Part shown: piece after piece, positions 1 through 64,000 of the stretch | Layout of the letters: every line of letters starts with the position of its first letter | Position numbering within the stretch: the first letter of the stretch is position 1 | Assembly (NCBI GenBank): GCA_022600955.1 | Contig: JAHZJK010000011.1 | Span: 248,001 to 312,000 of the forward strand | Reading direction: 5' to 3' | Length of the DNA stretch: 64,000 nt | DNA from: Gammaproteobacteria bacterium | Lineage (GTDB): Bacteria; Pseudomonadota; Gammaproteobacteria; Steroidobacterales; Woeseiaceae | Notes under the pieces: generated by a model | Seen by the model: the letters and a program-made list of their open reading frames with translations, nothing else | Database searches by the model: none | What the model was told of the DNA's origin: nothing | Translations under genes and position numbers: made by a program

Positions 1-453
1 AGAATTGACCGGTACGAAACTGCCTCCGACTTCTTCAGTCTGATAGGTGGCAGCGTTGACCATGCGCCTGCCATTTAGAAGCACCAGCGTGTTGCCTGTA
101 CCCATGTTCCTCAGGTTGAATGCCCCGACATCGCCGCGCGAGCCGTTGACTCCGCCACCGGTATCAGTTTCGTTCAGGAAGTTCTGACCGTTCTCCGGAA
201 TCAGATCCATCAGTTCTTCGCCGGACTCGACACCCAGATATTCGATGTCTTCTTCAGAGAAAACAGATATCGCCAACGCCTCGTTGATGGCAGCACCCTT
301 GATCTGCGTGCCAGTAACTGTGATTTCCTCGATCTGCTCATCATCGTCTTCCTGAGCGAATGCAGATCCGGATCCCGCTACCAGTGCCAAAGCACCGACT
401 ACAAACGAGATACGGCGACCCAACTGGCCACCCTTACGCAACGGCAAAAACAT
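1..453 (-). CDS. TonB-dependent receptor, N-terminal part (cut by window edge)
   Basis: The first 151 codons of an outer-membrane TonB-dependent receptor; the rest lies beyond the window. The protein opens with a basic stretch and a hydrophobic core ending AFAQ (a Sec signal peptide, cleavage near residue 35), then an acidic linker, a TonB-box-like segment (EEITVTGTQIKGA) and the start of the plug domain. The plug shows LMDLIPENGQNFLNE and the typical LRNMGTGNTLVLLNGRRM motif. This wording of the plug is typical of the large receptors of Alteromonadales/Xanthomonadales-like bacteria that import oligomers, but the substrate cannot be told from this piece. It is divergent from the LysR gene, so they share the intergenic region. 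Confidence 0.9.
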   Translation of the reverse strand, partial: MFLPLRKGGQLGRRISFVVGALALVAGSGSAFAQEDDDEQIEEITVTGTQIKGAAINEALAISVFSEEDIEYLGVESGEELMDLIPENGQNFLNETDTGGGVNGSRGDVGAFNLRNMGTGNTLVLLNGRRMVNAATYQTEEVGGSFVPVNS

Positions 454-798
454 GTGATACCCCCTGGTTGTTACTTGCTGTCTTCTTCACGGTCTTCTGA
501 CCGAAGACTCTAAAGTTTCTTGATCCTAACGCTAGCAAGGCCGTTGAAACGTCGCCAATAGCTTCGTTTCCGCGTCCTATAACCAGCGTCTATGGACCCT
601 TTTTATGATTTAAGCTCAGGAACCGCTCGAAATGCCCCCGATCGTCCAGTTTCGGCACGAATTCTCGCCGTGAGCCCTGATCCAATGCTCTCCCTCTCTC
701 TGCACTCACTGTGCCACAGGTCCGTTTGCAGCGACAAGCGGGATGTCTTCCCTGCTACACATAACCTCAGGTTATACTCTGTGGGAAAAGAGGCTGCT
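454..798. other. Divergent intergenic region, receptor/lysR
   Basis: About 345 bases without a convincing gene. An open frame runs into lysR from position 592, but its translation before residue 70 has no family resemblance. In the receptor leader there is a perfect 6-bp inverted repeat with a 5-base centre (GTCTTC tgacc GAAGAC, 492-508), possibly a hairpin or operator. Close to lysR lies the LysR-type box listed separately. Confidence 0.5.
761..778 (+). promoter_or_regulatory. LysR-type box overlapping a -10 element of the LysR gene
   Basis: ATAACCT-C-AGGTTAT (761-775) is a perfect 7-bp inverted repeat with a one-base centre and fits the T-N11-A pattern of LysR-family operators. A TATACT -10-like hexamer (773-778) overlaps its right end, and the chosen LysR start codon follows at 799. 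This arrangement suggests autorepression. It is inferred from pattern only. Confidence 0.55.
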
Positions 799-1692
799 AT
801 GCGTTTGCGACAGATCGAGGTTTTTCACGCCGTTTATTCGAGCGGCTCCATGACCAGCGCCGCTGCCTTGCTGAATGTGTCACAGCCCTCGGTATCGAAG
901 GTGCTGGCGCATGCCGAACAACAACTGGGTTACCTGCTGTTTGATCGTCTCAAGGGCAAACTGGTGCCAACCCCGGAAGCGCATCGGCTGTTCGCGCATG
1001 TCTCCACCGTCTACCGTGATGTCGATCGGCTGCGTCATGTCGCCGCCAATCTGCGAGCCGGCAACTCGGGCCGCATACGGGTCGCGAGCACGCCCGCATT
1101 CGGTCTTGAGGTTCTGCCGCAAGCGGTCGCCAGCTTCAGAAGCATGCACGATGACATCGTGTTCGAGATCGAAACCCTGCATCTTGACCAGATGCAGGAG
1201 GCTCTACTTGAGTCGCGCGTCGACTTGGGCCTCGCATTTGACCCTGTCGCGACGCCCGGCATCGATACGGAAACGCTGGCGAGCAGCCGTTTTGTTGCGA
1301 TCGCACACAGCAGCATCGAGCTTGGTGACAAGCCGGCCTTACAGGCCGGCGACCTCTGCGACCACCCGTTCGTCGGCCTGAACAGCCGTGGCCCTCTCGG
1401 CCGAATTCTGTCCGCGTACCTTGAGCCCGTTGCAGATCAACTCAAGATCGTCACCTGGTCAGAGACATACCACGTCGCCAAGGCACTCGTGGCCGCGGAA
1501 CCGAGCATAACGATCGCCGATGAAATTACTGCGAGGTCTGGTGGTTCGGGCGACCTGCAAATCCTGCAGCTGGATCCGGAGTTGCGCTTCGACATCAAGG
1601 TTTTGCGACTCGCTGCCCTGCCACTGTCGATCGCTGCGCAAAATTTTGTTCGGCACCTGCGACAAACCGTCGGACGATTCTTGCAGGGCTGA
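799..1692 (+). CDS. LysR-family transcriptional regulator
   Basis: A DNA-binding regulator of 297 residues. The N-terminal winged helix-turn-helix (residues 1-60) reads MRLRQIEVFHAVYSSGSMT followed by AAALLNVSQPSVSKVLAHAE, the classic LysR pattern; the rest is a periplasmic-binding-protein-like effector domain. I chose the ATG at 799 because it gives the normal LysR length, follows an AAGAG-like ribosome site and lies just after the LysR box; the open frame extends upstream to 592 without homology. It precedes, on the same strand, a D-amino-acid oxidation and deacylation operon that it probably controls (inference). The effector is unknown. Confidence 0.9.
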   Translation: MRLRQIEVFHAVYSSGSMTSAAALLNVSQPSVSKVLAHAEQQLGYLLFDRLKGKLVPTPEAHRLFAHVSTVYRDVDRLRHVAANLRAGNSGRIRVASTPAFGLEVLPQAVASFRSMHDDIVFEIETLHLDQMQEALLESRVDLGLAFDPVATPGIDTETLASSRFVAIAHSSIELGDKPALQAGDLCDHPFVGLNSRGPLGRILSAYLEPVADQLKIVTWSETYHVAKALVAAEPSITIADEITARSGGSGDLQILQLDPELRFDIKVLRLAALPLSIAAQNFVRHLRQTVGRFLQG

Positions 1693-1724
1693 AGCCCATA
1701 GCCGGGAGTTATGGGGGCTCGAAC

Positions 1725-1783
1725 AATGATCATTTGAGCGTGTCTTCGCTGCCTCAGTAGACTCGATCGTCAGCTTTACTGAG
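1725..1783 (+). promoter_or_regulatory. Inverted repeats in the leader of the D-amino-acid operon
   Basis: The 99-base gap between the LysR gene and the dehydrogenase gene holds a perfect 10-bp palindrome AATGATCATT (1725-1734) and a 7-bp inverted repeat CTCAGTA-N17-TACTGAG (1753-1759/1777-1783). The second ends just before the start codon at 1792 and could fold over the ribosome-binding region. Either could be the target of the neighbouring LysR protein; nothing confirms it. Confidence 0.35.
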
Positions 1784-1791
1784 AAGAATCC

Positions 1792-3000
1792 ATGCACGTT
1801 GTCGTTGTAGGTGCCGGTGTTATCGGCGTGACCACCGCCTATTACCTGTCGCAATCGGGTTGCCGAGTGACGGTCGTCGACCGTGCGACCGAGGTGGCTG
1901 ACGGTGCCAGCCATGCCAATGGTGGACAGCTGTCCTACAGTTTTACAGACGCACTCGCCAAGCCAGAGTTTGTCGCCAGGATTCCCGGGCTACTGGCAGG
2001 GCGGGACAACGGCTCAAAAATGCGACTTGCTCCTGCGTTGCTGCCATGGGGCATTCGATTCCTCACCCAGTGCACCAGCAGCAAGGCAAGGAACAATACG
2101 CTCGCCGTTCTCAAGACCGCAATGCGCTCAGCTGATTTGATGTCGGCGCTCAAACAGCGCCTGCCGTTTGACTTCTCACACCGTGAAGCGGGCAAGCTGG
2201 TGTTGTTGAGTAACGCGGACGAACTCCGTGCCGCCGAACAGAGCACCGAACTCAAACGACAACACGGATGCGACGCGACCATACTATCGGCTGAAGAAGC
2301 TGCAGGTGTCGAGCCTGCATTGCAGGACTTCGCGGACGACTTTGTTGCCGCAGTCTATTCGCAGAATGATGAAGTTGCAGACGCCCGTTTGTTTACGATC
2401 GGCTTGAAAAAATGGCTCGAACAACATGGCGACGTCAGCTTCAGACTGGGTGAGTCTGTCGGCTCGATCACTGCCAACAATGGTCACGGCAGCATGGTCA
2501 GCATTGGCGACGAGCACTTGCAGGCTGATGCGACTGTAGTCTGCACCGGCGCCTGGAGCCCGAGACTGCTGAAACCACTCGGTATTGATGCTCACATCTA
2601 TCCGGTCCGCGGCTACAGTATTACGCTGCCGCCCGGCCCATCCGCACCCGATGTCAGCGTCACCGCCTTGCGGCACCGGATCGTCTTCAGCCGCATCAAC
2701 GGCAGCATGCGTATCGCTGGTTTCGCCGACTTCAAAGGATTTTCCACAGCCGATGACGAACAGCGCCTGGCGGAGCTGCGGCGGGTTGCAAAACACTGCG
2801 CACCTGAGGCGGCCGACTATCGTGTCGACCAGCAACACGCCTGGGGCGGCTTCCGCCCTATGACCCCTGACGGCCGGCCTCGGGTTGGCGCTACACGCGT
2901 CTCGGGTCTGTATCTGAACACGGGGCACGGCATGCTCGGCTGGACGCTGGCTTGCGCTTCTGGCTACGACGTCGCACAGTCTGTCATACGCTCGCATTAG
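1792..3000 (+). CDS. FAD-dependent D-amino-acid dehydrogenase (DadA family)
   Basis: A DAO/DadA-type flavoenzyme of 402 residues expected to oxidise D-amino acids to 2-oxo acids and ammonia, passing electrons to the respiratory chain. The N-terminal Rossmann motif is VVVGAGVIGVTTAYYLSQSG (residues 3-22), followed by the acidic ribose-binding end VVDRATEVADGASHANGGQL that is typical of DadA. Near the C-terminus are WGGFRPMTPDGRPRVG and NTGHGMLGWT, the second FAD-contacting region. It is the first gene of a run with the M14 peptidase (20-bp gap), the D-aminoacylase and the antiporter. A more specific substrate, or another small imino-acid oxidase activity, is possible; I give no dadA symbol because the operon is not the usual dadAX. 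Confidence 0.87.
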   Translation: MHVVVVGAGVIGVTTAYYLSQSGCRVTVVDRATEVADGASHANGGQLSYSFTDALAKPEFVARIPGLLAGRDNGSKMRLAPALLPWGIRFLTQCTSSKARNNTLAVLKTAMRSADLMSALKQRLPFDFSHREAGKLVLLSNADELRAAEQSTELKRQHGCDATILSAEEAAGVEPALQDFADDFVAAVYSQNDEVADARLFTIGLKKWLEQHGDVSFRLGESVGSITANNGHGSMVSIGDEHLQADATVVCTGAWSPRLLKPLGIDAHIYPVRGYSITLPPGPSAPDVSVTALRHRIVFSRINGSMRIAGFADFKGFSTADDEQRLAELRRVAKHCAPEAADYRVDQQHAWGGFRPMTPDGRPRVGATRVSGLYLNTGHGMLGWTLACASGYDVAQSVIRSH

Positions 3001-3020
3001 CCAATAAGAAGAAACCCGCA

Positions 3021-4196
3021 ATGTTGAATCGTCTTCTGTTTGCCGTTAGCTTCGTATTGCTAATCTCGTCCTGTGCAACGAGTATCGTTGCATTTGATTC
3101 CGGAACGGCATGCGAGGCCGAAAGCTTTTCCGTCATTGACAACTTCGCCGGCGCACGGCGCGGCCGCTGTAGCGTTCTCTCCAGTAACAGCGTGCAGATA
3201 ACAATACTGCCGGAAGACGGCGGCTATATTAATGACAGCCCCTGGTATTCCTTCAGGCTCGTGCCGAAAACCAGCGGCACCGCGACAATTACGATGCGAT
3301 ATCGCGGCGGTCATCATCGATACCCGCCGAAATTCAGTCGAGACGGACTGCAATGGAGCACTATTCGCAATGAGAGTATCGCGGTCTCGGACGACGCTGA
3401 AACAGCAGTACTGACACTCACGTTAACTGATGAGACCCTCTGGATTTCAGGGCAGGAACTGATTACTCCGCCCATATACGACATCTGGAACAGAAAAATG
3501 GCTCGCCATGATGACGTTCAGCTGGATGTACTCGGACAGTCGAAACTCGGGCAGCCAATTCAGATGTTGAGCAGCCAGCCATCAGCCAAAGATGTGTTGT
3601 TGCTGGTTGGCCGCCAGCATCCCCCGGAAGTCTCGGGCGCGTTTGCATTTATCGCATTTGCTGAGGAGCTCTTTTCAGCAACAGAGCTCGCCTGTGATTT
3701 TCGTGCGAGGTTTCAGGTGATCGCAATCCCCCTGATGAACCCGGACGGCGTCATTGGTGGCAACTGGCGCCACAACCTCGGCGGGACCGATCTGAATCGA
3801 GACTGGGGCCCGTTTTCACAACCGGAGACAGCACTGATTCGGGACCTCCTAGACGACCTCGACGCCAGTGGCAAGCGGCTGCGTATTTTTCTGGATTTTC
3901 ATTCAACGAAACGTAACCTGTTCTATACGCAGGATGACGCAAACGTGACGAATCCACCACTGTTCACGCGCACCTGGCTCGATAACTCCGCTGCACGCGT
4001 CGTCGATTACCCGTTCAGCAATGAAGAGCGCTCTGCGGACACGCCAGGCGTAGCCAAGAACTATATGTATCGCCGCTACGGTATTCCGGCGTCGACCTAC
4101 GAAGTAGGCGACGAAACGGACCGCGCCGCAACTCAGGCGGCAGCTCGTGTCTTTGCTCAGGAACTAATGGAGCTAATGCTTGAACAGGTTCACTAG
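3021..4196 (+). CDS. M14-family zinc carboxypeptidase-like lipoprotein
   Basis: A putative exported peptidase of 391 residues. The N-terminus MLNRLLFAVSFVLLISSC is a lipoprotein signal with the lipobox cysteine at about residue 18. The M14 zinc site is visible as H-P-P-E (in GRQHPPEVSG), the substrate region as NPDGVIGGNWRHNLGG and TDLNRDWG, the third ligand as H in LDFHSTKRN, and the catalytic Glu as YEVGDETDR. M14 enzymes remove C-terminal residues from peptides or act on D-Glu-meso-DAP bonds of peptidoglycan. The neighbours handle D-amino acids, so a muropeptide-like substrate is plausible (inference). I chose the ATG at 3021 because it gives the signal peptide; the longer frame starts inside the dehydrogenase gene. 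It overlaps the next gene by 17 bp. Confidence 0.8.
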   Translation: MLNRLLFAVSFVLLISSCATSIVAFDSGTACEAESFSVIDNFAGARRGRCSVLSSNSVQITILPEDGGYINDSPWYSFRLVPKTSGTATITMRYRGGHHRYPPKFSRDGLQWSTIRNESIAVSDDAETAVLTLTLTDETLWISGQELITPPIYDIWNRKMARHDDVQLDVLGQSKLGQPIQMLSSQPSAKDVLLLVGRQHPPEVSGAFAFIAFAEELFSATELACDFRARFQVIAIPLMNPDGVIGGNWRHNLGGTDLNRDWGPFSQPETALIRDLLDDLDASGKRLRIFLDFHSTKRNLFYTQDDANVTNPPLFTRTWLDNSAARVVDYPFSNEERSADTPGVAKNYMYRRYGIPASTYEVGDETDRAATQAAARVFAQELMELMLEQVH

Positions 4197-5733
4197 CAGC
4201 TTGCTCATCGTTTCGGTCACGCTGCTTGCGGCGTGTACAACAGAACGAGAACAATACGATGTACTAATCGTTAACGGCACCGTGTTCGACGGCTCGGCGG
4301 ACTCGGCGAAGCAGACGAATATTGGTGTCGTCGGCGATCGTATCAAATCAATGTCAGCGGCAGATAACGCACACGCAACCACGACAATTGACGCCAGCGG
4401 CAAACTCGTTGTACCGGGTTTCATCGATCCGCACACGCATGCGAAAACGCGCCTGCTCGACCCGGCGACCAGCGCCAATGCCAACTATCTGCGCCAGGGC
4501 GTCACCACTGTTTTCATTGGCAGCGACGGTAGTGGCGTTAGCGATCGTGTGACGACGCTACAGACCATGCAGCGACAGGGAATCGGAACCAACGTCGTGT
4601 TCTTCGCGGGTCACGGCGCTCTGCGCAGAGCTGTAACCGGTATGGAAGACCGCGTTGCGACGAGCGATGAGTTGCAAGCGATGCGCATGCTGCTGCGCGA
4701 AGAAATGGAGGCGGGTGCTATAGGACTTTCGAGTGGCCTGTTCTACGCGCCAGGCAGCTATTCAGAGACCAGCGAGGTCGTTGAACTCGCGCGGGTCGTG
4801 GCCGAATACGATGGCGTCTATGACACACATATGCGCTCGGAGAGCAGCTATGGCGCGGGCGTCGTCGCAGCCGTCGAGGAGAGCATCACCATCGGCAGGC
4901 AAGCGAAGCTACCCGTACACATCTCGCATATCAAAGCGCTGGGAAAGTCCGTCTGGGGTCATTCTGCTGCGATGATTGAGAAAATCGAAGCGGCGCGGGA
5001 TGCTGGTGTCGACGTCACTGCCAATCAGTACCCTTGGCAAGCATCCGGCACTCGCTTTAGCAACGCGCTCATCGAGCGCTGGGTTATGGCTGACTCGAAA
5101 GTGCGCATGGCCGAAAGGCTCCGCGACACCGCGCTCTTGCCTCGCATCAAATCGGAAATGCAGGACAACCTTGTTTTGCGTGGCGGACCCGAGGCGATGC
5201 TGGTTACAAATGCCGCAAGTGAATACGTCGGCATGACGCTGGCACAGATTGCAGCAATTCTTGAGATGGAAGTCTTGGATGCCGCGGTCGAAGTTGTGCT
5301 CAACGGCGACCCGTCAATCGCTTCCTTCGTCATGAACAAGGACGATATCAACCGCCTCGCCGTGCAACCCTGGGTCATGACAGGCTCAGACGGCACTGCC
5401 GGACACCCGCGACTGTACGGCAGTTATCCGAAAGCATTCGGCGATTTTGTTCGCGAGCGAGCTCTGATGAGCACAGCTCAGTTTGTACACCGAAGCTCAG
5501 GGCTGGTTGCCGACACGTTTCGACTCTGCGATCGTGGCTACCTGCGCGACGGCTACGTCGCAGACATTGCGATCATTGATATTGATAACTACAAGGCACT
5601 CGCTAGCTACGAACAGCCAACCGAACATTCAACAGGCGTTACCGATCTGCTCGTCAACGGTAAACTTGCAATCCACAATAATGGCCTCGGTGCACTGGCC
5701 GGCCAAACTATAAGAAAGACAACATGCAATTGA
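4180..5733 (+). CDS. N-acyl-D-amino-acid deacylase (D-aminoacylase family) lipoprotein
   Basis: A member of the amidohydrolase superfamily, 517 residues. A lipoprotein signal (SLLIVSVTLLAACT) puts it in the periplasm. The small beta-domain YDVLIVNGTVFDGS is followed by the metal motif PGFIDPHTHAK (H-x-H), the family motif YLRQGVTTVFIGSDGSG, the region LSSGLFYAPGSY, the ligand region PVHISHIKALG, and the late Asp/loop VMTGSDGTAGHPR. The family hydrolyses N-acyl-D-amino acids to a D-amino acid and an acid. With the upstream D-amino-acid dehydrogenase this makes a coherent release-then-oxidise pathway. Its first 17 bases overlap the M14 gene and its end overlaps the antiporter gene by 10 bp, so translational coupling is likely. 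Dipeptidase or hydantoinase-like activity cannot be excluded. Confidence 0.87.
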   Translation: MNRFTSSLLIVSVTLLAACTTEREQYDVLIVNGTVFDGSADSAKQTNIGVVGDRIKSMSAADNAHATTTIDASGKLVVPGFIDPHTHAKTRLLDPATSANANYLRQGVTTVFIGSDGSGVSDRVTTLQTMQRQGIGTNVVFFAGHGALRRAVTGMEDRVATSDELQAMRMLLREEMEAGAIGLSSGLFYAPGSYSETSEVVELARVVAEYDGVYDTHMRSESSYGAGVVAAVEESITIGRQAKLPVHISHIKALGKSVWGHSAAMIEKIEAARDAGVDVTANQYPWQASGTRFSNALIERWVMADSKVRMAERLRDTALLPRIKSEMQDNLVLRGGPEAMLVTNAASEYVGMTLAQIAAILEMEVLDAAVEVVLNGDPSIASFVMNKDDINRLAVQPWVMTGSDGTAGHPRLYGSYPKAFGDFVRERALMSTAQFVHRSSGLVADTFRLCDRGYLRDGYVADIAIIDIDNYKALASYEQPTEHSTGVTDLLVNGKLAIHNNGLGALAGQTIRKTTCN

Positions 5734-7241
5734 TTAACGGCAAGTATTCGTGGCTATGGTTACTGGTGATCTGCGCTGCAACAGCGGGCTATGCCAGCAC
5801 ACTTGACTCTGACCTGGTCGCGCAGCAGGGCCATTATGGGTTTCTCTCTCTCGTACCCGCGCTGGCGACACTTTTAATTTGTTTTGCGACTCGCAACGTC
5901 ATTTTTGCGTTATTCATGGGCGTCGTACTCGGCGGTCTTGCCACCAGCCAGCCCAACATCATCAAGCATTTTCTGATACCGAGCATTGGCACAACACGCT
6001 TTGCCGAAATACTACTTGTCTACCTGTGGGCGCTTGGCGGGCTGCTCGGTCTGTGGAACCGCAATGGCGGTGCATATCACTTCGCCCACTACGTATCGCG
6101 GAACTATGTAAAGACACGCCGCTCTGCGTTATTTTTTGCATGGCTTATGGGGGTCATTTTTCACCAGGGTGGCACGATCAGCACCGTGCTGACTGGCACC
6201 ACGGTGCGACCGGTTGCTGATCGTGAAAAAGTCGCACACGAGGAGCTCGCTTATGTCGTCGACTCAACGGCATCGCCGATTGCGACGATCATTCCGTTCA
6301 ATGTCTGGCCTGTCTATGTCGCAGGCCTGATCGCGATACCATCGATGAGTCATTTCATAGCGGACCGCGACGATGCAATTCGACTGTTCCTGAAGGCGAT
6401 CCCGTTCAACTTCTACGGCATCATCGCCGTAACGATGACACTGCTGTTTGCACTCAATAAGCTGCCGTATATCGGCCGCAAGATGCAGGCAGCGCGCACG
6501 CGCGCAACCGAGACAGGCGAACTGGACGGACCCGACGCTGAGCCGATGCTGTCGAAGGAGCTTGCCGAACGAAACGTACCACCCGGCTATCAACCTTCCA
6601 TGCTCGATTTTTTCGTACCAATCCTGGTATTGCTTAGCGTCTCAATCGTACCCTGGCTAGTGAGTGGCACGCTGATGATATTCGAGGCATTCGGTCTCGC
6701 TGTGGTCAGCGGCATGATTCTATCAATCGTGCGCGGCATGAAAGTCAGTGACGCTTTCGACGGGCTGATTAACGGCATTAAGGGCGTCACGGTTGGCGCA
6801 ATTATCCTCGCGCTCGCAGTAACGCTCGCGAAAGTGTCCGAGGCCCTTGGTGCATCGGCTTTCGTTATCGAGGCCAGTCAGGAATCGCTGACAAACGTAC
6901 CGTTTATCCTGCCCGGCCTGCTGATGCTTATTTGTATGGCGGTATCGTTTTCGGTGGGCTCGTCCTGGGGCACATATGCCGTCGTATTCCCGATAGCTTT
7001 GCCACTGGCCTACGCGATATCTCCGGATCCGACCTACGTCATACTCGCGTTTGGCGCGATCATGGGCGGCTCGGTTTTTGGCGATCAGTGCTCACCCATC
7101 TCCGATACGACGATCCTGTCGTCACTTGCCTGCGGCTCCGACCTCATGGACCACGTTTTCACCCAATTACCGCTGGCAATGACCGCAGCAGCCATATCAA
7201 TTGTCCTGTATACCGCAGGAGCACTGTTCCTCGTCGGCTGA
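5724..7241 (+). CDS. NhaC-family Na+/H+ antiporter-type transporter
   Basis: A polytopic inner-membrane protein of 505 residues with about 11-12 hydrophobic segments. Family features are the region FFAWLMGVIFHQGGTISTVLTG, the motif DSTASPIATIIPFNVW, and the late motif MGGSVFGDQCSPISDTTILS, which is highly typical of NhaC proteins. NhaC proteins exchange sodium for protons, but operon-borne members sometimes exchange amino acids or organic acids. Because it ends an operon of D-amino-acid enzymes, uptake of the released amino acid is a fair guess, not shown by the sequence. It starts at an ATG overlapping the deacylase stop region. Confidence 0.88.
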   Translation: MQLINGKYSWLWLLVICAATAGYASTLDSDLVAQQGHYGFLSLVPALATLLICFATRNVIFALFMGVVLGGLATSQPNIIKHFLIPSIGTTRFAEILLVYLWALGGLLGLWNRNGGAYHFAHYVSRNYVKTRRSALFFAWLMGVIFHQGGTISTVLTGTTVRPVADREKVAHEELAYVVDSTASPIATIIPFNVWPVYVAGLIAIPSMSHFIADRDDAIRLFLKAIPFNFYGIIAVTMTLLFALNKLPYIGRKMQAARTRATETGELDGPDAEPMLSKELAERNVPPGYQPSMLDFFVPILVLLSVSIVPWLVSGTLMIFEAFGLAVVSGMILSIVRGMKVSDAFDGLINGIKGVTVGAIILALAVTLAKVSEALGASAFVIEASQESLTNVPFILPGLLMLICMAVSFSVGSSWGTYAVVFPIALPLAYAISPDPTYVILAFGAIMGGSVFGDQCSPISDTTILSSLACGSDLMDHVFTQLPLAMTAAAISIVLYTAGALFLVG

Positions 7242-7246
7242 TGTTA

Positions 7247-7252
7247 TATAAT
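7247..7252 (+). promoter_or_regulatory. Candidate -10 element for the cytochrome c gene
   Basis: A perfect TATAAT six bases after the antiporter stop codon and about 62 bases before the cytochrome start. The -35 region (near 7224) matches poorly. A short GC hairpin (GCCCG cctctgt CGGGC, about 7254-7270) follows and would lie at the start of the transcript. Confidence 0.45.
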
Positions 7253-7314
7253 CGCCCGCCTCTGTCGGGCTGTTAGCCTGACCCTTTCAGCGCACAACCC
7301 TCCGGAGCAGTAAG

Positions 7315-7827
7315 TTGAGTCGGGACCAGAAGTTTTTTGATATGTATTCCCTCGTTATCGGCATTCTTGCCGTTATTGCACTCGTGATTTTTGTCGTCGC
7401 GGCGAAAATGACGGATCTGACGCAGGCTGTATACACACGAGACGCCGCCGAATATCAGGCAGCGGTGCAAGAACGCATCCGCCCGGTGGGCCGGGTCTAT
7501 TTGCCCGGTGAGGAACACGAAGCCGAAGCACCAACTGTAGAAACACCTGCTGAACCGGAGCCAGTGGCAACCGCTATGTCCGGGCCACAGGTTTACAACA
7601 CAGCCTGCCTGGCCTGTCATGGCGCAGGGATCGGTGGCGCACCCGTATTGGGCGACGCCAGCCAGTGGGTTGACCGAATTGCCCAGGGCAACGACGTATT
7701 GCAGCAACATGCGATAAGTGGCTACACGGGCTCCGCGGGTTACATGCCACCAAAGGGGGGCCGTATGGACCTGTCCGACGGCGAGATCGAAGCTGCTGTC
7801 GACTACATGGTCAGCGAATCTCAATAG
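7315..7827 (+). CDS. Membrane-anchored cytochrome c5-family protein
   Basis: A monohaem c-type cytochrome of 170 residues facing the periplasm. One N-terminal transmembrane anchor (about residues 12-32, SLVIGILAVIALVIFVVAAK) is followed by a Pro/Glu-rich linker and the haem domain with C-L-A-C-H near residue 99 and the axial methionine in GYMPPKGG. This is the short c5-like class used as an electron shuttle to oxidases. The start is a TTG preceded by GGAG; the annotated N-terminus fits the anchor. It stands alone with its own promoter and a terminator that lies inside the convergent comM gene. Confidence 0.88.
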   Translation: MSRDQKFFDMYSLVIGILAVIALVIFVVAAKMTDLTQAVYTRDAAEYQAAVQERIRPVGRVYLPGEEHEAEAPTVETPAEPEPVATAMSGPQVYNTACLACHGAGIGGAPVLGDASQWVDRIAQGNDVLQQHAISGYTGSAGYMPPKGGRMDLSDGEIEAAVDYMVSESQ

Positions 7828-7830
7828 CGC

Positions 7831-9333
7831 CTAGCGCTGCCGGTCGAGACACCTTAACGACAGCGCCTCTGCGACGTGTGGAGGCGCTATTTTTTTGCCC
7901 CCGGCAAGATCCGCGATGGTACGCGCCACGCGCAAGACACGCTGGTGCGCCCGCGCAGACAGGTTGAAGCGGTCCGCCGCTTTTTCCAGCAACGCCCAGC
8001 ACGCATCGTTCACCGCACATGCCGCCGTCATAGCCTCGCCCGTCAGGCGAGAATTGCTAACCCCGTTGCGTTGGCGCTGCACCAGCCATGCGGACTCAAC
8101 CCGTCGGCGCACCACCGTGCTGGACTCCCCGCCTGAAACGTCACCGCGCAGCAATTCGGTTGCCGGTCGTTGCACTTCGACATGCAGGTCGATGCGGTCT
8201 AGCAGCGGCCCGGAAATTTTGCGCCGATAAGCGGCAACACGGTCGGCACTGCAACGACAGTCCGCATGCCGATCACCGAGATAGCCGCAGGGACAGGGGT
8301 TCATCGCAGCAATTAGCTGAAAATCGGCGGGGTATTCGGCCTGCCCCGCGGCTCTTGCGATACTGATCGTTGCAGTCTCAAGCGGTTCACGCAGTACTTC
8401 GAGTGCCCGGCGATTGAATTCAGGGAGTTCATCCAGAAACAATACACCATTGTGGGCACGTGAGATTTCGCCTGGCCGCGGTCCCGGACCACCGCCCACG
8501 AGTGCCGCCGCCGAGGCGGTGTGATGCGGGCTTCGAAACGGCCGTCGGCCCCAGCCGCTTTGTCCAGCCGTCACTCCCAGCACTGACTCGATTGCTGCAG
8601 TTTGCAGTGCTTCTGCATTGTTCATCGCGGGCAGGATGCCCGGCAATCGCCGCGCCAACATGCTCTTGCCCGTGCCCGGAGGGCCGACAAACAACAGGTT
8701 GTGGCCGCCTGCTGCGGCAATTTCAAGCGCTCGCTTTGCCTGTTGTTGTCCCCGCACATCACTGATGTCACAACTGGCCGGGGCAGCCGTCGATAGTTCG
8801 GTACGGCACGCGGGTCGAATCGGCTCCTCACCCGACAGGTGGGCGACTACCTGGGTCAATGATGTCGCTGCGTAAACCGCATCGGAGGCGATTGCGGCTT
8901 CGGTTTCGTTGCCGGCAGGAACCAGCACGTTGTGACCGGCTCGCTCGGCCGACAAAACAGCCGGCAGTATTGCCGCAACGGGCCGCAACTCGCCGTTCAA
9001 CGCCAGTTCACCGTAGACCTCGAAACCATGCAGCGCTGCACTCGGATACTGGCGTTTCGCGGCAAGTATCCCGAGTGCGATAGCGAGATCGAATCGGCCG
9101 CCTGATTTCTTCATGGCGGCAGGTCCGAGGCTGACAGTGATGCGTTGCTGCGGAAACTCGAAACCGCTGCTGAGTAGCGCGCCACGAACGCGATCCTTGC
9201 TTTCACGTACAGCCGTCTCGGCCATGCCTACGATTGTGAACGCTGGCAAACCGCCGGAAAGAAAGACCTCAATCGTAACGGGCGGCGCAGCGGTTCCGTA
9301 CTGCGCTCGGCAGTGCAGAATTGCCAGGCTCAT
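7831..9333 (-). CDS. comM: YifB/ComM family Mg-chelatase-like AAA+ ATPase
   Basis: A 500-residue AAA+ protein. ComM is a helicase promoting branch migration during natural transformation; other members are annotated only as magnesium-chelatase-like. The N-terminal domain has MSLAILHCRAQYG and GLPAFTIVGMAETAVRESKDR, the Walker A motif is FVGPPGTGKSML, Walker B is GVLFLDELPEF, and the zinc-type cysteines occur in MNPCPCGYLGD. The open frame continues 25 codons upstream, but the ATG at 9333 gives the family N-terminus. It is convergent with the cytochrome gene, only 3 bp apart, and carries that gene's terminator in its 3' coding end. Confidence 0.93.
   Translation of the reverse strand: MSLAILHCRAQYGTAAPPVTIEVFLSGGLPAFTIVGMAETAVRESKDRVRGALLSSGFEFPQQRITVSLGPAAMKKSGGRFDLAIALGILAAKRQYPSAALHGFEVYGELALNGELRPVAAILPAVLSAERAGHNVLVPAGNETEAAIASDAVYAATSLTQVVAHLSGEEPIRPACRTELSTAAPASCDISDVRGQQQAKRALEIAAAGGHNLLFVGPPGTGKSMLARRLPGILPAMNNAEALQTAAIESVLGVTAGQSGWGRRPFRSPHHTASAAALVGGGPGPRPGEISRAHNGVLFLDELPEFNRRALEVLREPLETATISIARAAGQAEYPADFQLIAAMNPCPCGYLGDRHADCRCSADRVAAYRRKISGPLLDRIDLHVEVQRPATELLRGDVSGGESSTVVRRRVESAWLVQRQRNGVSNSRLTGEAMTAACAVNDACWALLEKAADRFNLSARAHQRVLRVARTIADLAGGKKIAPPHVAEALSLRCLDRQR
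7862..7896 (+). terminator. Rho-independent terminator of cytochrome c, inside comM
   Basis: AGCGCCTC (7862-7869) pairs perfectly with GAGGCGCT (7881-7888) and is followed by A and seven T. It lies within the coding 3' end of comM on the other strand. The right arm can alternatively pair with AATAGCGCCT (7823-7832), which contains the cytochrome stop codon, so two hairpins compete. Confidence 0.8.
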
Positions 9334-9352
9334 GTGCAAGGCCCTCCATGGC

Positions 9353-9592
9353 CTAGGTTTCTGTTTCGAGCTCCTCGAGTTTGGCCTCAAGAGCCTCGAG
9401 CTTTTCACGCGTTTTGGCGAGGACAGCTTCCTGCACCTCGAACTCCTCGCGGGTCACCAGGTCGAGCTTGCTGATGCCCGAGCGTAATACCGCACGAAAG
9501 TTTTCTTCAACATCCTGCCGCACCGAGCGCAAGCCTTCCGGGACCACGTCGGCCAGTTTGCGTGCCAGGTTTTCTATTGATTCGTCTGCCAT
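9353..9592 (-). CDS. ubiK: Ubiquinone biosynthesis accessory factor UbiK (BMFP/YqiC family)
   Basis: A small helical protein of 79 residues. UbiK helps organise the soluble ubiquinone-biosynthesis complex together with UbiJ and binds lipids. Seen here: the N-terminal amphipathic part (DESIENLARKLADVVPEG), the helix DVEENFRAVLRSGISKLDLV, the signature TREEFEVQEAVL and a Leu/Glu-rich C-terminal coiled coil. The start at 9592 was chosen for this family N-terminus; an upstream in-frame ATG adds 11 unrelated residues. It lies 19 bp upstream of comM, and its partner ubiJ is far away at 25.4 kb. Confidence 0.9.
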   Translation of the reverse strand: MADESIENLARKLADVVPEGLRSVRQDVEENFRAVLRSGISKLDLVTREEFEVQEAVLAKTREKLEALEAKLEELETET

Positions 9593-9626
9593 TAGCGATT
9601 GATACCTGAGCCAAACGCAAAACACC

Positions 9627-9703
9627 AGTGCAATTGCACTGCGTTCCGAAGAGTTTTACGAGGGCCTCTCCAAAGTGGTGCAAAACGGCACATTCACTGC
9701 ACC
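9627..9703. promoter_or_regulatory. GTGC/GCAC inverted repeats upstream of the sigma-54 promoter
   Basis: A perfect 14-bp palindrome AGTGCAATTGCACT (9627-9640) and a wider inverted repeat GGTGCA-N15-TGCACC (9677-9682/9698-9703) lie about 65-155 bases upstream of the sigma-54 promoter. That is the usual distance for an enhancer-binding protein such as NtrC. The half-sites resemble NtrC half-sites, but their order is reversed from the textbook NtrC palindrome, so the assignment is weak. Confidence 0.35.
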
Positions 9704-9767
9704 GAAACAGCGCGCGGTCTGTCTCGGGATTTTCGTAATTCTTTGAATTGTTGATGGTTTTTAGAAA

Positions 9768-9783
9768 TGGCACGCATCCTGCT
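9768..9783 (+). promoter_or_regulatory. Sigma-54 (RpoN) promoter of the porin-glnK-amtB operon
   Basis: TGGCACG-N4-CTGCT, with the invariant GG (9769-9770) and GC (9781-9782) separated by exactly ten bases, matches the -24/-12 consensus with one mismatch. Transcription would start near 9793, about 45 bases before the porin start. The glnK-amtB cargo fits RpoN/NtrC control by nitrogen limitation. Confidence 0.82.
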
Positions 9784-9837
9784 CTATACAGGCCAAGCAG
9801 GTCGAAAGGCCATTGGTTCACATCGGAGCACGCAGTA

Positions 9838-10461
9838 ATGAAAGCATCAATCAAAACGCTGATCGTCACGTCAGTCCTTATAGCCGGCGTCGCGCACGCA
9901 GACTTTTCGGCGAACATTGGGTTTGCCAGTGACTACTACTATCGCGGCATATTTCAAGCCGACTCATCGGCCAACGGTGGCATCGACTACGAATCGGGTG
10001 GTTTCTATGCCGGCGCCTGGGCGGCCGATGTCAAAGACGGACTCGAGGTTGATGGATATTTCGGCTACGGCGGCGAGATCGAAGACTTTGCCTACAGCGT
10101 CGGATACACCGGCTATTTCTACAGCGGGGAATTCGATGATACCTACCAGGAGATCAATCTTGGCGGCAGCTACGGCCTGCTGGCTCTCGATGTGGCGATT
10201 GGCCAGTACGAGAACTTCAGCGGTCCCACGCAGGACTACACCTACTACTCACTGACAATCGAAAAAGATGGCTTCCACGGCAGGCTGGCGGGTTTCTCTC
10301 AGGATTTCTCCGGGGAATACCTCGAGCTTGGCTACAGCACGAGCGCTGCGGATATCGACCTTGGCGTGAACCTGCTGTTCAACGACGAAGACCTGAGCGG
10401 TGACGGCAATTCCGATCAGGCACTCATCTTCACGGTCGGCAAGTCGTTCGATCTCAACTGA
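9838..10461 (+). CDS. TorF-family putative porin
   Basis: An outer-membrane beta-barrel candidate of 207 residues with a Sec signal peptide (MKASIKTLIVTSVLIAGVAHA, cleavage near residue 21). The mature N-terminus DFSANIGFASDYYYRGIFQ is the signature of the 'TorF family putative porin' group, followed by alternating aromatic/glycine strands and a C-terminal strand that is short of a typical final Phe (it ends GKSFDLN). Its position as first gene behind a sigma-54 promoter and before glnK-amtB suggests passage of ammonium or small nitrogen compounds across the outer membrane (inference). The start has a GGAG site; the frame upstream of 9838 overlaps the promoter and is not coding. Confidence 0.82.
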   Translation: MKASIKTLIVTSVLIAGVAHADFSANIGFASDYYYRGIFQADSSANGGIDYESGGFYAGAWAADVKDGLEVDGYFGYGGEIEDFAYSVGYTGYFYSGEFDDTYQEINLGGSYGLLALDVAIGQYENFSGPTQDYTYYSLTIEKDGFHGRLAGFSQDFSGEYLELGYSTSAADIDLGVNLLFNDEDLSGDGNSDQALIFTVGKSFDLN

Positions 10462-10818
<357 letters not shown>

Positions 10819-10840
10819 AGAATTCGCGAAGGAGATAGTC

Positions 10841-12127
10841 GTGGAAGCAACAACTCAGATAGCGGCCCAGGTCACCGAACTTTCGTACGCGCTGGATACA
10901 TTTTATTTCTTGGTCATGGGTGCACTTGTGATGTGGATGGCGGCAGGCTTCACCATGCTTGAAGCCGGCCTCGTTCGCGCCAAAAATACGGCCGAGATCC
11001 TGACCAAGAACGTTGGTCTCTACTCAATCGCCTGTATCATGTACATGCTATGCGGCTACTCGATCATGTATCCGGGCGATTTCGCCGGCGGCATACTCCA
11101 GAGCATGACCACAATTGGCAGCGGTCTGCTCACCTCGAGCGACAATACAGCAGCCGATGTGCTGGCCAGCAATGGCAAAACCTATTACTCGAACCTGTCG
11201 GATTTCTTCTTCCAGGTTGTCTTCGTCGCCACCGCCATGTCCATTGTCTCCGGAGCGGTCGCAGAACGCATGAAGCTCTGGGCATTCTTCGCCTTCACCG
11301 TCGTCCTCACTGGCGTTATCTACCCGGTCCAGGGATTTTGGAACTGGGGTGGCGGTTTCCTTAAAGAAAGTTTTGGCTACTTCGACTTCGCCGGCTCCGG
11401 CACGGTCCATTTGTGTGGCGCGGCGGCGGCGCTGGCAGGCGTGATGGTGTTGGGTTCACGCAAAGGCAAGTATGGCAGTAGCGGTCAGATCAACGCCATC
11501 CCGGGCTGCAATTTGCCGCTCGCGACATTGGGCACGCTGATCCTGTGGCTGGGCTGGTTCGGTTTCAATGGCGGTTCGGAACTGAAAGTCTCTGATGTGA
11601 GCGAAGCCAACTCTGTAGCGCTGGTCTTCGTTAATACGAACATGGCCGCGGCCGGCGGCCTGGTTTTCGCCTTGCTGCTATCCCGCTTCTGGTTCGGCAA
11701 GGCCGACCTGACAATGGCGCTTAACGGGGCGCTGGCTGGCCTCGTCGCTATCACCGCCGATCCGTTGTCACCTTCGCCGATTGTGGCCACCTCGATTGGC
11801 GCAGTTGGTGGACTGATAGTTGTCGCCTCTATCGTGGCCTTCGACAAAATCAGGATCGACGACCCGGTGGGTGCGATCTCGGTACATGGCACGGTCGGCA
11901 TCTGGGGCGTAATGGCCGTCCTGTTCAGCAACGGCAAGGCAAGCTTTACCGGGCAGATTGTCGGCGTTGTGAGCATCTTTGCCTGGGCGTTCCTGGTAAG
12001 CCTCGCTGTGTGGTTCGCACTGAAGCTGATTATGGGCATCCGGGTTAGTGAAGAAGAGGAATATGAGGGCGTTGATATCAGCGAATGTGGTCTCGAAGCC
12101 TACCCGGAGTTTACTTCAGCCGAGTGA
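10841..12127 (+). CDS. amtB: Ammonium transporter AmtB
   Basis: An inner-membrane ammonium channel of 428 residues with 11 hydrophobic helices. The two pore histidines are visible in SGTVHLCGAAAALAG and ISVHGTVGIWG; the motif AAGFTMLEAGLVRAKNTAEI and the loop GWFGFNGGS are also typical. The GTG at 10841 follows a strong AAGGAG; the open frame extends upstream into glnK without homology. There is no obvious cleavable signal peptide. Expression is expected under nitrogen limitation from the upstream sigma-54 promoter, and the gene is followed by a terminator. Confidence 0.95.
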   Translation: MEATTQIAAQVTELSYALDTFYFLVMGALVMWMAAGFTMLEAGLVRAKNTAEILTKNVGLYSIACIMYMLCGYSIMYPGDFAGGILQSMTTIGSGLLTSSDNTAADVLASNGKTYYSNLSDFFFQVVFVATAMSIVSGAVAERMKLWAFFAFTVVLTGVIYPVQGFWNWGGGFLKESFGYFDFAGSGTVHLCGAAAALAGVMVLGSRKGKYGSSGQINAIPGCNLPLATLGTLILWLGWFGFNGGSELKVSDVSEANSVALVFVNTNMAAAGGLVFALLLSRFWFGKADLTMALNGALAGLVAITADPLSPSPIVATSIGAVGGLIVVASIVAFDKIRIDDPVGAISVHGTVGIWGVMAVLFSNGKASFTGQIVGVVSIFAWAFLVSLAVWFALKLIMGIRVSEEEEYEGVDISECGLEAYPEFTSAE

Positions 12128-12178
12128 ACATAATCCTGAGAGGCGCAGTGTCGCTTCCTCTTTATTAAACAATAACTT

Positions 12179-12204
12179 AGCGGGCTCAAGGGCCCGCTTT
12201 CTCT
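12179..12204 (+). terminator. Rho-independent terminator after amtB
   Basis: AGCGGGC (12179-12185) pairs with GCCCGCT (12192-12198), followed by TTCTCTT. It closes the porin-glnK-amtB operon. Confidence 0.8.
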
Positions 12205-12283
12205 TGCCGGAATATGGCCAATTCCGAGGTTCGCTGTGATCCTGATCACAACAAAAAGACCTCTGGCATGCTCTAATGGCGCT

Positions 12284-12748
12284 ATGAAAAACACACACTT
12301 CATAGCTGCGGTCGCGGCACTCGTACTCAGCGTTGGTGGCACTGCCGCCGCAGAGAGCATCTACAAGTGGGTCGATGAGGATGGCAATGTCCATTATGAG
12401 GATCGCCCGTCTGGCGCGGAATCCGAGGAACGTATACACGTAACCTACAATCGCACCAGCAGCAGCGCCGTGCAAAGCCGGGTCAACAGTTTCAACGATT
12501 CACAGCAGGCACGACGTGATGCAGGCAAAGCCGCCGACGAGGCGAAGGCCGCTGCCGACGAAGAGCGCGCAGTCGCAGAACAACGGCAACAAAAGTGTGT
12601 CGATACTCGCGCACAACTCAAGACTATGCTCGAAGCACGCCGCCTGTATCGTGAAGATGCCGAAGGTGAACGTGTCTATCTTGACGACGCTGGCCGGGAA
12701 GAAGCGCGCCAACGCGCCGAAGAGCTCATCGAAGAGTATTGCAATTAA
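12284..12748 (+). CDS. DUF4124 domain protein
   Basis: An exported protein of 154 residues with a Sec signal peptide (MKNTHFIAAVAALVLSVGGTAAA), then the DUF4124 motif IYKWVDEDGNVHYEDRPSG, a low-complexity Ala/Asp/Glu/Gln helix and a C-terminal part with two cysteines (CVDTRAQL and the final EYCN). The DUF4124 family is common in gammaproteobacterial periplasms with no settled role. The start was set at the ATG giving the signal peptide. A related protein is at 37114-37734. Confidence 0.82.
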   Translation: MKNTHFIAAVAALVLSVGGTAAAESIYKWVDEDGNVHYEDRPSGAESEERIHVTYNRTSSSAVQSRVNSFNDSQQARRDAGKAADEAKAAADEERAVAEQRQQKCVDTRAQLKTMLEARRLYREDAEGERVYLDDAGREEARQRAEELIEEYCN

Positions 12749-12827
12749 TGTCGCGCTAAGCGACGGCCCCTCACATTAGGACTCAAGCTGGCGCTACAAT
12801 ACGCTTGCACCGACGAGGAGCGCCTGC

Positions 12828-13886
12828 TTGAGCGAGACCCGAAAAAGCAACACAGCGAACCAGGTCTATCTGCCGAACTTCTGTTCCGCAGGCACGCTGT
12901 TCATCATCGTGCTGGTAGCCGAACTCGTCGCCATAGCCATGGCGCTCGCTGCGTGGGGCGGGGATCAGGCATTTCTCATTGGTCTCTCCAAGACGTCATT
13001 TTTCGTACTCTGGATTGCATTGCTCGGCACTGCCCTGATGTGCGGCTTGAGTTCACACCTTGAGAGTGCGGGTCGCACTCGCGCTTTCGTCCTGAGTTTT
13101 GTACTGCTGGAAATCATGTGTCTTGCCGTTGCGGAAGCCGCCTGGCAGCTGACGCGGGTGTTCGGCCAGTCCACCATCATCAGCGACTCGCACGGCAACT
13201 TTTTGCTGCGCACCTTCGCCATCAGTTCAATCGTCGTCGCACTCGCCATGCGCTACCTGTACATATCCAGCGAATGGCGCCGCAGTATTGTTCTTGAAGC
13301 ACAGGCCCGCATTAGCGCGTTGCAGGCATTGATTCGGCCACACTTTCTGTTCAACAGCATGAACACTATCGCGTCACTGACCAGAAGCGACCCGTTGCAG
13401 GCCGAAGAGGCGGTGGAGGACCTGTCTGACTTGCTGCGCGCAAACCTGGGCAAGTCGGGCGAGCGCTCAACACTCAAACAGGAAATGGAAACCGCGGCCA
13501 TCTATCAACGAATTGAGAAGCTTCGCCTCGGTGACAGGCTGACGGTGCGCTGGGATATCGACGGCCTGCCTATGCGGGCACGGATTCCGAGCCTGACCAT
13601 TCAGCCGCTTCTGGAAAACGCCATTTATCACGGTATCGAGCTGCTACCCGAGGGTGGCGTGGTGACAGTGACAGGCACGTCAATCGACGAAACTATTGAG
13701 CTTGCGATTTCGAATCCCGTCGCCCCTGGCAGCAAACGCAGCACAGAGGGAAATCGAATGGCAATGACGAACATTCAGCAGCGCTTTGAGCTGGCCTACG
13801 GCAACAAAGGGGACGTTCTCATTGAGGAAACGCCTGACCAGTTCACAGTCACCCTGCGGTTTCCGCGCCAGGAAGACGCACAGTGA
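12828..13886 (+). CDS. algZ: Sensor histidine kinase, LytS/AlgZ type
   Basis: A 352-residue membrane kinase of the His_kinase (LytS/YehU) family. Four hydrophobic helices (about residues 18-140) are followed by the phosphoacceptor motif IRPHFLFNSMNTIASL and the ATP-binding N box IQPLLENAIYHG. It overlaps algR by 4 bp, and this pair precedes hemC as in Pseudomonas, where AlgZ (FimS) controls twitching and exopolysaccharide through AlgR. The start is a TTG after GAGGAG. A candidate -10 TACAAT lies at about 12796-12801. The exact signal and output here are unknown. Confidence 0.87.
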   Translation: MSETRKSNTANQVYLPNFCSAGTLFIIVLVAELVAIAMALAAWGGDQAFLIGLSKTSFFVLWIALLGTALMCGLSSHLESAGRTRAFVLSFVLLEIMCLAVAEAAWQLTRVFGQSTIISDSHGNFLLRTFAISSIVVALAMRYLYISSEWRRSIVLEAQARISALQALIRPHFLFNSMNTIASLTRSDPLQAEEAVEDLSDLLRANLGKSGERSTLKQEMETAAIYQRIEKLRLGDRLTVRWDIDGLPMRARIPSLTIQPLLENAIYHGIELLPEGGVVTVTGTSIDETIELAISNPVAPGSKRSTEGNRMAMTNIQQRFELAYGNKGDVLIEETPDQFTVTLRFPRQEDAQ

Positions 13887-14629
13887 AGGTCCTGGTGGTA
13901 GACGACGAGCACCCGGCTCGCGAACGCCTGAAACAGATCATTGGCGATACGGACGGATACGAGGTCGTCGGTGAAGCCGGGAACGGCCAGGAAGCTGTGC
14001 AACTCGCCAACAAGCTGCAACCCGATATCGTTTTGCTCGACATTCGTATGCCCGGCATGGATGGCATTGAGGCCGCCAACCACCTCAACCAGACTGAACA
14101 ACCGCCTGCCGTCGTTTTCACGACAGCATATGACGAATACGCAATCGACGCGTTTGCCGCCAACGCGATCGGCTATGTGCTGAAACCGATCCGTCGCTCC
14201 CGTCTCGAGGCCGCATTGAAACAGGCCGCGAGGCTTGCACGCACGAGCCTTGAGACTATCGCCGCCGACAGCAAGATAGCGGCACCTCGCAGACACGTGT
14301 GTGCCCGTGTACACGGCGATCTCAAGCTGATCCCGATTGAAGATATCGTGTGTTTTCACGCCGACCAGAAGTACGTCTCGGTTGCCCACGATTTCGGACA
14401 GGATCTGATCGATGACTCGCTGAAATCTCTCGAACAGGAGTTTCAATCTGGCTTTGTCCGCATACACCGCAGTGTGCTGGTTGCAGTCAACCGCATCGAA
14501 CAACTGGAGAAAGCCGACGACGGGGGTAGCCGTGTGGTGCTGCGCGAAGGCTCGCAAGTCGACAACAAACAGCTGATAATCAGCCGCCGGCACCTCGCAG
14601 AGGTGCGACGCCGTCTGAAAGGAACCTGA
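13883..14629 (+). CDS. algR: LytTR-family response regulator AlgR
   Basis: A 248-residue regulator with a receiver domain (residues 1-120: acidic pocket VVDDEHPAR, phospho-Asp in VLLDIRMPGMDG, conserved Lys in VLKPIRRS) and a C-terminal LytTR DNA-binding domain (about 140-245, IEDIVCFHADQKYVSV and FVRIHRSVLVAVNRI). It starts at a GTG overlapping the algZ stop. Its output genes are not visible; the adjacent haem genes begin 5 bp downstream and may be co-transcribed. Confidence 0.92.
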   Translation: MKVLVVDDEHPARERLKQIIGDTDGYEVVGEAGNGQEAVQLANKLQPDIVLLDIRMPGMDGIEAANHLNQTEQPPAVVFTTAYDEYAIDAFAANAIGYVLKPIRRSRLEAALKQAARLARTSLETIAADSKIAAPRRHVCARVHGDLKLIPIEDIVCFHADQKYVSVAHDFGQDLIDDSLKSLEQEFQSGFVRIHRSVLVAVNRIEQLEKADDGGSRVVLREGSQVDNKQLIISRRHLAEVRRRLKGT

Positions 14630-14634
14630 CAGCA

Positions 14635-15561
14635 TTGAAAATTCGTATCGCAACCCGCAAAAGCGCGCTGGCGCTTTGGCAAGCAGAACATGTCGCTGAG
14701 CGGCTCGCTGCGTTGCCGGGCGTTACCAGTACAGAGTTGTTGCCGATGTCGACCCGCGGCGATGAAATCCTCGATCGCAGCCTGCAGAAAATTGGCGGCA
14801 AAGGTCTGTTCATAAAAGAGCTGGAGGTCGCAATGCAAAACGGCGCAGCCGACCTCGCCGTGCATTCCATGAAAGACGTGCCTGCGGACATGCCAGCAGG
14901 GTTTTGCCTCGCTGCGATCCTCGAGCGCGCCAACCACGCCGACGCGCTGGTCAGCAAAGACAAACTGCAAATTGATGAGCTGCCCGCGGGTGCGCGCATT
15001 GGCAGCTCGAGCCTGCGCCGGCAGGCACAGCTAAAAATGATGCGCCCCGACATCCAGGTTGAGCCGCTTCGCGGCAACGTCAACACTCGCCTGGCGAAGC
15101 TCGAGAGCGGAGAATTCGACGCGATAATCCTGGCTGCCGCCGGCCTCGAGCGGCTTGGGCTGGAACATCACATCAGCCAGCAGTTTTCGCCGCAGGAAAT
15201 GCTGCCTGCGGCTGCGCAGGGCGTATTGGGAATTGAGTGCCTCGAAGGAAATACTGCGCTGCGGACGTTGCTTGAACAGCTGAGTGATGAGACCGCACTG
15301 CAGACAACGACGGCAGAAAGAACTATTGCCCGAGTGCTGCAGGCGAATTGTCAGTCGCCGGTCGCCGCCCATGCAACAATCGACGCTGGCAGCTTGCATT
15401 TGTCGGCACTTGTCGCACATCCGGACGGCACGAGCTCCATCAGCGCCAGTGACTCTGGCCCGGTGAGTGCTGCTGCCGAGATCGGCGCCGCACTGGCGGA
15501 ATCCTTACTCCAGCAAGGTGCGCGCGAACTGCTGGACTCCATCGAGGCTGTGCATGACTGA
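14635..15561 (+). CDS. hemC: Hydroxymethylbilane synthase
   Basis: Porphobilinogen deaminase, 308 residues, which polymerises four porphobilinogens into hydroxymethylbilane for haem and sirohaem. Family motifs are IRIATRKSALALWQAEHV at the start, the active-site loop MSTRGDEILDRSL, the substrate region HSMKDVPADMP, and the dipyrromethane-cofactor cysteine in LQANCQSPVAAHATI. The start is a TTG at 14635 shortly after the algR stop; the N-terminal motif makes it certain within a few codons. Confidence 0.95.
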   Translation: MKIRIATRKSALALWQAEHVAERLAALPGVTSTELLPMSTRGDEILDRSLQKIGGKGLFIKELEVAMQNGAADLAVHSMKDVPADMPAGFCLAAILERANHADALVSKDKLQIDELPAGARIGSSSLRRQAQLKMMRPDIQVEPLRGNVNTRLAKLESGEFDAIILAAAGLERLGLEHHISQQFSPQEMLPAAAQGVLGIECLEGNTALRTLLEQLSDETALQTTTAERTIARVLQANCQSPVAAHATIDAGSLHLSALVAHPDGTSSISASDSGPVSAAAEIGAALAESLLQQGARELLDSIEAVHD

Positions 15562-16333
15562 GCGCCCGCTGCAGGGTGTCGGCGTGCTGGTCACGCGGCC
15601 ACGTTCGCAGGCAAATGATCTGGTAGCGGCAATTGAGGCAGAAGGTGGCTATGCGCTGCGATTTCCCGTACTTGAAATTGCACCGCGCGACACTCTGGAG
15701 ATCGAGCGGGCAGCAGCAGCATTGCCAGCGCCCGATATTGCTATCTTCGTCAGCCCAAACGCCGTCCGCCATGGGCTAGCCTACGCCGGCGAGGCCCGAG
15801 TCGCTGCGATCGGACCGTCTACCGCGGCCGCAATTTCTGATGCCGGCCTGCAAGCCGATATTGTCCCTGCAGACGGCTTCGACAGTGAGAGCTTGTTGCG
15901 GCACGAAGCGCTTCTGCATGTTGAGGGCAAAGAAGTACGTATCATTCGCGGCGCTGATGGCCGGGAATTGCTGGCCGACACGTTGCGAGCCCGAGGCGCC
16001 GAGGTGCGCTACCTCGGGGTCTATGACCGGGAAGCGGCAACGCCAAGCGATGCGGAGATTGCTCACCTCGAGGCCACCTGGCGCAAAGGTGACCTGCACG
16101 CTATCACGATCATGAGCGTTGAGACTCTGACAGGCCTGACTGCACTGCTGCCGGACTGGTGCGAGCGACAACTTGCAACCGTGCCACTGGTGACGCCCGC
16201 AGCTCGTGTGATAAAAGAAGCGCTTGATCGCTACCCGGACGCAAGGCCAATACTGGCCTCCGGGCCACAATCAAAGGAGATGGTCCAGGCGATCATCGCC
16301 ATACACCGAACCGACCCCGGAATTGCACCATGA
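15554..16333 (+). CDS. hemD: Uroporphyrinogen-III synthase
   Basis: A 259-residue enzyme that closes and inverts ring D of hydroxymethylbilane. The family is poorly conserved; visible features are GVGVLVTRPRSQANDLVAAI near the start, FVSPNAVRHGLAY and VAAIGPSTAAAI in the first lobe, RADGR-type IIRGADGRELLADTL, and ASGPQSKEMV near the end. It overlaps hemC by 8 bp and hemX by 4 bp, which supports the assignment. Confidence 0.9.
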   Translation: MTERPLQGVGVLVTRPRSQANDLVAAIEAEGGYALRFPVLEIAPRDTLEIERAAAALPAPDIAIFVSPNAVRHGLAYAGEARVAAIGPSTAAAISDAGLQADIVPADGFDSESLLRHEALLHVEGKEVRIIRGADGRELLADTLRARGAEVRYLGVYDREAATPSDAEIAHLEATWRKGDLHAITIMSVETLTGLTALLPDWCERQLATVPLVTPAARVIKEALDRYPDARPILASGPQSKEMVQAIIAIHRTDPGIAP

Positions 16334-17481
16334 GCGACACAGACGACAACACAGACAACGCGCCAGAGCCGGAAGCGCCGATTGATGATGCAGAGCCGCA
16401 GCCGCAACAAACAGAACAGGCGGATGCCCCACAGAAAAAATCGTCAGGCAACGGCGTCGCCTGGCTGGCAGTGCTGTTAGCTGCGATTGCTTTGCTGCTC
16501 GTTGGCTACTACGGCTACGAGGACTGGCGCCAGGCTGGCGCCAGCAGCGAACTCGACAACCTCGCGAGTATAGAAGCGCTATCCCGCCAACTGGGCTCCA
16601 CGCAAGAACAACTGGCCAACGTAGAAGGTCGTTTCGGTCAGATTCAGCACCCCGACTTCAAAGCCGACATCGACGCAGTTCAGCGTAGTGTCGAGGAACA
16701 GATTCGTTTACTCAATTCGCTACCGTCCCGTATGGCCGCGATCGAGAACTCGGTCGCCTCACTGGCAGGAATTTCCGAGGGTGCGCGCGAGACCTTCCTG
16801 CTCGCAGAGGCTGAGTACTACATGCAGATAGCGAATGCGCAGTTGCAGCTGGCGAACAACCCGGAACTCGCATCGCTGGCGCTGAAAATGGCGGATGAGC
16901 GTGTAACGCAACTTTCCAATCCCTCATTGACCGCCGTGCGGCGCGCCGTTTCTGATGAACTCGCGGCACTCGAAGTCATGGAGAAGCCCGATCTCGAAGG
17001 TGCCACGCTGACGCTCGCGAGCCTGGCTCGCGTTGTGGACTCGTTGCCGCTCGCGTCTGAGCAGTCCGGGGATTCGGCAGCCGTTGAGGGCACAAGCGAG
17101 GATGACGGCAACATGGCTCGCGCCTGGGGGTCAGTCAAGGATGCGATGTCCGGCCTCGTCAAGGTCACACCGCCCGAGCAGGCCAGACTCGCTTTACTGT
17201 CGCCGGATGCCGAGTATTTCCTGCGCAGCAACCTCGCGTTACAGCTGCAAGCTGCGCGGCTCGCGCTACTGCGTGGCGAACAGGCTATTTTTCAACAGAC
17301 ACTCGACGACACCGAGGCGCTGCTGCAAGCATGGTTTGATACCGACAGTTCGCAGGTCGGCAGCGCACTACTGACTATCGGTGAGATAAAGGCAACCGTG
17401 TTCACAACAGCAACGCCCGATATTTCCGAGTCGCTGCGCTTGTTGCGGCAATTTCGGACACTGAGCGAGAGCAGCGAGTGA
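16330..17481 (+). CDS. hemX: HemX-like uroporphyrinogen-III C-methyltransferase family membrane protein
   Basis: A 383-residue inner-membrane protein. A very acidic, Gln-rich cytoplasmic N-terminus (about 40 residues) is followed by one transmembrane helix (about 41-61, VAWLAVLLAAIALLLVGYYG) and a long helical periplasmic part with coiled-coil character. It has no methyltransferase motif despite the old family name. ATGA overlaps link it to hemD and hemY, the usual hemCDXY cluster. Its exact function in haem metabolism is not settled. Confidence 0.87.
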   Translation: MSDTDDNTDNAPEPEAPIDDAEPQPQQTEQADAPQKKSSGNGVAWLAVLLAAIALLLVGYYGYEDWRQAGASSELDNLASIEALSRQLGSTQEQLANVEGRFGQIQHPDFKADIDAVQRSVEEQIRLLNSLPSRMAAIENSVASLAGISEGARETFLLAEAEYYMQIANAQLQLANNPELASLALKMADERVTQLSNPSLTAVRRAVSDELAALEVMEKPDLEGATLTLASLARVVDSLPLASEQSGDSAAVEGTSEDDGNMARAWGSVKDAMSGLVKVTPPEQARLALLSPDAEYFLRSNLALQLQAARLALLRGEQAIFQQTLDDTEALLQAWFDTDSSQVGSALLTIGEIKATVFTTATPDISESLRLLRQFRTLSESSE

Positions 17482-18683
17482 AAACCGGCATCGTCGTAGT
17501 TCTGGCCCTGTTTGCGAGCGCTTTCGCAGCGCACTTCCTGCTGTCAGATCCCGGCTATGTCGTGATCAATTTTCGCGGCTACCGAGTGGAGATGTCAGTC
17601 CCCGTACTGGTCTTGCTTGCGGCTGCCCTGGTCTTCGGTGTCTGGTTGCTCCGCAAGCTTATCCTGGCACCTCGCCGAATAGGTGAAGCCGCCGGCCGCT
17701 ATCGCTCTGTGCGTTCCGGACAGAAACTGACGCGTGGCATGATTGCCGTAGCAGAAGGCCAGCTCGCCCGCGGCGAACGCATGCTTGCACGCTCAGCCAG
17801 TACCAGCGATTCGCCCTTGTTCAACTATCTGCAAGCAGCCCGCGCCGCACATCTGCAAGGCCGGGACGAGCGACGTGACGAATGGCTGCGGCTCGCCTAC
17901 CAGGAGGTGCCCGAGGCGGCCAACGCGGTACTGCTGACGCAGGCCGAGTTTCAGCTCGACCGCAACCAGCACGAACAGGCACTCGCCACGTTGCGTCGCC
18001 TCGACGAGAACTCGACACAACATGGCCACGCGCTGGCGCTGATGGGTCGCCTGTACTTCCGCCTGGAGGACTGGACCTCACTGGCCGAAATTTTGCCGCG
18101 CGTCAGGAAGCACGCCCAGGTCAAGCCGGAAACGCTTGAAGCGTGGGCTGTCGGCGTGCATCACCAGGAGCTGCAAAAGGCGGATACGGACGCTGACATC
18201 AGCGGTACCTGGAAGAGCGTGCCAAAGGCGCTGCAGGCAAACACGACGTTGCTCGAAGCCTACTATGATGGCTTGATGCGATGCGACCTGCATGCCCGGG
18301 CCGAGAAAGAACTGGTTGTCGCGCTGAAAAAGAACTGGCGTGGACCACTTGTGAGGTTGTTTGGCCTCGTTGAGGGCGTGGATGCGAGCAAGCAACTAAA
18401 GCGCGCCGAAGGCTGGCTGGCAAAGCATGCTGAGGACCCGGACCTGCTCCTGACTGCGGCGCGGCTTTGCCTGCGCAACGAGCTATGGGGCAAGGCGCGA
18501 AGTTACATTGAGTCCGTCATCAGCTTGCGCCCGACGCCCGATGCGTACCAGGAATACGGTGCGCTGCTGAATCAAATGGGCGAAGCGGACGCAGCCGCCG
18601 CTGCTTATCGCGATGGTCTGAATATGGTCGCAGCCGGTTCGCTGGCCGCAATCCCGCATCTTGACGCCAAGCGCGACGGGTAA
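17478..18683 (+). CDS. hemY: HemY-type TPR membrane protein
   Basis: A 401-residue protein with two N-terminal transmembrane segments (about 2-22 and 38-58) and a tail of tetratricopeptide repeats (for example HALALMGRLYFRLEDWTSLAEIL and YQEYGALLNQMGEADAAAAAY). This is the gammaproteobacterial HemY of the hemCDXY operon, not the protoporphyrinogen oxidase also called HemY. It overlaps hemX by 4 bp and begins with GTG. Confidence 0.88.
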   Translation: MKTGIVVVLALFASAFAAHFLLSDPGYVVINFRGYRVEMSVPVLVLLAAALVFGVWLLRKLILAPRRIGEAAGRYRSVRSGQKLTRGMIAVAEGQLARGERMLARSASTSDSPLFNYLQAARAAHLQGRDERRDEWLRLAYQEVPEAANAVLLTQAEFQLDRNQHEQALATLRRLDENSTQHGHALALMGRLYFRLEDWTSLAEILPRVRKHAQVKPETLEAWAVGVHHQELQKADTDADISGTWKSVPKALQANTTLLEAYYDGLMRCDLHARAEKELVVALKKNWRGPLVRLFGLVEGVDASKQLKRAEGWLAKHAEDPDLLLTAARLCLRNELWGKARSYIESVISLRPTPDAYQEYGALLNQMGEADAAAAAYRDGLNMVAAGSLAAIPHLDAKRDG

Positions 18684-18684
18684 C

Positions 18685-19482
18685 GTGTTGTCGACGCTCG
18701 TCGTCGGCTCCGGCTACACCGGAAGCCGTATCCTCAAGCGGCACCCTGCGGCTACCGCGCTTAGTCGCTCAACGGGTTTTGACCTCGACGGCGAGGTACA
18801 GCTTCCCGAGGCCCTGCCCGACGCATACCAGGTCATCTACACCGTGCCCCCCGCCCGCGCTGAACACGACCCGCGACTTGCCCGCTGCCTTGAGCTAATG
18901 CAACCACTGCCGATGCGGTTTGTATATCTGAGTACTACCGGCGTCTACGGTGACTGTCATGGCGCACTGGTCGACGAAACGTCACCATTGCATCCGACGT
19001 CCGACCGGGCGCGGCGACGGGTCGATGCAGAGGCACGGTTATCGCAATGGGTACAAGACTCAGATTGTGAGCTTACAGTTCTGCGCGTACCCGGCATTTA
19101 CGGTCCGGGCAGGCTCGGTGAGCAGCGCATAAAAGAGAAACAAGTGGTTCTGGTCGAAGAAGACGCGAATCCCGGCAACCGCATCCATGTGGATGATCTG
19201 GTCAGCTGCTGTCTCGCCGCGCTCGATAACCCGGCGGGTATCTATAACGTCGGCGACGGCGATCAACGCAGCTCAACCTGGTTTGCTTTCGAGGTTGCTC
19301 GCCAACTGGGCCTTCCTGCACCGCCCGGTATCAGCCGCGCTGAGGCAGCCGCGACGTTTTCACCGCGCCGTTTGTCGTTTCTGCATGACGCGCGCCGCAT
19401 CAATACCCGCAAGATGCGCGAACAACTCGGGGTTACGCCGCGGTATGAGGATGCAGCAGACGGTATCGCGGCGAGCCTGTAG
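18685..19482 (+). CDS. NAD(P)-dependent epimerase/dehydratase family protein (short-chain reductase fold)
   Basis: A 265-residue Rossmann-fold protein. The N-terminal nucleotide motif is a compact VVGSGYTGSRILKR, the strand-loop FVYLSTTGVYGD carries the S/T of the catalytic site but the usual YxxxK is not evident, and LRVPGIYGPGR with RIHVDDLVSCCLAAL matches the extended SDR substrate side. This is close to the YeeZ/YbjS-like group of unknown substrate. The start GTG at 18685 follows the hemY stop directly; an in-frame TTG at 18661 inside hemY is possible but unlikely. It is convergent with the ParA gene. Confidence 0.75.
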   Translation: MLSTLVVGSGYTGSRILKRHPAATALSRSTGFDLDGEVQLPEALPDAYQVIYTVPPARAEHDPRLARCLELMQPLPMRFVYLSTTGVYGDCHGALVDETSPLHPTSDRARRRVDAEARLSQWVQDSDCELTVLRVPGIYGPGRLGEQRIKEKQVVLVEEDANPGNRIHVDDLVSCCLAALDNPAGIYNVGDGDQRSSTWFAFEVARQLGLPAPPGISRAEAAATFSPRRLSFLHDARRINTRKMREQLGVTPRYEDAADGIAASL

Positions 19483-19500
19483 GCGGTATCGCCGCCCGTC

Positions 19501-20139
19501 TCAGGGCTGGCTGCGTTTGCTGTTTAGCCAGCTTGTCAGAGGCTTCCACTCGTCCCAGTCCGGCCAGGCCAGATACTCAGGCAACTCGAAAATTCCCAGG
19601 CCACGGGTGTAGGCACGCACGTAGTTCTGAGCTTCGCGCAACGCTGCAATGTACGGCACTCGAGCTTTTGTCAGGTATTCGTCCAGATCGTCAAAAATCA
19701 ACGTATTGTCGCGCACCCGATTGGCTATTGCTGCAACCTTCGCCTGCTTTTTCTGGATCTTGCCGACGTTCTTTAATTCCTCGAGAAACGTGGAGGTTGC
19801 CTGCATATCGATCGTGGAGGGCAACACGGGAACCACTATGGTCTCCGCATGCTTGACCAGGTCGGTCAGTTCCTTGCCATGAGACCTTGCGGGCGCGTCA
19901 ATGACGATGACATCTGCGCTGCGTGGCGCGTGCCGAAAACCGTCTTCGAATCCTGCCACCCCGACGATCTCAGGACGGTTGGCCGGACGTCGCGCCAGCC
20001 AGTCGAGACTTGATCGTTGTGGATCGTAGTCAGCCAGCGCGACGGACGCGCCTTCGGTGGCAAAATAAGAAGCTATGTTGGTCGCGATTGTACTTTTACC
20101 GCAACCACCTTTCGCATTGAGTACCATTATGTGCCGCAT
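19501..20139 (-). CDS. ParA/MinD-family P-loop ATPase (orphan)
   Basis: A 212-residue ATPase with the deviant Walker A motif KGGCGKSTIATNIA near residues 9-22, the A' segment VALADYDPQRSSLDWL, and Walker B VIVIDAPA. No parB-like or centromere-binding gene is adjacent, so this is one of the orphan ParA proteins that position cargo on the nucleoid (known for the family; cargo unknown here). I chose the ATG at 20139 (MRHIMVLNAKGG); an ATG four codons upstream is also open. It is divergent from dapF. Confidence 0.85.
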   Translation of the reverse strand: MRHIMVLNAKGGCGKSTIATNIASYFATEGASVALADYDPQRSSLDWLARRPANRPEIVGVAGFEDGFRHAPRSADVIVIDAPARSHGKELTDLVKHAETIVVPVLPSTIDMQATSTFLEELKNVGKIQKKQAKVAAIANRVRDNTLIFDDLDEYLTKARVPYIAALREAQNYVRAYTRGLGIFELPEYLAWPDWDEWKPLTSWLNSKRSQP

Positions 20140-20175
20140 GTCGCTCTCCAAGGGCAGTTTGTTAGTTAGATTGGC

Positions 20176-20189
20176 AGTTTATGTAAACT
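20176..20189. promoter_or_regulatory. Inverted repeat between the ParA gene and dapF
   Basis: AGTTTA-TG-TAAACT is a 6-bp inverted repeat with a two-base centre in the 107-bp divergent region, 37 bases before the ParA start and 57 before dapF. It may be an operator for one or both genes. No regulator is identified. Confidence 0.35.
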
Positions 20190-20246
20190 ACATAGGGACA
20201 ACTCAAAAGTCCATTTCACTTCACGTCATGGAGCAAGACACGTCGC

Positions 20247-21077
20247 ATGAAAGTTAGCTACAAGAAAATGCACGGCACCGGGAATGTAATTCTTGTCGTC
20301 GACCAACGCGCTACTGGTAACGTTCCACCCAACGCCACAAGACTGCGTGAGCTTGGCAACAGCGACACGGGGCCGGGGTTTGACCAGTTGATGTGGATTT
20401 TCGATGCGAACGACGAGTTCGCCGTCGCCAGCTACCGCGTGTTTAATGCAGACGGTTCGGAAGTTGAACAATGTGGTAACGGCGTTCGCTGCGTTGCGCG
20501 CCATCTCGCCTCGACGCAGGACCTGCCGCAGGAATTTGCATTGCAGAGCCCTGCTGGCGCAATACAGTGCCGCATCCTCGATGCCGACACGATATCCGTC
20601 AGTATGGGTACCCCCATATTCGAGCCAGCGGAGGTGCCGTTCAATGCCGTTGCTACGGCCGGCAGTTACTGCCTCGCCGTAGATGGCCAGGACTACGACG
20701 TTAGCGTGCTATCGATGGGTAACCCGCACTGCGTGTTGCTTGTCGCGGATGTCAAAACGGCGCCGGTTGACGCACTAGGCCCCAAATTCGAACAGCATGA
20801 AGCTTTTCCCGAGAAAACCAACGTCGGCTTCATGTGCATCAATGGCCGGGACTCGATCGCACTGCGTGTGCATGAACGTGGCGTCGGGGAGACTGCCGCC
20901 TGCGGCACCGGCGCTTGCGCAGCGGTTGTATCCGGCCAGCGCAGCGGACAGCTTGACAGTGACGTCAGGGTTAGCCTTCCCGGCGGTGAAGTCATGGTAA
21001 GCTGGCGCGGCGGCGGCGGCCCGGTTTGGCTCACGGGCAATGCCGAACTCATCAGTGAAGGGTCGATAGACCTATAG
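20247..21077 (+). CDS. dapF: Diaminopimelate epimerase
   Basis: A 276-residue cofactor-free epimerase converting LL- to meso-diaminopimelate for lysine and peptidoglycan. Both catalytic cysteines are present, in VEQCGNGVRC and in TAACGTGAC, as are FNADGSE and MGNPHCV. The N-terminal motif reads KMHGTGNVILVVD instead of the common KMHGLGNDFVVVD: the substrate Asn is kept, but the following Asp is replaced. It is followed 13 bp later by the DUF484 gene, then xerC, the usual order. Confidence 0.95.
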   Translation: MKVSYKKMHGTGNVILVVDQRATGNVPPNATRLRELGNSDTGPGFDQLMWIFDANDEFAVASYRVFNADGSEVEQCGNGVRCVARHLASTQDLPQEFALQSPAGAIQCRILDADTISVSMGTPIFEPAEVPFNAVATAGSYCLAVDGQDYDVSVLSMGNPHCVLLVADVKTAPVDALGPKFEQHEAFPEKTNVGFMCINGRDSIALRVHERGVGETAACGTGACAAVVSGQRSGQLDSDVRVSLPGGEVMVSWRGGGGPVWLTGNAELISEGSIDL

Positions 21078-21090
21078 GAACGGGCGAAGC

Positions 21091-21795
21091 ATGAGTACAC
21101 AACCTGAAGTTGATTTTGTAGAAGACGAATTGTCGGAGCATACGGTCCGTGATTACCTCTCGGCACATCCGGATTTTTTCGAACGTCACGCGACGTTACT
21201 GGACTCTCTGCAGCTTCCGCATGCAAGCGGAGGTGCCGTATCGCTGGTTGAACGGCAAATTTCGGTGCTGCGACAAAAAGAACTGAAGCTCGAAAAACAG
21301 CTCAAAGACCTCATTGAGGTGGCGCGCGCCAACGACGTGCTGTCCGCCAAGATTCATGAGCTGGCCTTGCAGCTGTTGGCTGCATCAGACCTGGCAACGA
21401 CGATCATGGCCCTTGAAGAAGCGATGCGTAGCGGATTCGGGGCAGATCAGGCCGTATTGGTCGTATTTGGCGACCCGGATGGATTCGCAGACATCGATGC
21501 CGGGCGATTCTTCCGAGTGATCGAGAAGAACTCAGACGCGTTGAGCCCGTTCAAGACCTTCCTTGGCGGAAGTTCGGCGCGCTGTGGCCAGATTCGCGAT
21601 GCACAACGTGAGTTCCTGTTTCACGATGATGCCGCGGAAATCGGCTCTGCCGCACTGGTACCTTTATCGTCGGGAACCGAAATCGGGTTTCTGGCCATCG
21701 GCAGCGCTGACGCCGGTCGATTCCATCCAGGCATGAGTATCGACTTCCTGACTCGCCTCGGCGATCTCGTCGCAGGTGCATTGAAACGCTTTTAG
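21091..21795 (+). CDS. DUF484 family protein
   Basis: A 234-residue cytoplasmic protein of the DUF484 family, which has a GAF-like C-terminal half. It begins with an acidic stretch, then VRDYLSAHPDFFERHATLLDSLQLPH, the family signature, a coiled-coil region (LRQKELKLEKQLKDLIEVAR) and the GAF-like part ending IDFLTRLGDLVAGAL. It is regularly found between dapF and xerC, as here; no function is established. Confidence 0.9.
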   Translation: MSTQPEVDFVEDELSEHTVRDYLSAHPDFFERHATLLDSLQLPHASGGAVSLVERQISVLRQKELKLEKQLKDLIEVARANDVLSAKIHELALQLLAASDLATTIMALEEAMRSGFGADQAVLVVFGDPDGFADIDAGRFFRVIEKNSDALSPFKTFLGGSSARCGQIRDAQREFLFHDDAAEIGSAALVPLSSGTEIGFLAIGSADAGRFHPGMSIDFLTRLGDLVAGALKRF

Positions 21796-21807
21796 GGCAG
21801 TCGTGTA

Positions 21808-22613
21808 ATGGCCGACGTTGACTGGATCGACAAGTTCATTGGGCACCTCGAGTTTGAACGCCGGCTTTCGCCACAAACCTGCAAAAACTACCGTCGCGAC
21901 CTCGTCGCGCTCAAGACCTTTCGTGACAACGCCGGTATCGGGTCCTGGGCCGAGCTGGACAGCGAGCACTTTCGAAGCTTTGCGGCCTATAGCTACCGCA
22001 ATGGCCTGGGATCGAAAAGCATTCAGCGACGGCTGTCGGCGTACCGCACTTTCTATCGCTACCTGATCCGCGAGGGGCAGGTCAAGAACCATCCCGTGAA
22101 CGGCGTCTCGGCACCCAAAGCCAAGAAGCGACTGCCGGGCAATCTCGATGCCGACAGAATGGCCCGCCTGCTGCAGATTCCCGGCGACGGCCCGATCGTT
22201 GACCGGGATCGCGCGATACTGGCAAGGGCAACAAAGACCGCATTGTTCCAGTTGGCCGCAAGGCGCTGGACGCAATGCGAAGCTGGCATCTGAGCCGCGC
22301 GAAGCTTGCCGCTCACGATGAAGACGCCCTGTTTGTCAGTAATCGGGGTACTCGTATCAGCCCGCGCTCCGTGCAGGCGAGGGTTAGTCACTGGGCCCGC
22401 AAGCAAGGTATCGACGCTAACGTCTATCCGCATTTATTCCGCCACTCGTTCGCCACCCACCTGCTGGAATCCAGCCACGACCTGCGCGGCGTTCAGGAAT
22501 TGCTGGGGCACTCCAACATATCGACAACGCAGGTATACACGCACCTTGATTTCCAGCATCTGGCCCAGATATACGACCAGACACACCCCCGGGCGCGCAA
22601 GAAAAGCGACTAA
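21808..22613 (+). pseudogene. xerC: xerC, tyrosine recombinase, disrupted by an internal deletion with frameshift
   Basis: XerC with XerD resolves chromosome dimers at dif. The N-terminal core-binding domain is complete (WIDKFIGHLEFERRLSPQT to the motif GVSAPKAKKRLPGN), and the C-terminal catalytic part from [16 protein letters not shown] onward is also complete, with [23 protein letters not shown] and the Tyr in QVYTH. At about 22219-22221 the frame jumps from DRDRAIL directly to GKGNK. Compared with E. coli XerC, about 31 residues are missing, including the GLRLSEL segment with the first catalytic arginine, and the net loss (about 94 bp) shifts the frame. Read in one frame, the first part stops at 22293. 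A sequencing or assembly fault is an alternative to true loss. Confidence 0.88.
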
Positions 22614-22636
22614 GACGCCACACCAGGAAGACAACA

Positions 22637-23167
22637 ATGGAACAATTCAGAGGGACGACGATCGTCTCAGTGCGGCGCAATGGCAAAGTCGCCATAGCGG
22701 GCGACGGCCAGGTCAGCCTCGGCGATACCATAATGAAAGGTAATGCACGCAAGGTACGACAACTCGCGGGCGGCCGCGTAATCGCAGGTTTTGCTGGTGG
22801 CACGGCCGACGCATTTACACTGTTCGAGTTGTTCGAGAGCAAGCTGGAACAGTACGGCAACCTTACCCGAGCCGCGATCGAGCTGGCAAAAGACTGGCGC
22901 ACGGACAGGCGCCTGCGCCGACTCGAAGCATTGTTATGTGTAGCTGACAAGGAGAGCTCGTTCATCATATCGGGCAACGGTGACGTCATTGAGCCCGAGA
23001 ACGACCTGATGGCTATCGGCTCCGGCGGATCCTACGCGCAAGCCGCGGCCATGGCACTGCTGCGCAATTCCGATCTGGAGGCGGCCGAGATTGTCAAACA
23101 GGCGCTGTCCATCGCAGGCGACATCTGCGTCTATACCAACCAGAACCACATCATCGAAGAACTGTAG
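22637..23167 (+). CDS. hslV: ATP-dependent protease subunit HslV
   Basis: The 176-residue peptidase of the HslUV (ClpYQ) protease. After a short propeptide (MEQFRG) comes the catalytic N-terminal threonine in [11 protein letters not shown], then [20 protein letters not shown] and [16 protein letters not shown]. It forms a double hexamer and is paired with HslU 29 bp downstream, an operon usually under heat-shock control. Confidence 0.96.
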
Positions 23168-23196
23168 GCGCCCGCGAAGCGAGGCGAACACCAAAT

Positions 23197-24531
23197 ATGT
23201 CACAAATGACCCCAAGAGAAATCGTCCAGGAACTCGACAAGCACATCGTCGGCCAGGATGAAGCTAAGCGCGCGGTTGCAATCGCGCTGCGTAATCGTTG
23301 GCGCCGCGTCCAGGTGGACGAACCCCTGCGCAGTGAAATTACACCAAAAAACATTCTAATGATCGGTCCTACCGGCGTCGGCAAGACTGAGATTTCGCGG
23401 CGCCTCGCAAGACTTGCACGCGCCCCCTTCATCAAGGTCGAAGCGACCAAATTTACTGAAGTCGGCTACGTCGGTCGCGAGGTCGATAGCATTATCCGCG
23501 ACCTGATGGACGTCTCCATCAAGTTGATTCGCGAGGACGCCATGTCCAAAGTTCGGCACCGCGCGGAAGATGCCGCCGAGGAACGCGTGCTGGATGCCCT
23601 ATTGCCGCCAGCGTCACGCAGCGCCGGCTTTACCAGCGACGAACCCGCAGCGGACAACGACACACGCCAGAAATTTCGCAAGATGCTGCGCGAGGGCAAG
23701 CTCGACGACAAGGAGATCGAAGTTGATATCCAGGCGCTACCCGTAGGCGTCGAAATCATGGCGCCGCCTGGAATGGAAGAGATGACCAATCAGCTACAGG
23801 GCATGTTCCAGAACCTCGGCAGCAATCGCAGCAAAACCCGCAAGCTCAAGGTCAAGGAGGCGTTTCGTCACCTGACCGACGAAGAAGCGGCCAAAATGCT
23901 TGATGAGGAAGAACTCAAGACGCAGGCGCTCGAAGCAGTGGAGCAACACGGAATCGTGTTTCTGGATGAGATAGACAAGGTCGCGCGGAGCTCGGGAACC
24001 CAGGGTGCAGACGTATCCCGGGAAGGCGTGCAACGTGACCTGCTGCCACTCGTCGAAGGCTCCACGATCAACACGAAGTACGGAATGGTTAAGACAGACC
24101 ACATCCTGTTTATTGCGTCGGGCGCGTTCCACGTCTGCAAGCCATCGGACCTGATCCCGGAGCTGCAGGGTCGATTTCCTATTCGGGTAGAGCTCAAGTC
24201 ACTGACAACAGAGGACTTCGTTCGTATTCTGACCGAGCCGGACGCGTCCCTGACCTCGCAGTACAGTGCATTGCTCGACACGGAAGAGGTGGAGCTGGCT
24301 TTTGCCGAGAGTGGCGTACGCAGAATTGCCGAAGTCGCGTTCCAGGTAAACGAAAACACAGAGAATATAGGTGCTCGTCGCCTGCATACGGTTATGGAAC
24401 GGCTTCTGGAAACGGTGTCGTTTGAGGCTTCCGACAAGAGCGGCAGCAAGCTGACCGTTGATGCCGGTTATGTCAACGATCACCTCGCAGAGCTTTCTCA
24501 GGACGAAGACCTGAGCCGCTACATTCTGTAA
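23197..24531 (+). CDS. hslU: ATP-dependent protease ATPase subunit HslU
   Basis: A 444-residue AAA+ unfoldase for HslV. It begins [20 protein letters not shown], has Walker [14 protein letters not shown], the I domain in the middle ([18 protein letters not shown] onwards), Walker [13 protein letters not shown] and sensor/box [11 protein letters not shown]. The C-terminus ends DLSRYIL, the tail that inserts into HslV. It is complete and of normal length. Confidence 0.97.
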
Positions 24532-24594
24532 TTGAATTGAACCGCGTTCATAGTGGTGGCCCCTGATCTAGCGGAAAGGTATCCTCGCCTGCTC

Positions 24595-25353
24595 ATGGCT
24601 AATCCCGACGAAAAACCTGATACCACGCATTTCGGTTATCAGACGGTTGCTGCTGACGAAAAAGCGAGCAAGGTCCGCGATGTCTTCGACTCTGTTGCGA
24701 GTCGCTATGACATCATGAATGACCTGATGTCGGCTGGGTTGCACCGAATCTGGAAGCGCTACACGATCAACCAGGCCTCGATCAAACGCGGCAATACCGT
24801 TCTGGACCTCGCGGGCGGCACAGGCGATCTCGCGCTCGAGTTTTCGCGCAGAGTCGGGGCCGGGGGCCACGTCGTACTGGCCGACATAAACGCCGCGATG
24901 CTCGAACAGGGTCGCCGCAGGCTGGTTGACGCTGGCGTCTCTGGCAACGTCACCATCGCGCAAGTCGATGCACAAAACCTGCCTTTCGATGATCGCAGCT
25001 TCGACTGCATCAGCATGGCTTTCGGGCTGCGTAACGTCACCGAAAAAGACGCGGCGCTGGCCTCCATGTATCGAGTCACCAAGCCCGGCGGCAAAGTGAT
25101 GATTCTTGAATTTTCTGCGCCTAACAAGGCAATCAAACCTGCCTACGATCTGTACTCTTTCAAGGTCCTGCCGACGCTTGGGAGACTTGTTGCTGACGAT
25201 TCGGACAGCTATCAGTACCTGGCCGAATCCATCCGCATGCATCCGGATCAGGAAACACTCAAAAGCATGATGGAAACTGCGGGCTTCGAGCGTTGCCGCT
25301 ATCACAATCTCGCAGCAGGCATTGTCGCGCTGCATATCGGTTACCGGATCTAG
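24595..25353 (+). CDS. ubiE: Ubiquinone/menaquinone C-methyltransferase UbiE
   Basis: A 252-residue SAM-dependent methyltransferase for the ring C-methylation of demethylmenaquinol and of the ubiquinone precursor. It contains [36 protein letters not shown], motif [15 protein letters not shown] and the signature [17 protein letters not shown] chose the ATG at 24595 because it matches the E. coli N-terminus; GTG codons at 24553/24556 would add 13-14 residues. It begins the ubiE-ubiJ-ubiB operon. Confidence 0.93.
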
Positions 25354-25357
25354 CGTT

Positions 25358-25966
25358 ATGGATGCCCTGGAGGCGCTATTACGCCCTGTCGCGAATCTGC
25401 TAAACCGAAACATCCAGGCTGTTACGCCAGCGCGTGAACAGTGCCGGGACCTGAGCGGCAGAGTAGTGGCAGTTCGGGTTCGCGATACCGCACTGGCGGC
25501 CTGGTTTGTGATGCATGACGACACGCTCGAGCTTCTGCCATCCAGCGAACTCGAACCTGATGTGACGATAGAGGGCTCGTTGCTGACGTTGGCGCGCATG
25601 GCAGGCGGGTCTGGCGAAGCGGCCGTCCGCTACCGCAACATCAGCCTTAGCGGTGATGCTGAAACCGCTGCCGCTTTTCAAAAACTCCTCGCGTTCGCGA
25701 AACCGGACATTGAAGAAGAGCTGTCGAGTGTTGTCGGTGACGTCGCCGCGCATCGGCTCGGCGAAATCGCGCGCGGCCTCGGCCGCTGGGGCCGCGAGGC
25801 TCGCTCGACGATGGGCGCCAATGTTCGCGAATATCTGCAGGAGGAGAGTCGTGATGCTCCGAGCCGCTATGAGACCGAGCGGTTTGCATCCCGGGTCAAT
25901 ACACTTCGCGATGATGTCGCGCGGCTGGAAGCACGTATCAAGCGGCTTCAGGACGCACGCCAATGA
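25358..25966 (+). CDS. ubiJ: Ubiquinone biosynthesis protein UbiJ (SCP2 domain)
   Basis: A 202-residue accessory protein that with UbiK scaffolds the ubiquinone complex and binds isoprenoid intermediates. An SCP2 lipid-binding domain covers about residues 15-110 (LELLPSSELEPDVTIEG, ISLSGDAETAAAFQKLL) and the C-terminus is a charged coiled coil (VNTLRDDVARLEARIKRL). It starts four bases after ubiE and overlaps ubiB by 4 bp. Confidence 0.9.
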   Translation: MDALEALLRPVANLLNRNIQAVTPAREQCRDLSGRVVAVRVRDTALAAWFVMHDDTLELLPSSELEPDVTIEGSLLTLARMAGGSGEAAVRYRNISLSGDAETAAAFQKLLAFAKPDIEEELSSVVGDVAAHRLGEIARGLGRWGREARSTMGANVREYLQEESRDAPSRYETERFASRVNTLRDDVARLEARIKRLQDARQ

Positions 25967-27603
25967 CCCGCCGGCAAACCCTATTTCGAATGCTGGCCAT
26001 TCAACGGGTCCTGGTTAAGTACAGTCTTGATGACATTATCAAGGAAACACACCTGCTGCGGCCATTGCGGTTCCTGTTTTACCTGGTACCACGTCGTCGC
26101 GATCGCTCGGCTCCTCTTGGCGAGCGCATCCGGCTTGCGCTCGAGGAACTCGGGCCGATTTTCGTCAAGTTCGGCCAGGCTATTTCCACACGTCGTGACC
26201 TGCTGCCAACCGACATTGCCGATGAACTCGCCAAACTACAGGACGCAGTGCCACCGTTTCCCGCCACCGAGGCCATAGCGATCATTGACGGTGCGTATGG
26301 CGAACCTGTAGCTGAAGTCTTTGAACGCTTCGACCGAGAACCGCTGGCCGCCGCCTCTATTGCTCAGGTGCATACCGCCAAGCTCAAAGACGGACCGGAA
26401 GTCGTCGTCAAAGTGCTACGTCCCGGCGTACAGGAACAGATCGAACGCGACCTTTCCGTACTTCGTATGCTGGCGGGACTGGCGGATCGGTACTGGCAGC
26501 ATGGCAAACGCCTGCGACCGCTGGAAGTTGTCGAAGAATACGCGCATACAATCATCGATGAGCTCGATCTGATGCGGGAAGCAGCGAATGCCGCGCAGCT
26601 AAAACGCAACTTCCACGGCTCGGATATGCTGTATGCGCCGGACATTTTCTGGGACTACTGCCGGCCAGAAGTACTGGTGCAGGAACGCATCTATGGCACG
26701 CCCATCAGTGACATGGAAACGTTGCGACAGTCCGGAACGGATTTTCAGGTGCTCGCCGAAAATGGCGTGGACATATTTTTCACGCAGGTTTTCCGTCACA
26801 ATTTTTTTCACGCGGACATGCACCCCGGCAACATATTCGTTATTACGACCGACCCGCAGCGACCGAAGTACGCAGCAGTCGATTTCGGCATCGTCGGTAC
26901 ACTCAGCCCGGAGGACCAGCGCTATCTGGCCGAAAATTTCCTCGCATTTTTTGATCGCGACTATCATCGAATCGCGAAGCTACACCTCGACAGTGGCTGG
27001 GTGCCCGAAGGCACGCGAGTCGATCAGCTTGAGACTGCCATTCGCACCGTGTGCGAACCGATCTTCAACAAACCTCTCGCTGAAATCTCATTCGCGCAAC
27101 TGCTGATGCGGCTATTCCGCGTCGCGCAACGCTTTGATGTAGAGATTCAACCGCAAATGATTCTGCTGCACAAAACACTGTTCAATATTGAGGGTCTCGG
27201 ACGACAACTGTATCCGCAACTCGACCTGTGGAAGACTGCGCACCCGGTTCTAAAGCGCTGGATGGACGAACAGGTTGGGCCGAGCGCGATTCTCAAAGAC
27301 TTCAGAGAGAATCTGCCGCAACTCCGTGATGCCCTACGCGAGTTGCCAGTGATCATTCAGCGGCTCGGCGATCAGGCCGCAGAAGGCCGTATCAAGATGA
27401 ACGTGCAATCGACCGAGCTCACCCGGATGCGCGAGCAGTTCGTACAGCAACAACGGCAGCGCTTTTGGCTTACCGCTGCGGCGACCGGGGTCGTGGCCGG
27501 CACGCTGGTTATCCTGTTCGCCGACTTCCCTGTCGTTGGCTACTCGCTGGCCGCACTGGGCGTTGCCGCGGGTATCGCTGCACGACCCCGCGCATCCGGC
27601 TAG
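25963..27603 (+). CDS. ubiB: UbiB, ADCK-family atypical kinase/ATPase for ubiquinone biosynthesis
   Basis: A 546-residue protein required for ubiquinone synthesis, probably an ATPase that extracts membrane intermediates. It has the KxGQ motif in GPIFVKFGQAISTRRD, the Ala-rich loop AAASIAQVH replacing the P-loop of kinases, the ATP lysine in VVVKVLRPG, the catalytic loop HADMHPGNIFV and DFG in VDFGIVG. Two C-terminal transmembrane segments (about 500-540) anchor it. Its stop is two bases from the end of the convergent M20 gene. Confidence 0.95.
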   Translation: MTRRQTLFRMLAIQRVLVKYSLDDIIKETHLLRPLRFLFYLVPRRRDRSAPLGERIRLALEELGPIFVKFGQAISTRRDLLPTDIADELAKLQDAVPPFPATEAIAIIDGAYGEPVAEVFERFDREPLAAASIAQVHTAKLKDGPEVVVKVLRPGVQEQIERDLSVLRMLAGLADRYWQHGKRLRPLEVVEEYAHTIIDELDLMREAANAAQLKRNFHGSDMLYAPDIFWDYCRPEVLVQERIYGTPISDMETLRQSGTDFQVLAENGVDIFFTQVFRHNFFHADMHPGNIFVITTDPQRPKYAAVDFGIVGTLSPEDQRYLAENFLAFFDRDYHRIAKLHLDSGWVPEGTRVDQLETAIRTVCEPIFNKPLAEISFAQLLMRLFRVAQRFDVEIQPQMILLHKTLFNIEGLGRQLYPQLDLWKTAHPVLKRWMDEQVGPSAILKDFRENLPQLRDALRELPVIIQRLGDQAAEGRIKMNVQSTELTRMREQFVQQQRQRFWLTAAATGVVAGTLVILFADFPVVGYSLAALGVAAGIAARPRASG

Positions 27604-27605
27604 GA

Positions 27606-28904
27606 CTATTTCAGCAACTCAAGCGCCGCCACGGTCATGCCTTCGACGGCGCCTTTGATGGATGGCTCAGGCGCTATCCAGAATAGCGGTGAGTGATGGC
27701 CCGCCCAGTCGCCCGACTCGAGATTCTCGACGGGCGTCCCGCCAACGCCGAAGTAAACACTGGGTATAGGTGGGTCTACGTTCACGAGATCGGGAAAATC
27801 TTCGGCGCCCATATCCTCCTGCTTGAACGGGAACAGAGCATCCGCGCCCATCTTCTCGATCATCGCGGCACGGACACGCTGCGCAAGCGCTGCATCGTTG
27901 GTTGTCGTGGGTGAGCCATTGTCGTAAACATCCACTATCGGCAATAACTCGTCCGGTATGCCGGATGCGCGAGCGGTCTGCGTTGCAACGCGCTCAATAC
28001 TTTTCAGGAGCTGGGCGCGTGTTTTTTCGGTGTTGGCCCGCACAGTAACGTCGAGCGTCGCATGATCAGCGATGACGTTAGCTGCTGTTCCGCCACGAAA
28101 CGCGCCCACTGTGATCAGCGCTGGTTCGATTGGAGAAACTTCACGCGTCACGATCATCTGCAATGCCAGTACGATTTGTGACCCGATGAGCACCGGGTCT
28201 TTGCCAAGATGCGGTGAAGCACCGTGCGTTGCTACACCGCGGACTGTTATGCGCACCGTATCGGCGCTGGAATACATTAACCCGTCTGAAAACGTAATCT
28301 TGCCGGCCGGATCGCCGGCACCAACATGCAGGGCCAGTGCAAAATCCGGGCGACCAACCCGACCGTAAATGTCATCAGCGACCATCGCCAGCGCACCGCC
28401 TATGGCTTCCTCGGCAGGCTGCGCGACCAACATCAATGTACCCTGCCACTGGTCCTTGATTTCGACCAGGCGTCGAGCCGTACCGATCAGCGCCGTCATA
28501 TGAACATCATGGCCACACGCATGCATCACCGGCATGTCGCGACCCTCAAGGTTGATCTGACGTGCCTGCGACGCGTAGGCGAGTCCGGTTTTCTCCTGCA
28601 CCGGCAAACCGTCCATATCAGCGCGAATCATCAGGGTTGGTCCGTCGCCATTCTTCATGACACCAACCAGACCCGTGTTGCCGATATTGCGAGTCACGTC
28701 AAAACCAAGACCGGTCATTTCCTCGGCCATGCGATCAGAGGTTTTAAACTCCTGCATCGACAATTCCGGATTCTGATGCAGATGCTTGAACAAGCTGTCG
28801 AGATACGGGTAGTCCGCAGCGATTGCCTCGTTCAGAGACTCCGCCAACGCCGTGGCGCTTAGTCCCCCGAGCAATACGATTACGATTGTTCTTCTAAGCA
28901 TCAT
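27606..28904 (-). CDS. M20-family metallo-amidohydrolase, exported
   Basis: A 432-residue zinc hydrolase of the M20D (hippurate hydrolase/IAA-amino-acid hydrolase/aminoacylase) group. A Sec signal peptide precedes ALAESLNE (cleavage near residue 22), so it acts in the periplasm. Metal and catalytic motifs: MHACGHDVHMTALIG, AQPAEEAIGGA, LALHVGAGDPAG, the dimerisation segment VRGVATHGASPHLGKDPV, and MGAEDFPDLV with HHSPLFWI. The substrate is some N-acylated amino acid or peptide. A GTG at 28907 is an alternative start. Its start overlaps the end of the FkbM gene by 11 bp. Confidence 0.88.
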   Translation of the reverse strand: MMLRRTIVIVLLGGLSATALAESLNEAIAADYPYLDSLFKHLHQNPELSMQEFKTSDRMAEEMTGLGFDVTRNIGNTGLVGVMKNGDGPTLMIRADMDGLPVQEKTGLAYASQARQINLEGRDMPVMHACGHDVHMTALIGTARRLVEIKDQWQGTLMLVAQPAEEAIGGALAMVADDIYGRVGRPDFALALHVGAGDPAGKITFSDGLMYSSADTVRITVRGVATHGASPHLGKDPVLIGSQIVLALQMIVTREVSPIEPALITVGAFRGGTAANVIADHATLDVTVRANTEKTRAQLLKSIERVATQTARASGIPDELLPIVDVYDNGSPTTTNDAALAQRVRAAMIEKMGADALFPFKQEDMGAEDFPDLVNVDPPIPSVYFGVGGTPVENLESGDWAGHHSPLFWIAPEPSIKGAVEGMTVAALELLK

Positions 28905-29631
28905 CACTGTCCCTTGTTACCTGCATGAAACCAATTTCGCGACCAGTTTCGGACAACCAGAAAATCTGGTAACCGAGCCCTCTGAGCTTCTCGATTGCGG
29001 TCGCAGTTTTCTGTTTGCCTATGCTGCGAAAGCGATGATGGAACTCGACCAGCAGCTGCTTCGGCAAATTTTGTACGTTCTTGAGCCCGTCCAGAACATC
29101 GTACTCCGCGCCCTCCACGTCCATCTTCAGCAGATCAATCTTTTCATGTTCCAGTTGCTGCATGATGGTCGCAATCGTATACGCAGGCGCGTCGATATGA
29201 TCCTCAATATCTCCAGCGCCGGCATCCGCAGTCCACATCACTTTTGCACGCTTGCCGCGCCTGCTCACTCGACGGTAGAGACGCAGGCTGCCATCAGCGC
29301 CGGATGCTGCCCAGGGTTTGAAAACAAATTCCGTTGGCAGGGTTTGTGCAGCAACCCATTCCATTGCATAAGGCGTAGGGTCGAATGCGTAGACAGTCGA
29401 ACCGTAGCGTTCGATAACGCCGAGATCGAATTCGACCGAGTCACCGACGCCCAGCGAGTAGACAATCGAACCACCGTGCAGCAACTCAGGCACGAACGCC
29501 CATTCGCCGATCTTGGTGGTCGTCATCTCGAAGTCTCGACGCAGCCACAGCTCTTTGCCGCTTATGCGTTTTAAAAACAGCTTGATTGGCCAGAACCATG
29601 GCTGCCGCTTCATCCACCCTGACGTTCTCAT
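28894..29631 (-). CDS. FkbM-family methyltransferase
   Basis: A 245-residue SAM-dependent methyltransferase of the FkbM type. The nucleotide loop is SIVYSLGVGDSVEFDLGVI, motif II VYAFDPTPYAMEW, and the family-defining LLKMDVEGAEYDVLDGL (about 165-182) is clear, followed by LLVEFHHRF. Such enzymes O-methylate sugars or natural products. The acceptor is unknown. It is upstream of and overlapping the exported M20 gene, so they are probably one transcript. Confidence 0.85.
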   Translation of the reverse strand: MRTSGWMKRQPWFWPIKLFLKRISGKELWLRRDFEMTTTKIGEWAFVPELLHGGSIVYSLGVGDSVEFDLGVIERYGSTVYAFDPTPYAMEWVAAQTLPTEFVFKPWAASGADGSLRLYRRVSRRGKRAKVMWTADAGAGDIEDHIDAPAYTIATIMQQLEHEKIDLLKMDVEGAEYDVLDGLKNVQNLPKQLLVEFHHRFRSIGKQKTATAIEKLRGLGYQIFWLSETGREIGFMQVTRDSDDA

Positions 29632-29779
29632 CGTGTCATCTCGCTTGCGGGAATCCCGTCATTTGTTTTTGTTGCGATGTGAATCCAGTATACGATGTGC
29701 GATTGCGAATCTGCAGCTAATCCGGTTGCAGCAAACCCGCAGCCGTCACAGGCTCCACTACCGTACAAGGGACCAGACA

Positions 29780-30334
29780 GTGTTAAGAGGACTCGCGAGA
29801 CTCATTTTGCGTCTCGGTGGCTGGACGCCTGTTGGGACTGTTCCCGATGTGCCAAAAGCTGTTTTCATCGCCGCACCACATACCTCGAACTGGGATGGTT
29901 TCTGGGCCCTGGTCTACAAGGTTGCTGTCGGTCTTGATGTGCATTTCTTCGGCAAGCATTCGCTGTTCTGGTTTCCACTCAGCACATTGCTGCGCAGCCT
30001 GGGGGGAATTCCGCTCGACAGGGGCCGCGCTGGCTCCGCGGTGCAGTTGGCGGTCGACATGTTCGAAGCCGAGGATGAGTTTTTTTTCGGACTCGCGCCG
30101 GAAGGAACGCGCAGCCTGCGCGATGGCTGGAAGTCGGGATTCTATCGCATAGCTGCAGAGGCCAATGTACCGGTGTTTTTCGGCGTTCTGGACTACGAGA
30201 ACAAGCGCGTCGGAATTGGCGGCAGGCTTGATCTTACGGGCAACGTGGAGGCGGACCTTGCGCAATGTGCGAACTTTTACTCGAATGTCAGGGGGCGCTG
30301 GCCGGAGAAAACGAGCCCGGTTCGTTTCCCATAA
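29780..30334 (+). CDS. PlsC-like lysophospholipid/glycerol-phosphate acyltransferase family protein
   Basis: A 184-residue acyltransferase-fold protein. The catalytic H-x4-D motif is in APHTSNWDGFW, block II is GGIPLDRGR and block III FGLAPEGTRS. The short length and absence of a clear transmembrane anchor match the group annotated as 1-acyl-sn-glycerol-3-phosphate acyltransferase-like with unknown acceptor. I chose the GTG at 29780; the frame is open back to 29513 but overlaps the FkbM gene and shows no homology. It ends at a bidirectional terminator. Confidence 0.83.
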   Translation: MLRGLARLILRLGGWTPVGTVPDVPKAVFIAAPHTSNWDGFWALVYKVAVGLDVHFFGKHSLFWFPLSTLLRSLGGIPLDRGRAGSAVQLAVDMFEAEDEFFFGLAPEGTRSLRDGWKSGFYRIAAEANVPVFFGVLDYENKRVGIGGRLDLTGNVEADLAQCANFYSNVRGRWPEKTSPVRFP

Positions 30335-30335
30335 A

Positions 30336-30359
30336 AAAGGCCGCCCGAAGGCGGCCTTT
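30336..30359. terminator. Bidirectional terminator
   Basis: AAAGGCCGCC (30336-30345), loop CGAA, GGCGGCCTTT (30350-30359): a perfect 10-bp stem with A and T runs at its two ends. It serves the acyltransferase gene on + and the TonB receptor gene on -. Confidence 0.9.
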
Positions 30360-30381
30360 ACAAATCCGGCGTGTAACCGGC

Positions 30382-32637
30382 TTATTCGTAGCGCAGATTG
30401 ATCTCCAGGCCAATCTCGCGGCCCTTCTTCATCGGTCCAGCCGTGAACAGCCCACCGATTGATGTCAGGTTACCCCAGTTCGCTTCGTCTTCGAGATTCT
30501 TGCCATACAAGGAAACATTCCAGCGGTCGTCTCCCGAAAACCAGTTGACGCTGGCATTCGTGCGCTGCTGATCTTCGAAGAATTCCGAGTTCAGGTCGTT
30601 GTACGGATGACGTTCGCGGAAACTGTGGTTCGCCATGAGGTTGAAAATACCATCGCCGGCTGGAATATCCCATGAGAATCCGACGCTGTAGTTGGTTGGC
30701 GCGAGGCGTGGCAACTCAGGGCCCAGCTGTGCCGCCCAGAGCGGATCGACGCGATCATACTCCCCGTCCTGCCAACCATAAGAGGCATTGATGGAGAACG
30801 TGTCCGTCAGCAGTGCAACGAAATCAACCTCGATGCCTTTGATCGTGACATCACCCGCATTGATCGTACCCTGCAAGACGATTACATCCGGATCGGGGAC
30901 GTTCAGCTCGCGCTGCATATCCTTGATGTCGTTGTGGAAGATCGCGGCATTGAGACGCATGCGGCCGTCGTTAAAGTCTGTCTTCAGACCAACCTCAATG
31001 GTGTTGTTCTCTTCCTCGCGGGTCGGTCCTGCGGGAATGACATTTGGCTTCGCATTGCGGAAGTTGAAGCCACCCGAACGGAATCCTTTGGACCAGAATC
31101 CGTACAACTGCGTCGAATCATTGATGCGGAACTGCGCACCGAGCTTCGGCGTAATATTGTCCCACTTACCGCTGAGATCATCTGTCGGGCAGATGAAGGT
31201 CGTGTTGTCGGTGCAGCCACCGATGATGATCTGCGCATCCTTGCTTTCATCGGTGTAGCGGATACCAGCAGTCAGCGTCCACTGATCGTTGAGGAAGAAA
31301 TCATTACTCCAAAAAGCACCAAAGTTCCTGGAATCCATGTCGCCGCCGAGTGCTGCCTGCAAGTTAATGCCAACAGGCGGCGGACCCAGCGGCGGTGGCA
31401 GCCAGATGTAACGCGCCTCGCGATAGCTCACATCCTGCGAGAACATGTACAGGCCGATGGTTGTTTCCCAGTTGTCGCGCACTGAACCCGACCAGCGAAT
31501 CTCATTGCTCAATTGATGCTGATCGGTGTCACCCGGCGCAGAGAATATCGGCAAGTCAGTGCCATCGATGTCCGCGAGAGATTCTGCCGACACACGACGC
31601 CAACCCAGAATATTGGTCAGGGTTCCGTTACCGACTTCGTCGATGTTGGTTTCGAGCACGGCTTGCGTCCACTTCATCTCGGTGAAGCCACTTTCGTCTG
31701 ATGTCGTTGCGAAGTCCGCTTGTGCTCCGGCACGCTGAGCAGAAACGCTTGTCCACGGTGCACCGTCGCCGCTCGACTGTCCATGCTCTACGATCAGTGT
31801 CCATTCGGCGGTATCGGATGGCGTCCATATTAGCGTCGGCCTGAACAGTTTGGTTTCCATCGCGCCAACATTCGAACCGTCCGCAGGATTCACATAGAAA
31901 GGTTGCAGCGGGTGTGGCGCCGGCAGCGAAGCCCCCGGATTGATGTTCTTGAAGTAGCCCGGATCATCGTCATAGGAAACTGCCATCTTTCCGATCAGGC
32001 GATCTTCAATCAGTGTGCCTTCGATCGTCGCTGCGATGTTGAACTGTTCTTCATCAGTCGCGCCCACCCGAACTCGAGCAGCGAACTCGCCGTCGGGGCG
32101 AGCGTTGCGCAGAACAACTGCGCCGCCGGTTACATTGCGACCGAACAACAACCCCTGGGGTCCGCGCAAGACTTCGACCGTCTCGAGGTCGAACGTGTCG
32201 ATCACGACGCCGTAGGTCGTGCCCATAAACACACCGTCGACGAACACGCCAACCGTTGGATCGACAGACGGAATCGAACTGTTGATGCCCTGGCCACGAA
32301 TGGAGAAATTCTGCACACCCGGGAAGGTCCCGACCGATTCAAGCTGCACGTTCGGCATGATGTAGCTCAGGTCTTCAATTTTCTTCACAAACAGGGCGTC
32401 CAGCTGCGTCGCGCCAAACGCGTTTACAGCGACCGGAACATCCTGAACTGCCTCTGCATCGCTCTTTTTTCGAGCTGTGGTAACGATTTCCTCCAGCAGA
32501 GCGCCTGCCGCACCATCCTGCGCCAGCGCGTCAGATGGTAGCGAAAAAACAACAAATGCTGTGGATATGATAGCGGTCGCGCCGATCACACGGGTCAGCG
32601 CTGCGCTCAAGGTGTTGATTTTGATTGATTTAGACAC
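30382..32637 (-). CDS. TonB-dependent receptor
   Basis: A complete 751-residue outer-membrane receptor. Signal peptide to about residue 39 (FSLPSDALAQ), TonB box-like EEIVTTARKKSDAEAVQDVP, plug domain to about residue 190 (FSIRGQGINSSIPSVDPTVG, VEVLRGPQGLLFGRNVTGGA), then the barrel and a terminal strand GLEINLRYE. This plug wording is typical of the large FecA/'TonB-dependent receptor' group in Sphingomonadales and related marine bacteria, often for plant or steroid-like compounds; the ligand is not deducible. No partner hydrolase is adjacent, so it is a stand-alone gene with its own terminator. Confidence 0.93.
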   Translation of the reverse strand: MSKSIKINTLSAALTRVIGATAIISTAFVVFSLPSDALAQDGAAGALLEEIVTTARKKSDAEAVQDVPVAVNAFGATQLDALFVKKIEDLSYIMPNVQLESVGTFPGVQNFSIRGQGINSSIPSVDPTVGVFVDGVFMGTTYGVVIDTFDLETVEVLRGPQGLLFGRNVTGGAVVLRNARPDGEFAARVRVGATDEEQFNIAATIEGTLIEDRLIGKMAVSYDDDPGYFKNINPGASLPAPHPLQPFYVNPADGSNVGAMETKLFRPTLIWTPSDTAEWTLIVEHGQSSGDGAPWTSVSAQRAGAQADFATTSDESGFTEMKWTQAVLETNIDEVGNGTLTNILGWRRVSAESLADIDGTDLPIFSAPGDTDQHQLSNEIRWSGSVRDNWETTIGLYMFSQDVSYREARYIWLPPPLGPPPVGINLQAALGGDMDSRNFGAFWSNDFFLNDQWTLTAGIRYTDESKDAQIIIGGCTDNTTFICPTDDLSGKWDNITPKLGAQFRINDSTQLYGFWSKGFRSGGFNFRNAKPNVIPAGPTREEENNTIEVGLKTDFNDGRMRLNAAIFHNDIKDMQRELNVPDPDVIVLQGTINAGDVTIKGIEVDFVALLTDTFSINASYGWQDGEYDRVDPLWAAQLGPELPRLAPTNYSVGFSWDIPAGDGIFNLMANHSFRERHPYNDLNSEFFEDQQRTNASVNWFSGDDRWNVSLYGKNLEDEANWGNLTSIGGLFTAGPMKKGREIGLEINLRYE

Positions 32638-32727
32638 GACGCCCTCTCAGTCCTTCGCGTTGGATAGCTCTAGCATACTGTTGTATGCACGCATATTCCA
32701 ATTGCACCGAGGTCTGTCTGGCGAGCC

Positions 32728-32738
32728 TGCTATATAAT
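32728..32738 (+). promoter_or_regulatory. Candidate extended -10 promoter for trmB
   Basis: TGCTATATAAT: a perfect TATAAT (32733-32738) with an upstream TG. The -35 region is weak. It lies about 60 bases before the trmB start, in the divergent region with the TonB receptor gene. Confidence 0.5.
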
Positions 32739-32798
32739 CCCCGACCCTTTGAGGCCAGGACGCTGGCCCGGCACTTCGAAAGCAAGGCTATCTGTCCC

Positions 32799-33494
32799 AT
32801 GCAGGCACCATCCAGCAAGATCCGCACGATCCGGAGCTTCGTCCGGCGAACCGGTCGCCTTACTCCGTCGCAACAAAAAGCCCTGCAGGAACTCTGGCCT
32901 CTGTACGGAATCGAGAATTCAGGCGAGCTGCTCGATTTCGCGGCTTTGTTCGGGCGCGAAAGCGAGGTCGTGCTGGAGATCGGTTTCGGCAATGGTGAGA
33001 CGCTTGTTGAGCAAGCGGCCGCCAGTCCCGGGAAAGACTTCATCGGCGTCGAGGTGCATGAGCCCGGCGTCGGCCACGCGATGCTGAAAGCACGCGATGC
33101 AGGCGTTAGTAACCTGAAGCTGATCATGCATGACGCTATAGAAGTGCTAATTGAACGGGTACCCGCAACCTCACTGGCCCGGGTGAACCTGTACTTTCCG
33201 GATCCCTGGCCAAAGAAACGGCATCACAAACGACGCATTGTGCAGTACGATTTCCTGGCATTGGTTACCGACCGGCTGCGTGAGCAAGGTGTTCTGAACA
33301 TAGCGACCGACTGGGCCAACTACGCTGAGCATATCGACACGATTATTGCGGAGTCGGATCGCGTTACCCGCAAGGAACGTCGCGAGCACGACGGCGACCA
33401 GCCTTTCGACCGGCCACGCACCAAGTTTGAACGACGTGGGCTCCGGAAGGGCCATCGCATCTGGGACTGGAGCCTTGCTAAAACGCCAGCCTGA
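32799..33494 (+). CDS. trmB: tRNA (guanine-N7-)-methyltransferase
   Basis: A 231-residue enzyme that makes m7G46 in tRNA. It carries IRSFVRRTGRLTPSQ near the start, LDFAALFGRESEVVLEIGFG with the SAM loop, and the catalytic/tRNA motif LYFPDPWPKKRHHKRRIVQ, then ATDWANYAEH and TKFERRGLRKGH. I chose the ATG at 32799 by alignment in memory with E. coli TrmB; the frame is open back to 32685. Confidence 0.95.
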   Translation: MQAPSSKIRTIRSFVRRTGRLTPSQQKALQELWPLYGIENSGELLDFAALFGRESEVVLEIGFGNGETLVEQAAASPGKDFIGVEVHEPGVGHAMLKARDAGVSNLKLIMHDAIEVLIERVPATSLARVNLYFPDPWPKKRHHKRRIVQYDFLALVTDRLREQGVLNIATDWANYAEHIDTIIAESDRVTRKERREHDGDQPFDRPRTKFERRGLRKGHRIWDWSLAKTPA

Positions 33495-33540
33495 TCTATA
33501 ACTAAGGGTAAGAGCTGTCGATTGCAGAGGAACTGTCAGC

Positions 33541-33831
33541 ATGACACCGCATTACCCGATGATTGGACACTGGTTTCGCAGACCTGGCGGCACGTTATTC
33601 GAGGTCGTTGCCGTCGATGAGGATGACGGCACCATTGAGATCCAGCTGTTTGACGGCACGATCAGCGAGGTCGATGTCGAAAACTGGCCGCAGATGCTGC
33701 TCGTTGAGGTGGCAGCGCCGGAAGACTGGTCAGGATCCGTCGACATGGATCCGGAAGACTTCAAGGGCACGAAAGTCGGTGACATTCCACAGGGCTTTCA
33801 CGACCCGCTGGAATTTCTCGACAAGCAGTAG
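33541..33831 (+). CDS. Small acidic protein, unrecognised
   Basis: A 96-residue acidic cytoplasmic protein. The first half (HWFRRPGGTLFEVVAVDEDD, IEIQLFDGTISEVDVENW) looks like a small beta-barrel that could hold a ligand or nucleic acid. The second half is a Pro/Asp-rich tail (VDMDPEDFKGTK). It resembles a conserved gammaproteobacterial DUF family I cannot name with certainty. It follows trmB by 46 bp on the same strand and converges on the Rieske gene. Confidence 0.75.
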   Translation: MTPHYPMIGHWFRRPGGTLFEVVAVDEDDGTIEIQLFDGTISEVDVENWPQMLLVEVAAPEDWSGSVDMDPEDFKGTKVGDIPQGFHDPLEFLDKQ

Positions 33832-33835
33832 GCTG

Positions 33836-34195
33836 TCAGCTCCTGCCCCGAGGCCCCGTCACAAAAACCAGCCCGTCGCGTACGACCACCTCGACCTTGA
33901 GCAAGGACCGCCCTGAGCCCGGGCCCGCAAAACACTCACCCGATTCGATATGGAACGTCGCGCCGTGCGACGCACAGATAATTGCGCTTCCGTCTTTTGT
34001 CAGGAATCGATTCGCTGACCAGTTCAACGGATGTCCGACGTGCACACAGACATTCTGATACGCGAAAACGTCGTCGCCCTTGCGAACGACGAAACCGCGA
34101 AAGGGCCAGTCGCCATCGCCGATCGAAAACTCGCGACAACCCGGATCTTCGATTTCTTCCAGGCGACCTACTTCGACCTCGGACAGGGTCGTCAT
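33836..34195 (-). CDS. Rieske [2Fe-2S] domain protein
   Basis: A 119-residue soluble Rieske ferredoxin. The cluster ligands are visible as C-V-H in QNVCVHVGHPLN and C-A-S-H in IICASHGATFH, separated by about 20 residues, followed by GECFAGPGSGRSL. There is no signal peptide. Such small ferredoxins donate electrons to oxygenases or stand alone. It overlaps the AmpG-like gene by 4 bp and is last in the xthA-MFS-Rieske run. Confidence 0.9.
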   Translation of the reverse strand: MTTLSEVEVGRLEEIEDPGCREFSIGDGDWPFRGFVVRKGDDVFAYQNVCVHVGHPLNWSANRFLTKDGSAIICASHGATFHIESGECFAGPGSGRSLLKVEVVVRDGLVFVTGPRGRS

Positions 34196-35496
34196 TTACG
34201 CTCTTCAATATTGCTGTGCCGCACCACGACGATCGAGAGAATGATCGAAGGAATTCCGAGTGCGGCCGCGTAGATAAAGAAGCCAACCCAGTCGAGCGAC
34301 TCCTGCACATTGCCCGACCAGCCAGCCACCAGTTTGCCGAAGAAAACTGACAGCGAACTGAACAACGCGTACTGCGTTGCCGTGAACTGCATGTTCGTCA
34401 GGCTCGACAGGTAGGCGATGAAGACGGTACCGGAAAACCCCTGGGCGAAGTTGTCGAAACTGATCGTCACAGTCAGCGCCCAGAGTTCTGCGCCAACGAT
34501 CGCGAGACCGGCAAAAAACAGGTTGGTCGCTGCGATCAGGATCGCTGCCGCGACGAGCGAACGGGCGAGACCGAACTTCATGACCGACCAGCCGCCGCCA
34601 GCGATGCCGAACAATGCTACCCACAAGCCGTAGAGCTTCGCGACACTCGCAACCTGGGCTTTGCTGAAACCAATATCCAGGTAGAACGGGTTCGCGAGAA
34701 TGCCCAGTACGTAGTCGCTCATGCGATAGAACGCGATGAATGCGAGCATGGTTACGGCGAATGCTCCGTAGCGCTTGAAGAAGTCGACAAACGGTCCGAC
34801 AACCGCGTCCAGAAACCACTTTGCAAAGCCGCCAGCAAAAATCGGCCCAAGCTCGGCGCCGTCCGGCGTTTCGGGCTCCTTGCAAAACAATGTCGTTGCG
34901 ATACCGATCAGCATGCACCCTGCCATACATTGATAGGCGAGCTCCCATGATCCCCATTGAGCGATATACAGCGCGATTGCTCCGCCAACGATGATTGAGA
35001 TGCGGTAGCCGTATTGATAGGCGGCGGCGAGAACGGCCTGCATTTCCTGCTCAGCGCACTCGATACGATACGCATCAATCGCCATATCCTGTGTCGCGGA
35101 CGAGATGGCGACAGCGACGGCGATTGCCGCGAAACCGCCGATTGCTGCGGCGGGATCCATGCTCGCCATCACAATCAGTCCGACACCGATCGCAATCTGT
35201 GCGAACAGCATCCACGCTCGCCGTCGCCCGAAGACGCGTGAAAGGACAGGCAGTGTCAGACGATCAACCAGCGGGGACCAGAGAAACTTGAATGCATACG
35301 CAAACCCGACCCAGGCAAACGTGCTTATTGTGCTTTTTTCGAGACCCGCGTCACTGAGCCAGGCCGTGAGGGTCGCGTACACCAGCGGGAACGGCAGCCC
35401 TGCCGAAAAACCGAGAAAAAAGATGACCAGCACCTTTTCCTGCAGGTAATAAAGCCATCCCCGCGATGCCGTTTGCGCGTCTGTGTCAGCCGTCAT
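34192..35496 (-). CDS. Major facilitator transporter, AmpG (muropeptide permease) type
   Basis: A 434-residue protein with about 12 hydrophobic helices. The start region VFFLGFSAGLPFPLVYATLTAWLSDAGLEK and WSPLVDRLTLPVLSRVFGRRRAW are typical of AmpG, which imports anhydromuropeptides for cell-wall recycling. SSATQDMAIDAYRIE is also an AmpG hallmark. I leave the symbol blank because related carriers (acetyl-CoA transporter-like) share these motifs. It overlaps xthA by 11 bp and the Rieske gene by 4 bp. Confidence 0.83.
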   Translation of the reverse strand: MTADTDAQTASRGWLYYLQEKVLVIFFLGFSAGLPFPLVYATLTAWLSDAGLEKSTISTFAWVGFAYAFKFLWSPLVDRLTLPVLSRVFGRRRAWMLFAQIAIGVGLIVMASMDPAAAIGGFAAIAVAVAISSATQDMAIDAYRIECAEQEMQAVLAAAYQYGYRISIIVGGAIALYIAQWGSWELAYQCMAGCMLIGIATTLFCKEPETPDGAELGPIFAGGFAKWFLDAVVGPFVDFFKRYGAFAVTMLAFIAFYRMSDYVLGILANPFYLDIGFSKAQVASVAKLYGLWVALFGIAGGGWSVMKFGLARSLVAAAILIAATNLFFAGLAIVGAELWALTVTISFDNFAQGFSGTVFIAYLSSLTNMQFTATQYALFSSLSVFFGKLVAGWSGNVQESLDWVGFFIYAAALGIPSIILSIVVVRHSNIEERK

Positions 35497-36268
35497 AAAC
35501 CCAATCGTAATCCATGCTCAGTGGCGCGTGGTCAGAAAACCTCTCATCGCGGTATATGGCGGTCTTGATAACCTTGCTGCTAAGTCCCGGTGTAACGACC
35601 TGGTAGTCGATGCGCCAACCCACGTTGTTGTCCCACGCTCTGCCGCGGTTCGACCACCAGGTGTACTGATCCGGCGCCTGGTCGATGCAGCGAAAGCCGT
35701 CGTGAAAACCATATTCGCCAAATACTTTATCAAGCCACTCCCGCTCTTCAGGGAGACAACCCGAATTTTTCTGGTTCTGTTTCCAGTTCTTTATATCGCC
35801 TTCCTTGTGGACGATATTCCAGTCACCGCAGATGACATATTCATTGCGCCGTCGTCGCAGCTTGTGCAGATGTTCTGTAAAGCTGTCCATGCAGCGGTAC
35901 TTCGCGATCTGCCGCTCCTCTTTGGATGAACCGGATGGCAAGTACAGGGACACGACGCTGATACCGTCGAGCTGCACCTCAAGGTAGCGACCTTCGTTGT
36001 CGAACTCTGCGTCGCCGTAACCGTGAATCACCTTCTTCGGTTTGTGACGAGTGTAGATTGCAGTGCCGCTGTAGCCCTTCTTTTCCGCGTCCTCGTAGTA
36101 GCTGTGATAGCCACTCGGTGAGAAGACCTCATCGGTCAACTGGTGGACCTGCGCTTTGGTCTCCTGGATGCAGACGACATCGGCATTCTGCTTGGCCATC
36201 CACTCAAAGAAACCCTTGCGGGCGGCGGCCCGAATCCCGTTAGCGTTCAGGCTGATCACGCGAAACAA
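35486..36268 (-). CDS. xthA: Exodeoxyribonuclease III / AP endonuclease
   Basis: A 260-residue EEP-family nuclease for base-excision repair. It starts [19 protein letters not shown], has the metal Glu in CIQETKAQ, the active-site Tyr region [39 protein letters not shown] and the terminal catalytic His [12 protein letters not shown]. Complete. It is divergent from pyrE and first in a run with the MFS and Rieske genes. Confidence 0.95.
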
Positions 36269-36353
36269 ATTCCTACTCCTGTGTCATACTCCGATCCGAA
36301 ATTGGACCGGTCGCGGCCATCATACAGAACGCACCAGCAAGGGATCGATCAGA

Positions 36354-37001
36354 ATGCGCGGGTACAAGAGAGAGTTCATCGAACTGGCACTGGAACTGGG
36401 CGTTCTGCGCTTTGGTGAGTTCACGTTGAAATCAGGCAGGGTCAGTCCTTACTTTTTCAATGCAGGCCTCTTCAATACCGGTTATGCCGCTGCCAAACTC
36501 GGCCGTTTCTATGCGGAAGCGATCGCGGAGGCAGACCTGCGCTTCGACATGCTGTTCGGACCTGCCTATAAAGGTATTCCGCTGGCCACGCTGGCCGCTG
36601 CATCACTCGCTGAACAGCATGACATTGACGTGCCGTACTCATTCAATCGCAAAGAAGCAAAGGCGCATGGTGAGGGCGGCAGCATTGTCGGGGCACCGTT
36701 ATCCGGCGAGGTACTGATTGTTGATGACGTCATAACCGCCGGTACCGCCGTCCGCGAGGCTTACCAGATCATCTCTGCCGCAGGCGCCGACGTTGCGGGG
36801 CTCGTAATATCGCTGGATCGTCAGGAACGCGGTCAGGGACCATTTTCCGCGGTTCAGGAACTGAAACAATCGCTTGAAATCCCTGTCATAAGTATTGTTC
36901 AGCTAGATGATTTGATCGATATTCTTGAAGAGTCGAGCGAATACGAGGAATATCTGGACCCTGTTCTGGCGTATCGCAAGCAATATGGAGTTATTTCCTG
37001 A
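36354..37001 (+). CDS. pyrE: Orotate phosphoribosyltransferase
   Basis: A 215-residue enzyme that joins orotate and PRPP to OMP. Motifs: [34 protein letters not shown], and the PRPP-binding loop [13 protein letters not shown]. The ATG at 36354 gives the normal N-terminus; the frame continues upstream into the divergent xthA gene without homology. Confidence 0.96.
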
Positions 37002-37113
37002 GCGGCCACAAAAGCAGTAGAATCAAGGTCCAGAGCGATGGATTTGGCGCCAGAGACGGCAAATCCGAGAACCAGTCCCGGTTATAACGACTATTTGGTG
37101 GCATATTCTTTCT

Positions 37114-37734
37114 ATGCGGAAATTGATTCTGATAATCGCTTTAGCAATGATCGCGCCATTCAACGCGATCGCTAGTGAGCAAAAAGTATTCAAATGGGTC
37201 GACGAGAACGGCGTCACCCAGTATGGCGACAGCATTCCTGCGCGTTACGCCGAGTATCCGAAAGAAGTACTCAATGACCGCGGCATCACTGTCGACAATC
37301 TTGACGGCAAGAAAACTGAAGAGCAGATAGCAGCCGAGAAAGCGGAAGACGAGCGACGCATGGCGGTAGAGTTACAACGCCGCGCGGACCAGGCGCTGAT
37401 CGCAACCTATCTTTCAGTTGAAGAAATTCTGATGCACCGGGATCGACGGGTCGAGCTTTACAAAGCGCAGTCCAAGGTCACCGAGCTTTATCTCAGCAAT
37501 CTCGAACGCCGCCTCGACAAGTTACGTGTCGATGCAGCGCGCTACCAGCCGTATAGCGAAGATCCTGATGCACCCATGATTCCCGATGGCCTGTCTGCAG
37601 ACCTCAGGAAGACCCGGGACACGATCGAACGGCACGAGCATAACCTGAAGAAATTTCGTGCCAATGAGCAGGAAATCATCGCGCGCTTTGACAACGACAT
37701 TACGCGCTTTAAGGTACTCAAGGGAATCGACTAA
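37114..37734 (+). CDS. DUF4124 domain protein with coiled coil
   Basis: A 206-residue exported protein. Sec signal MRKLILIIALAMIAPFNAIAS, then the DUF4124 motif VFKWVDENGVTQYGDSIPA, followed by a long charged coiled-coil tail (residues 65-205). It is a paralogue in architecture of the gene at 12284. Function unknown, periplasmic. It ends in a terminator shared with the convergent dut. Confidence 0.85.
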   Translation: MRKLILIIALAMIAPFNAIASEQKVFKWVDENGVTQYGDSIPARYAEYPKEVLNDRGITVDNLDGKKTEEQIAAEKAEDERRMAVELQRRADQALIATYLSVEEILMHRDRRVELYKAQSKVTELYLSNLERRLDKLRVDAARYQPYSEDPDAPMIPDGLSADLRKTRDTIERHEHNLKKFRANEQEIIARFDNDITRFKVLKGID

Positions 37735-37751
37735 AGCTGGACTCAGCTTTT
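37733..37751. terminator. Short bidirectional terminator
   Basis: AAAGCTG-gact-CAGCTTTT, a 7-bp stem flanked by A and T runs. It overlaps the stop codons of both the DUF4124 gene and dut. Confidence 0.6.
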
Positions 37752-38198
37752 GCCCGAGTGACCGAATCCGCCAGCACCCCGCTCGCTCTCGGCAAACTCT
37801 TCCACAACGTTGAATTCAATCTGCTCTACGGGTACGAACACCATCTGCGCGATACGCTCGCCGGGTTGAATCTCGTAGCTCTTGGAACCGCGGTTCCAGC
37901 AAGAGATGAACACCTGCCCCTGGTAGTCAGAGTCGATCAATCCGGTCAGATTGCCGAGTACCAGGCCATGCTTATGGCCCAGTCCCGAACGCGGCAATAG
38001 CACCGCTGCCAAAGCCGGATCTGCGACATGAATCGCCAGGCCCGTCGGTACTAGCACAGTCTCGCCCGGGGCAACCGTCTGGGCATCGTCGATGCATGCA
38101 CGCATATCCATGCCCGCGGAGCCTTCAGTCGCAAAGTGCGGCAAAGGGATGGAATCCCCGACCCGTGGGTCGAGTATCTTCAGTTCGATCGATCGCAA
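37743..38198 (-). CDS. dut: dUTP diphosphatase
   Basis: A 151-residue trimeric dUTPase that hydrolyses dUTP to dUMP. Motifs in order: [56 protein letters not shown] and the C-terminal flexible motif [13 protein letters not shown]. It lies 12 bp after coaBC, the usual coaBC-dut pair. Confidence 0.96.
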
Positions 38199-38210
38199 GT
38201 GTGAAATCCT

Positions 38211-39446
38211 TCAGTCGCTGTTTGATATTACAGTCAGACGTGGTTCCGTGTCCGAGCCGCGCACAGCATAGAATCGTTGCGCGACAAGCTCAATAATATC
38301 TCGCGCCAGGTCGGTTTTCGACGTAGTAGGAAAGCGCTTTTCTCCGTCGTTCCACAACACGGTGGCGGCATTGTCATCGCTGTCGAAACCGCAATCACTG
38401 CCAACACGATTGGCCACTATCATGTCGAGTCGCTTCTTCTCCAGCTTGCCCCGCGCGTAGTCGGTTACTTTCTCAGTTTCCGCCGCAAAACCAACTGTAA
38501 AAGGCGCCACATCCAGAGCCGCGACTGTGGCGAGAATATCCGGACAGCGAACCAGCTCAATACTCATCTGTTCATTGTTTTTCTTGATCTTCTGACCCGC
38601 TACCTGTGCAGGTCGATAATCGGCAACCGCAGCAGCCGCAATAAAAATGTCGGCGTCAGCAACCGCGGCAAGCGTCGCCTCGTGCATTTCTTCGGCTGTT
38701 TGGACCGCCTGCACCTCGACACCTGCAGGCACGGCAATGTTCACGGGGCCGCTTATCACAACCACTTCGGCGCCCTGCACGGCCGCGGCCTGGGCGATGG
38801 CATAACCCATTTTGCCCGAGCTGCGATTCGTAATGTAACGAACCGGGTCTATTGGCTCCCGGGTCGGGCCCGCAGTGATGACGACTTTGCGACCTTTCAT
38901 CGCGCCTTCCAGCTTACCGCCCGCGAGACTCGCGACTGCCGCAGCAATCGCGTTGGGTTCCAGCATGCGACCGGCACCCGTCTCGCCACAGGCCTGCGAA
39001 CCAATGCCAGGGCCGAGAATGTGTACGCCACGCTCTTCGAGCACAGCCCGGTTTGACTGCGTAGCAGGATTGCTCCACATGACATGATTCATGGCAGGTG
39101 CAAGTACCAGCGGCGCTTCGCTCGCGAGGCAGATAGTTGTCAGAAGGTCCGGTGCACCACCACTGACAATTCTCGCCATCACTTCAGCGGTTGCCGGAGC
39201 GATCAACACGACGTCGGCCCAGCGCGCGAGCTCGATGTGACTCATCGCCGCTTCAGCATCCTTGTCCCAGAGATTGGAACGGATTGGGCGGCCCGATACG
39301 GCCTGCAGTGCTGTTTCGGTGACGAATTCTTCTGCCGAGCTGGTCATCACGATCTGTACCTCGGCACCATGCTCGCGCAGGCGCCTGACCAGATCAGGTG
39401 CTTTGTAGGCCGCGATGCCGCCACTGATTCCGAGAACAATATTCAT
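38211..39446 (-). CDS. coaBC: Bifunctional phosphopantothenoylcysteine decarboxylase/phosphopantothenate-cysteine ligase
   Basis: A 411-residue coenzyme A enzyme (Dfp). The CoaC half has GISGGIAAYKAPDLVRRL, the FMN/substrate motif APAMNHVMWSNPATQSN and the flap cysteine in QACGETGAGRM. The CoaB half has ITAGPTREPIDPVRYI, SSGKMGYAIAQAA, AAAVADYRP and KLEKKRLDMIVAN. It should face radC directly, but the low-GC islet now lies between them. Confidence 0.96.
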   Translation of the reverse strand: MNIVLGISGGIAAYKAPDLVRRLREHGAEVQIVMTSSAEEFVTETALQAVSGRPIRSNLWDKDAEAAMSHIELARWADVVLIAPATAEVMARIVSGGAPDLLTTICLASEAPLVLAPAMNHVMWSNPATQSNRAVLEERGVHILGPGIGSQACGETGAGRMLEPNAIAAAVASLAGGKLEGAMKGRKVVITAGPTREPIDPVRYITNRSSGKMGYAIAQAAAVQGAEVVVISGPVNIAVPAGVEVQAVQTAEEMHEATLAAVADADIFIAAAAVADYRPAQVAGQKIKKNNEQMSIELVRCPDILATVAALDVAPFTVGFAAETEKVTDYARGKLEKKRLDMIVANRVGSDCGFDSDDNAATVLWNDGEKRFPTTSKTDLARDIIELVAQRFYAVRGSDTEPRLTVISNSD

Positions 39447-39476
39447 ACGGTTTAGCTTAGCTCGCCAATATCAGCG

Positions 39477-39564
39477 ATTGCCAGCGAATCCGGCACAGAG
39501 GACCAGATTGAATAGTTGTAAGGAAATAGCGATACGGCAGAACATGGCTATGTGAACGATGCCA
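39477..39564. repeat. Left 88-bp direct repeat of the islet
   Basis: It matches 41942-42029 in direct orientation, 83 of 88 positions (five transitions, no gaps). It begins ATTGCCAGC and ends GAACGATGCCA. It lies 31 bases upstream of the coaBC start. Confidence 0.95.
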
Positions 39565-39901
39565 CAGCATTAATCTTTGTACCCATGCTCAGGCTCAATC
39601 ATGTGATGTAACCTAGTTCAACTATCTGGAAAAATTGTAGAAAACGGGTAACTGGATTGGATAGTTTTCAGCGAGGATCTATTTTCAATCGCCGGTCGCG
39701 CGACGCGGTGAATGCTCTGCCTGGCGAGAAAGATCCAGAGTTACCCAGTCGAGACTCTTGATGATGCGAGAGTTATCGAGGTAGTATAATAGCCATTCGC
39801 GGATAAAAAAACTAAAGCTTCGAAGCTACATCCAATACACAGTTCGCACCCGAACAGAAGAAAACCACATTGGATAGAGCTCGCGTCCGCGGCGCCAAAT
39901 A
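39565..39901 (+). other. Non-coding leader of the islet with a candidate promoter
   Basis: About 337 AT-rich bases with no gene. A perfect TATAAT (39785-39790) lies about 112 bases before the first islet gene; a TTGATG (39758-39763) is too far upstream (21 bases) to be a good -35. No clear repeat or RNA structure was recognised. Confidence 0.4.
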
Positions 39902-41290
39902 TTGAGGGGAATCACGATTACGACTTTTGCAGGGTGGCTTGCAACAGCGAGTGGCCGAATTCAATTTTCTACGTTTGGAAAATTCAAGACAGAATCGCCG
40001 CCGATAGCTGCAAATGTTCGTGTAAATGGTGATGACCGGGTAATGATCATCTACCAGCGACGGAATCTTGGCGACTCTCCGCTACCTTTTGCAAGGCACC
40101 TTCCTTTCTTGAGCTTTCACCAAGATTGCGAATTTTACTTCGTCTTGGTCGGTCGAACTACAAACCAGACTGACGTTGCGGGCGAACTTTGTGACGGCCG
40201 ATTGCTCGGAAATGCGTACGTCTTTTCCGGCACTAAACTTTGGCGAGAATGCCTCGAGGCACGAGTCAAGAAGTACCAAGAGGACGCCAACGATGAGTCA
40301 ACTCCCTCTTTGAATGCGCTACGAAATTGCGAAGCAATGCATGAGGAATTCCTGCGTTATTGTGCATTTCACACTGAGGTGGAGGTAACGCGCCAAGGCT
40401 GTACGTATTTGTGCACATCCGAAAACAATCCTGATGCTGCACGGTCTCCAGAATTCTTGCGAATATGTGACGATCCGAAAGAGGTCGACGCAATGGCAAA
40501 TCAAGTATTTCGATTCTTGAGGGACCTATCCCACAAGCATATTTTTCACTCTCGTCCAAATGACAATATTACTTATGCACATCCTGGATCAAAGAATTCA
40601 TTGGATGATATTGAATGGAGGAGACGAACATTGAAAAGCCTTTACCGAACTGTATTGGCATTTAAGCGTACGCCGAATGAGGCTACCTGTGTTCAGTCAT
40701 TAGGAGTGCTCAGCTTCCTAGAGACGTTTGAGTCGATTTCGAAAGATCAAATCAGGAGTATGAAAGAGCGTAGCCCGAAACGTAACCACAACGCACTGCG
40801 ACAAACGATCGAATTAGCGAAGGAGAATGATCAGATCTTTCGCAAAAAAACAAGCCGCGGTCATGATCTGATGTTAATCGTTTCCATTGGCGCACTAGGC
40901 CTAGCGATCGGTATTACCCAGCTTGTTAACATGCCGATTGAAAAAGATGTGAGTCCGTACATATTGGGCTTCGCACAGACTGTTTACGCGAATCCGTTGA
41001 TGGTCGCGGTCATACTAATTACCCTTTCAGCTGGGGTTGTTTATCACGAATCTGCCAATATCTACGTACGATCAACGACGATATTCCAGAATTTTATCCG
41101 GCTCGCGTTATCGCTTGGGCCAACCACGTCGAAAAGGCTGGTATGGCTATTGGTGCCTATATCCATAGCGCTTATGGTGGCTCTCGCCGGCGCGATGGAC
41201 GATGTAATAGCCTTTGTGCGCGACGCGGTGATTTTGGTCGCCAAAGTGGTAAGAGACGCAGTCACATGGTTGAGTAATTTGGTGACTTGA
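39902..41290 (+). CDS. Unrecognised 462-residue protein with C-terminal membrane domain
   Basis: I do not recognise this family. Residues 1-320 look soluble, with several cysteines and histidines (for example FLRYCAFHTEVE and RQGCTYLCTSEN) and a charged helical stretch before the membrane. Three hydrophobic segments follow at about 323-345, 360-384 and 413-438, and the C-terminus is amphipathic (FVRDAVILVAKVVRDAV). There is no signal peptide, so the large N-terminal part is probably cytoplasmic. The start is the TTG at 39902, the first possible; another start nearby is not ruled out. Codon use is AT-rich, unlike the flanks, which points to transfer. A cytoplasmic sensor joined to a membrane effector is a possible reading, not a shown one. 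Confidence 0.72.
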   Translation: MRGITITTFAGWLATASGRIQFSTFGKFKTESPPIAANVRVNGDDRVMIIYQRRNLGDSPLPFARHLPFLSFHQDCEFYFVLVGRTTNQTDVAGELCDGRLLGNAYVFSGTKLWRECLEARVKKYQEDANDESTPSLNALRNCEAMHEEFLRYCAFHTEVEVTRQGCTYLCTSENNPDAARSPEFLRICDDPKEVDAMANQVFRFLRDLSHKHIFHSRPNDNITYAHPGSKNSLDDIEWRRRTLKSLYRTVLAFKRTPNEATCVQSLGVLSFLETFESISKDQIRSMKERSPKRNHNALRQTIELAKENDQIFRKKTSRGHDLMLIVSIGALGLAIGITQLVNMPIEKDVSPYILGFAQTVYANPLMVAVILITLSAGVVYHESANIYVRSTTIFQNFIRLALSLGPTTSKRLVWLLVPISIALMVALAGAMDDVIAFVRDAVILVAKVVRDAVTWLSNLVT

Positions 41291-41384
41291 GTACTGAAAT
41301 CCCTACAAAACAAGCGTAGAATTGAGGTATTACAAAGAATTTGGTGCCTTTGCATTACGTTAAATTAAAGGTATTCTTCGAAAA

Positions 41385-41696
41385 ATGATTGATTTGACAT
41401 TGGATATTTTGAGCGCAGCAGCTTTCTTAGCGCTGGGCTTTTTTGTTATTGGGCTCATTCACCTCGGTATTGGTTTGAATAGGGCATCCCATATGGAGCG
41501 TGAGCGCGCGCGCATCGCGTGCGGCGGCAGTTTTTGGAACGCGATTTTTGGCGTAGCCGCTGATGATGAAATTAGCTTCCAAGATTTTCGCCGACAACAC
41601 GGCATTGGCATTCGAATCGATAAGAAGAGCAAAAAGCAATCGCTTGTCTATCAATCAACGATTTCAGAAGAAGGCATTTCTCAGCTTCTCGATTGA
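41385..41696 (+). CDS. Unrecognised small protein with one N-terminal membrane segment
   Basis: A 103-residue protein: one hydrophobic segment at about residues 6-30 (ILSAAAFLALGFFVIGLIHL), then a basic soluble tail (SFQDFRRQHGIGIRIDKKSK, LVYQSTISEEGISQLLD). I know no family. It follows the 462-residue gene by 94 bases on the same strand, with the same AT-rich composition, so the two probably arrived together and may work together. Confidence 0.62.
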   Translation: MIDLTLDILSAAAFLALGFFVIGLIHLGIGLNRASHMERERARIACGGSFWNAIFGVAADDEISFQDFRRQHGIGIRIDKKSKKQSLVYQSTISEEGISQLLD

Positions 41697-41941
41697 CTTG
41701 CATATCGCCAGTGTCCTGTATGACTGGCTATTGGCCGCCTTTTACGCACAATCGGTTGTAGTCGTAGTCTTGATACTGCTTGCCGCTGTGTCCTCATCAT
41801 CGACACGATCCAACACATCGTGTGTGGTAGGTCTGACCCCAATCTGCCCCAAGTAGCTCGTCAATCTCTTCGATGTTGATGCCGCCAACGTTCAGATCGT
41901 AACGCACGTCATACACCGTACCGGCCGTCATAGTCGATCCC
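41697..41941. other. GC-richer junk or gene fragment before the right repeat
   Basis: No complete gene. On the minus strand 41797-41931 reads as an open frame of 44 codons (MTAGTVYDVRYDL, then GGINIEEIDELLGADWG) with host-like codon use; it stays open into the right repeat, where the in-frame text continues upstream. It looks like a gene remnant I cannot name. It contains GGTCTGACC (41831-41839) inside a segment resembling REP-type sequences I remember from related genomes. Confidence 0.4.
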
Positions 41942-42029
41942 ATTGCCAGCAAATCCGGCACAGAGGACCAGATTGAACGGTTGTAAGGAAGTAGCGATAC
42001 GGCAGAACATGGCTATGTGAACGACGCCA
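41942..42029. repeat. Right 88-bp direct repeat of the islet
   Basis: It is 83/88 identical to 39477-39564. Its last 13 bases are the first codons of the present radC reading frame, so radC now starts inside the repeat. Confidence 0.95.
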
Positions 42030-42643
42030 ATGACAAGGACCGCAGTGATGCCGAGCTTTTGTCGGCGGTTATCGGAACGGGCAGCCATCGGTCAGGCCGC
42101 CGGGCTGCAGCGCTGCTGCTCGACCGGTTTGGCAGTCTCAGGTGCGTCCTGCAGGCAAACAGCACCGAGCTCCTGGCTTGTCGCGGTGTCGGCCGGGCCC
42201 GCCTCGCCATCCTCACATCGTTGCCTGAGCTGGCTCGACGCTACTATGAACAATCATTACCCACCGGTGCCGCCATTCGCAGCCCGGCGGATACCGAAGC
42301 TTTCCTGAAAGCGCGCATGCGGCATCTCGACCACGAGCTGTTCTGTTGTCTCTATCTGGACAATCGGCACCGTGTTCTGCGATTCGACGAGTTGTTTCGC
42401 GGCACCATCGACGGGACCAGCGTCTACCCACGTGAGGTGGTCAAGGAGGCGCTCGCCATCAACGCCGCGGCCTTGATCCTCGCGCACAACCATCCATCGG
42501 GTGTGGCTGAGCCGAGCCAGGCGGACGAGCGCATAACGAAGCGCCTCAAATCCGCGCTTGAACTGGTCGATATCCGGCTGCTGGATCACCTGATTATCGG
42601 TGACGGTGAGGCAACCTCACTCGCGAGCCGTGGACTCATCTGA
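42017..42643 (+). CDS. radC: RadC family protein, 5'-altered (JAB/MPN domain)
   Basis: A 208-residue RadC. The C-terminal JAMM-like metal motif [17 protein letters not shown] is intact, as are [16 protein letters not shown] and [16 protein letters not shown]. Usual RadC proteins begin with about 20 residues of the type DWPxxERPREKLL before SDAELL; here only NDANDKDR, encoded mostly by the repeat, precedes SDAELL. The only plausible start is the GTG at 42017, because an in-frame stop occurs at 41984-41986. So the true N-terminus was probably lost when the islet arrived. The function of RadC is unsettled (not classical DNA repair). Confidence 0.85.
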
Positions 42644-42673
42644 GCAGAGCCCCCGGAAAGCTCGATTTGGCGC

Positions 42674-42702
42674 TTGTAAAGCACGTGTCACGCTGGTATA
42701 AA
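42674..42702 (+). promoter_or_regulatory. Promoter of rpmB-rpmG
   Basis: TTGTAA (42674-42679), a 17-base spacer, and TATAAA (42697-42702) preceded by TG one base upstream (extended -10). Transcription would start near 42709, about 50 bases before rpmB. Confidence 0.75.
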
Positions 42703-42759
42703 GTCTCGCTCTCTGCCCTTCAGGCGGGGGCTACTTTTAGTAAAATCAGAGACTTACCC

Positions 42760-42996
42760 ATGTCCAAGGTATGCCAAGTGACGGGGAAACGGCCGCAATC
42801 AGGCAATAACGTTTCTCACGCACATAATAAAACTCGTCGCCGCTTCCTGCCAAATCTGCAGAGCAAGCGTTTTTGGGTCGAATCCGAGAAGCGTTTCGTG
42901 CGTCTGCGTATCTCGCACAAAGGCCTGCGGATCATCGACAAGCACGGTATCGAGAAGGTTCTCGTGGATCTCCGTGCCGCCGGCCAACGCGTCTAA
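42760..42996 (+). CDS. rpmB: 50S ribosomal protein L28
   Basis: A 78-residue basic ribosomal protein ([20 protein letters not shown], then [13 protein letters not shown] and [13 protein letters not shown]), fully typical. The frame is open upstream to 42667, but the ATG at 42760 gives the family N-terminus. It is followed by rpmG 19 bp later. Confidence 0.97.
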
Positions 42997-43015
42997 ATCA
43001 CTGGAGGATTGAGCA

Positions 43016-43171
43016 ATGCGTGACAAAATCAAACTCGTATCCAGTGCCGGATCTGGCCACTATTACACGGTGACCAAGAACAAACGCCTGCATCCGGAAA
43101 AGATGGAGACCAAAAAGTACGATCCGACTATTCGGAAGCACGTGCTTTACAAAGAAGCAAAAATCAAATAA
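43016..43171 (+). CDS. rpmG: 50S ribosomal protein L33
   Basis: A 51-residue ribosomal protein preceded by GGAGG. It reads [20 protein letters not shown], then [20 protein letters not shown] and [11 protein letters not shown]. The zinc cysteines of the C+ form are absent, so it is a zinc-independent L33. A strong terminator follows. Confidence 0.97.
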
Positions 43172-43190
43172 TTGCGTTTCGGCGCAGAAA

Positions 43191-43219
43191 AAAGGCCCGG
43201 CATTGCCGGGCCTTTTTTT
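43191..43219 (+). terminator. Strong rho-independent terminator after rpmG
   Basis: AAAGGCCCGGC (43191-43201), loop ATT, GCCGGGCCTTT (43205-43215) and further T. A perfect 11-bp stem. Confidence 0.92.
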
Positions 43220-43246
43220 ATGCGCAAAGCAATCTAGAATAGAGGC

Positions 43247-44059
43247 ATGCCTGAGTTACCCGAAGTCGAAACCAGCCGTCGCGGCATTGAGCCACATATC
43301 GTCGGCTCGAAAATTGTCGGCGTCACAATTCGTAATCGCAAGTTGCGCTGGCCTGTTTCGAAAGCTGTCGACAAAAACCTGCACAGCAATCATGTAACGT
43401 CCGTCGGGCGACGCGCCAAGTACCTGCTGATCAACACGCCAACCGGCAGTGCGATCCTGCATCTTGGCATGTCAGGAAGCGTCTACATTGTCGATCACGG
43501 CACAGCCGCTGGCATTCACGATCATGTCGACATCGACTTTGCGAATGGCAAGACGCTGCGCTTCCGAGATCCGCGCCGCTTCGGTTCACTGCACTGGAGC
43601 CGCGACCCGCTACGACACAAGTTACTGACCAAGCTCGGACCGGAACCGCTCGGCGACGAATTTGATGCGGCTTACTTGTGGCAAGCCTCGCGTGGACGAC
43701 GCGTTAGCGTCAAGCAATTCATCATGAATGCCAATGTTGTTGTTGGCGTTGGCAATATCTACGCAAGTGAGGCGCTTTTCCTTGCGTCGATCAATCCAAA
43801 GACCGCGGCGGGCCGTATCTCAGAGGTTCGTTATATCAAGCTGGTCGCCGCGATCCAGGACGTTCTCGGCAAAGCGATCGCAGCCGGTGGAACGACGCTG
43901 CGTGACTTCTACGGCGGAGACGGCGAGGCGGGCTACTTTCAGCAACAGCTCGAAGCCTATGGACGGGACGGTGAGCCGTGCCGTCGATGCAATACACCTA
44001 TAACGGCAATTACCCAGGGACAGCGCTCGACCTACTACTGCAAACAGTGCCAGAGGTAG
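43247..44059 (+). CDS. mutM: Formamidopyrimidine-DNA glycosylase
   Basis: A 270-residue bifunctional glycosylase/AP lyase removing 8-oxoguanine. The catalytic N-terminal Pro and Glu are in MPELPEVETSRRGIEPH, the Lys in GRRAKYLLI, the helix-two-turn-helix in NANVVVGVGNIYASEALF, and the zinc finger is CRRCNTPI-x10-TYYCKQC at the C-terminus. Complete; it converges on coaD with no gap. Confidence 0.97.
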   Translation: MPELPEVETSRRGIEPHIVGSKIVGVTIRNRKLRWPVSKAVDKNLHSNHVTSVGRRAKYLLINTPTGSAILHLGMSGSVYIVDHGTAAGIHDHVDIDFANGKTLRFRDPRRFGSLHWSRDPLRHKLLTKLGPEPLGDEFDAAYLWQASRGRRVSVKQFIMNANVVVGVGNIYASEALFLASINPKTAAGRISEVRYIKLVAAIQDVLGKAIAAGGTTLRDFYGGDGEAGYFQQQLEAYGRDGEPCRRCNTPITAITQGQRSTYYCKQCQR

Positions 44060-44548
44060 TCAGGCTCGACCGACTTTTTTCAGCAAAGCCTGTTTGACTT
44101 TAGCGGACACGAATTCCGTTACGTCGCCGCCCAGCGTCGCAACCTCACGTACCAGGGTTGACGATATAAAAGTAAATTTGTCGGTTGGTGTGAGGAAGGC
44201 CGTTTCGACATCCTGAGTCAGGTGCCGGTTCATGCTCGCAAGCTGAAATTCGTACTCGAAATCGGAAACCGCGCGCAGGCCGCGAACAATTACCGCAAGC
44301 CCGTTTTCCTGCGCGAAATCGATTGTCAGGCCTTCGTATCCAGCCACCTCGATGTTTTCAATATCGGCAAGCGCTTCCGTCGCCAGAGCCACACGCTCGT
44401 CAAACGAGAACATCGTTGTTTTACTGCCCGTGTCCGCGGCTACAGCGACCACGACCTTGTCATAAAGCTTGGCGGCGCGGCGCACAAAGTCTTCGTGCCC
44501 GAGCGTTATCGGGTCAAATGTCCCTGGGTACATTGCGGATACTGTCAT
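44060..44548 (-). CDS. coaD: Phosphopantetheine adenylyltransferase
   Basis: A 162-residue enzyme of coenzyme A synthesis. The nucleotidyltransferase T/HxGH motif is in YPGTFDPITLGHEDFVRR; later motifs are VRGLRAVSDFEYEFQLASMN and FISSTLVREVA. It overlaps rsmD by 4 bp, the common rsmD-coaD pair. Confidence 0.97.
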   Translation of the reverse strand: MTVSAMYPGTFDPITLGHEDFVRRAAKLYDKVVVAVAADTGSKTTMFSFDERVALATEALADIENIEVAGYEGLTIDFAQENGLAVIVRGLRAVSDFEYEFQLASMNRHLTQDVETAFLTPTDKFTFISSTLVREVATLGGDVTEFVSAKVKQALLKKVGRA

Positions 44549-45147
44549 GGAGCGCTCCTGTCAGGCGTCGCCAGCATATATCGGACCTTTCCGGCCGTCT
44601 TGTCTTTGAGGATTTGCCAATTGCCCGGCAGAGCGAACTCCGCTCCGTCCCTGTCCATCTCAAGATAGATCTTCGCGCCGTCCGCCAGCCATCCTCTTTC
44701 CACCAACAGTCTACACAATTCGGCATGCATGCCGGCAGCAAACGGAGGATCAATGAACACGATATCGAACACTGTGTCGCGCGACGACTTCAGGAAGTCG
44801 CGCGCGTCCATTTCAATCACCTCAGCGCCGGCAGCCTCGAGTGATGCGATGTTTGTGCGCAGCACCTTCGCAGCGTCTCTCGCCGGCTCCAGAAATACGG
44901 CGGCTGCCGCGCCCCGCGACAGCGCCTCCAGCCCCAGTGCGCCGGTGCCGGCGCACAGATCAAGACAACTTGCGTCATACAGGTCACCCGTCAGCCAGTT
45001 AAACAGCGTTTCTCGAATCCGCTCCGACGTCGGTCGCAGGCCATCTGCGTCAGTTATCTCCAACAGACGACTGCGCCAGTTTCCCGCTACAATACGCAAG
45101 CGTCCCTGGCGGGATTTTTTGTTGTCTGAGTTTTTTCGTGCGGCCAT
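44545..45147 (-). CDS. rsmD: 16S rRNA (guanine(966)-N(2))-methyltransferase
   Basis: A 200-residue methyltransferase. The motifs are LRIVAGNWRSRLLEI, LRPTSERIRETLFNWL, CLDLCAGTGALGLEALSRGA and the catalytic FIDPPFAAG (here D-P-P-F, as usual in RsmD). I chose the ATG at 45147; 35 further upstream codons are open but overlap the ftsY side. It is divergent from ftsY with 16 bases between the start codons. Confidence 0.94.
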   Translation of the reverse strand: MAARKNSDNKKSRQGRLRIVAGNWRSRLLEITDADGLRPTSERIRETLFNWLTGDLYDASCLDLCAGTGALGLEALSRGAAAAVFLEPARDAAKVLRTNIASLEAAGAEVIEMDARDFLKSSRDTVFDIVFIDPPFAAGMHAELCRLLVERGWLADGAKIYLEMDRDGAEFALPGNWQILKDKTAGKVRYMLATPDRSAP

Positions 45148-45163
45148 TGAAGAACGTATAACG

Positions 45164-46126
45164 ATGTTTGGAAAGAAAGAAAAGCCCGAGAAGCGTGAGG
45201 GCTTCATTACCCGGCTGCGTGCCCGTATCAATCGGGGCGATAGCTGGCTCACCTATGACCTCGCAAACCTCGCGCCTGGCGGCACCATCGACGAAGATGT
45301 GCTGGAAGAACTCGAGGCATTGCTGGTCATGGCAGACGTCGGTGTCGAAACGACTGAACGCATAATCGGCGAGCTGCAGAAAAGCCTGGCGCGCAAGGAG
45401 CTCAAGGACCTTGATGCACTGCGCACGGGTTTAGAGCGATCTCTTCTGGAGATCCTCGAACCCGTTGAGAAGCCGCTGCAGATCACGCCAACCGAGGGGC
45501 CATTCGTTATTTTCATGGTCGGCGTCAATGGCGCTGGAAAGACCACGACAATCGGCAAGCTCGCACGCCGCCTGCAGGACGAAGGGCACTCCGTGATGCT
45601 CGCGGCAGGAGACACGTTCCGCGCCGCGGCCGTCGAGCAATTACAGACCTGGGGACAGCGCAACGACGTTGCCGTGATCGCACAACAGTCGGGCGCCGAT
45701 CCTGCAGCGGTCATTTTTGACGCCTGGGAGGCGGCGAAAGCCCGTGGCATTGATGTTTTGCTTGCAGACACGGCAGGGCGTTTGCAAAGTCAGACTGGAC
45801 TGATGGACGAGCTGGCGAAAATGAAGCGCGTCGTTGGCAAGCAGGACCCGGCCGCGCCGCACGAGACCATGCTCGTTCTGGATGCCAGCCAGGGACAGAA
45901 TGCGCTCGTGCAGGCAGAAAAGTTTCACGAGGCTCTCGGCCTGAGCGGCATTACCGTAACGAAGTTGGATGGCACCGCAAAGGGTGGCATTCTACTCGCC
46001 ATCGCAGATCGCCTAGGTGTTCCGGTGCGCTTTATCGGCATCGGTGAGTCCGTGGATGATATGCAGGTTTTCAATGCGAAAGATTTTGCGGGCGCGTTGC
46101 TCGCATCGTCCGACAAGACTTCATAG
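45164..46126 (+). CDS. ftsY: Signal recognition particle receptor FtsY
   Basis: A 320-residue SRP GTPase for membrane-protein targeting. It lacks the long acidic A domain of E. coli FtsY and begins directly MFGKKEKPEKREGFITRLRA, then the N domain and the G domain: GVNGAGKTTTIGKLA, GDTFRAAAVEQL, LADTAGRLQ, TKLDGTAKGG. A longer frame exists to 44729 but lies over rsmD. It is followed directly by ftsE. Confidence 0.96.
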   Translation: MFGKKEKPEKREGFITRLRARINRGDSWLTYDLANLAPGGTIDEDVLEELEALLVMADVGVETTERIIGELQKSLARKELKDLDALRTGLERSLLEILEPVEKPLQITPTEGPFVIFMVGVNGAGKTTTIGKLARRLQDEGHSVMLAAGDTFRAAAVEQLQTWGQRNDVAVIAQQSGADPAAVIFDAWEAAKARGIDVLLADTAGRLQSQTGLMDELAKMKRVVGKQDPAAPHETMLVLDASQGQNALVQAEKFHEALGLSGITVTKLDGTAKGGILLAIADRLGVPVRFIGIGESVDDMQVFNAKDFAGALLASSDKTS

Positions 46127-46798
46127 ATGATTCAACTCGAAAACGTCACGAAGCGGTTCCCCGGCGGTCAGGAAGCACTGTCCGGACTCAGCCTTTCTGT
46201 CGACAAAGGCGAAATGGTGTTTGTCACGGGGCATTCCGGTGCCGGCAAGAGCACGTTGCTAAGGCTCATTGCGCTTATCGAGCGACCAACCAGCGGTCAG
46301 GTCATTGTCGATAAACAAAACACGCAGCGCGTGAAACGGCGCAAGATACCCGCCTACCGGCGACAGATTGGCATGGTTTTTCAGGATCATCGCTTACTGC
46401 ACGATCGACCGGTTTTCGACAATGTGGCGTTGCCCCTGATTATCGCTGGTGTCAATCACCGTGACGCCGGGCGCCGCGTACGGGCAGCACTTGACCAGGT
46501 TGGATTGCTGCACAAGGAAAAGCAGATCCCTCAGACCCTGTCGGCTGGCGAGCAGCAAAGGGTTGGAATCGCGCGGGCAATTGTGACGCGCCCGAAACTG
46601 CTCATCGCAGATGAGCCTACGGGCAACCTCGATCCAGACCTTTCTCTGGAGGTCATGCGCATATTTCGCCGCTTCAACGAGGTCGGCGTAACGCTTCTTA
46701 TAGCAAGTCATGACATCGCGCTGATAGACCGGCTGGGATGTCGGCGCATTGCGCTCGAGGACGGCAAGCTGCAACTGGAGGGCGACCCGTGGCAGTAA
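46127..46798 (+). CDS. ftsE: Cell division ATP-binding protein FtsE
   Basis: A 223-residue ABC ATPase. With FtsX it transmits a signal across the membrane to activate septal murein hydrolases. Walker A GHSGAGKSTLLRLI, signature LSAGEQQRVGIARA, Walker B LLIADEPTGNLD and the switch His ASHDIALI. It begins at the base after the ftsY stop and overlaps ftsX by 10 bp. Confidence 0.96.
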   Translation: MIQLENVTKRFPGGQEALSGLSLSVDKGEMVFVTGHSGAGKSTLLRLIALIERPTSGQVIVDKQNTQRVKRRKIPAYRRQIGMVFQDHRLLHDRPVFDNVALPLIIAGVNHRDAGRRVRAALDQVGLLHKEKQIPQTLSAGEQQRVGIARAIVTRPKLLIADEPTGNLDPDLSLEVMRIFRRFNEVGVTLLIASHDIALIDRLGCRRIALEDGKLQLEGDPWQ

Positions 46799-47754
46799 CC
46801 CGCAATGCGGATGCCGTCGCACCGGTGCGTTCTTCTGGTGCGTTTACGACCTGGTTGACTCGTCATGCGAGCTCATCATTGGGATCGCTCGGGCGACTCG
46901 CCCGGCAGCCTTTTTCCAGTCTTATGATAGTGATGGTCATCGGCGTCACGCTATCCATACCGGCCGCCATCAATGTCATTGTCAAGAACGCCCAGTCAGT
47001 TAGTGCGAGCTGGGACAATGCACTGGATTTCTCGGTATTTCTAAAGCCCGAGATATCGGTAGACGAGGCGCAGGGTCTCGCCGGCCTGATCGCGCAACGC
47101 GCTGACATTGAGAGAGTGGACCTCATCACCGCCGATGAGGCGATGGCAACATTTAAACAGCAATCCGGTTTTGGCGACGCCCTCAACCAACTGTCTGATA
47201 ACCCCCTGCCGCATACGCTGTCTGTTCGCCCCGGGCCAGGCAACACGAGCGCCTCGCTGATACTGCTGCAAGAAGAAATCTCCAACCTGCCAGAATCGGA
47301 AATGGTGCAGGTCGATACCGATTGGGTACAGCGCTTTCATGCCATTCTCGATATTGTGCGGCAGGCTATCGCTATCGGTTCTGCTCTGTTGGGTATCGCG
47401 ATTGTTGTCATTATTGGCAACACCATCCGGCTTGATATCGAGAACCGGCGCGAGGAGATCGAGGTAACGAAATTGATTGGCGCCAGTAACGCCTTCGTAC
47501 GGCGTCCTTTCCTGTGGACCGGTTTCTGGTACGGGCTGCTGGGCGGTATCGTTGCTTTGCTGCTGGTGCAATACGGTCTCTACCTGCTACGGGACCCGGT
47601 GGGCAGGCTCGCCGGCCTTTATCAAAGCAATATCGACATCGCGTCGCTGGATGTTGCTGAAAGTGGCGCGCTGGTCGGGGGCGCAATATTGCTCGGCCTG
47701 TTCGCATCCTGGCTGACAGCAGCACGCCATATGCGCCGGATCGAACCTCGCTAA
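46789..47754 (+). CDS. ftsX: Cell division protein FtsX
   Basis: A 321-residue membrane partner of FtsE. The first hydrophobic segment (about 47-67, SLMIVMVIGVTLSIPAAINV) is followed by the extracellular domain with AQSVSASWDNALDFSVFLKP, then three hydrophobic segments in the C-terminal half, with EVTKLIGASNAFVRRPFLWTG between them. The GTG at 46789 starts within ftsE. A GC-rich hairpin without a T run (GCGCGC-AAA-GCGCGC, 47769-47783) follows the stop. Confidence 0.93.
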   Translation: MAVTRNADAVAPVRSSGAFTTWLTRHASSSLGSLGRLARQPFSSLMIVMVIGVTLSIPAAINVIVKNAQSVSASWDNALDFSVFLKPEISVDEAQGLAGLIAQRADIERVDLITADEAMATFKQQSGFGDALNQLSDNPLPHTLSVRPGPGNTSASLILLQEEISNLPESEMVQVDTDWVQRFHAILDIVRQAIAIGSALLGIAIVVIIGNTIRLDIENRREEIEVTKLIGASNAFVRRPFLWTGFWYGLLGGIVALLLVQYGLYLLRDPVGRLAGLYQSNIDIASLDVAESGALVGGAILLGLFASWLTAARHMRRIEPR

Positions 47755-47841
47755 TATTACATAATATCGCGCGCAAAGCGCGCTAAATAGCTGCTTTCTA
47801 TAAGAATATTTCCTTTAGGTATCGGGAACTTATCGCCTCTG

Positions 47842-47868
47842 TTAGCACTCCAACCTATCGAGTGCTAA
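47842..47868 (+). promoter_or_regulatory. CIRCE element (HrcA operator) upstream of rpoH
   Basis: TTAGCACTC-N9-GAGTGCTAA, a perfect match to the CIRCE consensus in both arms and in spacing. It lies 27 bases upstream of the rpoH start. A TAAAAT -10-like element (47866-47871) overlaps its right arm, so HrcA bound here would block the promoter. The hrcA gene itself is not in the window. Confidence 0.93.
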
Positions 47869-47894
47869 AATACAGCTCACAACGGAGGTACTCA

Positions 47895-48758
47895 ATGACA
47901 ACCGCTTTTGCGAAATCCAATCACGACCTTGTACTGGCAGGACCAGTAGGCAGCCTTGACGCCTACATTAACGCTGTTGGTGCTGTTGACGTTCTCAGCA
48001 AAGAGGATGAGCAAGCTTTGGCCGTCCGCTTTCGCGAGCACGAAGATCTCGATGCCGCGCGTGACCTGGTCATGGCGCACCTGAGATTTGTTGTCCATAT
48101 CGCCAAAGGCTACACCGGCTACGGACTGCCGCTGAACGACCTGATTCAGGAAGGCAACGTCGGCCTTATGAAGGCCGTTAAGCGCTTCGATCCTGAATAC
48201 GACGTCCGACTGGTGTCGTTCGCCGTCCACTGGATTCGCGCCGAGATTCACGAGTTTGTCCTGAAGAACTGGCGCATTGTCAAAGTTGCGACGACCAAGG
48301 CGCAGCGCAAACTGTTCTTTAACCTTCGCAAGAAGAAGAAGACTCTCGCCTGGCTGTCTGCCGCTGAGACCAAAGCTGTCGCCGAGGATCTGGGTGTCAG
48401 CACCAAGGAAGTAACGGAAATGGAGAAACGCCTGCACTCGCGTGACGCCATCTTCGACCCGACCCCGGATGCTGATGACGAGCGTAATTTTACACCGGCC
48501 GCATACCTTCCCAGTCCGGATGCTGATCCGGCGAAGCAGGTTGAGAAAGCCGACTTCAATGAGGATGCATCAACACGCATGCACGCGGCATTGAATATTC
48601 TCGACGACCGGAGTCGCCGAATTCTTGAGACCCGCTGGTTGACGGAAGACAAGCTGACATTGCACGAGCTTGCTGCTGAATACGGTATTTCAGCGGAGCG
48701 AATTCGCCAGCTCGAAGTTAACGCGATCAAGAAACTCAGGAACGCGATGGCCGTTTAG
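47895..48758 (+). CDS. rpoH: RNA polymerase heat-shock sigma factor RpoH (sigma-32)
   Basis: A 287-residue sigma factor. Region 1/2: VGSLDAYINAVGAVDVLSKE, LIQEGNVGLMKAVKRFDPEYDVRLVSF and the RpoH box KAQRKLFFNLRK (about residues 132-143). Region 4: RRILETRWL and LHELAAEYGISAERIRQLEV. A strong GGAGGT precedes the ATG. Its place after ftsYEX is standard. The CIRCE operator in front of it implies that HrcA as well as the usual post-transcriptional controls set its level. Confidence 0.97.
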   Translation: MTTAFAKSNHDLVLAGPVGSLDAYINAVGAVDVLSKEDEQALAVRFREHEDLDAARDLVMAHLRFVVHIAKGYTGYGLPLNDLIQEGNVGLMKAVKRFDPEYDVRLVSFAVHWIRAEIHEFVLKNWRIVKVATTKAQRKLFFNLRKKKKTLAWLSAAETKAVAEDLGVSTKEVTEMEKRLHSRDAIFDPTPDADDERNFTPAAYLPSPDADPAKQVEKADFNEDASTRMHAALNILDDRSRRILETRWLTEDKLTLHELAAEYGISAERIRQLEVNAIKKLRNAMAV

Positions 48759-48788
48759 ATTTATACCGTGCAGCGGCCAACGGGCAAC

Positions 48789-48850
48789 AAGGCCGGGATA
48801 TCCAAAAATTTGCGCCTGTGAGTGAAGCGATTTTTGGTTATCCCGGCCTT
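48789..48850. terminator. Long hairpin terminator between rpoH and the DUF3465 gene
   Basis: Arms 48789-48809 and 48830-48850 are 21 bases each and pair with a single mismatch; the loop is 20 bases. The + side ends CCTTTCTT. It separates two convergent genes and can act for both. Confidence 0.8.
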
Positions 48851-48852
48851 TC

Positions 48853-49170
48853 TTATTGGTAGATCGCGGTCCGGTAACGGATGTAACCGCCATCCTCGAC
48901 ACCCTGCGGATCATGGTGCGTCCAGTGCACCAGACCGCCCAGGTCATTCCACTCGTACATCCCGCGTACATAGACGCGATCGCCCATCCCCAAAGGGATG
49001 CGCTTGGCAAGGTCTATATTGTGTGCGATCAGCAGTGTGCGACGGTTGCCGATATCGATAATGAAGCGCTGGTGGCGGGAACCTTCGTTGTCGTCAGACA
49101 ATAAGCGCTTCACGAAGCCCGTGACTTCGATCCAGCTACCATCATCGCTCTTTTTGTAGGGTTCGCTCAT
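48853..49170 (-). CDS. DUF3465 domain protein
   Basis: A 105-residue protein of the DUF3465 family: WIEVTGFVKRLLSDDNEGSR, HQRFIIDIGNRRTLLIAHN, YEWNDLGGLVHWTHHDPQG. The family has an OB-like single-strand-binding-type fold by annotation and no settled function. This copy has no signal peptide if it starts at 49170 (MSEPYKKSDDGS); 17 further upstream codons are open but do not form a signal. Confidence 0.87.
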   Translation of the reverse strand: MSEPYKKSDDGSWIEVTGFVKRLLSDDNEGSRHQRFIIDIGNRRTLLIAHNIDLAKRIPLGMGDRVYVRGMYEWNDLGGLVHWTHHDPQGVEDGGYIRYRTAIYQ

Positions 49171-49219
49171 AAGATGCCCTGATGTTCTTGTTATTGGGCA
49201 GGCACGCATAGAGTGCCAC

Positions 49220-49252
49220 AAAAAACGCGGCGGACCATCCCTGGCCGCCGCG
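49220..49252 (-). terminator. Terminator after the OmpA-like lipoprotein gene
   Basis: Read on the minus strand, CGCGGCGG (49252-49245) pairs with CCGCCGCG (49233-49226) and is followed by six T. A GC-rich 8-bp stem. Confidence 0.8.
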
Positions 49253-49274
49253 CGATACTACTGTTTTGACGGTA

Positions 49275-49955
49275 TTAGCCGGTCGTCAGCGGCACCATCG
49301 TGATTTCGACACGACGATTGGCCTGACGGCCCGCAGCCGTGCTGTTGTCCGCGACAGGGTGCTTTTCGCCACCGCCCAGCGTAATAACACGCTGGCTGAT
49401 AACGCCCTGGGCACCCAGGTAGCTGGCGACAGAGTTGGCACGGCGCTCCGACAGACCCTGGTTATAGGAGTCAGAACCTGTGCTGTCTGTATGACCAGCA
49501 ACTTCGACGACTGTCTGCTCATATTCCGCCAGGACTTTCCCGACTGAATTAAGCACGTCGAAGAAAGCGGGACTCAAGTCAGAACTGTCGGTCGCGAAAG
49601 TCACGTTGCCCGGCATGTTCAGCGTGATGTTGTCGCCGTTACGAGCAACACTGACGCCCGTTCCTTCGAGTTCAGCACGCAGAGCCGCCTCCTGCTTGTC
49701 CTGGTAGTAGCCAATCGAACCACCAGCCAACGCACCAACGCCCGCCAGAATCAGCGCGTGCTGGCGCCGCTCAACGGCATCGTCACCGGAAATCAGTCCA
49801 ACCACAGCGCCTGCTGCGGCACCGATTAGTGCGCCCTTGGTCGCAGAACTGGTCTTTTCTTCACGCGTATATGCGTCAAGAGTTTTACAGCCGCTCACAA
49901 AAACCGTCATAACGGTCAGAGCGAGAATTATTTTTGGAGATCGAGTATCCATCAT
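49275..49955 (-). CDS. OmpA-family lipoprotein with glycine-zipper segment
   Basis: A 226-residue outer-membrane lipoprotein of the YiaD type. The lipobox cysteine is in MTVFVSGCKTLDAY (residue 23), followed by a glycine-zipper stretch (KGALIGAAAGAVVGLISG, then ALILAGVGALAGGSIGYY) and a C-terminal peptidoglycan-binding OmpA domain: FATDSSDLSPAFFDVLNSVG, VEVAGHTDSTGSDSYNQGLS, ERRANSVASYL, and NRRVEITM. It links the outer membrane to the wall. Own terminator. Confidence 0.9.
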   Translation of the reverse strand: MMDTRSPKIILALTVMTVFVSGCKTLDAYTREEKTSSATKGALIGAAAGAVVGLISGDDAVERRQHALILAGVGALAGGSIGYYQDKQEAALRAELEGTGVSVARNGDNITLNMPGNVTFATDSSDLSPAFFDVLNSVGKVLAEYEQTVVEVAGHTDSTGSDSYNQGLSERRANSVASYLGAQGVISQRVITLGGGEKHPVADNSTAAGRQANRRVEITMVPLTTG

Positions 49956-50129
49956 CCTTCCTCATTGCTTGCAGTATGTACGGGTGCATTGTAATCACCC
50001 ATTACCTGAACACAGACTTAATTGACGCGCTTATGTTCGATAAAGTCACTATAAAGGCGGAAAATGTGGACTGGGTCACAAGCGGCTGGCTTCTGTGTAA
50101 ACTGGCCTGCCGCAAAATGGGAACACCAA

Positions 50130-50591
50130 ATGGGCGAAACCGACAACTGGCTGACGCGTTACGAGGAGTCCCATTCCGACCTGCGCAACCCCGTCGTCTA
50201 TTGGGCTGCGGTACCTATGATAGTGTTCGGCACCGTTGGCTACCTGTGGTCGCTGCCAATCCCGGCAGAGTTTTTCGATATATCGCCACTGCTCAATTGG
50301 GGCAGTGCTTTCCTGATGGTTGCGGCTATTTATTACTTCATCATTTCGCTTTCGCTGGCCATTGGGCTCCTGCCATTCCTGGTAGGCCTTGCAGCAATAC
50401 AGGTGTGGTTGTTGAGCTCGCCGTATCCGGCCAGTGCGGTTTCCATGGGGCTAATCGCCGCAGGGCTGGCTGGTTTGCTGCTCGGCAGGGGTGGTTCGCT
50501 CCGCGCCGTGTTTCAGGACGTGCAGATGATGATGATTGGGCCCGCCTGGCTACTGTCCCGAATCTACCGGCGATTTGGCATTCCTGTATAG
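50130..50591 (+). CDS. Mpo1/DUF962-like membrane protein
   Basis: A 153-residue membrane protein with four hydrophobic segments. The start MGETDNWLTRYEESHSDLRN and the following PVVYWAAVPMIVFGTVGYLW match the Mpo1-like (DUF962) family; the yeast member Mpo1 is a 2-hydroxy fatty acid dioxygenase with conserved histidines. In the copies I recall, the first motif (YxxSHxNPxN) is followed by H in IHWICVP; here it is Y (VVYWAAVP), so a metal ligand may be missing. The start ATG at 50130 was chosen over an upstream frame with no homology. Confidence 0.75.
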   Translation: MGETDNWLTRYEESHSDLRNPVVYWAAVPMIVFGTVGYLWSLPIPAEFFDISPLLNWGSAFLMVAAIYYFIISLSLAIGLLPFLVGLAAIQVWLLSSPYPASAVSMGLIAAGLAGLLLGRGGSLRAVFQDVQMMMIGPAWLLSRIYRRFGIPV

Positions 50592-50656
50592 AGTAAGGTG
50601 CCGCGACCCGCAGATTCGTCTAGAATCGACGCCCCACCCAGTACTGGATTACGCCC

Positions 50657-51823
50657 GTGAGTAACACCCTGGACCCAATGGATCTGTATGACGTTCGCTC
50701 CGAACTCAACGACGACGAAATTATCGTCAAGGATACTGTCGCCCGCTTCGTAGACGACAAGGTTATCCCGCTCATGCGCGAAGCGTTTGAGCAACATGAG
50801 TTTCCGCGTCATCTTGTCGGTGAAGTTGCAGAGCTCGGCCTGCTGGGCAGCTCTATTGATGGTTACGACTGCGCCGGACTCAACAGTGTCAGCTACGGCC
50901 TCATCTGCCAGGAACTGGAGCGTGGCGACAGCGGACTGCGCAGCTTTGTTTCCGTACAGAGCAGCCTCGTGATGTACCCGATCCATGCCTACGGCTCTGA
51001 AGAGCAAAAACAGCGCTGGCTGCCGGCAATGGCTCGCGGTGAGGCTATAGGTTGTTTCGGTCTGACAGAGCCGCACGGCGGGTCCGACCCAAGCAACATG
51101 AAAACGCACGCGAAGCGCGATGGTGACGACTGGATTCTCAACGGGGCGAAGATGTGGATCACGAATGCCACAGTTGCAGATGCCGCTGTCGTTTGGGCGA
51201 AAACGGAAGAGGGCGTCAAAGGTTTCATTGTCGAAAAGGACATGCCCGGCTTTGACACCCAGGAGATTGAAAACAAATTCTCACTCCGGGCTTCGGTTAC
51301 CGGGGCGTTGTTCTTCGACAACGTACGTGTCCCCGCGGCGAATGTGTTGCCAGGCGTATCAAGCCTCAAGGGCCCTCTCAGCTGCCTCACACAGGCACGC
51401 TATGGAATTACCTGGGGTGTGATCGGCGCCGCGCAGGCCTGCCTGAGCGAAGTACTGAATTACACACACGATCGCGTGCTCTTTGGTCGTCCGTTAGCGA
51501 ATACCCAGGCGATACAAATGCGACTCGCGGAAATGAGTCGGCAAATCACCACTGCTCAACTCCTGTCGCTTCGCCTGGGTCGAATCAAGGATAAAGGCGA
51601 GCTAAGCCCAACACAGGTTTCCATGGCCAAGTGGAATAACTGCCGCGCGGCCCTCGACATTGCACGTGACGCACGCGACATCCTTGGTGGTGCCGGCATC
51701 AGTGCTGAGTATGTGCCTATCCGTCATATGCTGAATCTCGAGAGCGTCATCACTTATGAGGGTACGGAGACTGTTCACCAACTCGTCGTTGGCAAAGAAC
51801 TGACCGGAGTCAACGCGTTCTGA
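50657..51823 (+). CDS. Glutaryl-CoA dehydrogenase (acyl-CoA dehydrogenase family)
   Basis: A 388-residue FAD acyl-CoA dehydrogenase. Visible features: CQELERGDSGLRSFVSVQSS near residue 85 with the substrate Arg, FGLTEPHGGSDPSNMKTHA, the FAD segment WITNATVADAAVVWAK, and the catalytic Glu in VITYEGTETVHQLVVGKELT. The SGLRS and TYEGT wording is that of glutaryl-CoA dehydrogenase (lysine/tryptophan degradation) rather than a short-chain enzyme. It starts with GTG. The next gene begins 10 bases later. Confidence 0.88.
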   Translation: MSNTLDPMDLYDVRSELNDDEIIVKDTVARFVDDKVIPLMREAFEQHEFPRHLVGEVAELGLLGSSIDGYDCAGLNSVSYGLICQELERGDSGLRSFVSVQSSLVMYPIHAYGSEEQKQRWLPAMARGEAIGCFGLTEPHGGSDPSNMKTHAKRDGDDWILNGAKMWITNATVADAAVVWAKTEEGVKGFIVEKDMPGFDTQEIENKFSLRASVTGALFFDNVRVPAANVLPGVSSLKGPLSCLTQARYGITWGVIGAAQACLSEVLNYTHDRVLFGRPLANTQAIQMRLAEMSRQITTAQLLSLRLGRIKDKGELSPTQVSMAKWNNCRAALDIARDARDILGGAGISAEYVPIRHMLNLESVITYEGTETVHQLVVGKELTGVNAF

Positions 51824-51833
51824 TGATCCGCGT

Positions 51834-53156
51834 TTGAACATTTCGCGGCTACCAAAAGATCGCGACATGTGGCGCATTGCCGCGCCGATGATCCTGTCGA
51901 ATATATCCGTGCCATTGCTGGGCATGGTCGACACAGGTGTTACCGGTCACCTTGATAGCTCCGCCTATCTCGGTGCCGTGGCGCTCGGCGCGACAATCTT
52001 CTCGTTCATTTACATGGGCATGAATTTCCTGCGCATGGGCACCACGGGAATCGCGGCACAGAGTTTCGGAGCCAATGACAATGATGGCCTGCGCGCATCG
52101 CTTGGACAGGCGCTCGTTGTCGGTGTTTCAATAGCATTGCTCCTGATTGCGGTGCAGGTACCTCTGAACGAGATTGCACTGCGGCTTCTGGGCGGCGACG
52201 CAGAGACGCAGGGCTATGCGGCCCAGTACTTTTTCATTCGCATCTGGAGCGCTCCGGGCACCCTTGCCAATTACGCGCTGATCGGATGGTTCATCGGCTT
52301 GCAGAATGCACGCGTACCACTGTTTATGTTTCTCACAATCAATATCATCAACATAATTCTCGACCTGGTGTTTGTGATCGTGCTGGGCATGACGATAGAT
52401 GGTGTCGCACTGGCATCTGTAATCGCCGAGTACGCCGGCCTGGTCGTGGGCGTCAGCTTCGCTGTCAAGACGCTACGAGAACGCGCTGGACACTGGCCAT
52501 TGCACCGACTCACGAACCTTGCTGCCTACAAAGCCTTTTTCCACGTTAACGCCAACCTGTTCATCAGGACCATGGCTCTGATGTTCACATTTGCGTTTGT
52601 CACGGCGCAGGGGGCGCGACTCGGCGCCTCGGTGCTCGCTGCGAACGCAGTACTCATGAATTTTCAGCTACTGATGTCGATGGGTCTGGACGGCATTGCC
52701 CACGCGGCGGAAGCGCTGGTCGGTAAAGCTATCGGCGAAAAACGGCGCGATATACTGGTGCATTCGGTAAGACTGACGCTGAAGTGGTCGTTGATTTTTG
52801 CACTCGGGTTTACGGTGATGTTTATGCTCGGTGGCAAAATGATCGTCAACATTTTGACTGATCTGACAGATGTCCGCGAAACAGCAATGCGCTATTTGCC
52901 GTGGATCGTCGCATCACCGCTGGTGTCTGTATGGAGCTTTTTGTATGACGGTGTCTATGTCGGTGCAACGCGTGCTAGAGAAATGCGCAATATCATGTTG
53001 TTCTCAACGACGTTTGCATTCCTGCCTGCCTGGTATTTGACGCAATCCTACGGCAATCACGGTTTGTGGTTCGCGTTTCTCATATTCCTGGCCAGTCGCG
53101 GTATCGGCATGCATTTCGGCTATCGGCGCACGGTTCTGCGCTCGCTTCCGGCGTAG
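51834..53156 (+). CDS. MATE family efflux transporter (DinF-like)
   Basis: A 440-residue cation-coupled exporter with 12 hydrophobic helices. The DinF-group N-terminus (WRIAAPMILSNISVPLLGMV, DTGVTGHLDSSAYLGAVALG) and MGMNFLRMGTTGIAAQSFGA are clear. The start is the TTG at 51834, close behind the acyl-CoA dehydrogenase gene. The substrate is unknown. It converges on a second MATE gene of a different subgroup. Confidence 0.88.
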   Translation: MNISRLPKDRDMWRIAAPMILSNISVPLLGMVDTGVTGHLDSSAYLGAVALGATIFSFIYMGMNFLRMGTTGIAAQSFGANDNDGLRASLGQALVVGVSIALLLIAVQVPLNEIALRLLGGDAETQGYAAQYFFIRIWSAPGTLANYALIGWFIGLQNARVPLFMFLTINIINIILDLVFVIVLGMTIDGVALASVIAEYAGLVVGVSFAVKTLRERAGHWPLHRLTNLAAYKAFFHVNANLFIRTMALMFTFAFVTAQGARLGASVLAANAVLMNFQLLMSMGLDGIAHAAEALVGKAIGEKRRDILVHSVRLTLKWSLIFALGFTVMFMLGGKMIVNILTDLTDVRETAMRYLPWIVASPLVSVWSFLYDGVYVGATRAREMRNIMLFSTTFAFLPAWYLTQSYGNHGLWFAFLIFLASRGIGMHFGYRRTVLRSLPA

Positions 53157-53169
53157 TTTTGCAGACGTC

Positions 53170-54528
53170 CTAACGCGCGGCGGGAAGATCGAGAATATTG
53201 TGTGTCGTGCGTTGTGCCCAGACGTATCCCAGAAGACCCGTCAGCAGATTGGCCAGCGCATAAGCGCCGAATATCCCGGCAATGCCGAACCATTGCTGCG
53301 CCAGCAGTGCCAACGGCACATACAGCATCATCATGCGTGTCACACTGATATAGACCGCGGGCATCGGCTTGCCAAGACCGTTAAATGCCGCGTTCATGAC
53401 CATGACGACTCCGTACGCACCGTAGCTTATCGGGGCTATCCACAAGAACAGCCGCGTAACCTTTATGACCTCCGGGTTCTGGCTGAACATTTCCGACAGT
53501 ACGCCGGAACCCAACGCCAGCAGAAGCGCAATCACGAGACCGGATGCCATGCAAAAAACCGACGTCAGCCGCAAAGAAAGCCGAATGCGATCTTCTTTCC
53601 CGGCGGAAAGGTTCTGACCAACAAATGGACCGATGGTCGATGACATCGCATAGAAAATAACCAACACCAGCGATTCGATACGACTGGCTACGCCGAAGCC
53701 CGCCACTGCCTCTGGCCCAAAGCGAGCGACCATGCCCGTAATGATTGTCGTTGCCACCGGGATAATTGCATTGGTGCCTGCGGCAGGAAGTCCGACATGC
53801 AGGATATCAATCCAGGATTTTCGCAGTTCGCCGGGTTCCGGCTTACTGAAACTCACCATGTCGAGCCGATGTAGCAACAGATATAGCGCACCGATGAAAA
53901 TAACACCGCGAGAAATCAGCGCCGCCATTGCCGCGCCATTCAGGCCGAGCGCGGGAATTGGACCAATCCCGAAGATCAGGATTGGGTCCAGGATTACGTT
54001 GATAATTGCACCAGCGATCATCAGCTTGCTCGGCAGGCGCGTGTCTCCCGTCGCTCGCATACTCGCCATGCCAACCATGGCGACAACGATAAACGGGACG
54101 CCGCTGTAAAGAATCAGCATGAAGCTGCGGATCATCGGGATCATGTCCGCCGGCGCACCCAGCACGCGAAACAGGGGGTTGATTGTTACGATACCAATCG
54201 CGGCAACCACCGCTGTGATGATAAACGAGAGAAACAGGCTATCGGTCGTCAGGCGTCGCGCACGGCGATGGTCGCCGCTGCCGATAGCCCGCGCAACAAC
54301 TGACGAGGTTCCGGCACCGAGGCCGATCGCGATACTTGTTACGATCATTAGAATCGGGAAGCCGAAACTGAATGCCGCCAACTCACGGTCCCCTACTTTG
54401 CCCAAGAACCACGTATCGATGAACGACTGACCCATCAACGTCGCGATTCCGAGCAACACGGGTACAGTCATGTCGACAAGATGTCGGCCGACCGACCCTT
54501 CGGTGAGTCTGGCTTTAGGTGAATTCAT
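53170..54528 (-). CDS. MATE family efflux transporter
   Basis: A 452-residue exporter with 12 hydrophobic helices: VGRHLVDMTVPVLLGIATLM, QSFIDTWFLGKVGDRELAAF, IGLGAGTSSVVARAIGSGDH and, in the second half, GFGVASRIESLVLVIFYAMS. This belongs to the NorM/MepA-like group, clearly different from the DinF-like neighbour. It is convergent with it, 13 bases apart. Possible efflux of drugs or metabolites; not specified by sequence. Confidence 0.88.
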   Translation of the reverse strand: MNSPKARLTEGSVGRHLVDMTVPVLLGIATLMGQSFIDTWFLGKVGDRELAAFSFGFPILMIVTSIAIGLGAGTSSVVARAIGSGDHRRARRLTTDSLFLSFIITAVVAAIGIVTINPLFRVLGAPADMIPMIRSFMLILYSGVPFIVVAMVGMASMRATGDTRLPSKLMIAGAIINVILDPILIFGIGPIPALGLNGAAMAALISRGVIFIGALYLLLHRLDMVSFSKPEPGELRKSWIDILHVGLPAAGTNAIIPVATTIITGMVARFGPEAVAGFGVASRIESLVLVIFYAMSSTIGPFVGQNLSAGKEDRIRLSLRLTSVFCMASGLVIALLLALGSGVLSEMFSQNPEVIKVTRLFLWIAPISYGAYGVVMVMNAAFNGLGKPMPAVYISVTRMMMLYVPLALLAQQWFGIAGIFGAYALANLLTGLLGYVWAQRTTHNILDLPAAR

Positions 54529-54613
54529 GGCATTCCGGAGACCACGAGCCTGAGCGCCCGCTTGATCCGCACTATGAACTACTCACACGGTGCAGGCAAT
54601 TGCGGGCAACAAG

Positions 54614-56644
54614 TCAGCGCGAGTAATGCACATCAAGCGAGACATTGCGCCCAGCGGCGTCTATTCCGGAGCCATGTACTCGATAGCGCTTGTCGAGCAG
54701 ATTGTCGACACCCAGCGTCAACCGCCAGTCCGGCCGCGGCAGCCAGTTCACACGCGCGCCAACGATCAGCCAACCCGGCGTACCGAGCGGATTGATGCGA
54801 GAATCTCGCGCGTCGCGAGCACTAAGCCGTTGCTGGCTTGCTGCAGTTCTTATCCAGGCGTCATACGTCGTCTTGCCGCCCTTGTCATATTGAAACTGCA
54901 GGCGCCCTGCCAGCGGTGGAATTCTGTCGGCTGGCTCGTCCAACTGGCCCACAACGCGCTGCTCACCACGCGTATAACTCAACATCAGGCTGGCGTGAAA
55001 ATCTGCGCTCAACTCAATATCGAGTCCCAGCTCTGTACCGTACAGCGACGACTCAGATGCGTTAACGCTTTGCACGATATCGCGTCCATCTGGCGTTAAT
55101 GCTCCTGTCGCAGCAGACGTAATTCGATCCTCGTACTGCAGCGCGAACATCATTACTTCGAAACGCCATCTTTCCGAACGCTGCCTGAACCCAACATCTA
55201 CCTGTTGCGCCGTTTCAACATCGAGACTCGTGTTGGGTACATTGAAACGATTCCCCGGACGCGCACCCAGCGTTCCAAGGTCGAAAACATTCGGTGCGCG
55301 AAAACCGAATCCGGCGTTCATGACAAACTGCCAGTCGTCATTGATATCCATGATCCAGCCAAGGTCGCCGCTCACCCGGTTGACGTCTACCGAGGTCACG
55401 GGGCCAGCTGCTGTTTCCGGCAGCTCGACCGACACCGTCGTCATACGCAAACCACCGGTCAAACGATGCCGTTCCGCAATCGGCCGGTCGACATTGGCAT
55501 ACACTGCAGCTTGTTCAACTGTTGATCCACTCGGAAAGCGAGATTGGACAGACTGTAAACTGCCGGTCGAAATCAGCTCTTCATCACGACGGCTACGCAC
55601 TTCGTCGTAGTACAGTTCGGCGCCAAAAACCCAGGTCGCATCACGCAGCATTCCACTGCTACTGACACTCAGGCCATACAGGTCGCTGCTATTGTGTTCC
55701 AGCCGGCGAATCGGCGCAGCAAAATTCCGTGTCGTACGGTCGTCATCGATACGCTGCCACGCAAGGTCGACGTTCCAGTCAAGACCGAACGGACCTGCTG
55801 TCCGTTGGTGACGCATGTGGGCGAACCAGCGCTGTGATGGATTGAATCTGAATTCGGACGAAGCCGGCTCTGTTTGCCCGAAGCCAGCGACGAGCTCATC
55901 GACCCTGGGCGTGTCGGGCTGCTGTAAGTACTGTAAATCAAACAACCACGCAGTATCGTCGCCTGGCGTTGCACTCACGGCGATTCGCGCTGCTTTCGTG
56001 CGATAACCGCTGGGCGAGATCTTCGTGCCGCCTCCAATGTGCCTGTCACCAATATCGAGATATTCCGCACTGGCAGACGCCGCGAGCCGGTCGTTGCCGA
56101 CTTCAACTCGCGCGCGAGCCGATCGCCTGCGTTCAGCAGAATCGATCCCAAGCCAGACATCCGAACGCACGTTTGTCTGTGGCGAATCAAATTGCGGCAC
56201 TCGCGAGATTGCCTGCACGACGCCACCGACTGCCTCGCTGCCATAGAGCGACGCAGAGGTTCCGCGAACCACTTCTATTCGTTCGACCGCGCTCGCCGGC
56301 ACCAACGCAAAGTACGGAGTGGGCGCGCTGCGGAAAATTGCGTTATTCAAATGCATACCGTCGACCAGGTGCAATATCGACGACCCCTTCAATCCGCGCA
56401 CAATAGCGGCACCCTGCCCCGGTGTTGTTTGTTGAACGGTTACGCCCAGAGCACCTGCAAGCGCATCGGTCGTGAGCTTTTGCTCTTGCACTTCATTTTC
56501 GGAAACGCTATCGATCGCAGTCGAAATCGATGACGCGGCTGCAGCCCGGCGCGTGGCAGTAACCGAGACTTCGTCGATCGTGGTGCTTTGCGCCAGGGCG
56601 CCGGATGACATCGATAACGATGACAGCAATAAAATTATGCGCAA
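54614..56644 (-). CDS. TonB-dependent receptor next to the sortase gene
   Basis: A complete 676-residue outer-membrane receptor: signal peptide to about residue 18 (SGALAQ), TonB box TTIDEVSVTATRR, plug (GAAIVRGLKGSSILHLVDGM, IEVVRGTSASLYGSEAVGGV), barrel with FGFRAPNVFDLGTLGARPG (the FRAPxxxEL-like motif of haem and metal receptors), and a final strand NVSLDVHYSR. This motif suggests a small iron/haem or cobalamin-like ligand (inference). It lies 59 bases after the sortase gene in the same orientation and may be co-transcribed. Confidence 0.92.
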   Translation of the reverse strand: MRIILLLSSLSMSSGALAQSTTIDEVSVTATRRAAAASSISTAIDSVSENEVQEQKLTTDALAGALGVTVQQTTPGQGAAIVRGLKGSSILHLVDGMHLNNAIFRSAPTPYFALVPASAVERIEVVRGTSASLYGSEAVGGVVQAISRVPQFDSPQTNVRSDVWLGIDSAERRRSARARVEVGNDRLAASASAEYLDIGDRHIGGGTKISPSGYRTKAARIAVSATPGDDTAWLFDLQYLQQPDTPRVDELVAGFGQTEPASSEFRFNPSQRWFAHMRHQRTAGPFGLDWNVDLAWQRIDDDRTTRNFAAPIRRLEHNSSDLYGLSVSSSGMLRDATWVFGAELYYDEVRSRRDEELISTGSLQSVQSRFPSGSTVEQAAVYANVDRPIAERHRLTGGLRMTTVSVELPETAAGPVTSVDVNRVSGDLGWIMDINDDWQFVMNAGFGFRAPNVFDLGTLGARPGNRFNVPNTSLDVETAQQVDVGFRQRSERWRFEVMMFALQYEDRITSAATGALTPDGRDIVQSVNASESSLYGTELGLDIELSADFHASLMLSYTRGEQRVVGQLDEPADRIPPLAGRLQFQYDKGGKTTYDAWIRTAASQQRLSARDARDSRINPLGTPGWLIVGARVNWLPRPDWRLTLGVDNLLDKRYRVHGSGIDAAGRNVSLDVHYSR

Positions 56645-56703
56645 CAGAAGCTACACCTTCGGGTTTTGTCGCTCGTTGAGGCGGCCGCGACTGCGGCACC
56701 TCA

Positions 56704-57282
56704 TCAATATAACATTTTCGCGGTGACGACAAAGCGCAGAGGTCCGCCTGGATCCACTGCATCAAACGGGTAACAGGTTACGAGACTCAGCATCGGCGCA
56801 TCGGTATCGAGCAACAGACTCCCTTTGCGCGAGTCCACAATATCGATGCCGACAACTTCGTAGAGGTGCCGCGGTCCTTTGCTCGACTCGAGCTTGATGT
56901 GCTCGCCAATCTCAAGGTCTTTCAGGAACAGAAAATGTGTGTCGCGATGGCCAGCGATAATCGCGTTTCCTGTCTCGCCGGGCAGCGCGCTGGCGCTCAA
57001 GTGGCCCGGTCCAAACGCCAACGTACGACCGGAGCCACCGGCGAGGACAATCAAATCGACGTCCCCTGCCCTGGCAGTCAGACGCGCGACCGGCCAGGTG
57101 TCAGCCCAGGGCCATGGCGCAACACGCGACTCACCGCTACTGCGTGACCAGGCCCGCTGCATCAACTCCTGGGCGAGCCATGCCTTGGCTGGAATGTAAG
57201 CCCCCTGACCAAACTGCCAGAAGCCGAGACACAGCAGACAAGCCATTAGCAAGTGCCTCAGGTAACTACGCTTCAAGCGCAT
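56704..57282 (-). CDS. Class GN sortase
   Basis: A 192-residue transpeptidase of the Gram-negative 'class GN' type. An N-terminal transmembrane segment (about 10-26, HLLMACLLCLGFWQFGQGAY) leads to the catalytic domain; His is in NAIIAGHRDTHF, the catalytic Cys in LSLVTCYPFDAV, and the Arg in GPLRFVV. It overlaps the target gene by 17 bp. In this locus type the sortase handles a single dedicated substrate, encoded next to it. Confidence 0.92.
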   Translation of the reverse strand: MRLKRSYLRHLLMACLLCLGFWQFGQGAYIPAKAWLAQELMQRAWSRSSGESRVAPWPWADTWPVARLTARAGDVDLIVLAGGSGRTLAFGPGHLSASALPGETGNAIIAGHRDTHFLFLKDLEIGEHIKLESSKGPRHLYEVVGIDIVDSRKGSLLLDTDAPMLSLVTCYPFDAVDPGGPLRFVVTAKMLY

Positions 57283-59332
57283 AGCTGCGGCGGCTGATGA
57301 TGCCGTGGAACGCGAGCAACATCGCCAGGATCAGGAACATTGCACCTGTCATTCTCAGCCAGGGCGCATTTGTCGCTGTTGCCGGGAAACCGAAAATCGC
57401 GTTTGCACTCTGTCCGTATGGCATCAGGTTCGCGACCTGTTCGCTCTTAAGCGGATCGTTACTCGGCCTCACCGGCGTCTTGTCGACGGCGACGAGGCTC
57501 GTATATTTGCTCACCAGGTGATGTGCTATCGCCGTATCAATGATTGCAGCACGCACTTCGTCCGGATCTGGATGGCGGCGCTGCACGTCCATGAGTTCGT
57601 CAATACGAGCGCGTGCCCATAATGCAGCGACTCCCTCACTGTCACTGCTGAACTCGACTGGCAGGTCTGCAGACCAGGCGCCACTCGTAGAGTTACCACT
57701 AACACGAATACGATCACTGCTGCGCAGGCGTCCGGATACTTCTGCCTTCACGATAACCGGTTCCCCGCGATAGAGATCCGGAATACTGGACGGGAAGCTG
57801 TCGACAACAACCCCACTCGGCCAGTCCACCTGGATATTGGTGACCTGCGGTTGCTCCAGTTTCTGGAACAAGCCGCGCATTTTCTCGCCGACCTCATGCA
57901 ATGCGCTGATGTACGTGTATGACCCGCGTCCTGCCTCAGCGCTCTTTCGCATGAACCAGCTGTTCGGCGCGGAGCCAATTCCGACAGTGAACAGACGCGC
58001 AGCCTGCAACTTGCCTTCGATCATTGAGAACAACTCATCCTCATAGCCGACGCTGCCGTCGGTGATGAATATGACCTGCCGCAAGTGTTCCTCGGAGCTC
58101 GGCGCGTCGAGGGCCATCGCCAGCGCAGGACGCATTTCAGTGCCACCGTTTGCCTGCAACGCAGCGACGAATGTTTTCGCCTTCTCCAGGTTTGCGCGGC
58201 TCGCCGGTTCACTCTGCGAGAACAGGGGATTGGTGGTCGAGTTGAATTCAATGACATTGAACCGGTCGACCGACTTCAATCCCTGCAACGCCAGTTGCAC
58301 CGCCTGTTTCGCCTGCGTTATCGACACCCCGTGCATCGAGCCGGATGTATCGACAATGAAAATCGTTTCTCGTGGCATTGTGGCCGCTGGGATGTCCTGC
58401 TCATCCGGGGGCATCACCATTAACAGGTAGTGTGGTTTACCGTTGACGGTCTCACGAAATGACAACGCCCTGGGTACAGCCGAAGACGGTACACGCCAGA
58501 CTAGTTCAAAGTCGTGATCCATCGCGACGTCCGTCGAACTGAACGAAACGCGATAGCGGCCGTCGTCTTCGTTCACATTAACCGGGTGGTAGCGGCTCGC
58601 GACTATTTCCAGAGGCAATCCTGCGTCGACTGTTGCCTCGAGGGATATCCTGTGACCTTTCGAAGTCTTCACCAGGGGTGGTGTGATGAGTGATGCGTCA
58701 GGTACCCGATCAGTATCGGGTGACCAGCCACTGCCAACCCGATCTGGCATCGCGTTTCCAGGAATGTATCTGGGCGTCAGCGTCATCGGGAAACGAATAC
58801 TGAACTGGCCCGCTTCGTAACGAACGTCTTCCAGGTACTCGATCTCGACCACGACCGTCTCGCCGGGCCCGATGTTTGCCACCGAGGTCGTGAACAGATT
58901 GGCTCGCTGCTGCTCAACCAGGCTGGTTTTCTTACCTTGCTGTTTGGCTTTTTCATAGGTCTTCTTCGCTTGTGCTTTTTCCTGGATTTCTCCTTCAATA
59001 AAGCGCTCTCCGATGTACAGGCGCATATGATCGACCGCCGCTCTGTCGGGCAGCGGGAAGACGTAGACGCCCTCGACCCAGTCCTGGCTTTCATTGCTAA
59101 ACTCCTGTTTGAGTTTTACGCGGGCAACCAGGCCGCTGATTGACATCTCAACCTCGGAATTCAGTAGCGTCGCAGTGGAGTAGCCGTTCGCCATGCGAAA
59201 CAGCAAGCTGCCCGATTGCATGTCCGCCGGCTTTACATCCTCGGCCTCCACGGCCGGCGGCAGGCTGCACAGGAGCAGCGCGAGTAGCGCGACCCAGAAC
59301 CAGGATTTCATGTCAGATTGAATGTGTTGCAT
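57266..59332 (-). CDS. Marine proteobacterial sortase target protein (VIT and vWA domains)
   Basis: A 688-residue exported protein. Signal peptide to about residue 30 (PPAVEAEDV), a VIT domain (about 35-170, VEGVYVFPLPDRAAVDHMRL, KKTYEKAKQQGKKTSLVEQQ), then a von Willebrand A domain with a complete MIDAS (FIVDTSGSMHG, GGTEMRPAL, FITDGSVG). The C-terminus has GFPATATNAPW, one transmembrane segment (FLILAMLLAFHGII) and a basic tail (SRRSYALEA). This is a sorting signal in the usual layout, but the motif reads FPATAT rather than the LPxT type, a variant. Own dedicated sortase downstream. Confidence 0.93.
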   Translation of the reverse strand: MQHIQSDMKSWFWVALLALLLCSLPPAVEAEDVKPADMQSGSLLFRMANGYSTATLLNSEVEMSISGLVARVKLKQEFSNESQDWVEGVYVFPLPDRAAVDHMRLYIGERFIEGEIQEKAQAKKTYEKAKQQGKKTSLVEQQRANLFTTSVANIGPGETVVVEIEYLEDVRYEAGQFSIRFPMTLTPRYIPGNAMPDRVGSGWSPDTDRVPDASLITPPLVKTSKGHRISLEATVDAGLPLEIVASRYHPVNVNEDDGRYRVSFSSTDVAMDHDFELVWRVPSSAVPRALSFRETVNGKPHYLLMVMPPDEQDIPAATMPRETIFIVDTSGSMHGVSITQAKQAVQLALQGLKSVDRFNVIEFNSTTNPLFSQSEPASRANLEKAKTFVAALQANGGTEMRPALAMALDAPSSEEHLRQVIFITDGSVGYEDELFSMIEGKLQAARLFTVGIGSAPNSWFMRKSAEAGRGSYTYISALHEVGEKMRGLFQKLEQPQVTNIQVDWPSGVVVDSFPSSIPDLYRGEPVIVKAEVSGRLRSSDRIRVSGNSTSGAWSADLPVEFSSDSEGVAALWARARIDELMDVQRRHPDPDEVRAAIIDTAIAHHLVSKYTSLVAVDKTPVRPSNDPLKSEQVANLMPYGQSANAIFGFPATATNAPWLRMTGAMFLILAMLLAFHGIISRRSYALEA

Positions 59333-59374
59333 TGCGGCCTCCCTTTGGCGTCAGGCTCATTAGGCCGCAGCAAT

Positions 59375-59432
59375 CCGCCGTCCTGCGGACGGCGGCATGG
59401 CAATGCACCGGCGTAATGTGGCAAATTGTGGC
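59375..59432. promoter_or_regulatory. Inverted repeat and tandem TGTGGC boxes between sortase target and pdsR
   Basis: CCGCCGTCC-TGC-GGACGGCGG (59375-59395) is a perfect 9-bp inverted repeat with a 3-base centre and no T run. Then TGTGGC occurs at 59417-59422 and 59427-59432, exactly 10 bp apart, the spacing of OmpR-family response-regulator sites; a third TGTGGC covers the pdsR start. Both features lie in the divergent region and are good candidates for PdsR control of both sides. Confidence 0.5.
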
Positions 59433-59453
59433 GACTGGTAACGGGAGTTCGAT

Positions 59454-60146
59454 GTGGCAAAACGTATAGCGATCGTCGAGGATGAAGCGGCGATCCGGGA
59501 AAACTATGCTGCGGCCTTTCGCCGTGAGGGATACAGCGTTGATGCATTCGAGGCGCGTCAACCCGCGCTCGACGCATTTGGGGTTCGCCTGCCTGACCTC
59601 GTGTTTATTGACATAAACCTCAAGGACGATGTCGAAGGCGGGTTTGAGCTATGCCGTGACCTGCGCGCACTCTCCGCCGACTTGCCGATCATTTTTCTGA
59701 CGGCAAGGGATTCGGAGTTTGACGCGGTATCCGGATTGCGGCTTGGCGCAGATGACTACCTGACCAAAGACATCAGTCTGCCGCACCTGATGGCGCGGGT
59801 CGCGGCATTGTTTCGTCGCATGGACGCACTCAGCAAACCGCAAGGGCCCGAAGGTCGAATCACGCGTGGTGACCTCACAATTGACAGTGAGCGCATGACT
59901 GTCCATTGGCAGGAACATGCCGTTGGTCTGACGTTGACCGAGTTCTGGCTGGTACACGCAATGGCCCGCTACCCGGGACATGTTAAGAACCGGCAACAAC
60001 TCATGGATGCTGCACAAGCTGTTCTTGATGACAACACGATCACCTCGCACGTCAAGCGTATCCGACGCAAGTTTGTCGCGATTGACGCTGACTTCGATGC
60101 CATAGAAACCGTTTACGGCATGGGCTATCGCTGGCTTAGCGAATAA
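59454..60146 (+). CDS. pdsR: Dedicated sortase system response regulator PdsR
   Basis: A 230-residue OmpR-type regulator. Receiver: RIAIVEDEAAIRENYAAAF, phospho-Asp in LVFIDINLKDD, Lys in DDYLTKDIS. Winged-helix output: LTLTEFWLVHAMARYPGHVK and ITSHVKRIRRKF, with YGMGYRWLS. It begins with GTG, faces away from the sortase target gene, and is followed 11 bp later by its kinase. The gene order identifies it as the dedicated PdsR. Confidence 0.9.
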   Translation: MAKRIAIVEDEAAIRENYAAAFRREGYSVDAFEARQPALDAFGVRLPDLVFIDINLKDDVEGGFELCRDLRALSADLPIIFLTARDSEFDAVSGLRLGADDYLTKDISLPHLMARVAALFRRMDALSKPQGPEGRITRGDLTIDSERMTVHWQEHAVGLTLTEFWLVHAMARYPGHVKNRQQLMDAAQAVLDDNTITSHVKRIRRKFVAIDADFDAIETVYGMGYRWLSE

Positions 60147-60157
60147 CCTGCCACAAT

Positions 60158-64000
<3,843 letters not shown>

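Follow-up and report, generated by a model that had tools for sequence, protein, structure and literature searches.

The window, by which we mean the whole 64,000-nucleotide stretch analysed here, carries on its forward strand the gene for the heat-shock sigma factor sigma-32, rpoH (47895..48758, 287 aa counted from the ATG), which was identified by TIGR02392 (397.6 bits; cut-off, 323.1). Upstream of it, the gene order is ftsY-ftsE-ftsX: ftsY ends at 46126, ftsE occupies 46127-46798, and the ftsX ORF (46738..47754, forward strand) is the upstream neighbor of the rpoH locus. A GGAGG at 47884..47888 on the forward strand, as read from the sequence, is the likely ribosome-binding site of rpoH. 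Directly past ftsX there is also a perfect GCGCGC inverted repeat (47769-47783), which is terminator-like on the minus strand only.

Ahead of rpoH, the CIRCE operator TTAGCACTC-N9-GAGTGCTAA was matched on the forward strand at 47842-47868 with 0 mismatches (left arm, 47842-47850; spacer, 47851-47859; right arm, 47860-47868), at a distance of 26 bp from the rpoH ATG. An earlier note on this DNA had claimed a perfect CIRCE at this place and had considered a chance match unlikely. Both claims held, since the site is the sole match of the window at ≤3 mismatches, with a mean of 0.01 expected by chance and a match in one of 100 dinucleotide shuffles of the window.

The source genome assembly (3.86 Mb in 35 contigs, 93.56% complete) has two CIRCE sites at ≤3 mismatches, one before groES-groEL and the one before rpoH; a reversed control pattern of CIRCE gave no match across the 3.86 Mb. 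The earlier note had made its reading depend on the presence of hrcA, and the gene is there, as an ORF of 360 aa in which PF01628 (217.7 bits) and PF03444 (25.5 bits) both score above their cut-offs. It adjoins grpE and dnaK, and the genome-wide scan found no CIRCE at ≤3 mismatches at this hrcA-grpE-dnaK locus. By eye, sigma-32-type promoters precede dnaK (CTTGAAA-N13-CCCCACCT) and grpE (CTTGATA-N13-CCCCACAC), and no clear one was seen ahead of hrcA. An rpoE ortholog is also encoded (TIGR02939, 301.8 bits; cut-off, 236.15), followed by two ORFs that look like rseA and rseB. Before this rpoE stands AGAACTA-N16-TCTAT (L373, 1428-1455), noticed by eye, a possible sigma-E autoregulatory promoter.

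Predicted promoters within the operator

The earlier note had guessed that the CIRCE overlaps the promoter of rpoH, and this can now be stated more sharply, as two predicted promoters, one of the sigma-E type and one of the extended sigma-70 type, share bases with the operator. The consensus of sigma-E (RpoE, ECF02) is GGAACTT, followed after 15 to 17 bp by a TCTAA-, TCTGA-, or TCAAA-like -10. In the window, the -35 GGAACTT (47825..47831, forward strand) is separated by 17 bp from the -10 TCCAA (47849..47853, forward strand), which straddles the junction of the CIRCE left arm and spacer; TCCAA agrees with TCTAA in four of five bases and was permitted by the scan. The extended sigma-70-type -10, TGCTAAAAT, lies at 47863..47871 (forward strand) and begins with the last six bases of the CIRCE right arm. 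With TTAGCA, a -35-like hexamer in the left arm 18 bp upstream, it forms TTAGCA-18-TAAAAT with a TG before the second hexamer, built largely from the two CIRCE arms. A scan for the sigma-70 type only reported it as the single match in 47600-47950, with 0.3 expected in shuffles. The consensus sequences used for sigma-E and sigma-70 are degenerate.

Both arrangements recur at other rpoH loci. Promoters were counted at 79 sites of the class (78 from other families plus that of G045) and at 111 sites of the order. A sigma-E-type promoter that is complete and has its -10 within the operator was present in 53 of the 79 class sites, where 200 shuffles gave a mean of 0.46 and at most 3, and in 87 of the 111 order sites (shuffle mean, 0.55; maximum, 3). 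Within the class, 46 sites have a GAAC beginning at offset -15, eight at -16, and two at -14, against a background of 0.33 per offset elsewhere. Base 3 of the spacer is an A in 60 of the 79 class sites, while the mirror position has it in 24; the spacer begins with TAA in 22/79 and with TCA in 12/79 class sites, and with TAA in 64 of the 111 order sites. On the other side of the operator, TGNTAnnnT is kept in 69/79 class and 111/111 order sites, and the third base past the CIRCE is a T in 70/79 and 111/111, respectively.

As a control we used the CIRCE of groESL, taking the 30 loci that scored highest for GroES; two, in which groES was not found by motif, were left out, and 25 of the remaining 28 had a CIRCE at ≤3 mismatches. 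These sites nearly always lacked both nested promoter types: a GAAC starting at -20 to -15 was found in 0/25 (54/79 in the class rpoH sites) and at -14 in 1/25, the A at spacer base 3 in 2/25, and the T at the third base past the operator in 1/25. Since a mirror-symmetric binding site alone is insufficient to produce such one-sided base signals, they point to a promoter in a fixed register. The layout differs as well, with the promoter elements inside the operator at rpoH and, in most groESL controls, a TTGA-type -35 that precedes the CIRCE (by eye). In the groESL locus of L001 (about 1474-1527), TTGAAA-16-TATTAT abuts the CIRCE, a layout unlike that of rpoH, and by eye similar layouts recur in many of the groESL control loci.

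HrcA control of rpoH is the wider claim, and the reality of both nested promoters goes beyond it; we consider it possible, if rather unlikely, that just one of the two, the sigma-70-type -10 or the sigma-E promoter, is genuine and that the other is incidental in this genome. The complete sigma-E-type promoter is absent at its fixed place from 26/79 class sites, which together with the wider retention of TGNTAnnnT would favor a single promoter, as would the fact that the window scan reported the sigma-70 type, although it was the sole type sought. However, each element far exceeds its own shuffle or groESL control. The same scan also found a sigma-E-type promoter, TGAACTT-16-TCTGA, at E. coli rpoH (one strain region), which we take to be the known sigma-E-dependent P3 promoter. 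For Bordetella bronchiseptica, the available text of PMC3490749 reports in vitro transcription from the rpoH (fam) promoter by SigE.

Conservation of the site and its association with hrcA

The earlier note had also named a lack of conservation as evidence against its reading, and the site proved to be kept in the genus, in the order, and beyond. A search of 60 genomes, comprising the own one and its relatives, found at least one CIRCE at ≤2 mismatches in 59, and the rpoH CIRCE was perfect in all 30 of the best-scoring rpoH loci from the own genome and others of the genus. Of 137 genomes sampled in the order, 136 had rpoH and 131 were examined (G048, G062, G063, G082, and G089 were left out); the rpoH CIRCE was present at ≤3 mismatches in 121 of them and perfect in 89. 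Among the 80 nearest named RpoH loci, 75 had a CIRCE, one (L115) had the arms with an 8-base spacer, and four (L145, L157, L160, and L161) had no CIRCE at ≤3 mismatches. Six rpoH loci that were not caught by the first motif were entered by coordinates, and second RpoH matches were left out (G014, G097, G136, and G143 in the order; G188 and G233 in the class), the second copy of G188 being entered later through the wider look described below.

The operator at rpoH tracks the repressor gene. In the order, 117 of the 119 genomes with hrcA had the rpoH CIRCE; in G123 and G083, both with hrcA, the two arms are present with a spacer of 8 or 10 bases. Where no hrcA was detected, the site was missing in eight of 12 genomes and kept in four. 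The class sample took a single genome from each family and comprised 115 genomes; rpoH was present in 109, of which 107 entered the hrcA table, which omits the own genome and G045 (the latter is counted among the 79 promoter sites). A CIRCE ≤230 bp from rpoH was found in 73/80 genomes with hrcA and in 5/27 without (Fisher p 2e-12, uncorrected for phylogeny, the families being not fully independent). Sigma-E-type promoters anywhere ≤250 bp before rpoH were found in 35 of 52 hrcA-bearing class genomes (a subset; shuffle mean, 6.2) and in 11 of the 27 hrcA-less ones, several of them weak (shuffle mean, 3.75).

The exceptions were given a wider look, which covered the seven hrcA-bearing misses, the five hrcA-less genomes with the site, and G047, and not the 22 hrcA-less genomes without it. 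Among the misses, G273 has a CIRCE with one mismatch about 250 bp upstream and G188 has one at its other rpoH copy; G249 has a half-site, and G217, G183, G254, and G173 still gave no rpoH CIRCE. In G217 and G183 a CIRCE precedes an ORF that reads as hrcA. Of the five hrcA-less keepers, G220 is a weak match with three mismatches, and G234 and G267 have a CIRCE before groES too, so that their hrcA may just have dropped out of the assembly; in draft genomes, hrcA can be overlooked.

These exceptions bear on whether the sequence is nowadays kept as a promoter only, with HrcA irrelevant to rpoH. Its retention in 5/27 class and 4/12 order genomes without a detected hrcA would fit this, although three of the five class keepers are those just mentioned with a weak site or a groES CIRCE. 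Against it, a mere promoter has no need of both 9-base arms, and the site is missing in 22/27 and 8/12 of the hrcA-less genomes of class and order, which makes this explanation very improbable.

One family of the order, f12, is the only one in which no sampled genome had a detected hrcA (eight genomes; L234, L237, L243, L245, L247, L249, L250, and L253). All eight lack the rpoH CIRCE, and none has a sigma-E-type promoter ≤250 bp from rpoH. About 65 bp before the gene, all eight have instead a sigma-32-type promoter, CTTGAAA-N12 to 14-CCCCA-like (shuffle mean, 0.2), which occurs in 4/123 of the remaining examined order genomes (shuffle mean, 2.65). The pattern suggests a switch of rpoH to autoregulation by sigma-32 after the loss of HrcA. 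Since the eight genomes represent a single genus, the loss was probably a single event.

We also searched 299 genomes of the phylum for a strict version of the fused pattern, without regard to genes. Six matches resulted, five of them before rpoH (including the own); by genome, the pattern was present in the own genome and in 5/120 others of the class, and in 0/178 outside it. The 120 class genomes of this draw belong to 34 families, with 93 from only 12, and hrcA status is available for a minority of them. Four genomes of the draw (G172, G206, G230, and G244) failed the strict pattern and have a CIRCE at rpoH. In a family-weighted set, 36 of 108 genomes had the pattern. As the draw is weighted to few families, the fused arrangement appears common when counted by family among those with hrcA, and not when counted by sequenced species. 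A class-wide claim is thus limited by this second draw to a spread over many families, with rarity among the most-sequenced ones. The sixth match of the phylum search, again a fused sigma-E/CIRCE/-10 pattern, stands before an ORF resembling clpB (L428; G217:C8:47854-47898), in the genome G217, whose examined rpoH has no CIRCE.

Proposed control of rpoH and known systems

Taken together, these results support the reading of the earlier note, which put the RpoH regulon under HrcA, and we are fairly confident that HrcA controls rpoH through at least one promoter that overlaps the CIRCE. Because promoter elements lie inside the operator, HrcA bound there should block the rpoH promoters. Its binding, the use of the promoters, the start sites, and the signal through GroEL are what we infer from sequence. 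At normal temperature, CIRCE-bound HrcA would occlude the sigma-E -10, together with the -35-like hexamer and the extended -10 of the housekeeping promoter, and keep rpoH low. In Bacillus, HrcA is inactivated through titration of GroEL, and we assume the same for the source organism: misfolded protein would occupy GroEL, HrcA would become inactive, and groESL and rpoH would be derepressed together. The resulting rise of sigma-32 would activate its regulon, dnaK and grpE included; with rpoH under HrcA and sigma-32-type promoters at dnaK and grpE, both of these genes would be indirectly under HrcA. Envelope stress, acting via sigma-E, would raise rpoH fully only with HrcA off, and the operator would thus work as a gate between envelope and cytoplasmic stress.

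It is very improbable that the palindrome works as a hairpin of the rpoH mRNA, for stability or as a thermosensor, rather than as a DNA operator. With transcription from far upstream, for instance by read-through from ftsX, a 9-bp stem could be made by the two arms, and in Bacillus a CIRCE within the mRNA has been linked to how stable the message is. We reject this reading by argument, since the predicted start sites fall inside or after the palindrome and would leave the main transcripts without one or both arms, and since the arms are kept to the HrcA consensus and the site tracks hrcA, being gone in all eight f12 genomes.

Operator, repressor family, and promoter position are the same as in the HrcA/CIRCE systems of the groESL, dnaK, and hrcA operons. 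The difference from the classic case is that the target here is the heat-shock sigma factor, while hrcA-grpE-dnaK has no site at ≤3 mismatches. The earlier note, which had listed groESL, dnaK, and hrcA as the main known CIRCE positions, needs the correction that rpoH has a precedent, since a perfect CIRCE was predicted at -51 of rpoH in Geobacter sulfurreducens (Table 8 of PMC545781). This is a member of a distant clade (delta-proteobacteria in that paper), its hrcA-grpE-dnaK-dnaJ also has a CIRCE in that table, and the available text of PMC545781 describes no nested sigma-E promoter. The rpoH (fam) gene of B. bronchiseptica shares the sigma-E-type promoter, and HrcA does not appear in the text of PMC3490749 as available. 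CIRCE at rpoH is likewise unmentioned in the available parts of PMC12194929, PMC10696704, and PMC3224663. A literature search of such partly available sources, outside which stands the gamma-proteobacterial survey of Permina and Gelfand (2003), gave CIRCE at rpoH for Geobacter only and, within the same scope, no report of a CIRCE nested in rpoH promoters. What appears to be new is therefore the nesting of the CIRCE in predicted rpoH promoters, the presence of a CIRCE at rpoH being known from G. sulfurreducens.

The difference from E. coli asserted in the earlier note was borne out for the one strain region scanned, in which rpoH has no CIRCE (best match, eight mismatches). Control of RpoH in E. 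coli is largely translational and proteolytic. We find it an evenly balanced proposal that rpoH was ancestrally controlled in the Gammaproteobacteria by this fusion of an HrcA operator with a sigma-E and a housekeeping promoter. On this view, the E. coli state (a sigma-E promoter and no HrcA) would be derived, having followed the loss of HrcA, and sigma-32 autoregulation would have taken the place of the fusion in at least one further HrcA-less lineage.

All this suggests that the wiring of E. coli may not hold generally in the Gammaproteobacteria. If the proposed control is true, many gammaproteobacterial families would couple the synthesis of RpoH to HrcA through an operator that doubles as part of one or two promoters. 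The stacking of two heat-shock systems that are usually called alternatives would then become testable, as would the rewiring of rpoH upon the loss of HrcA.
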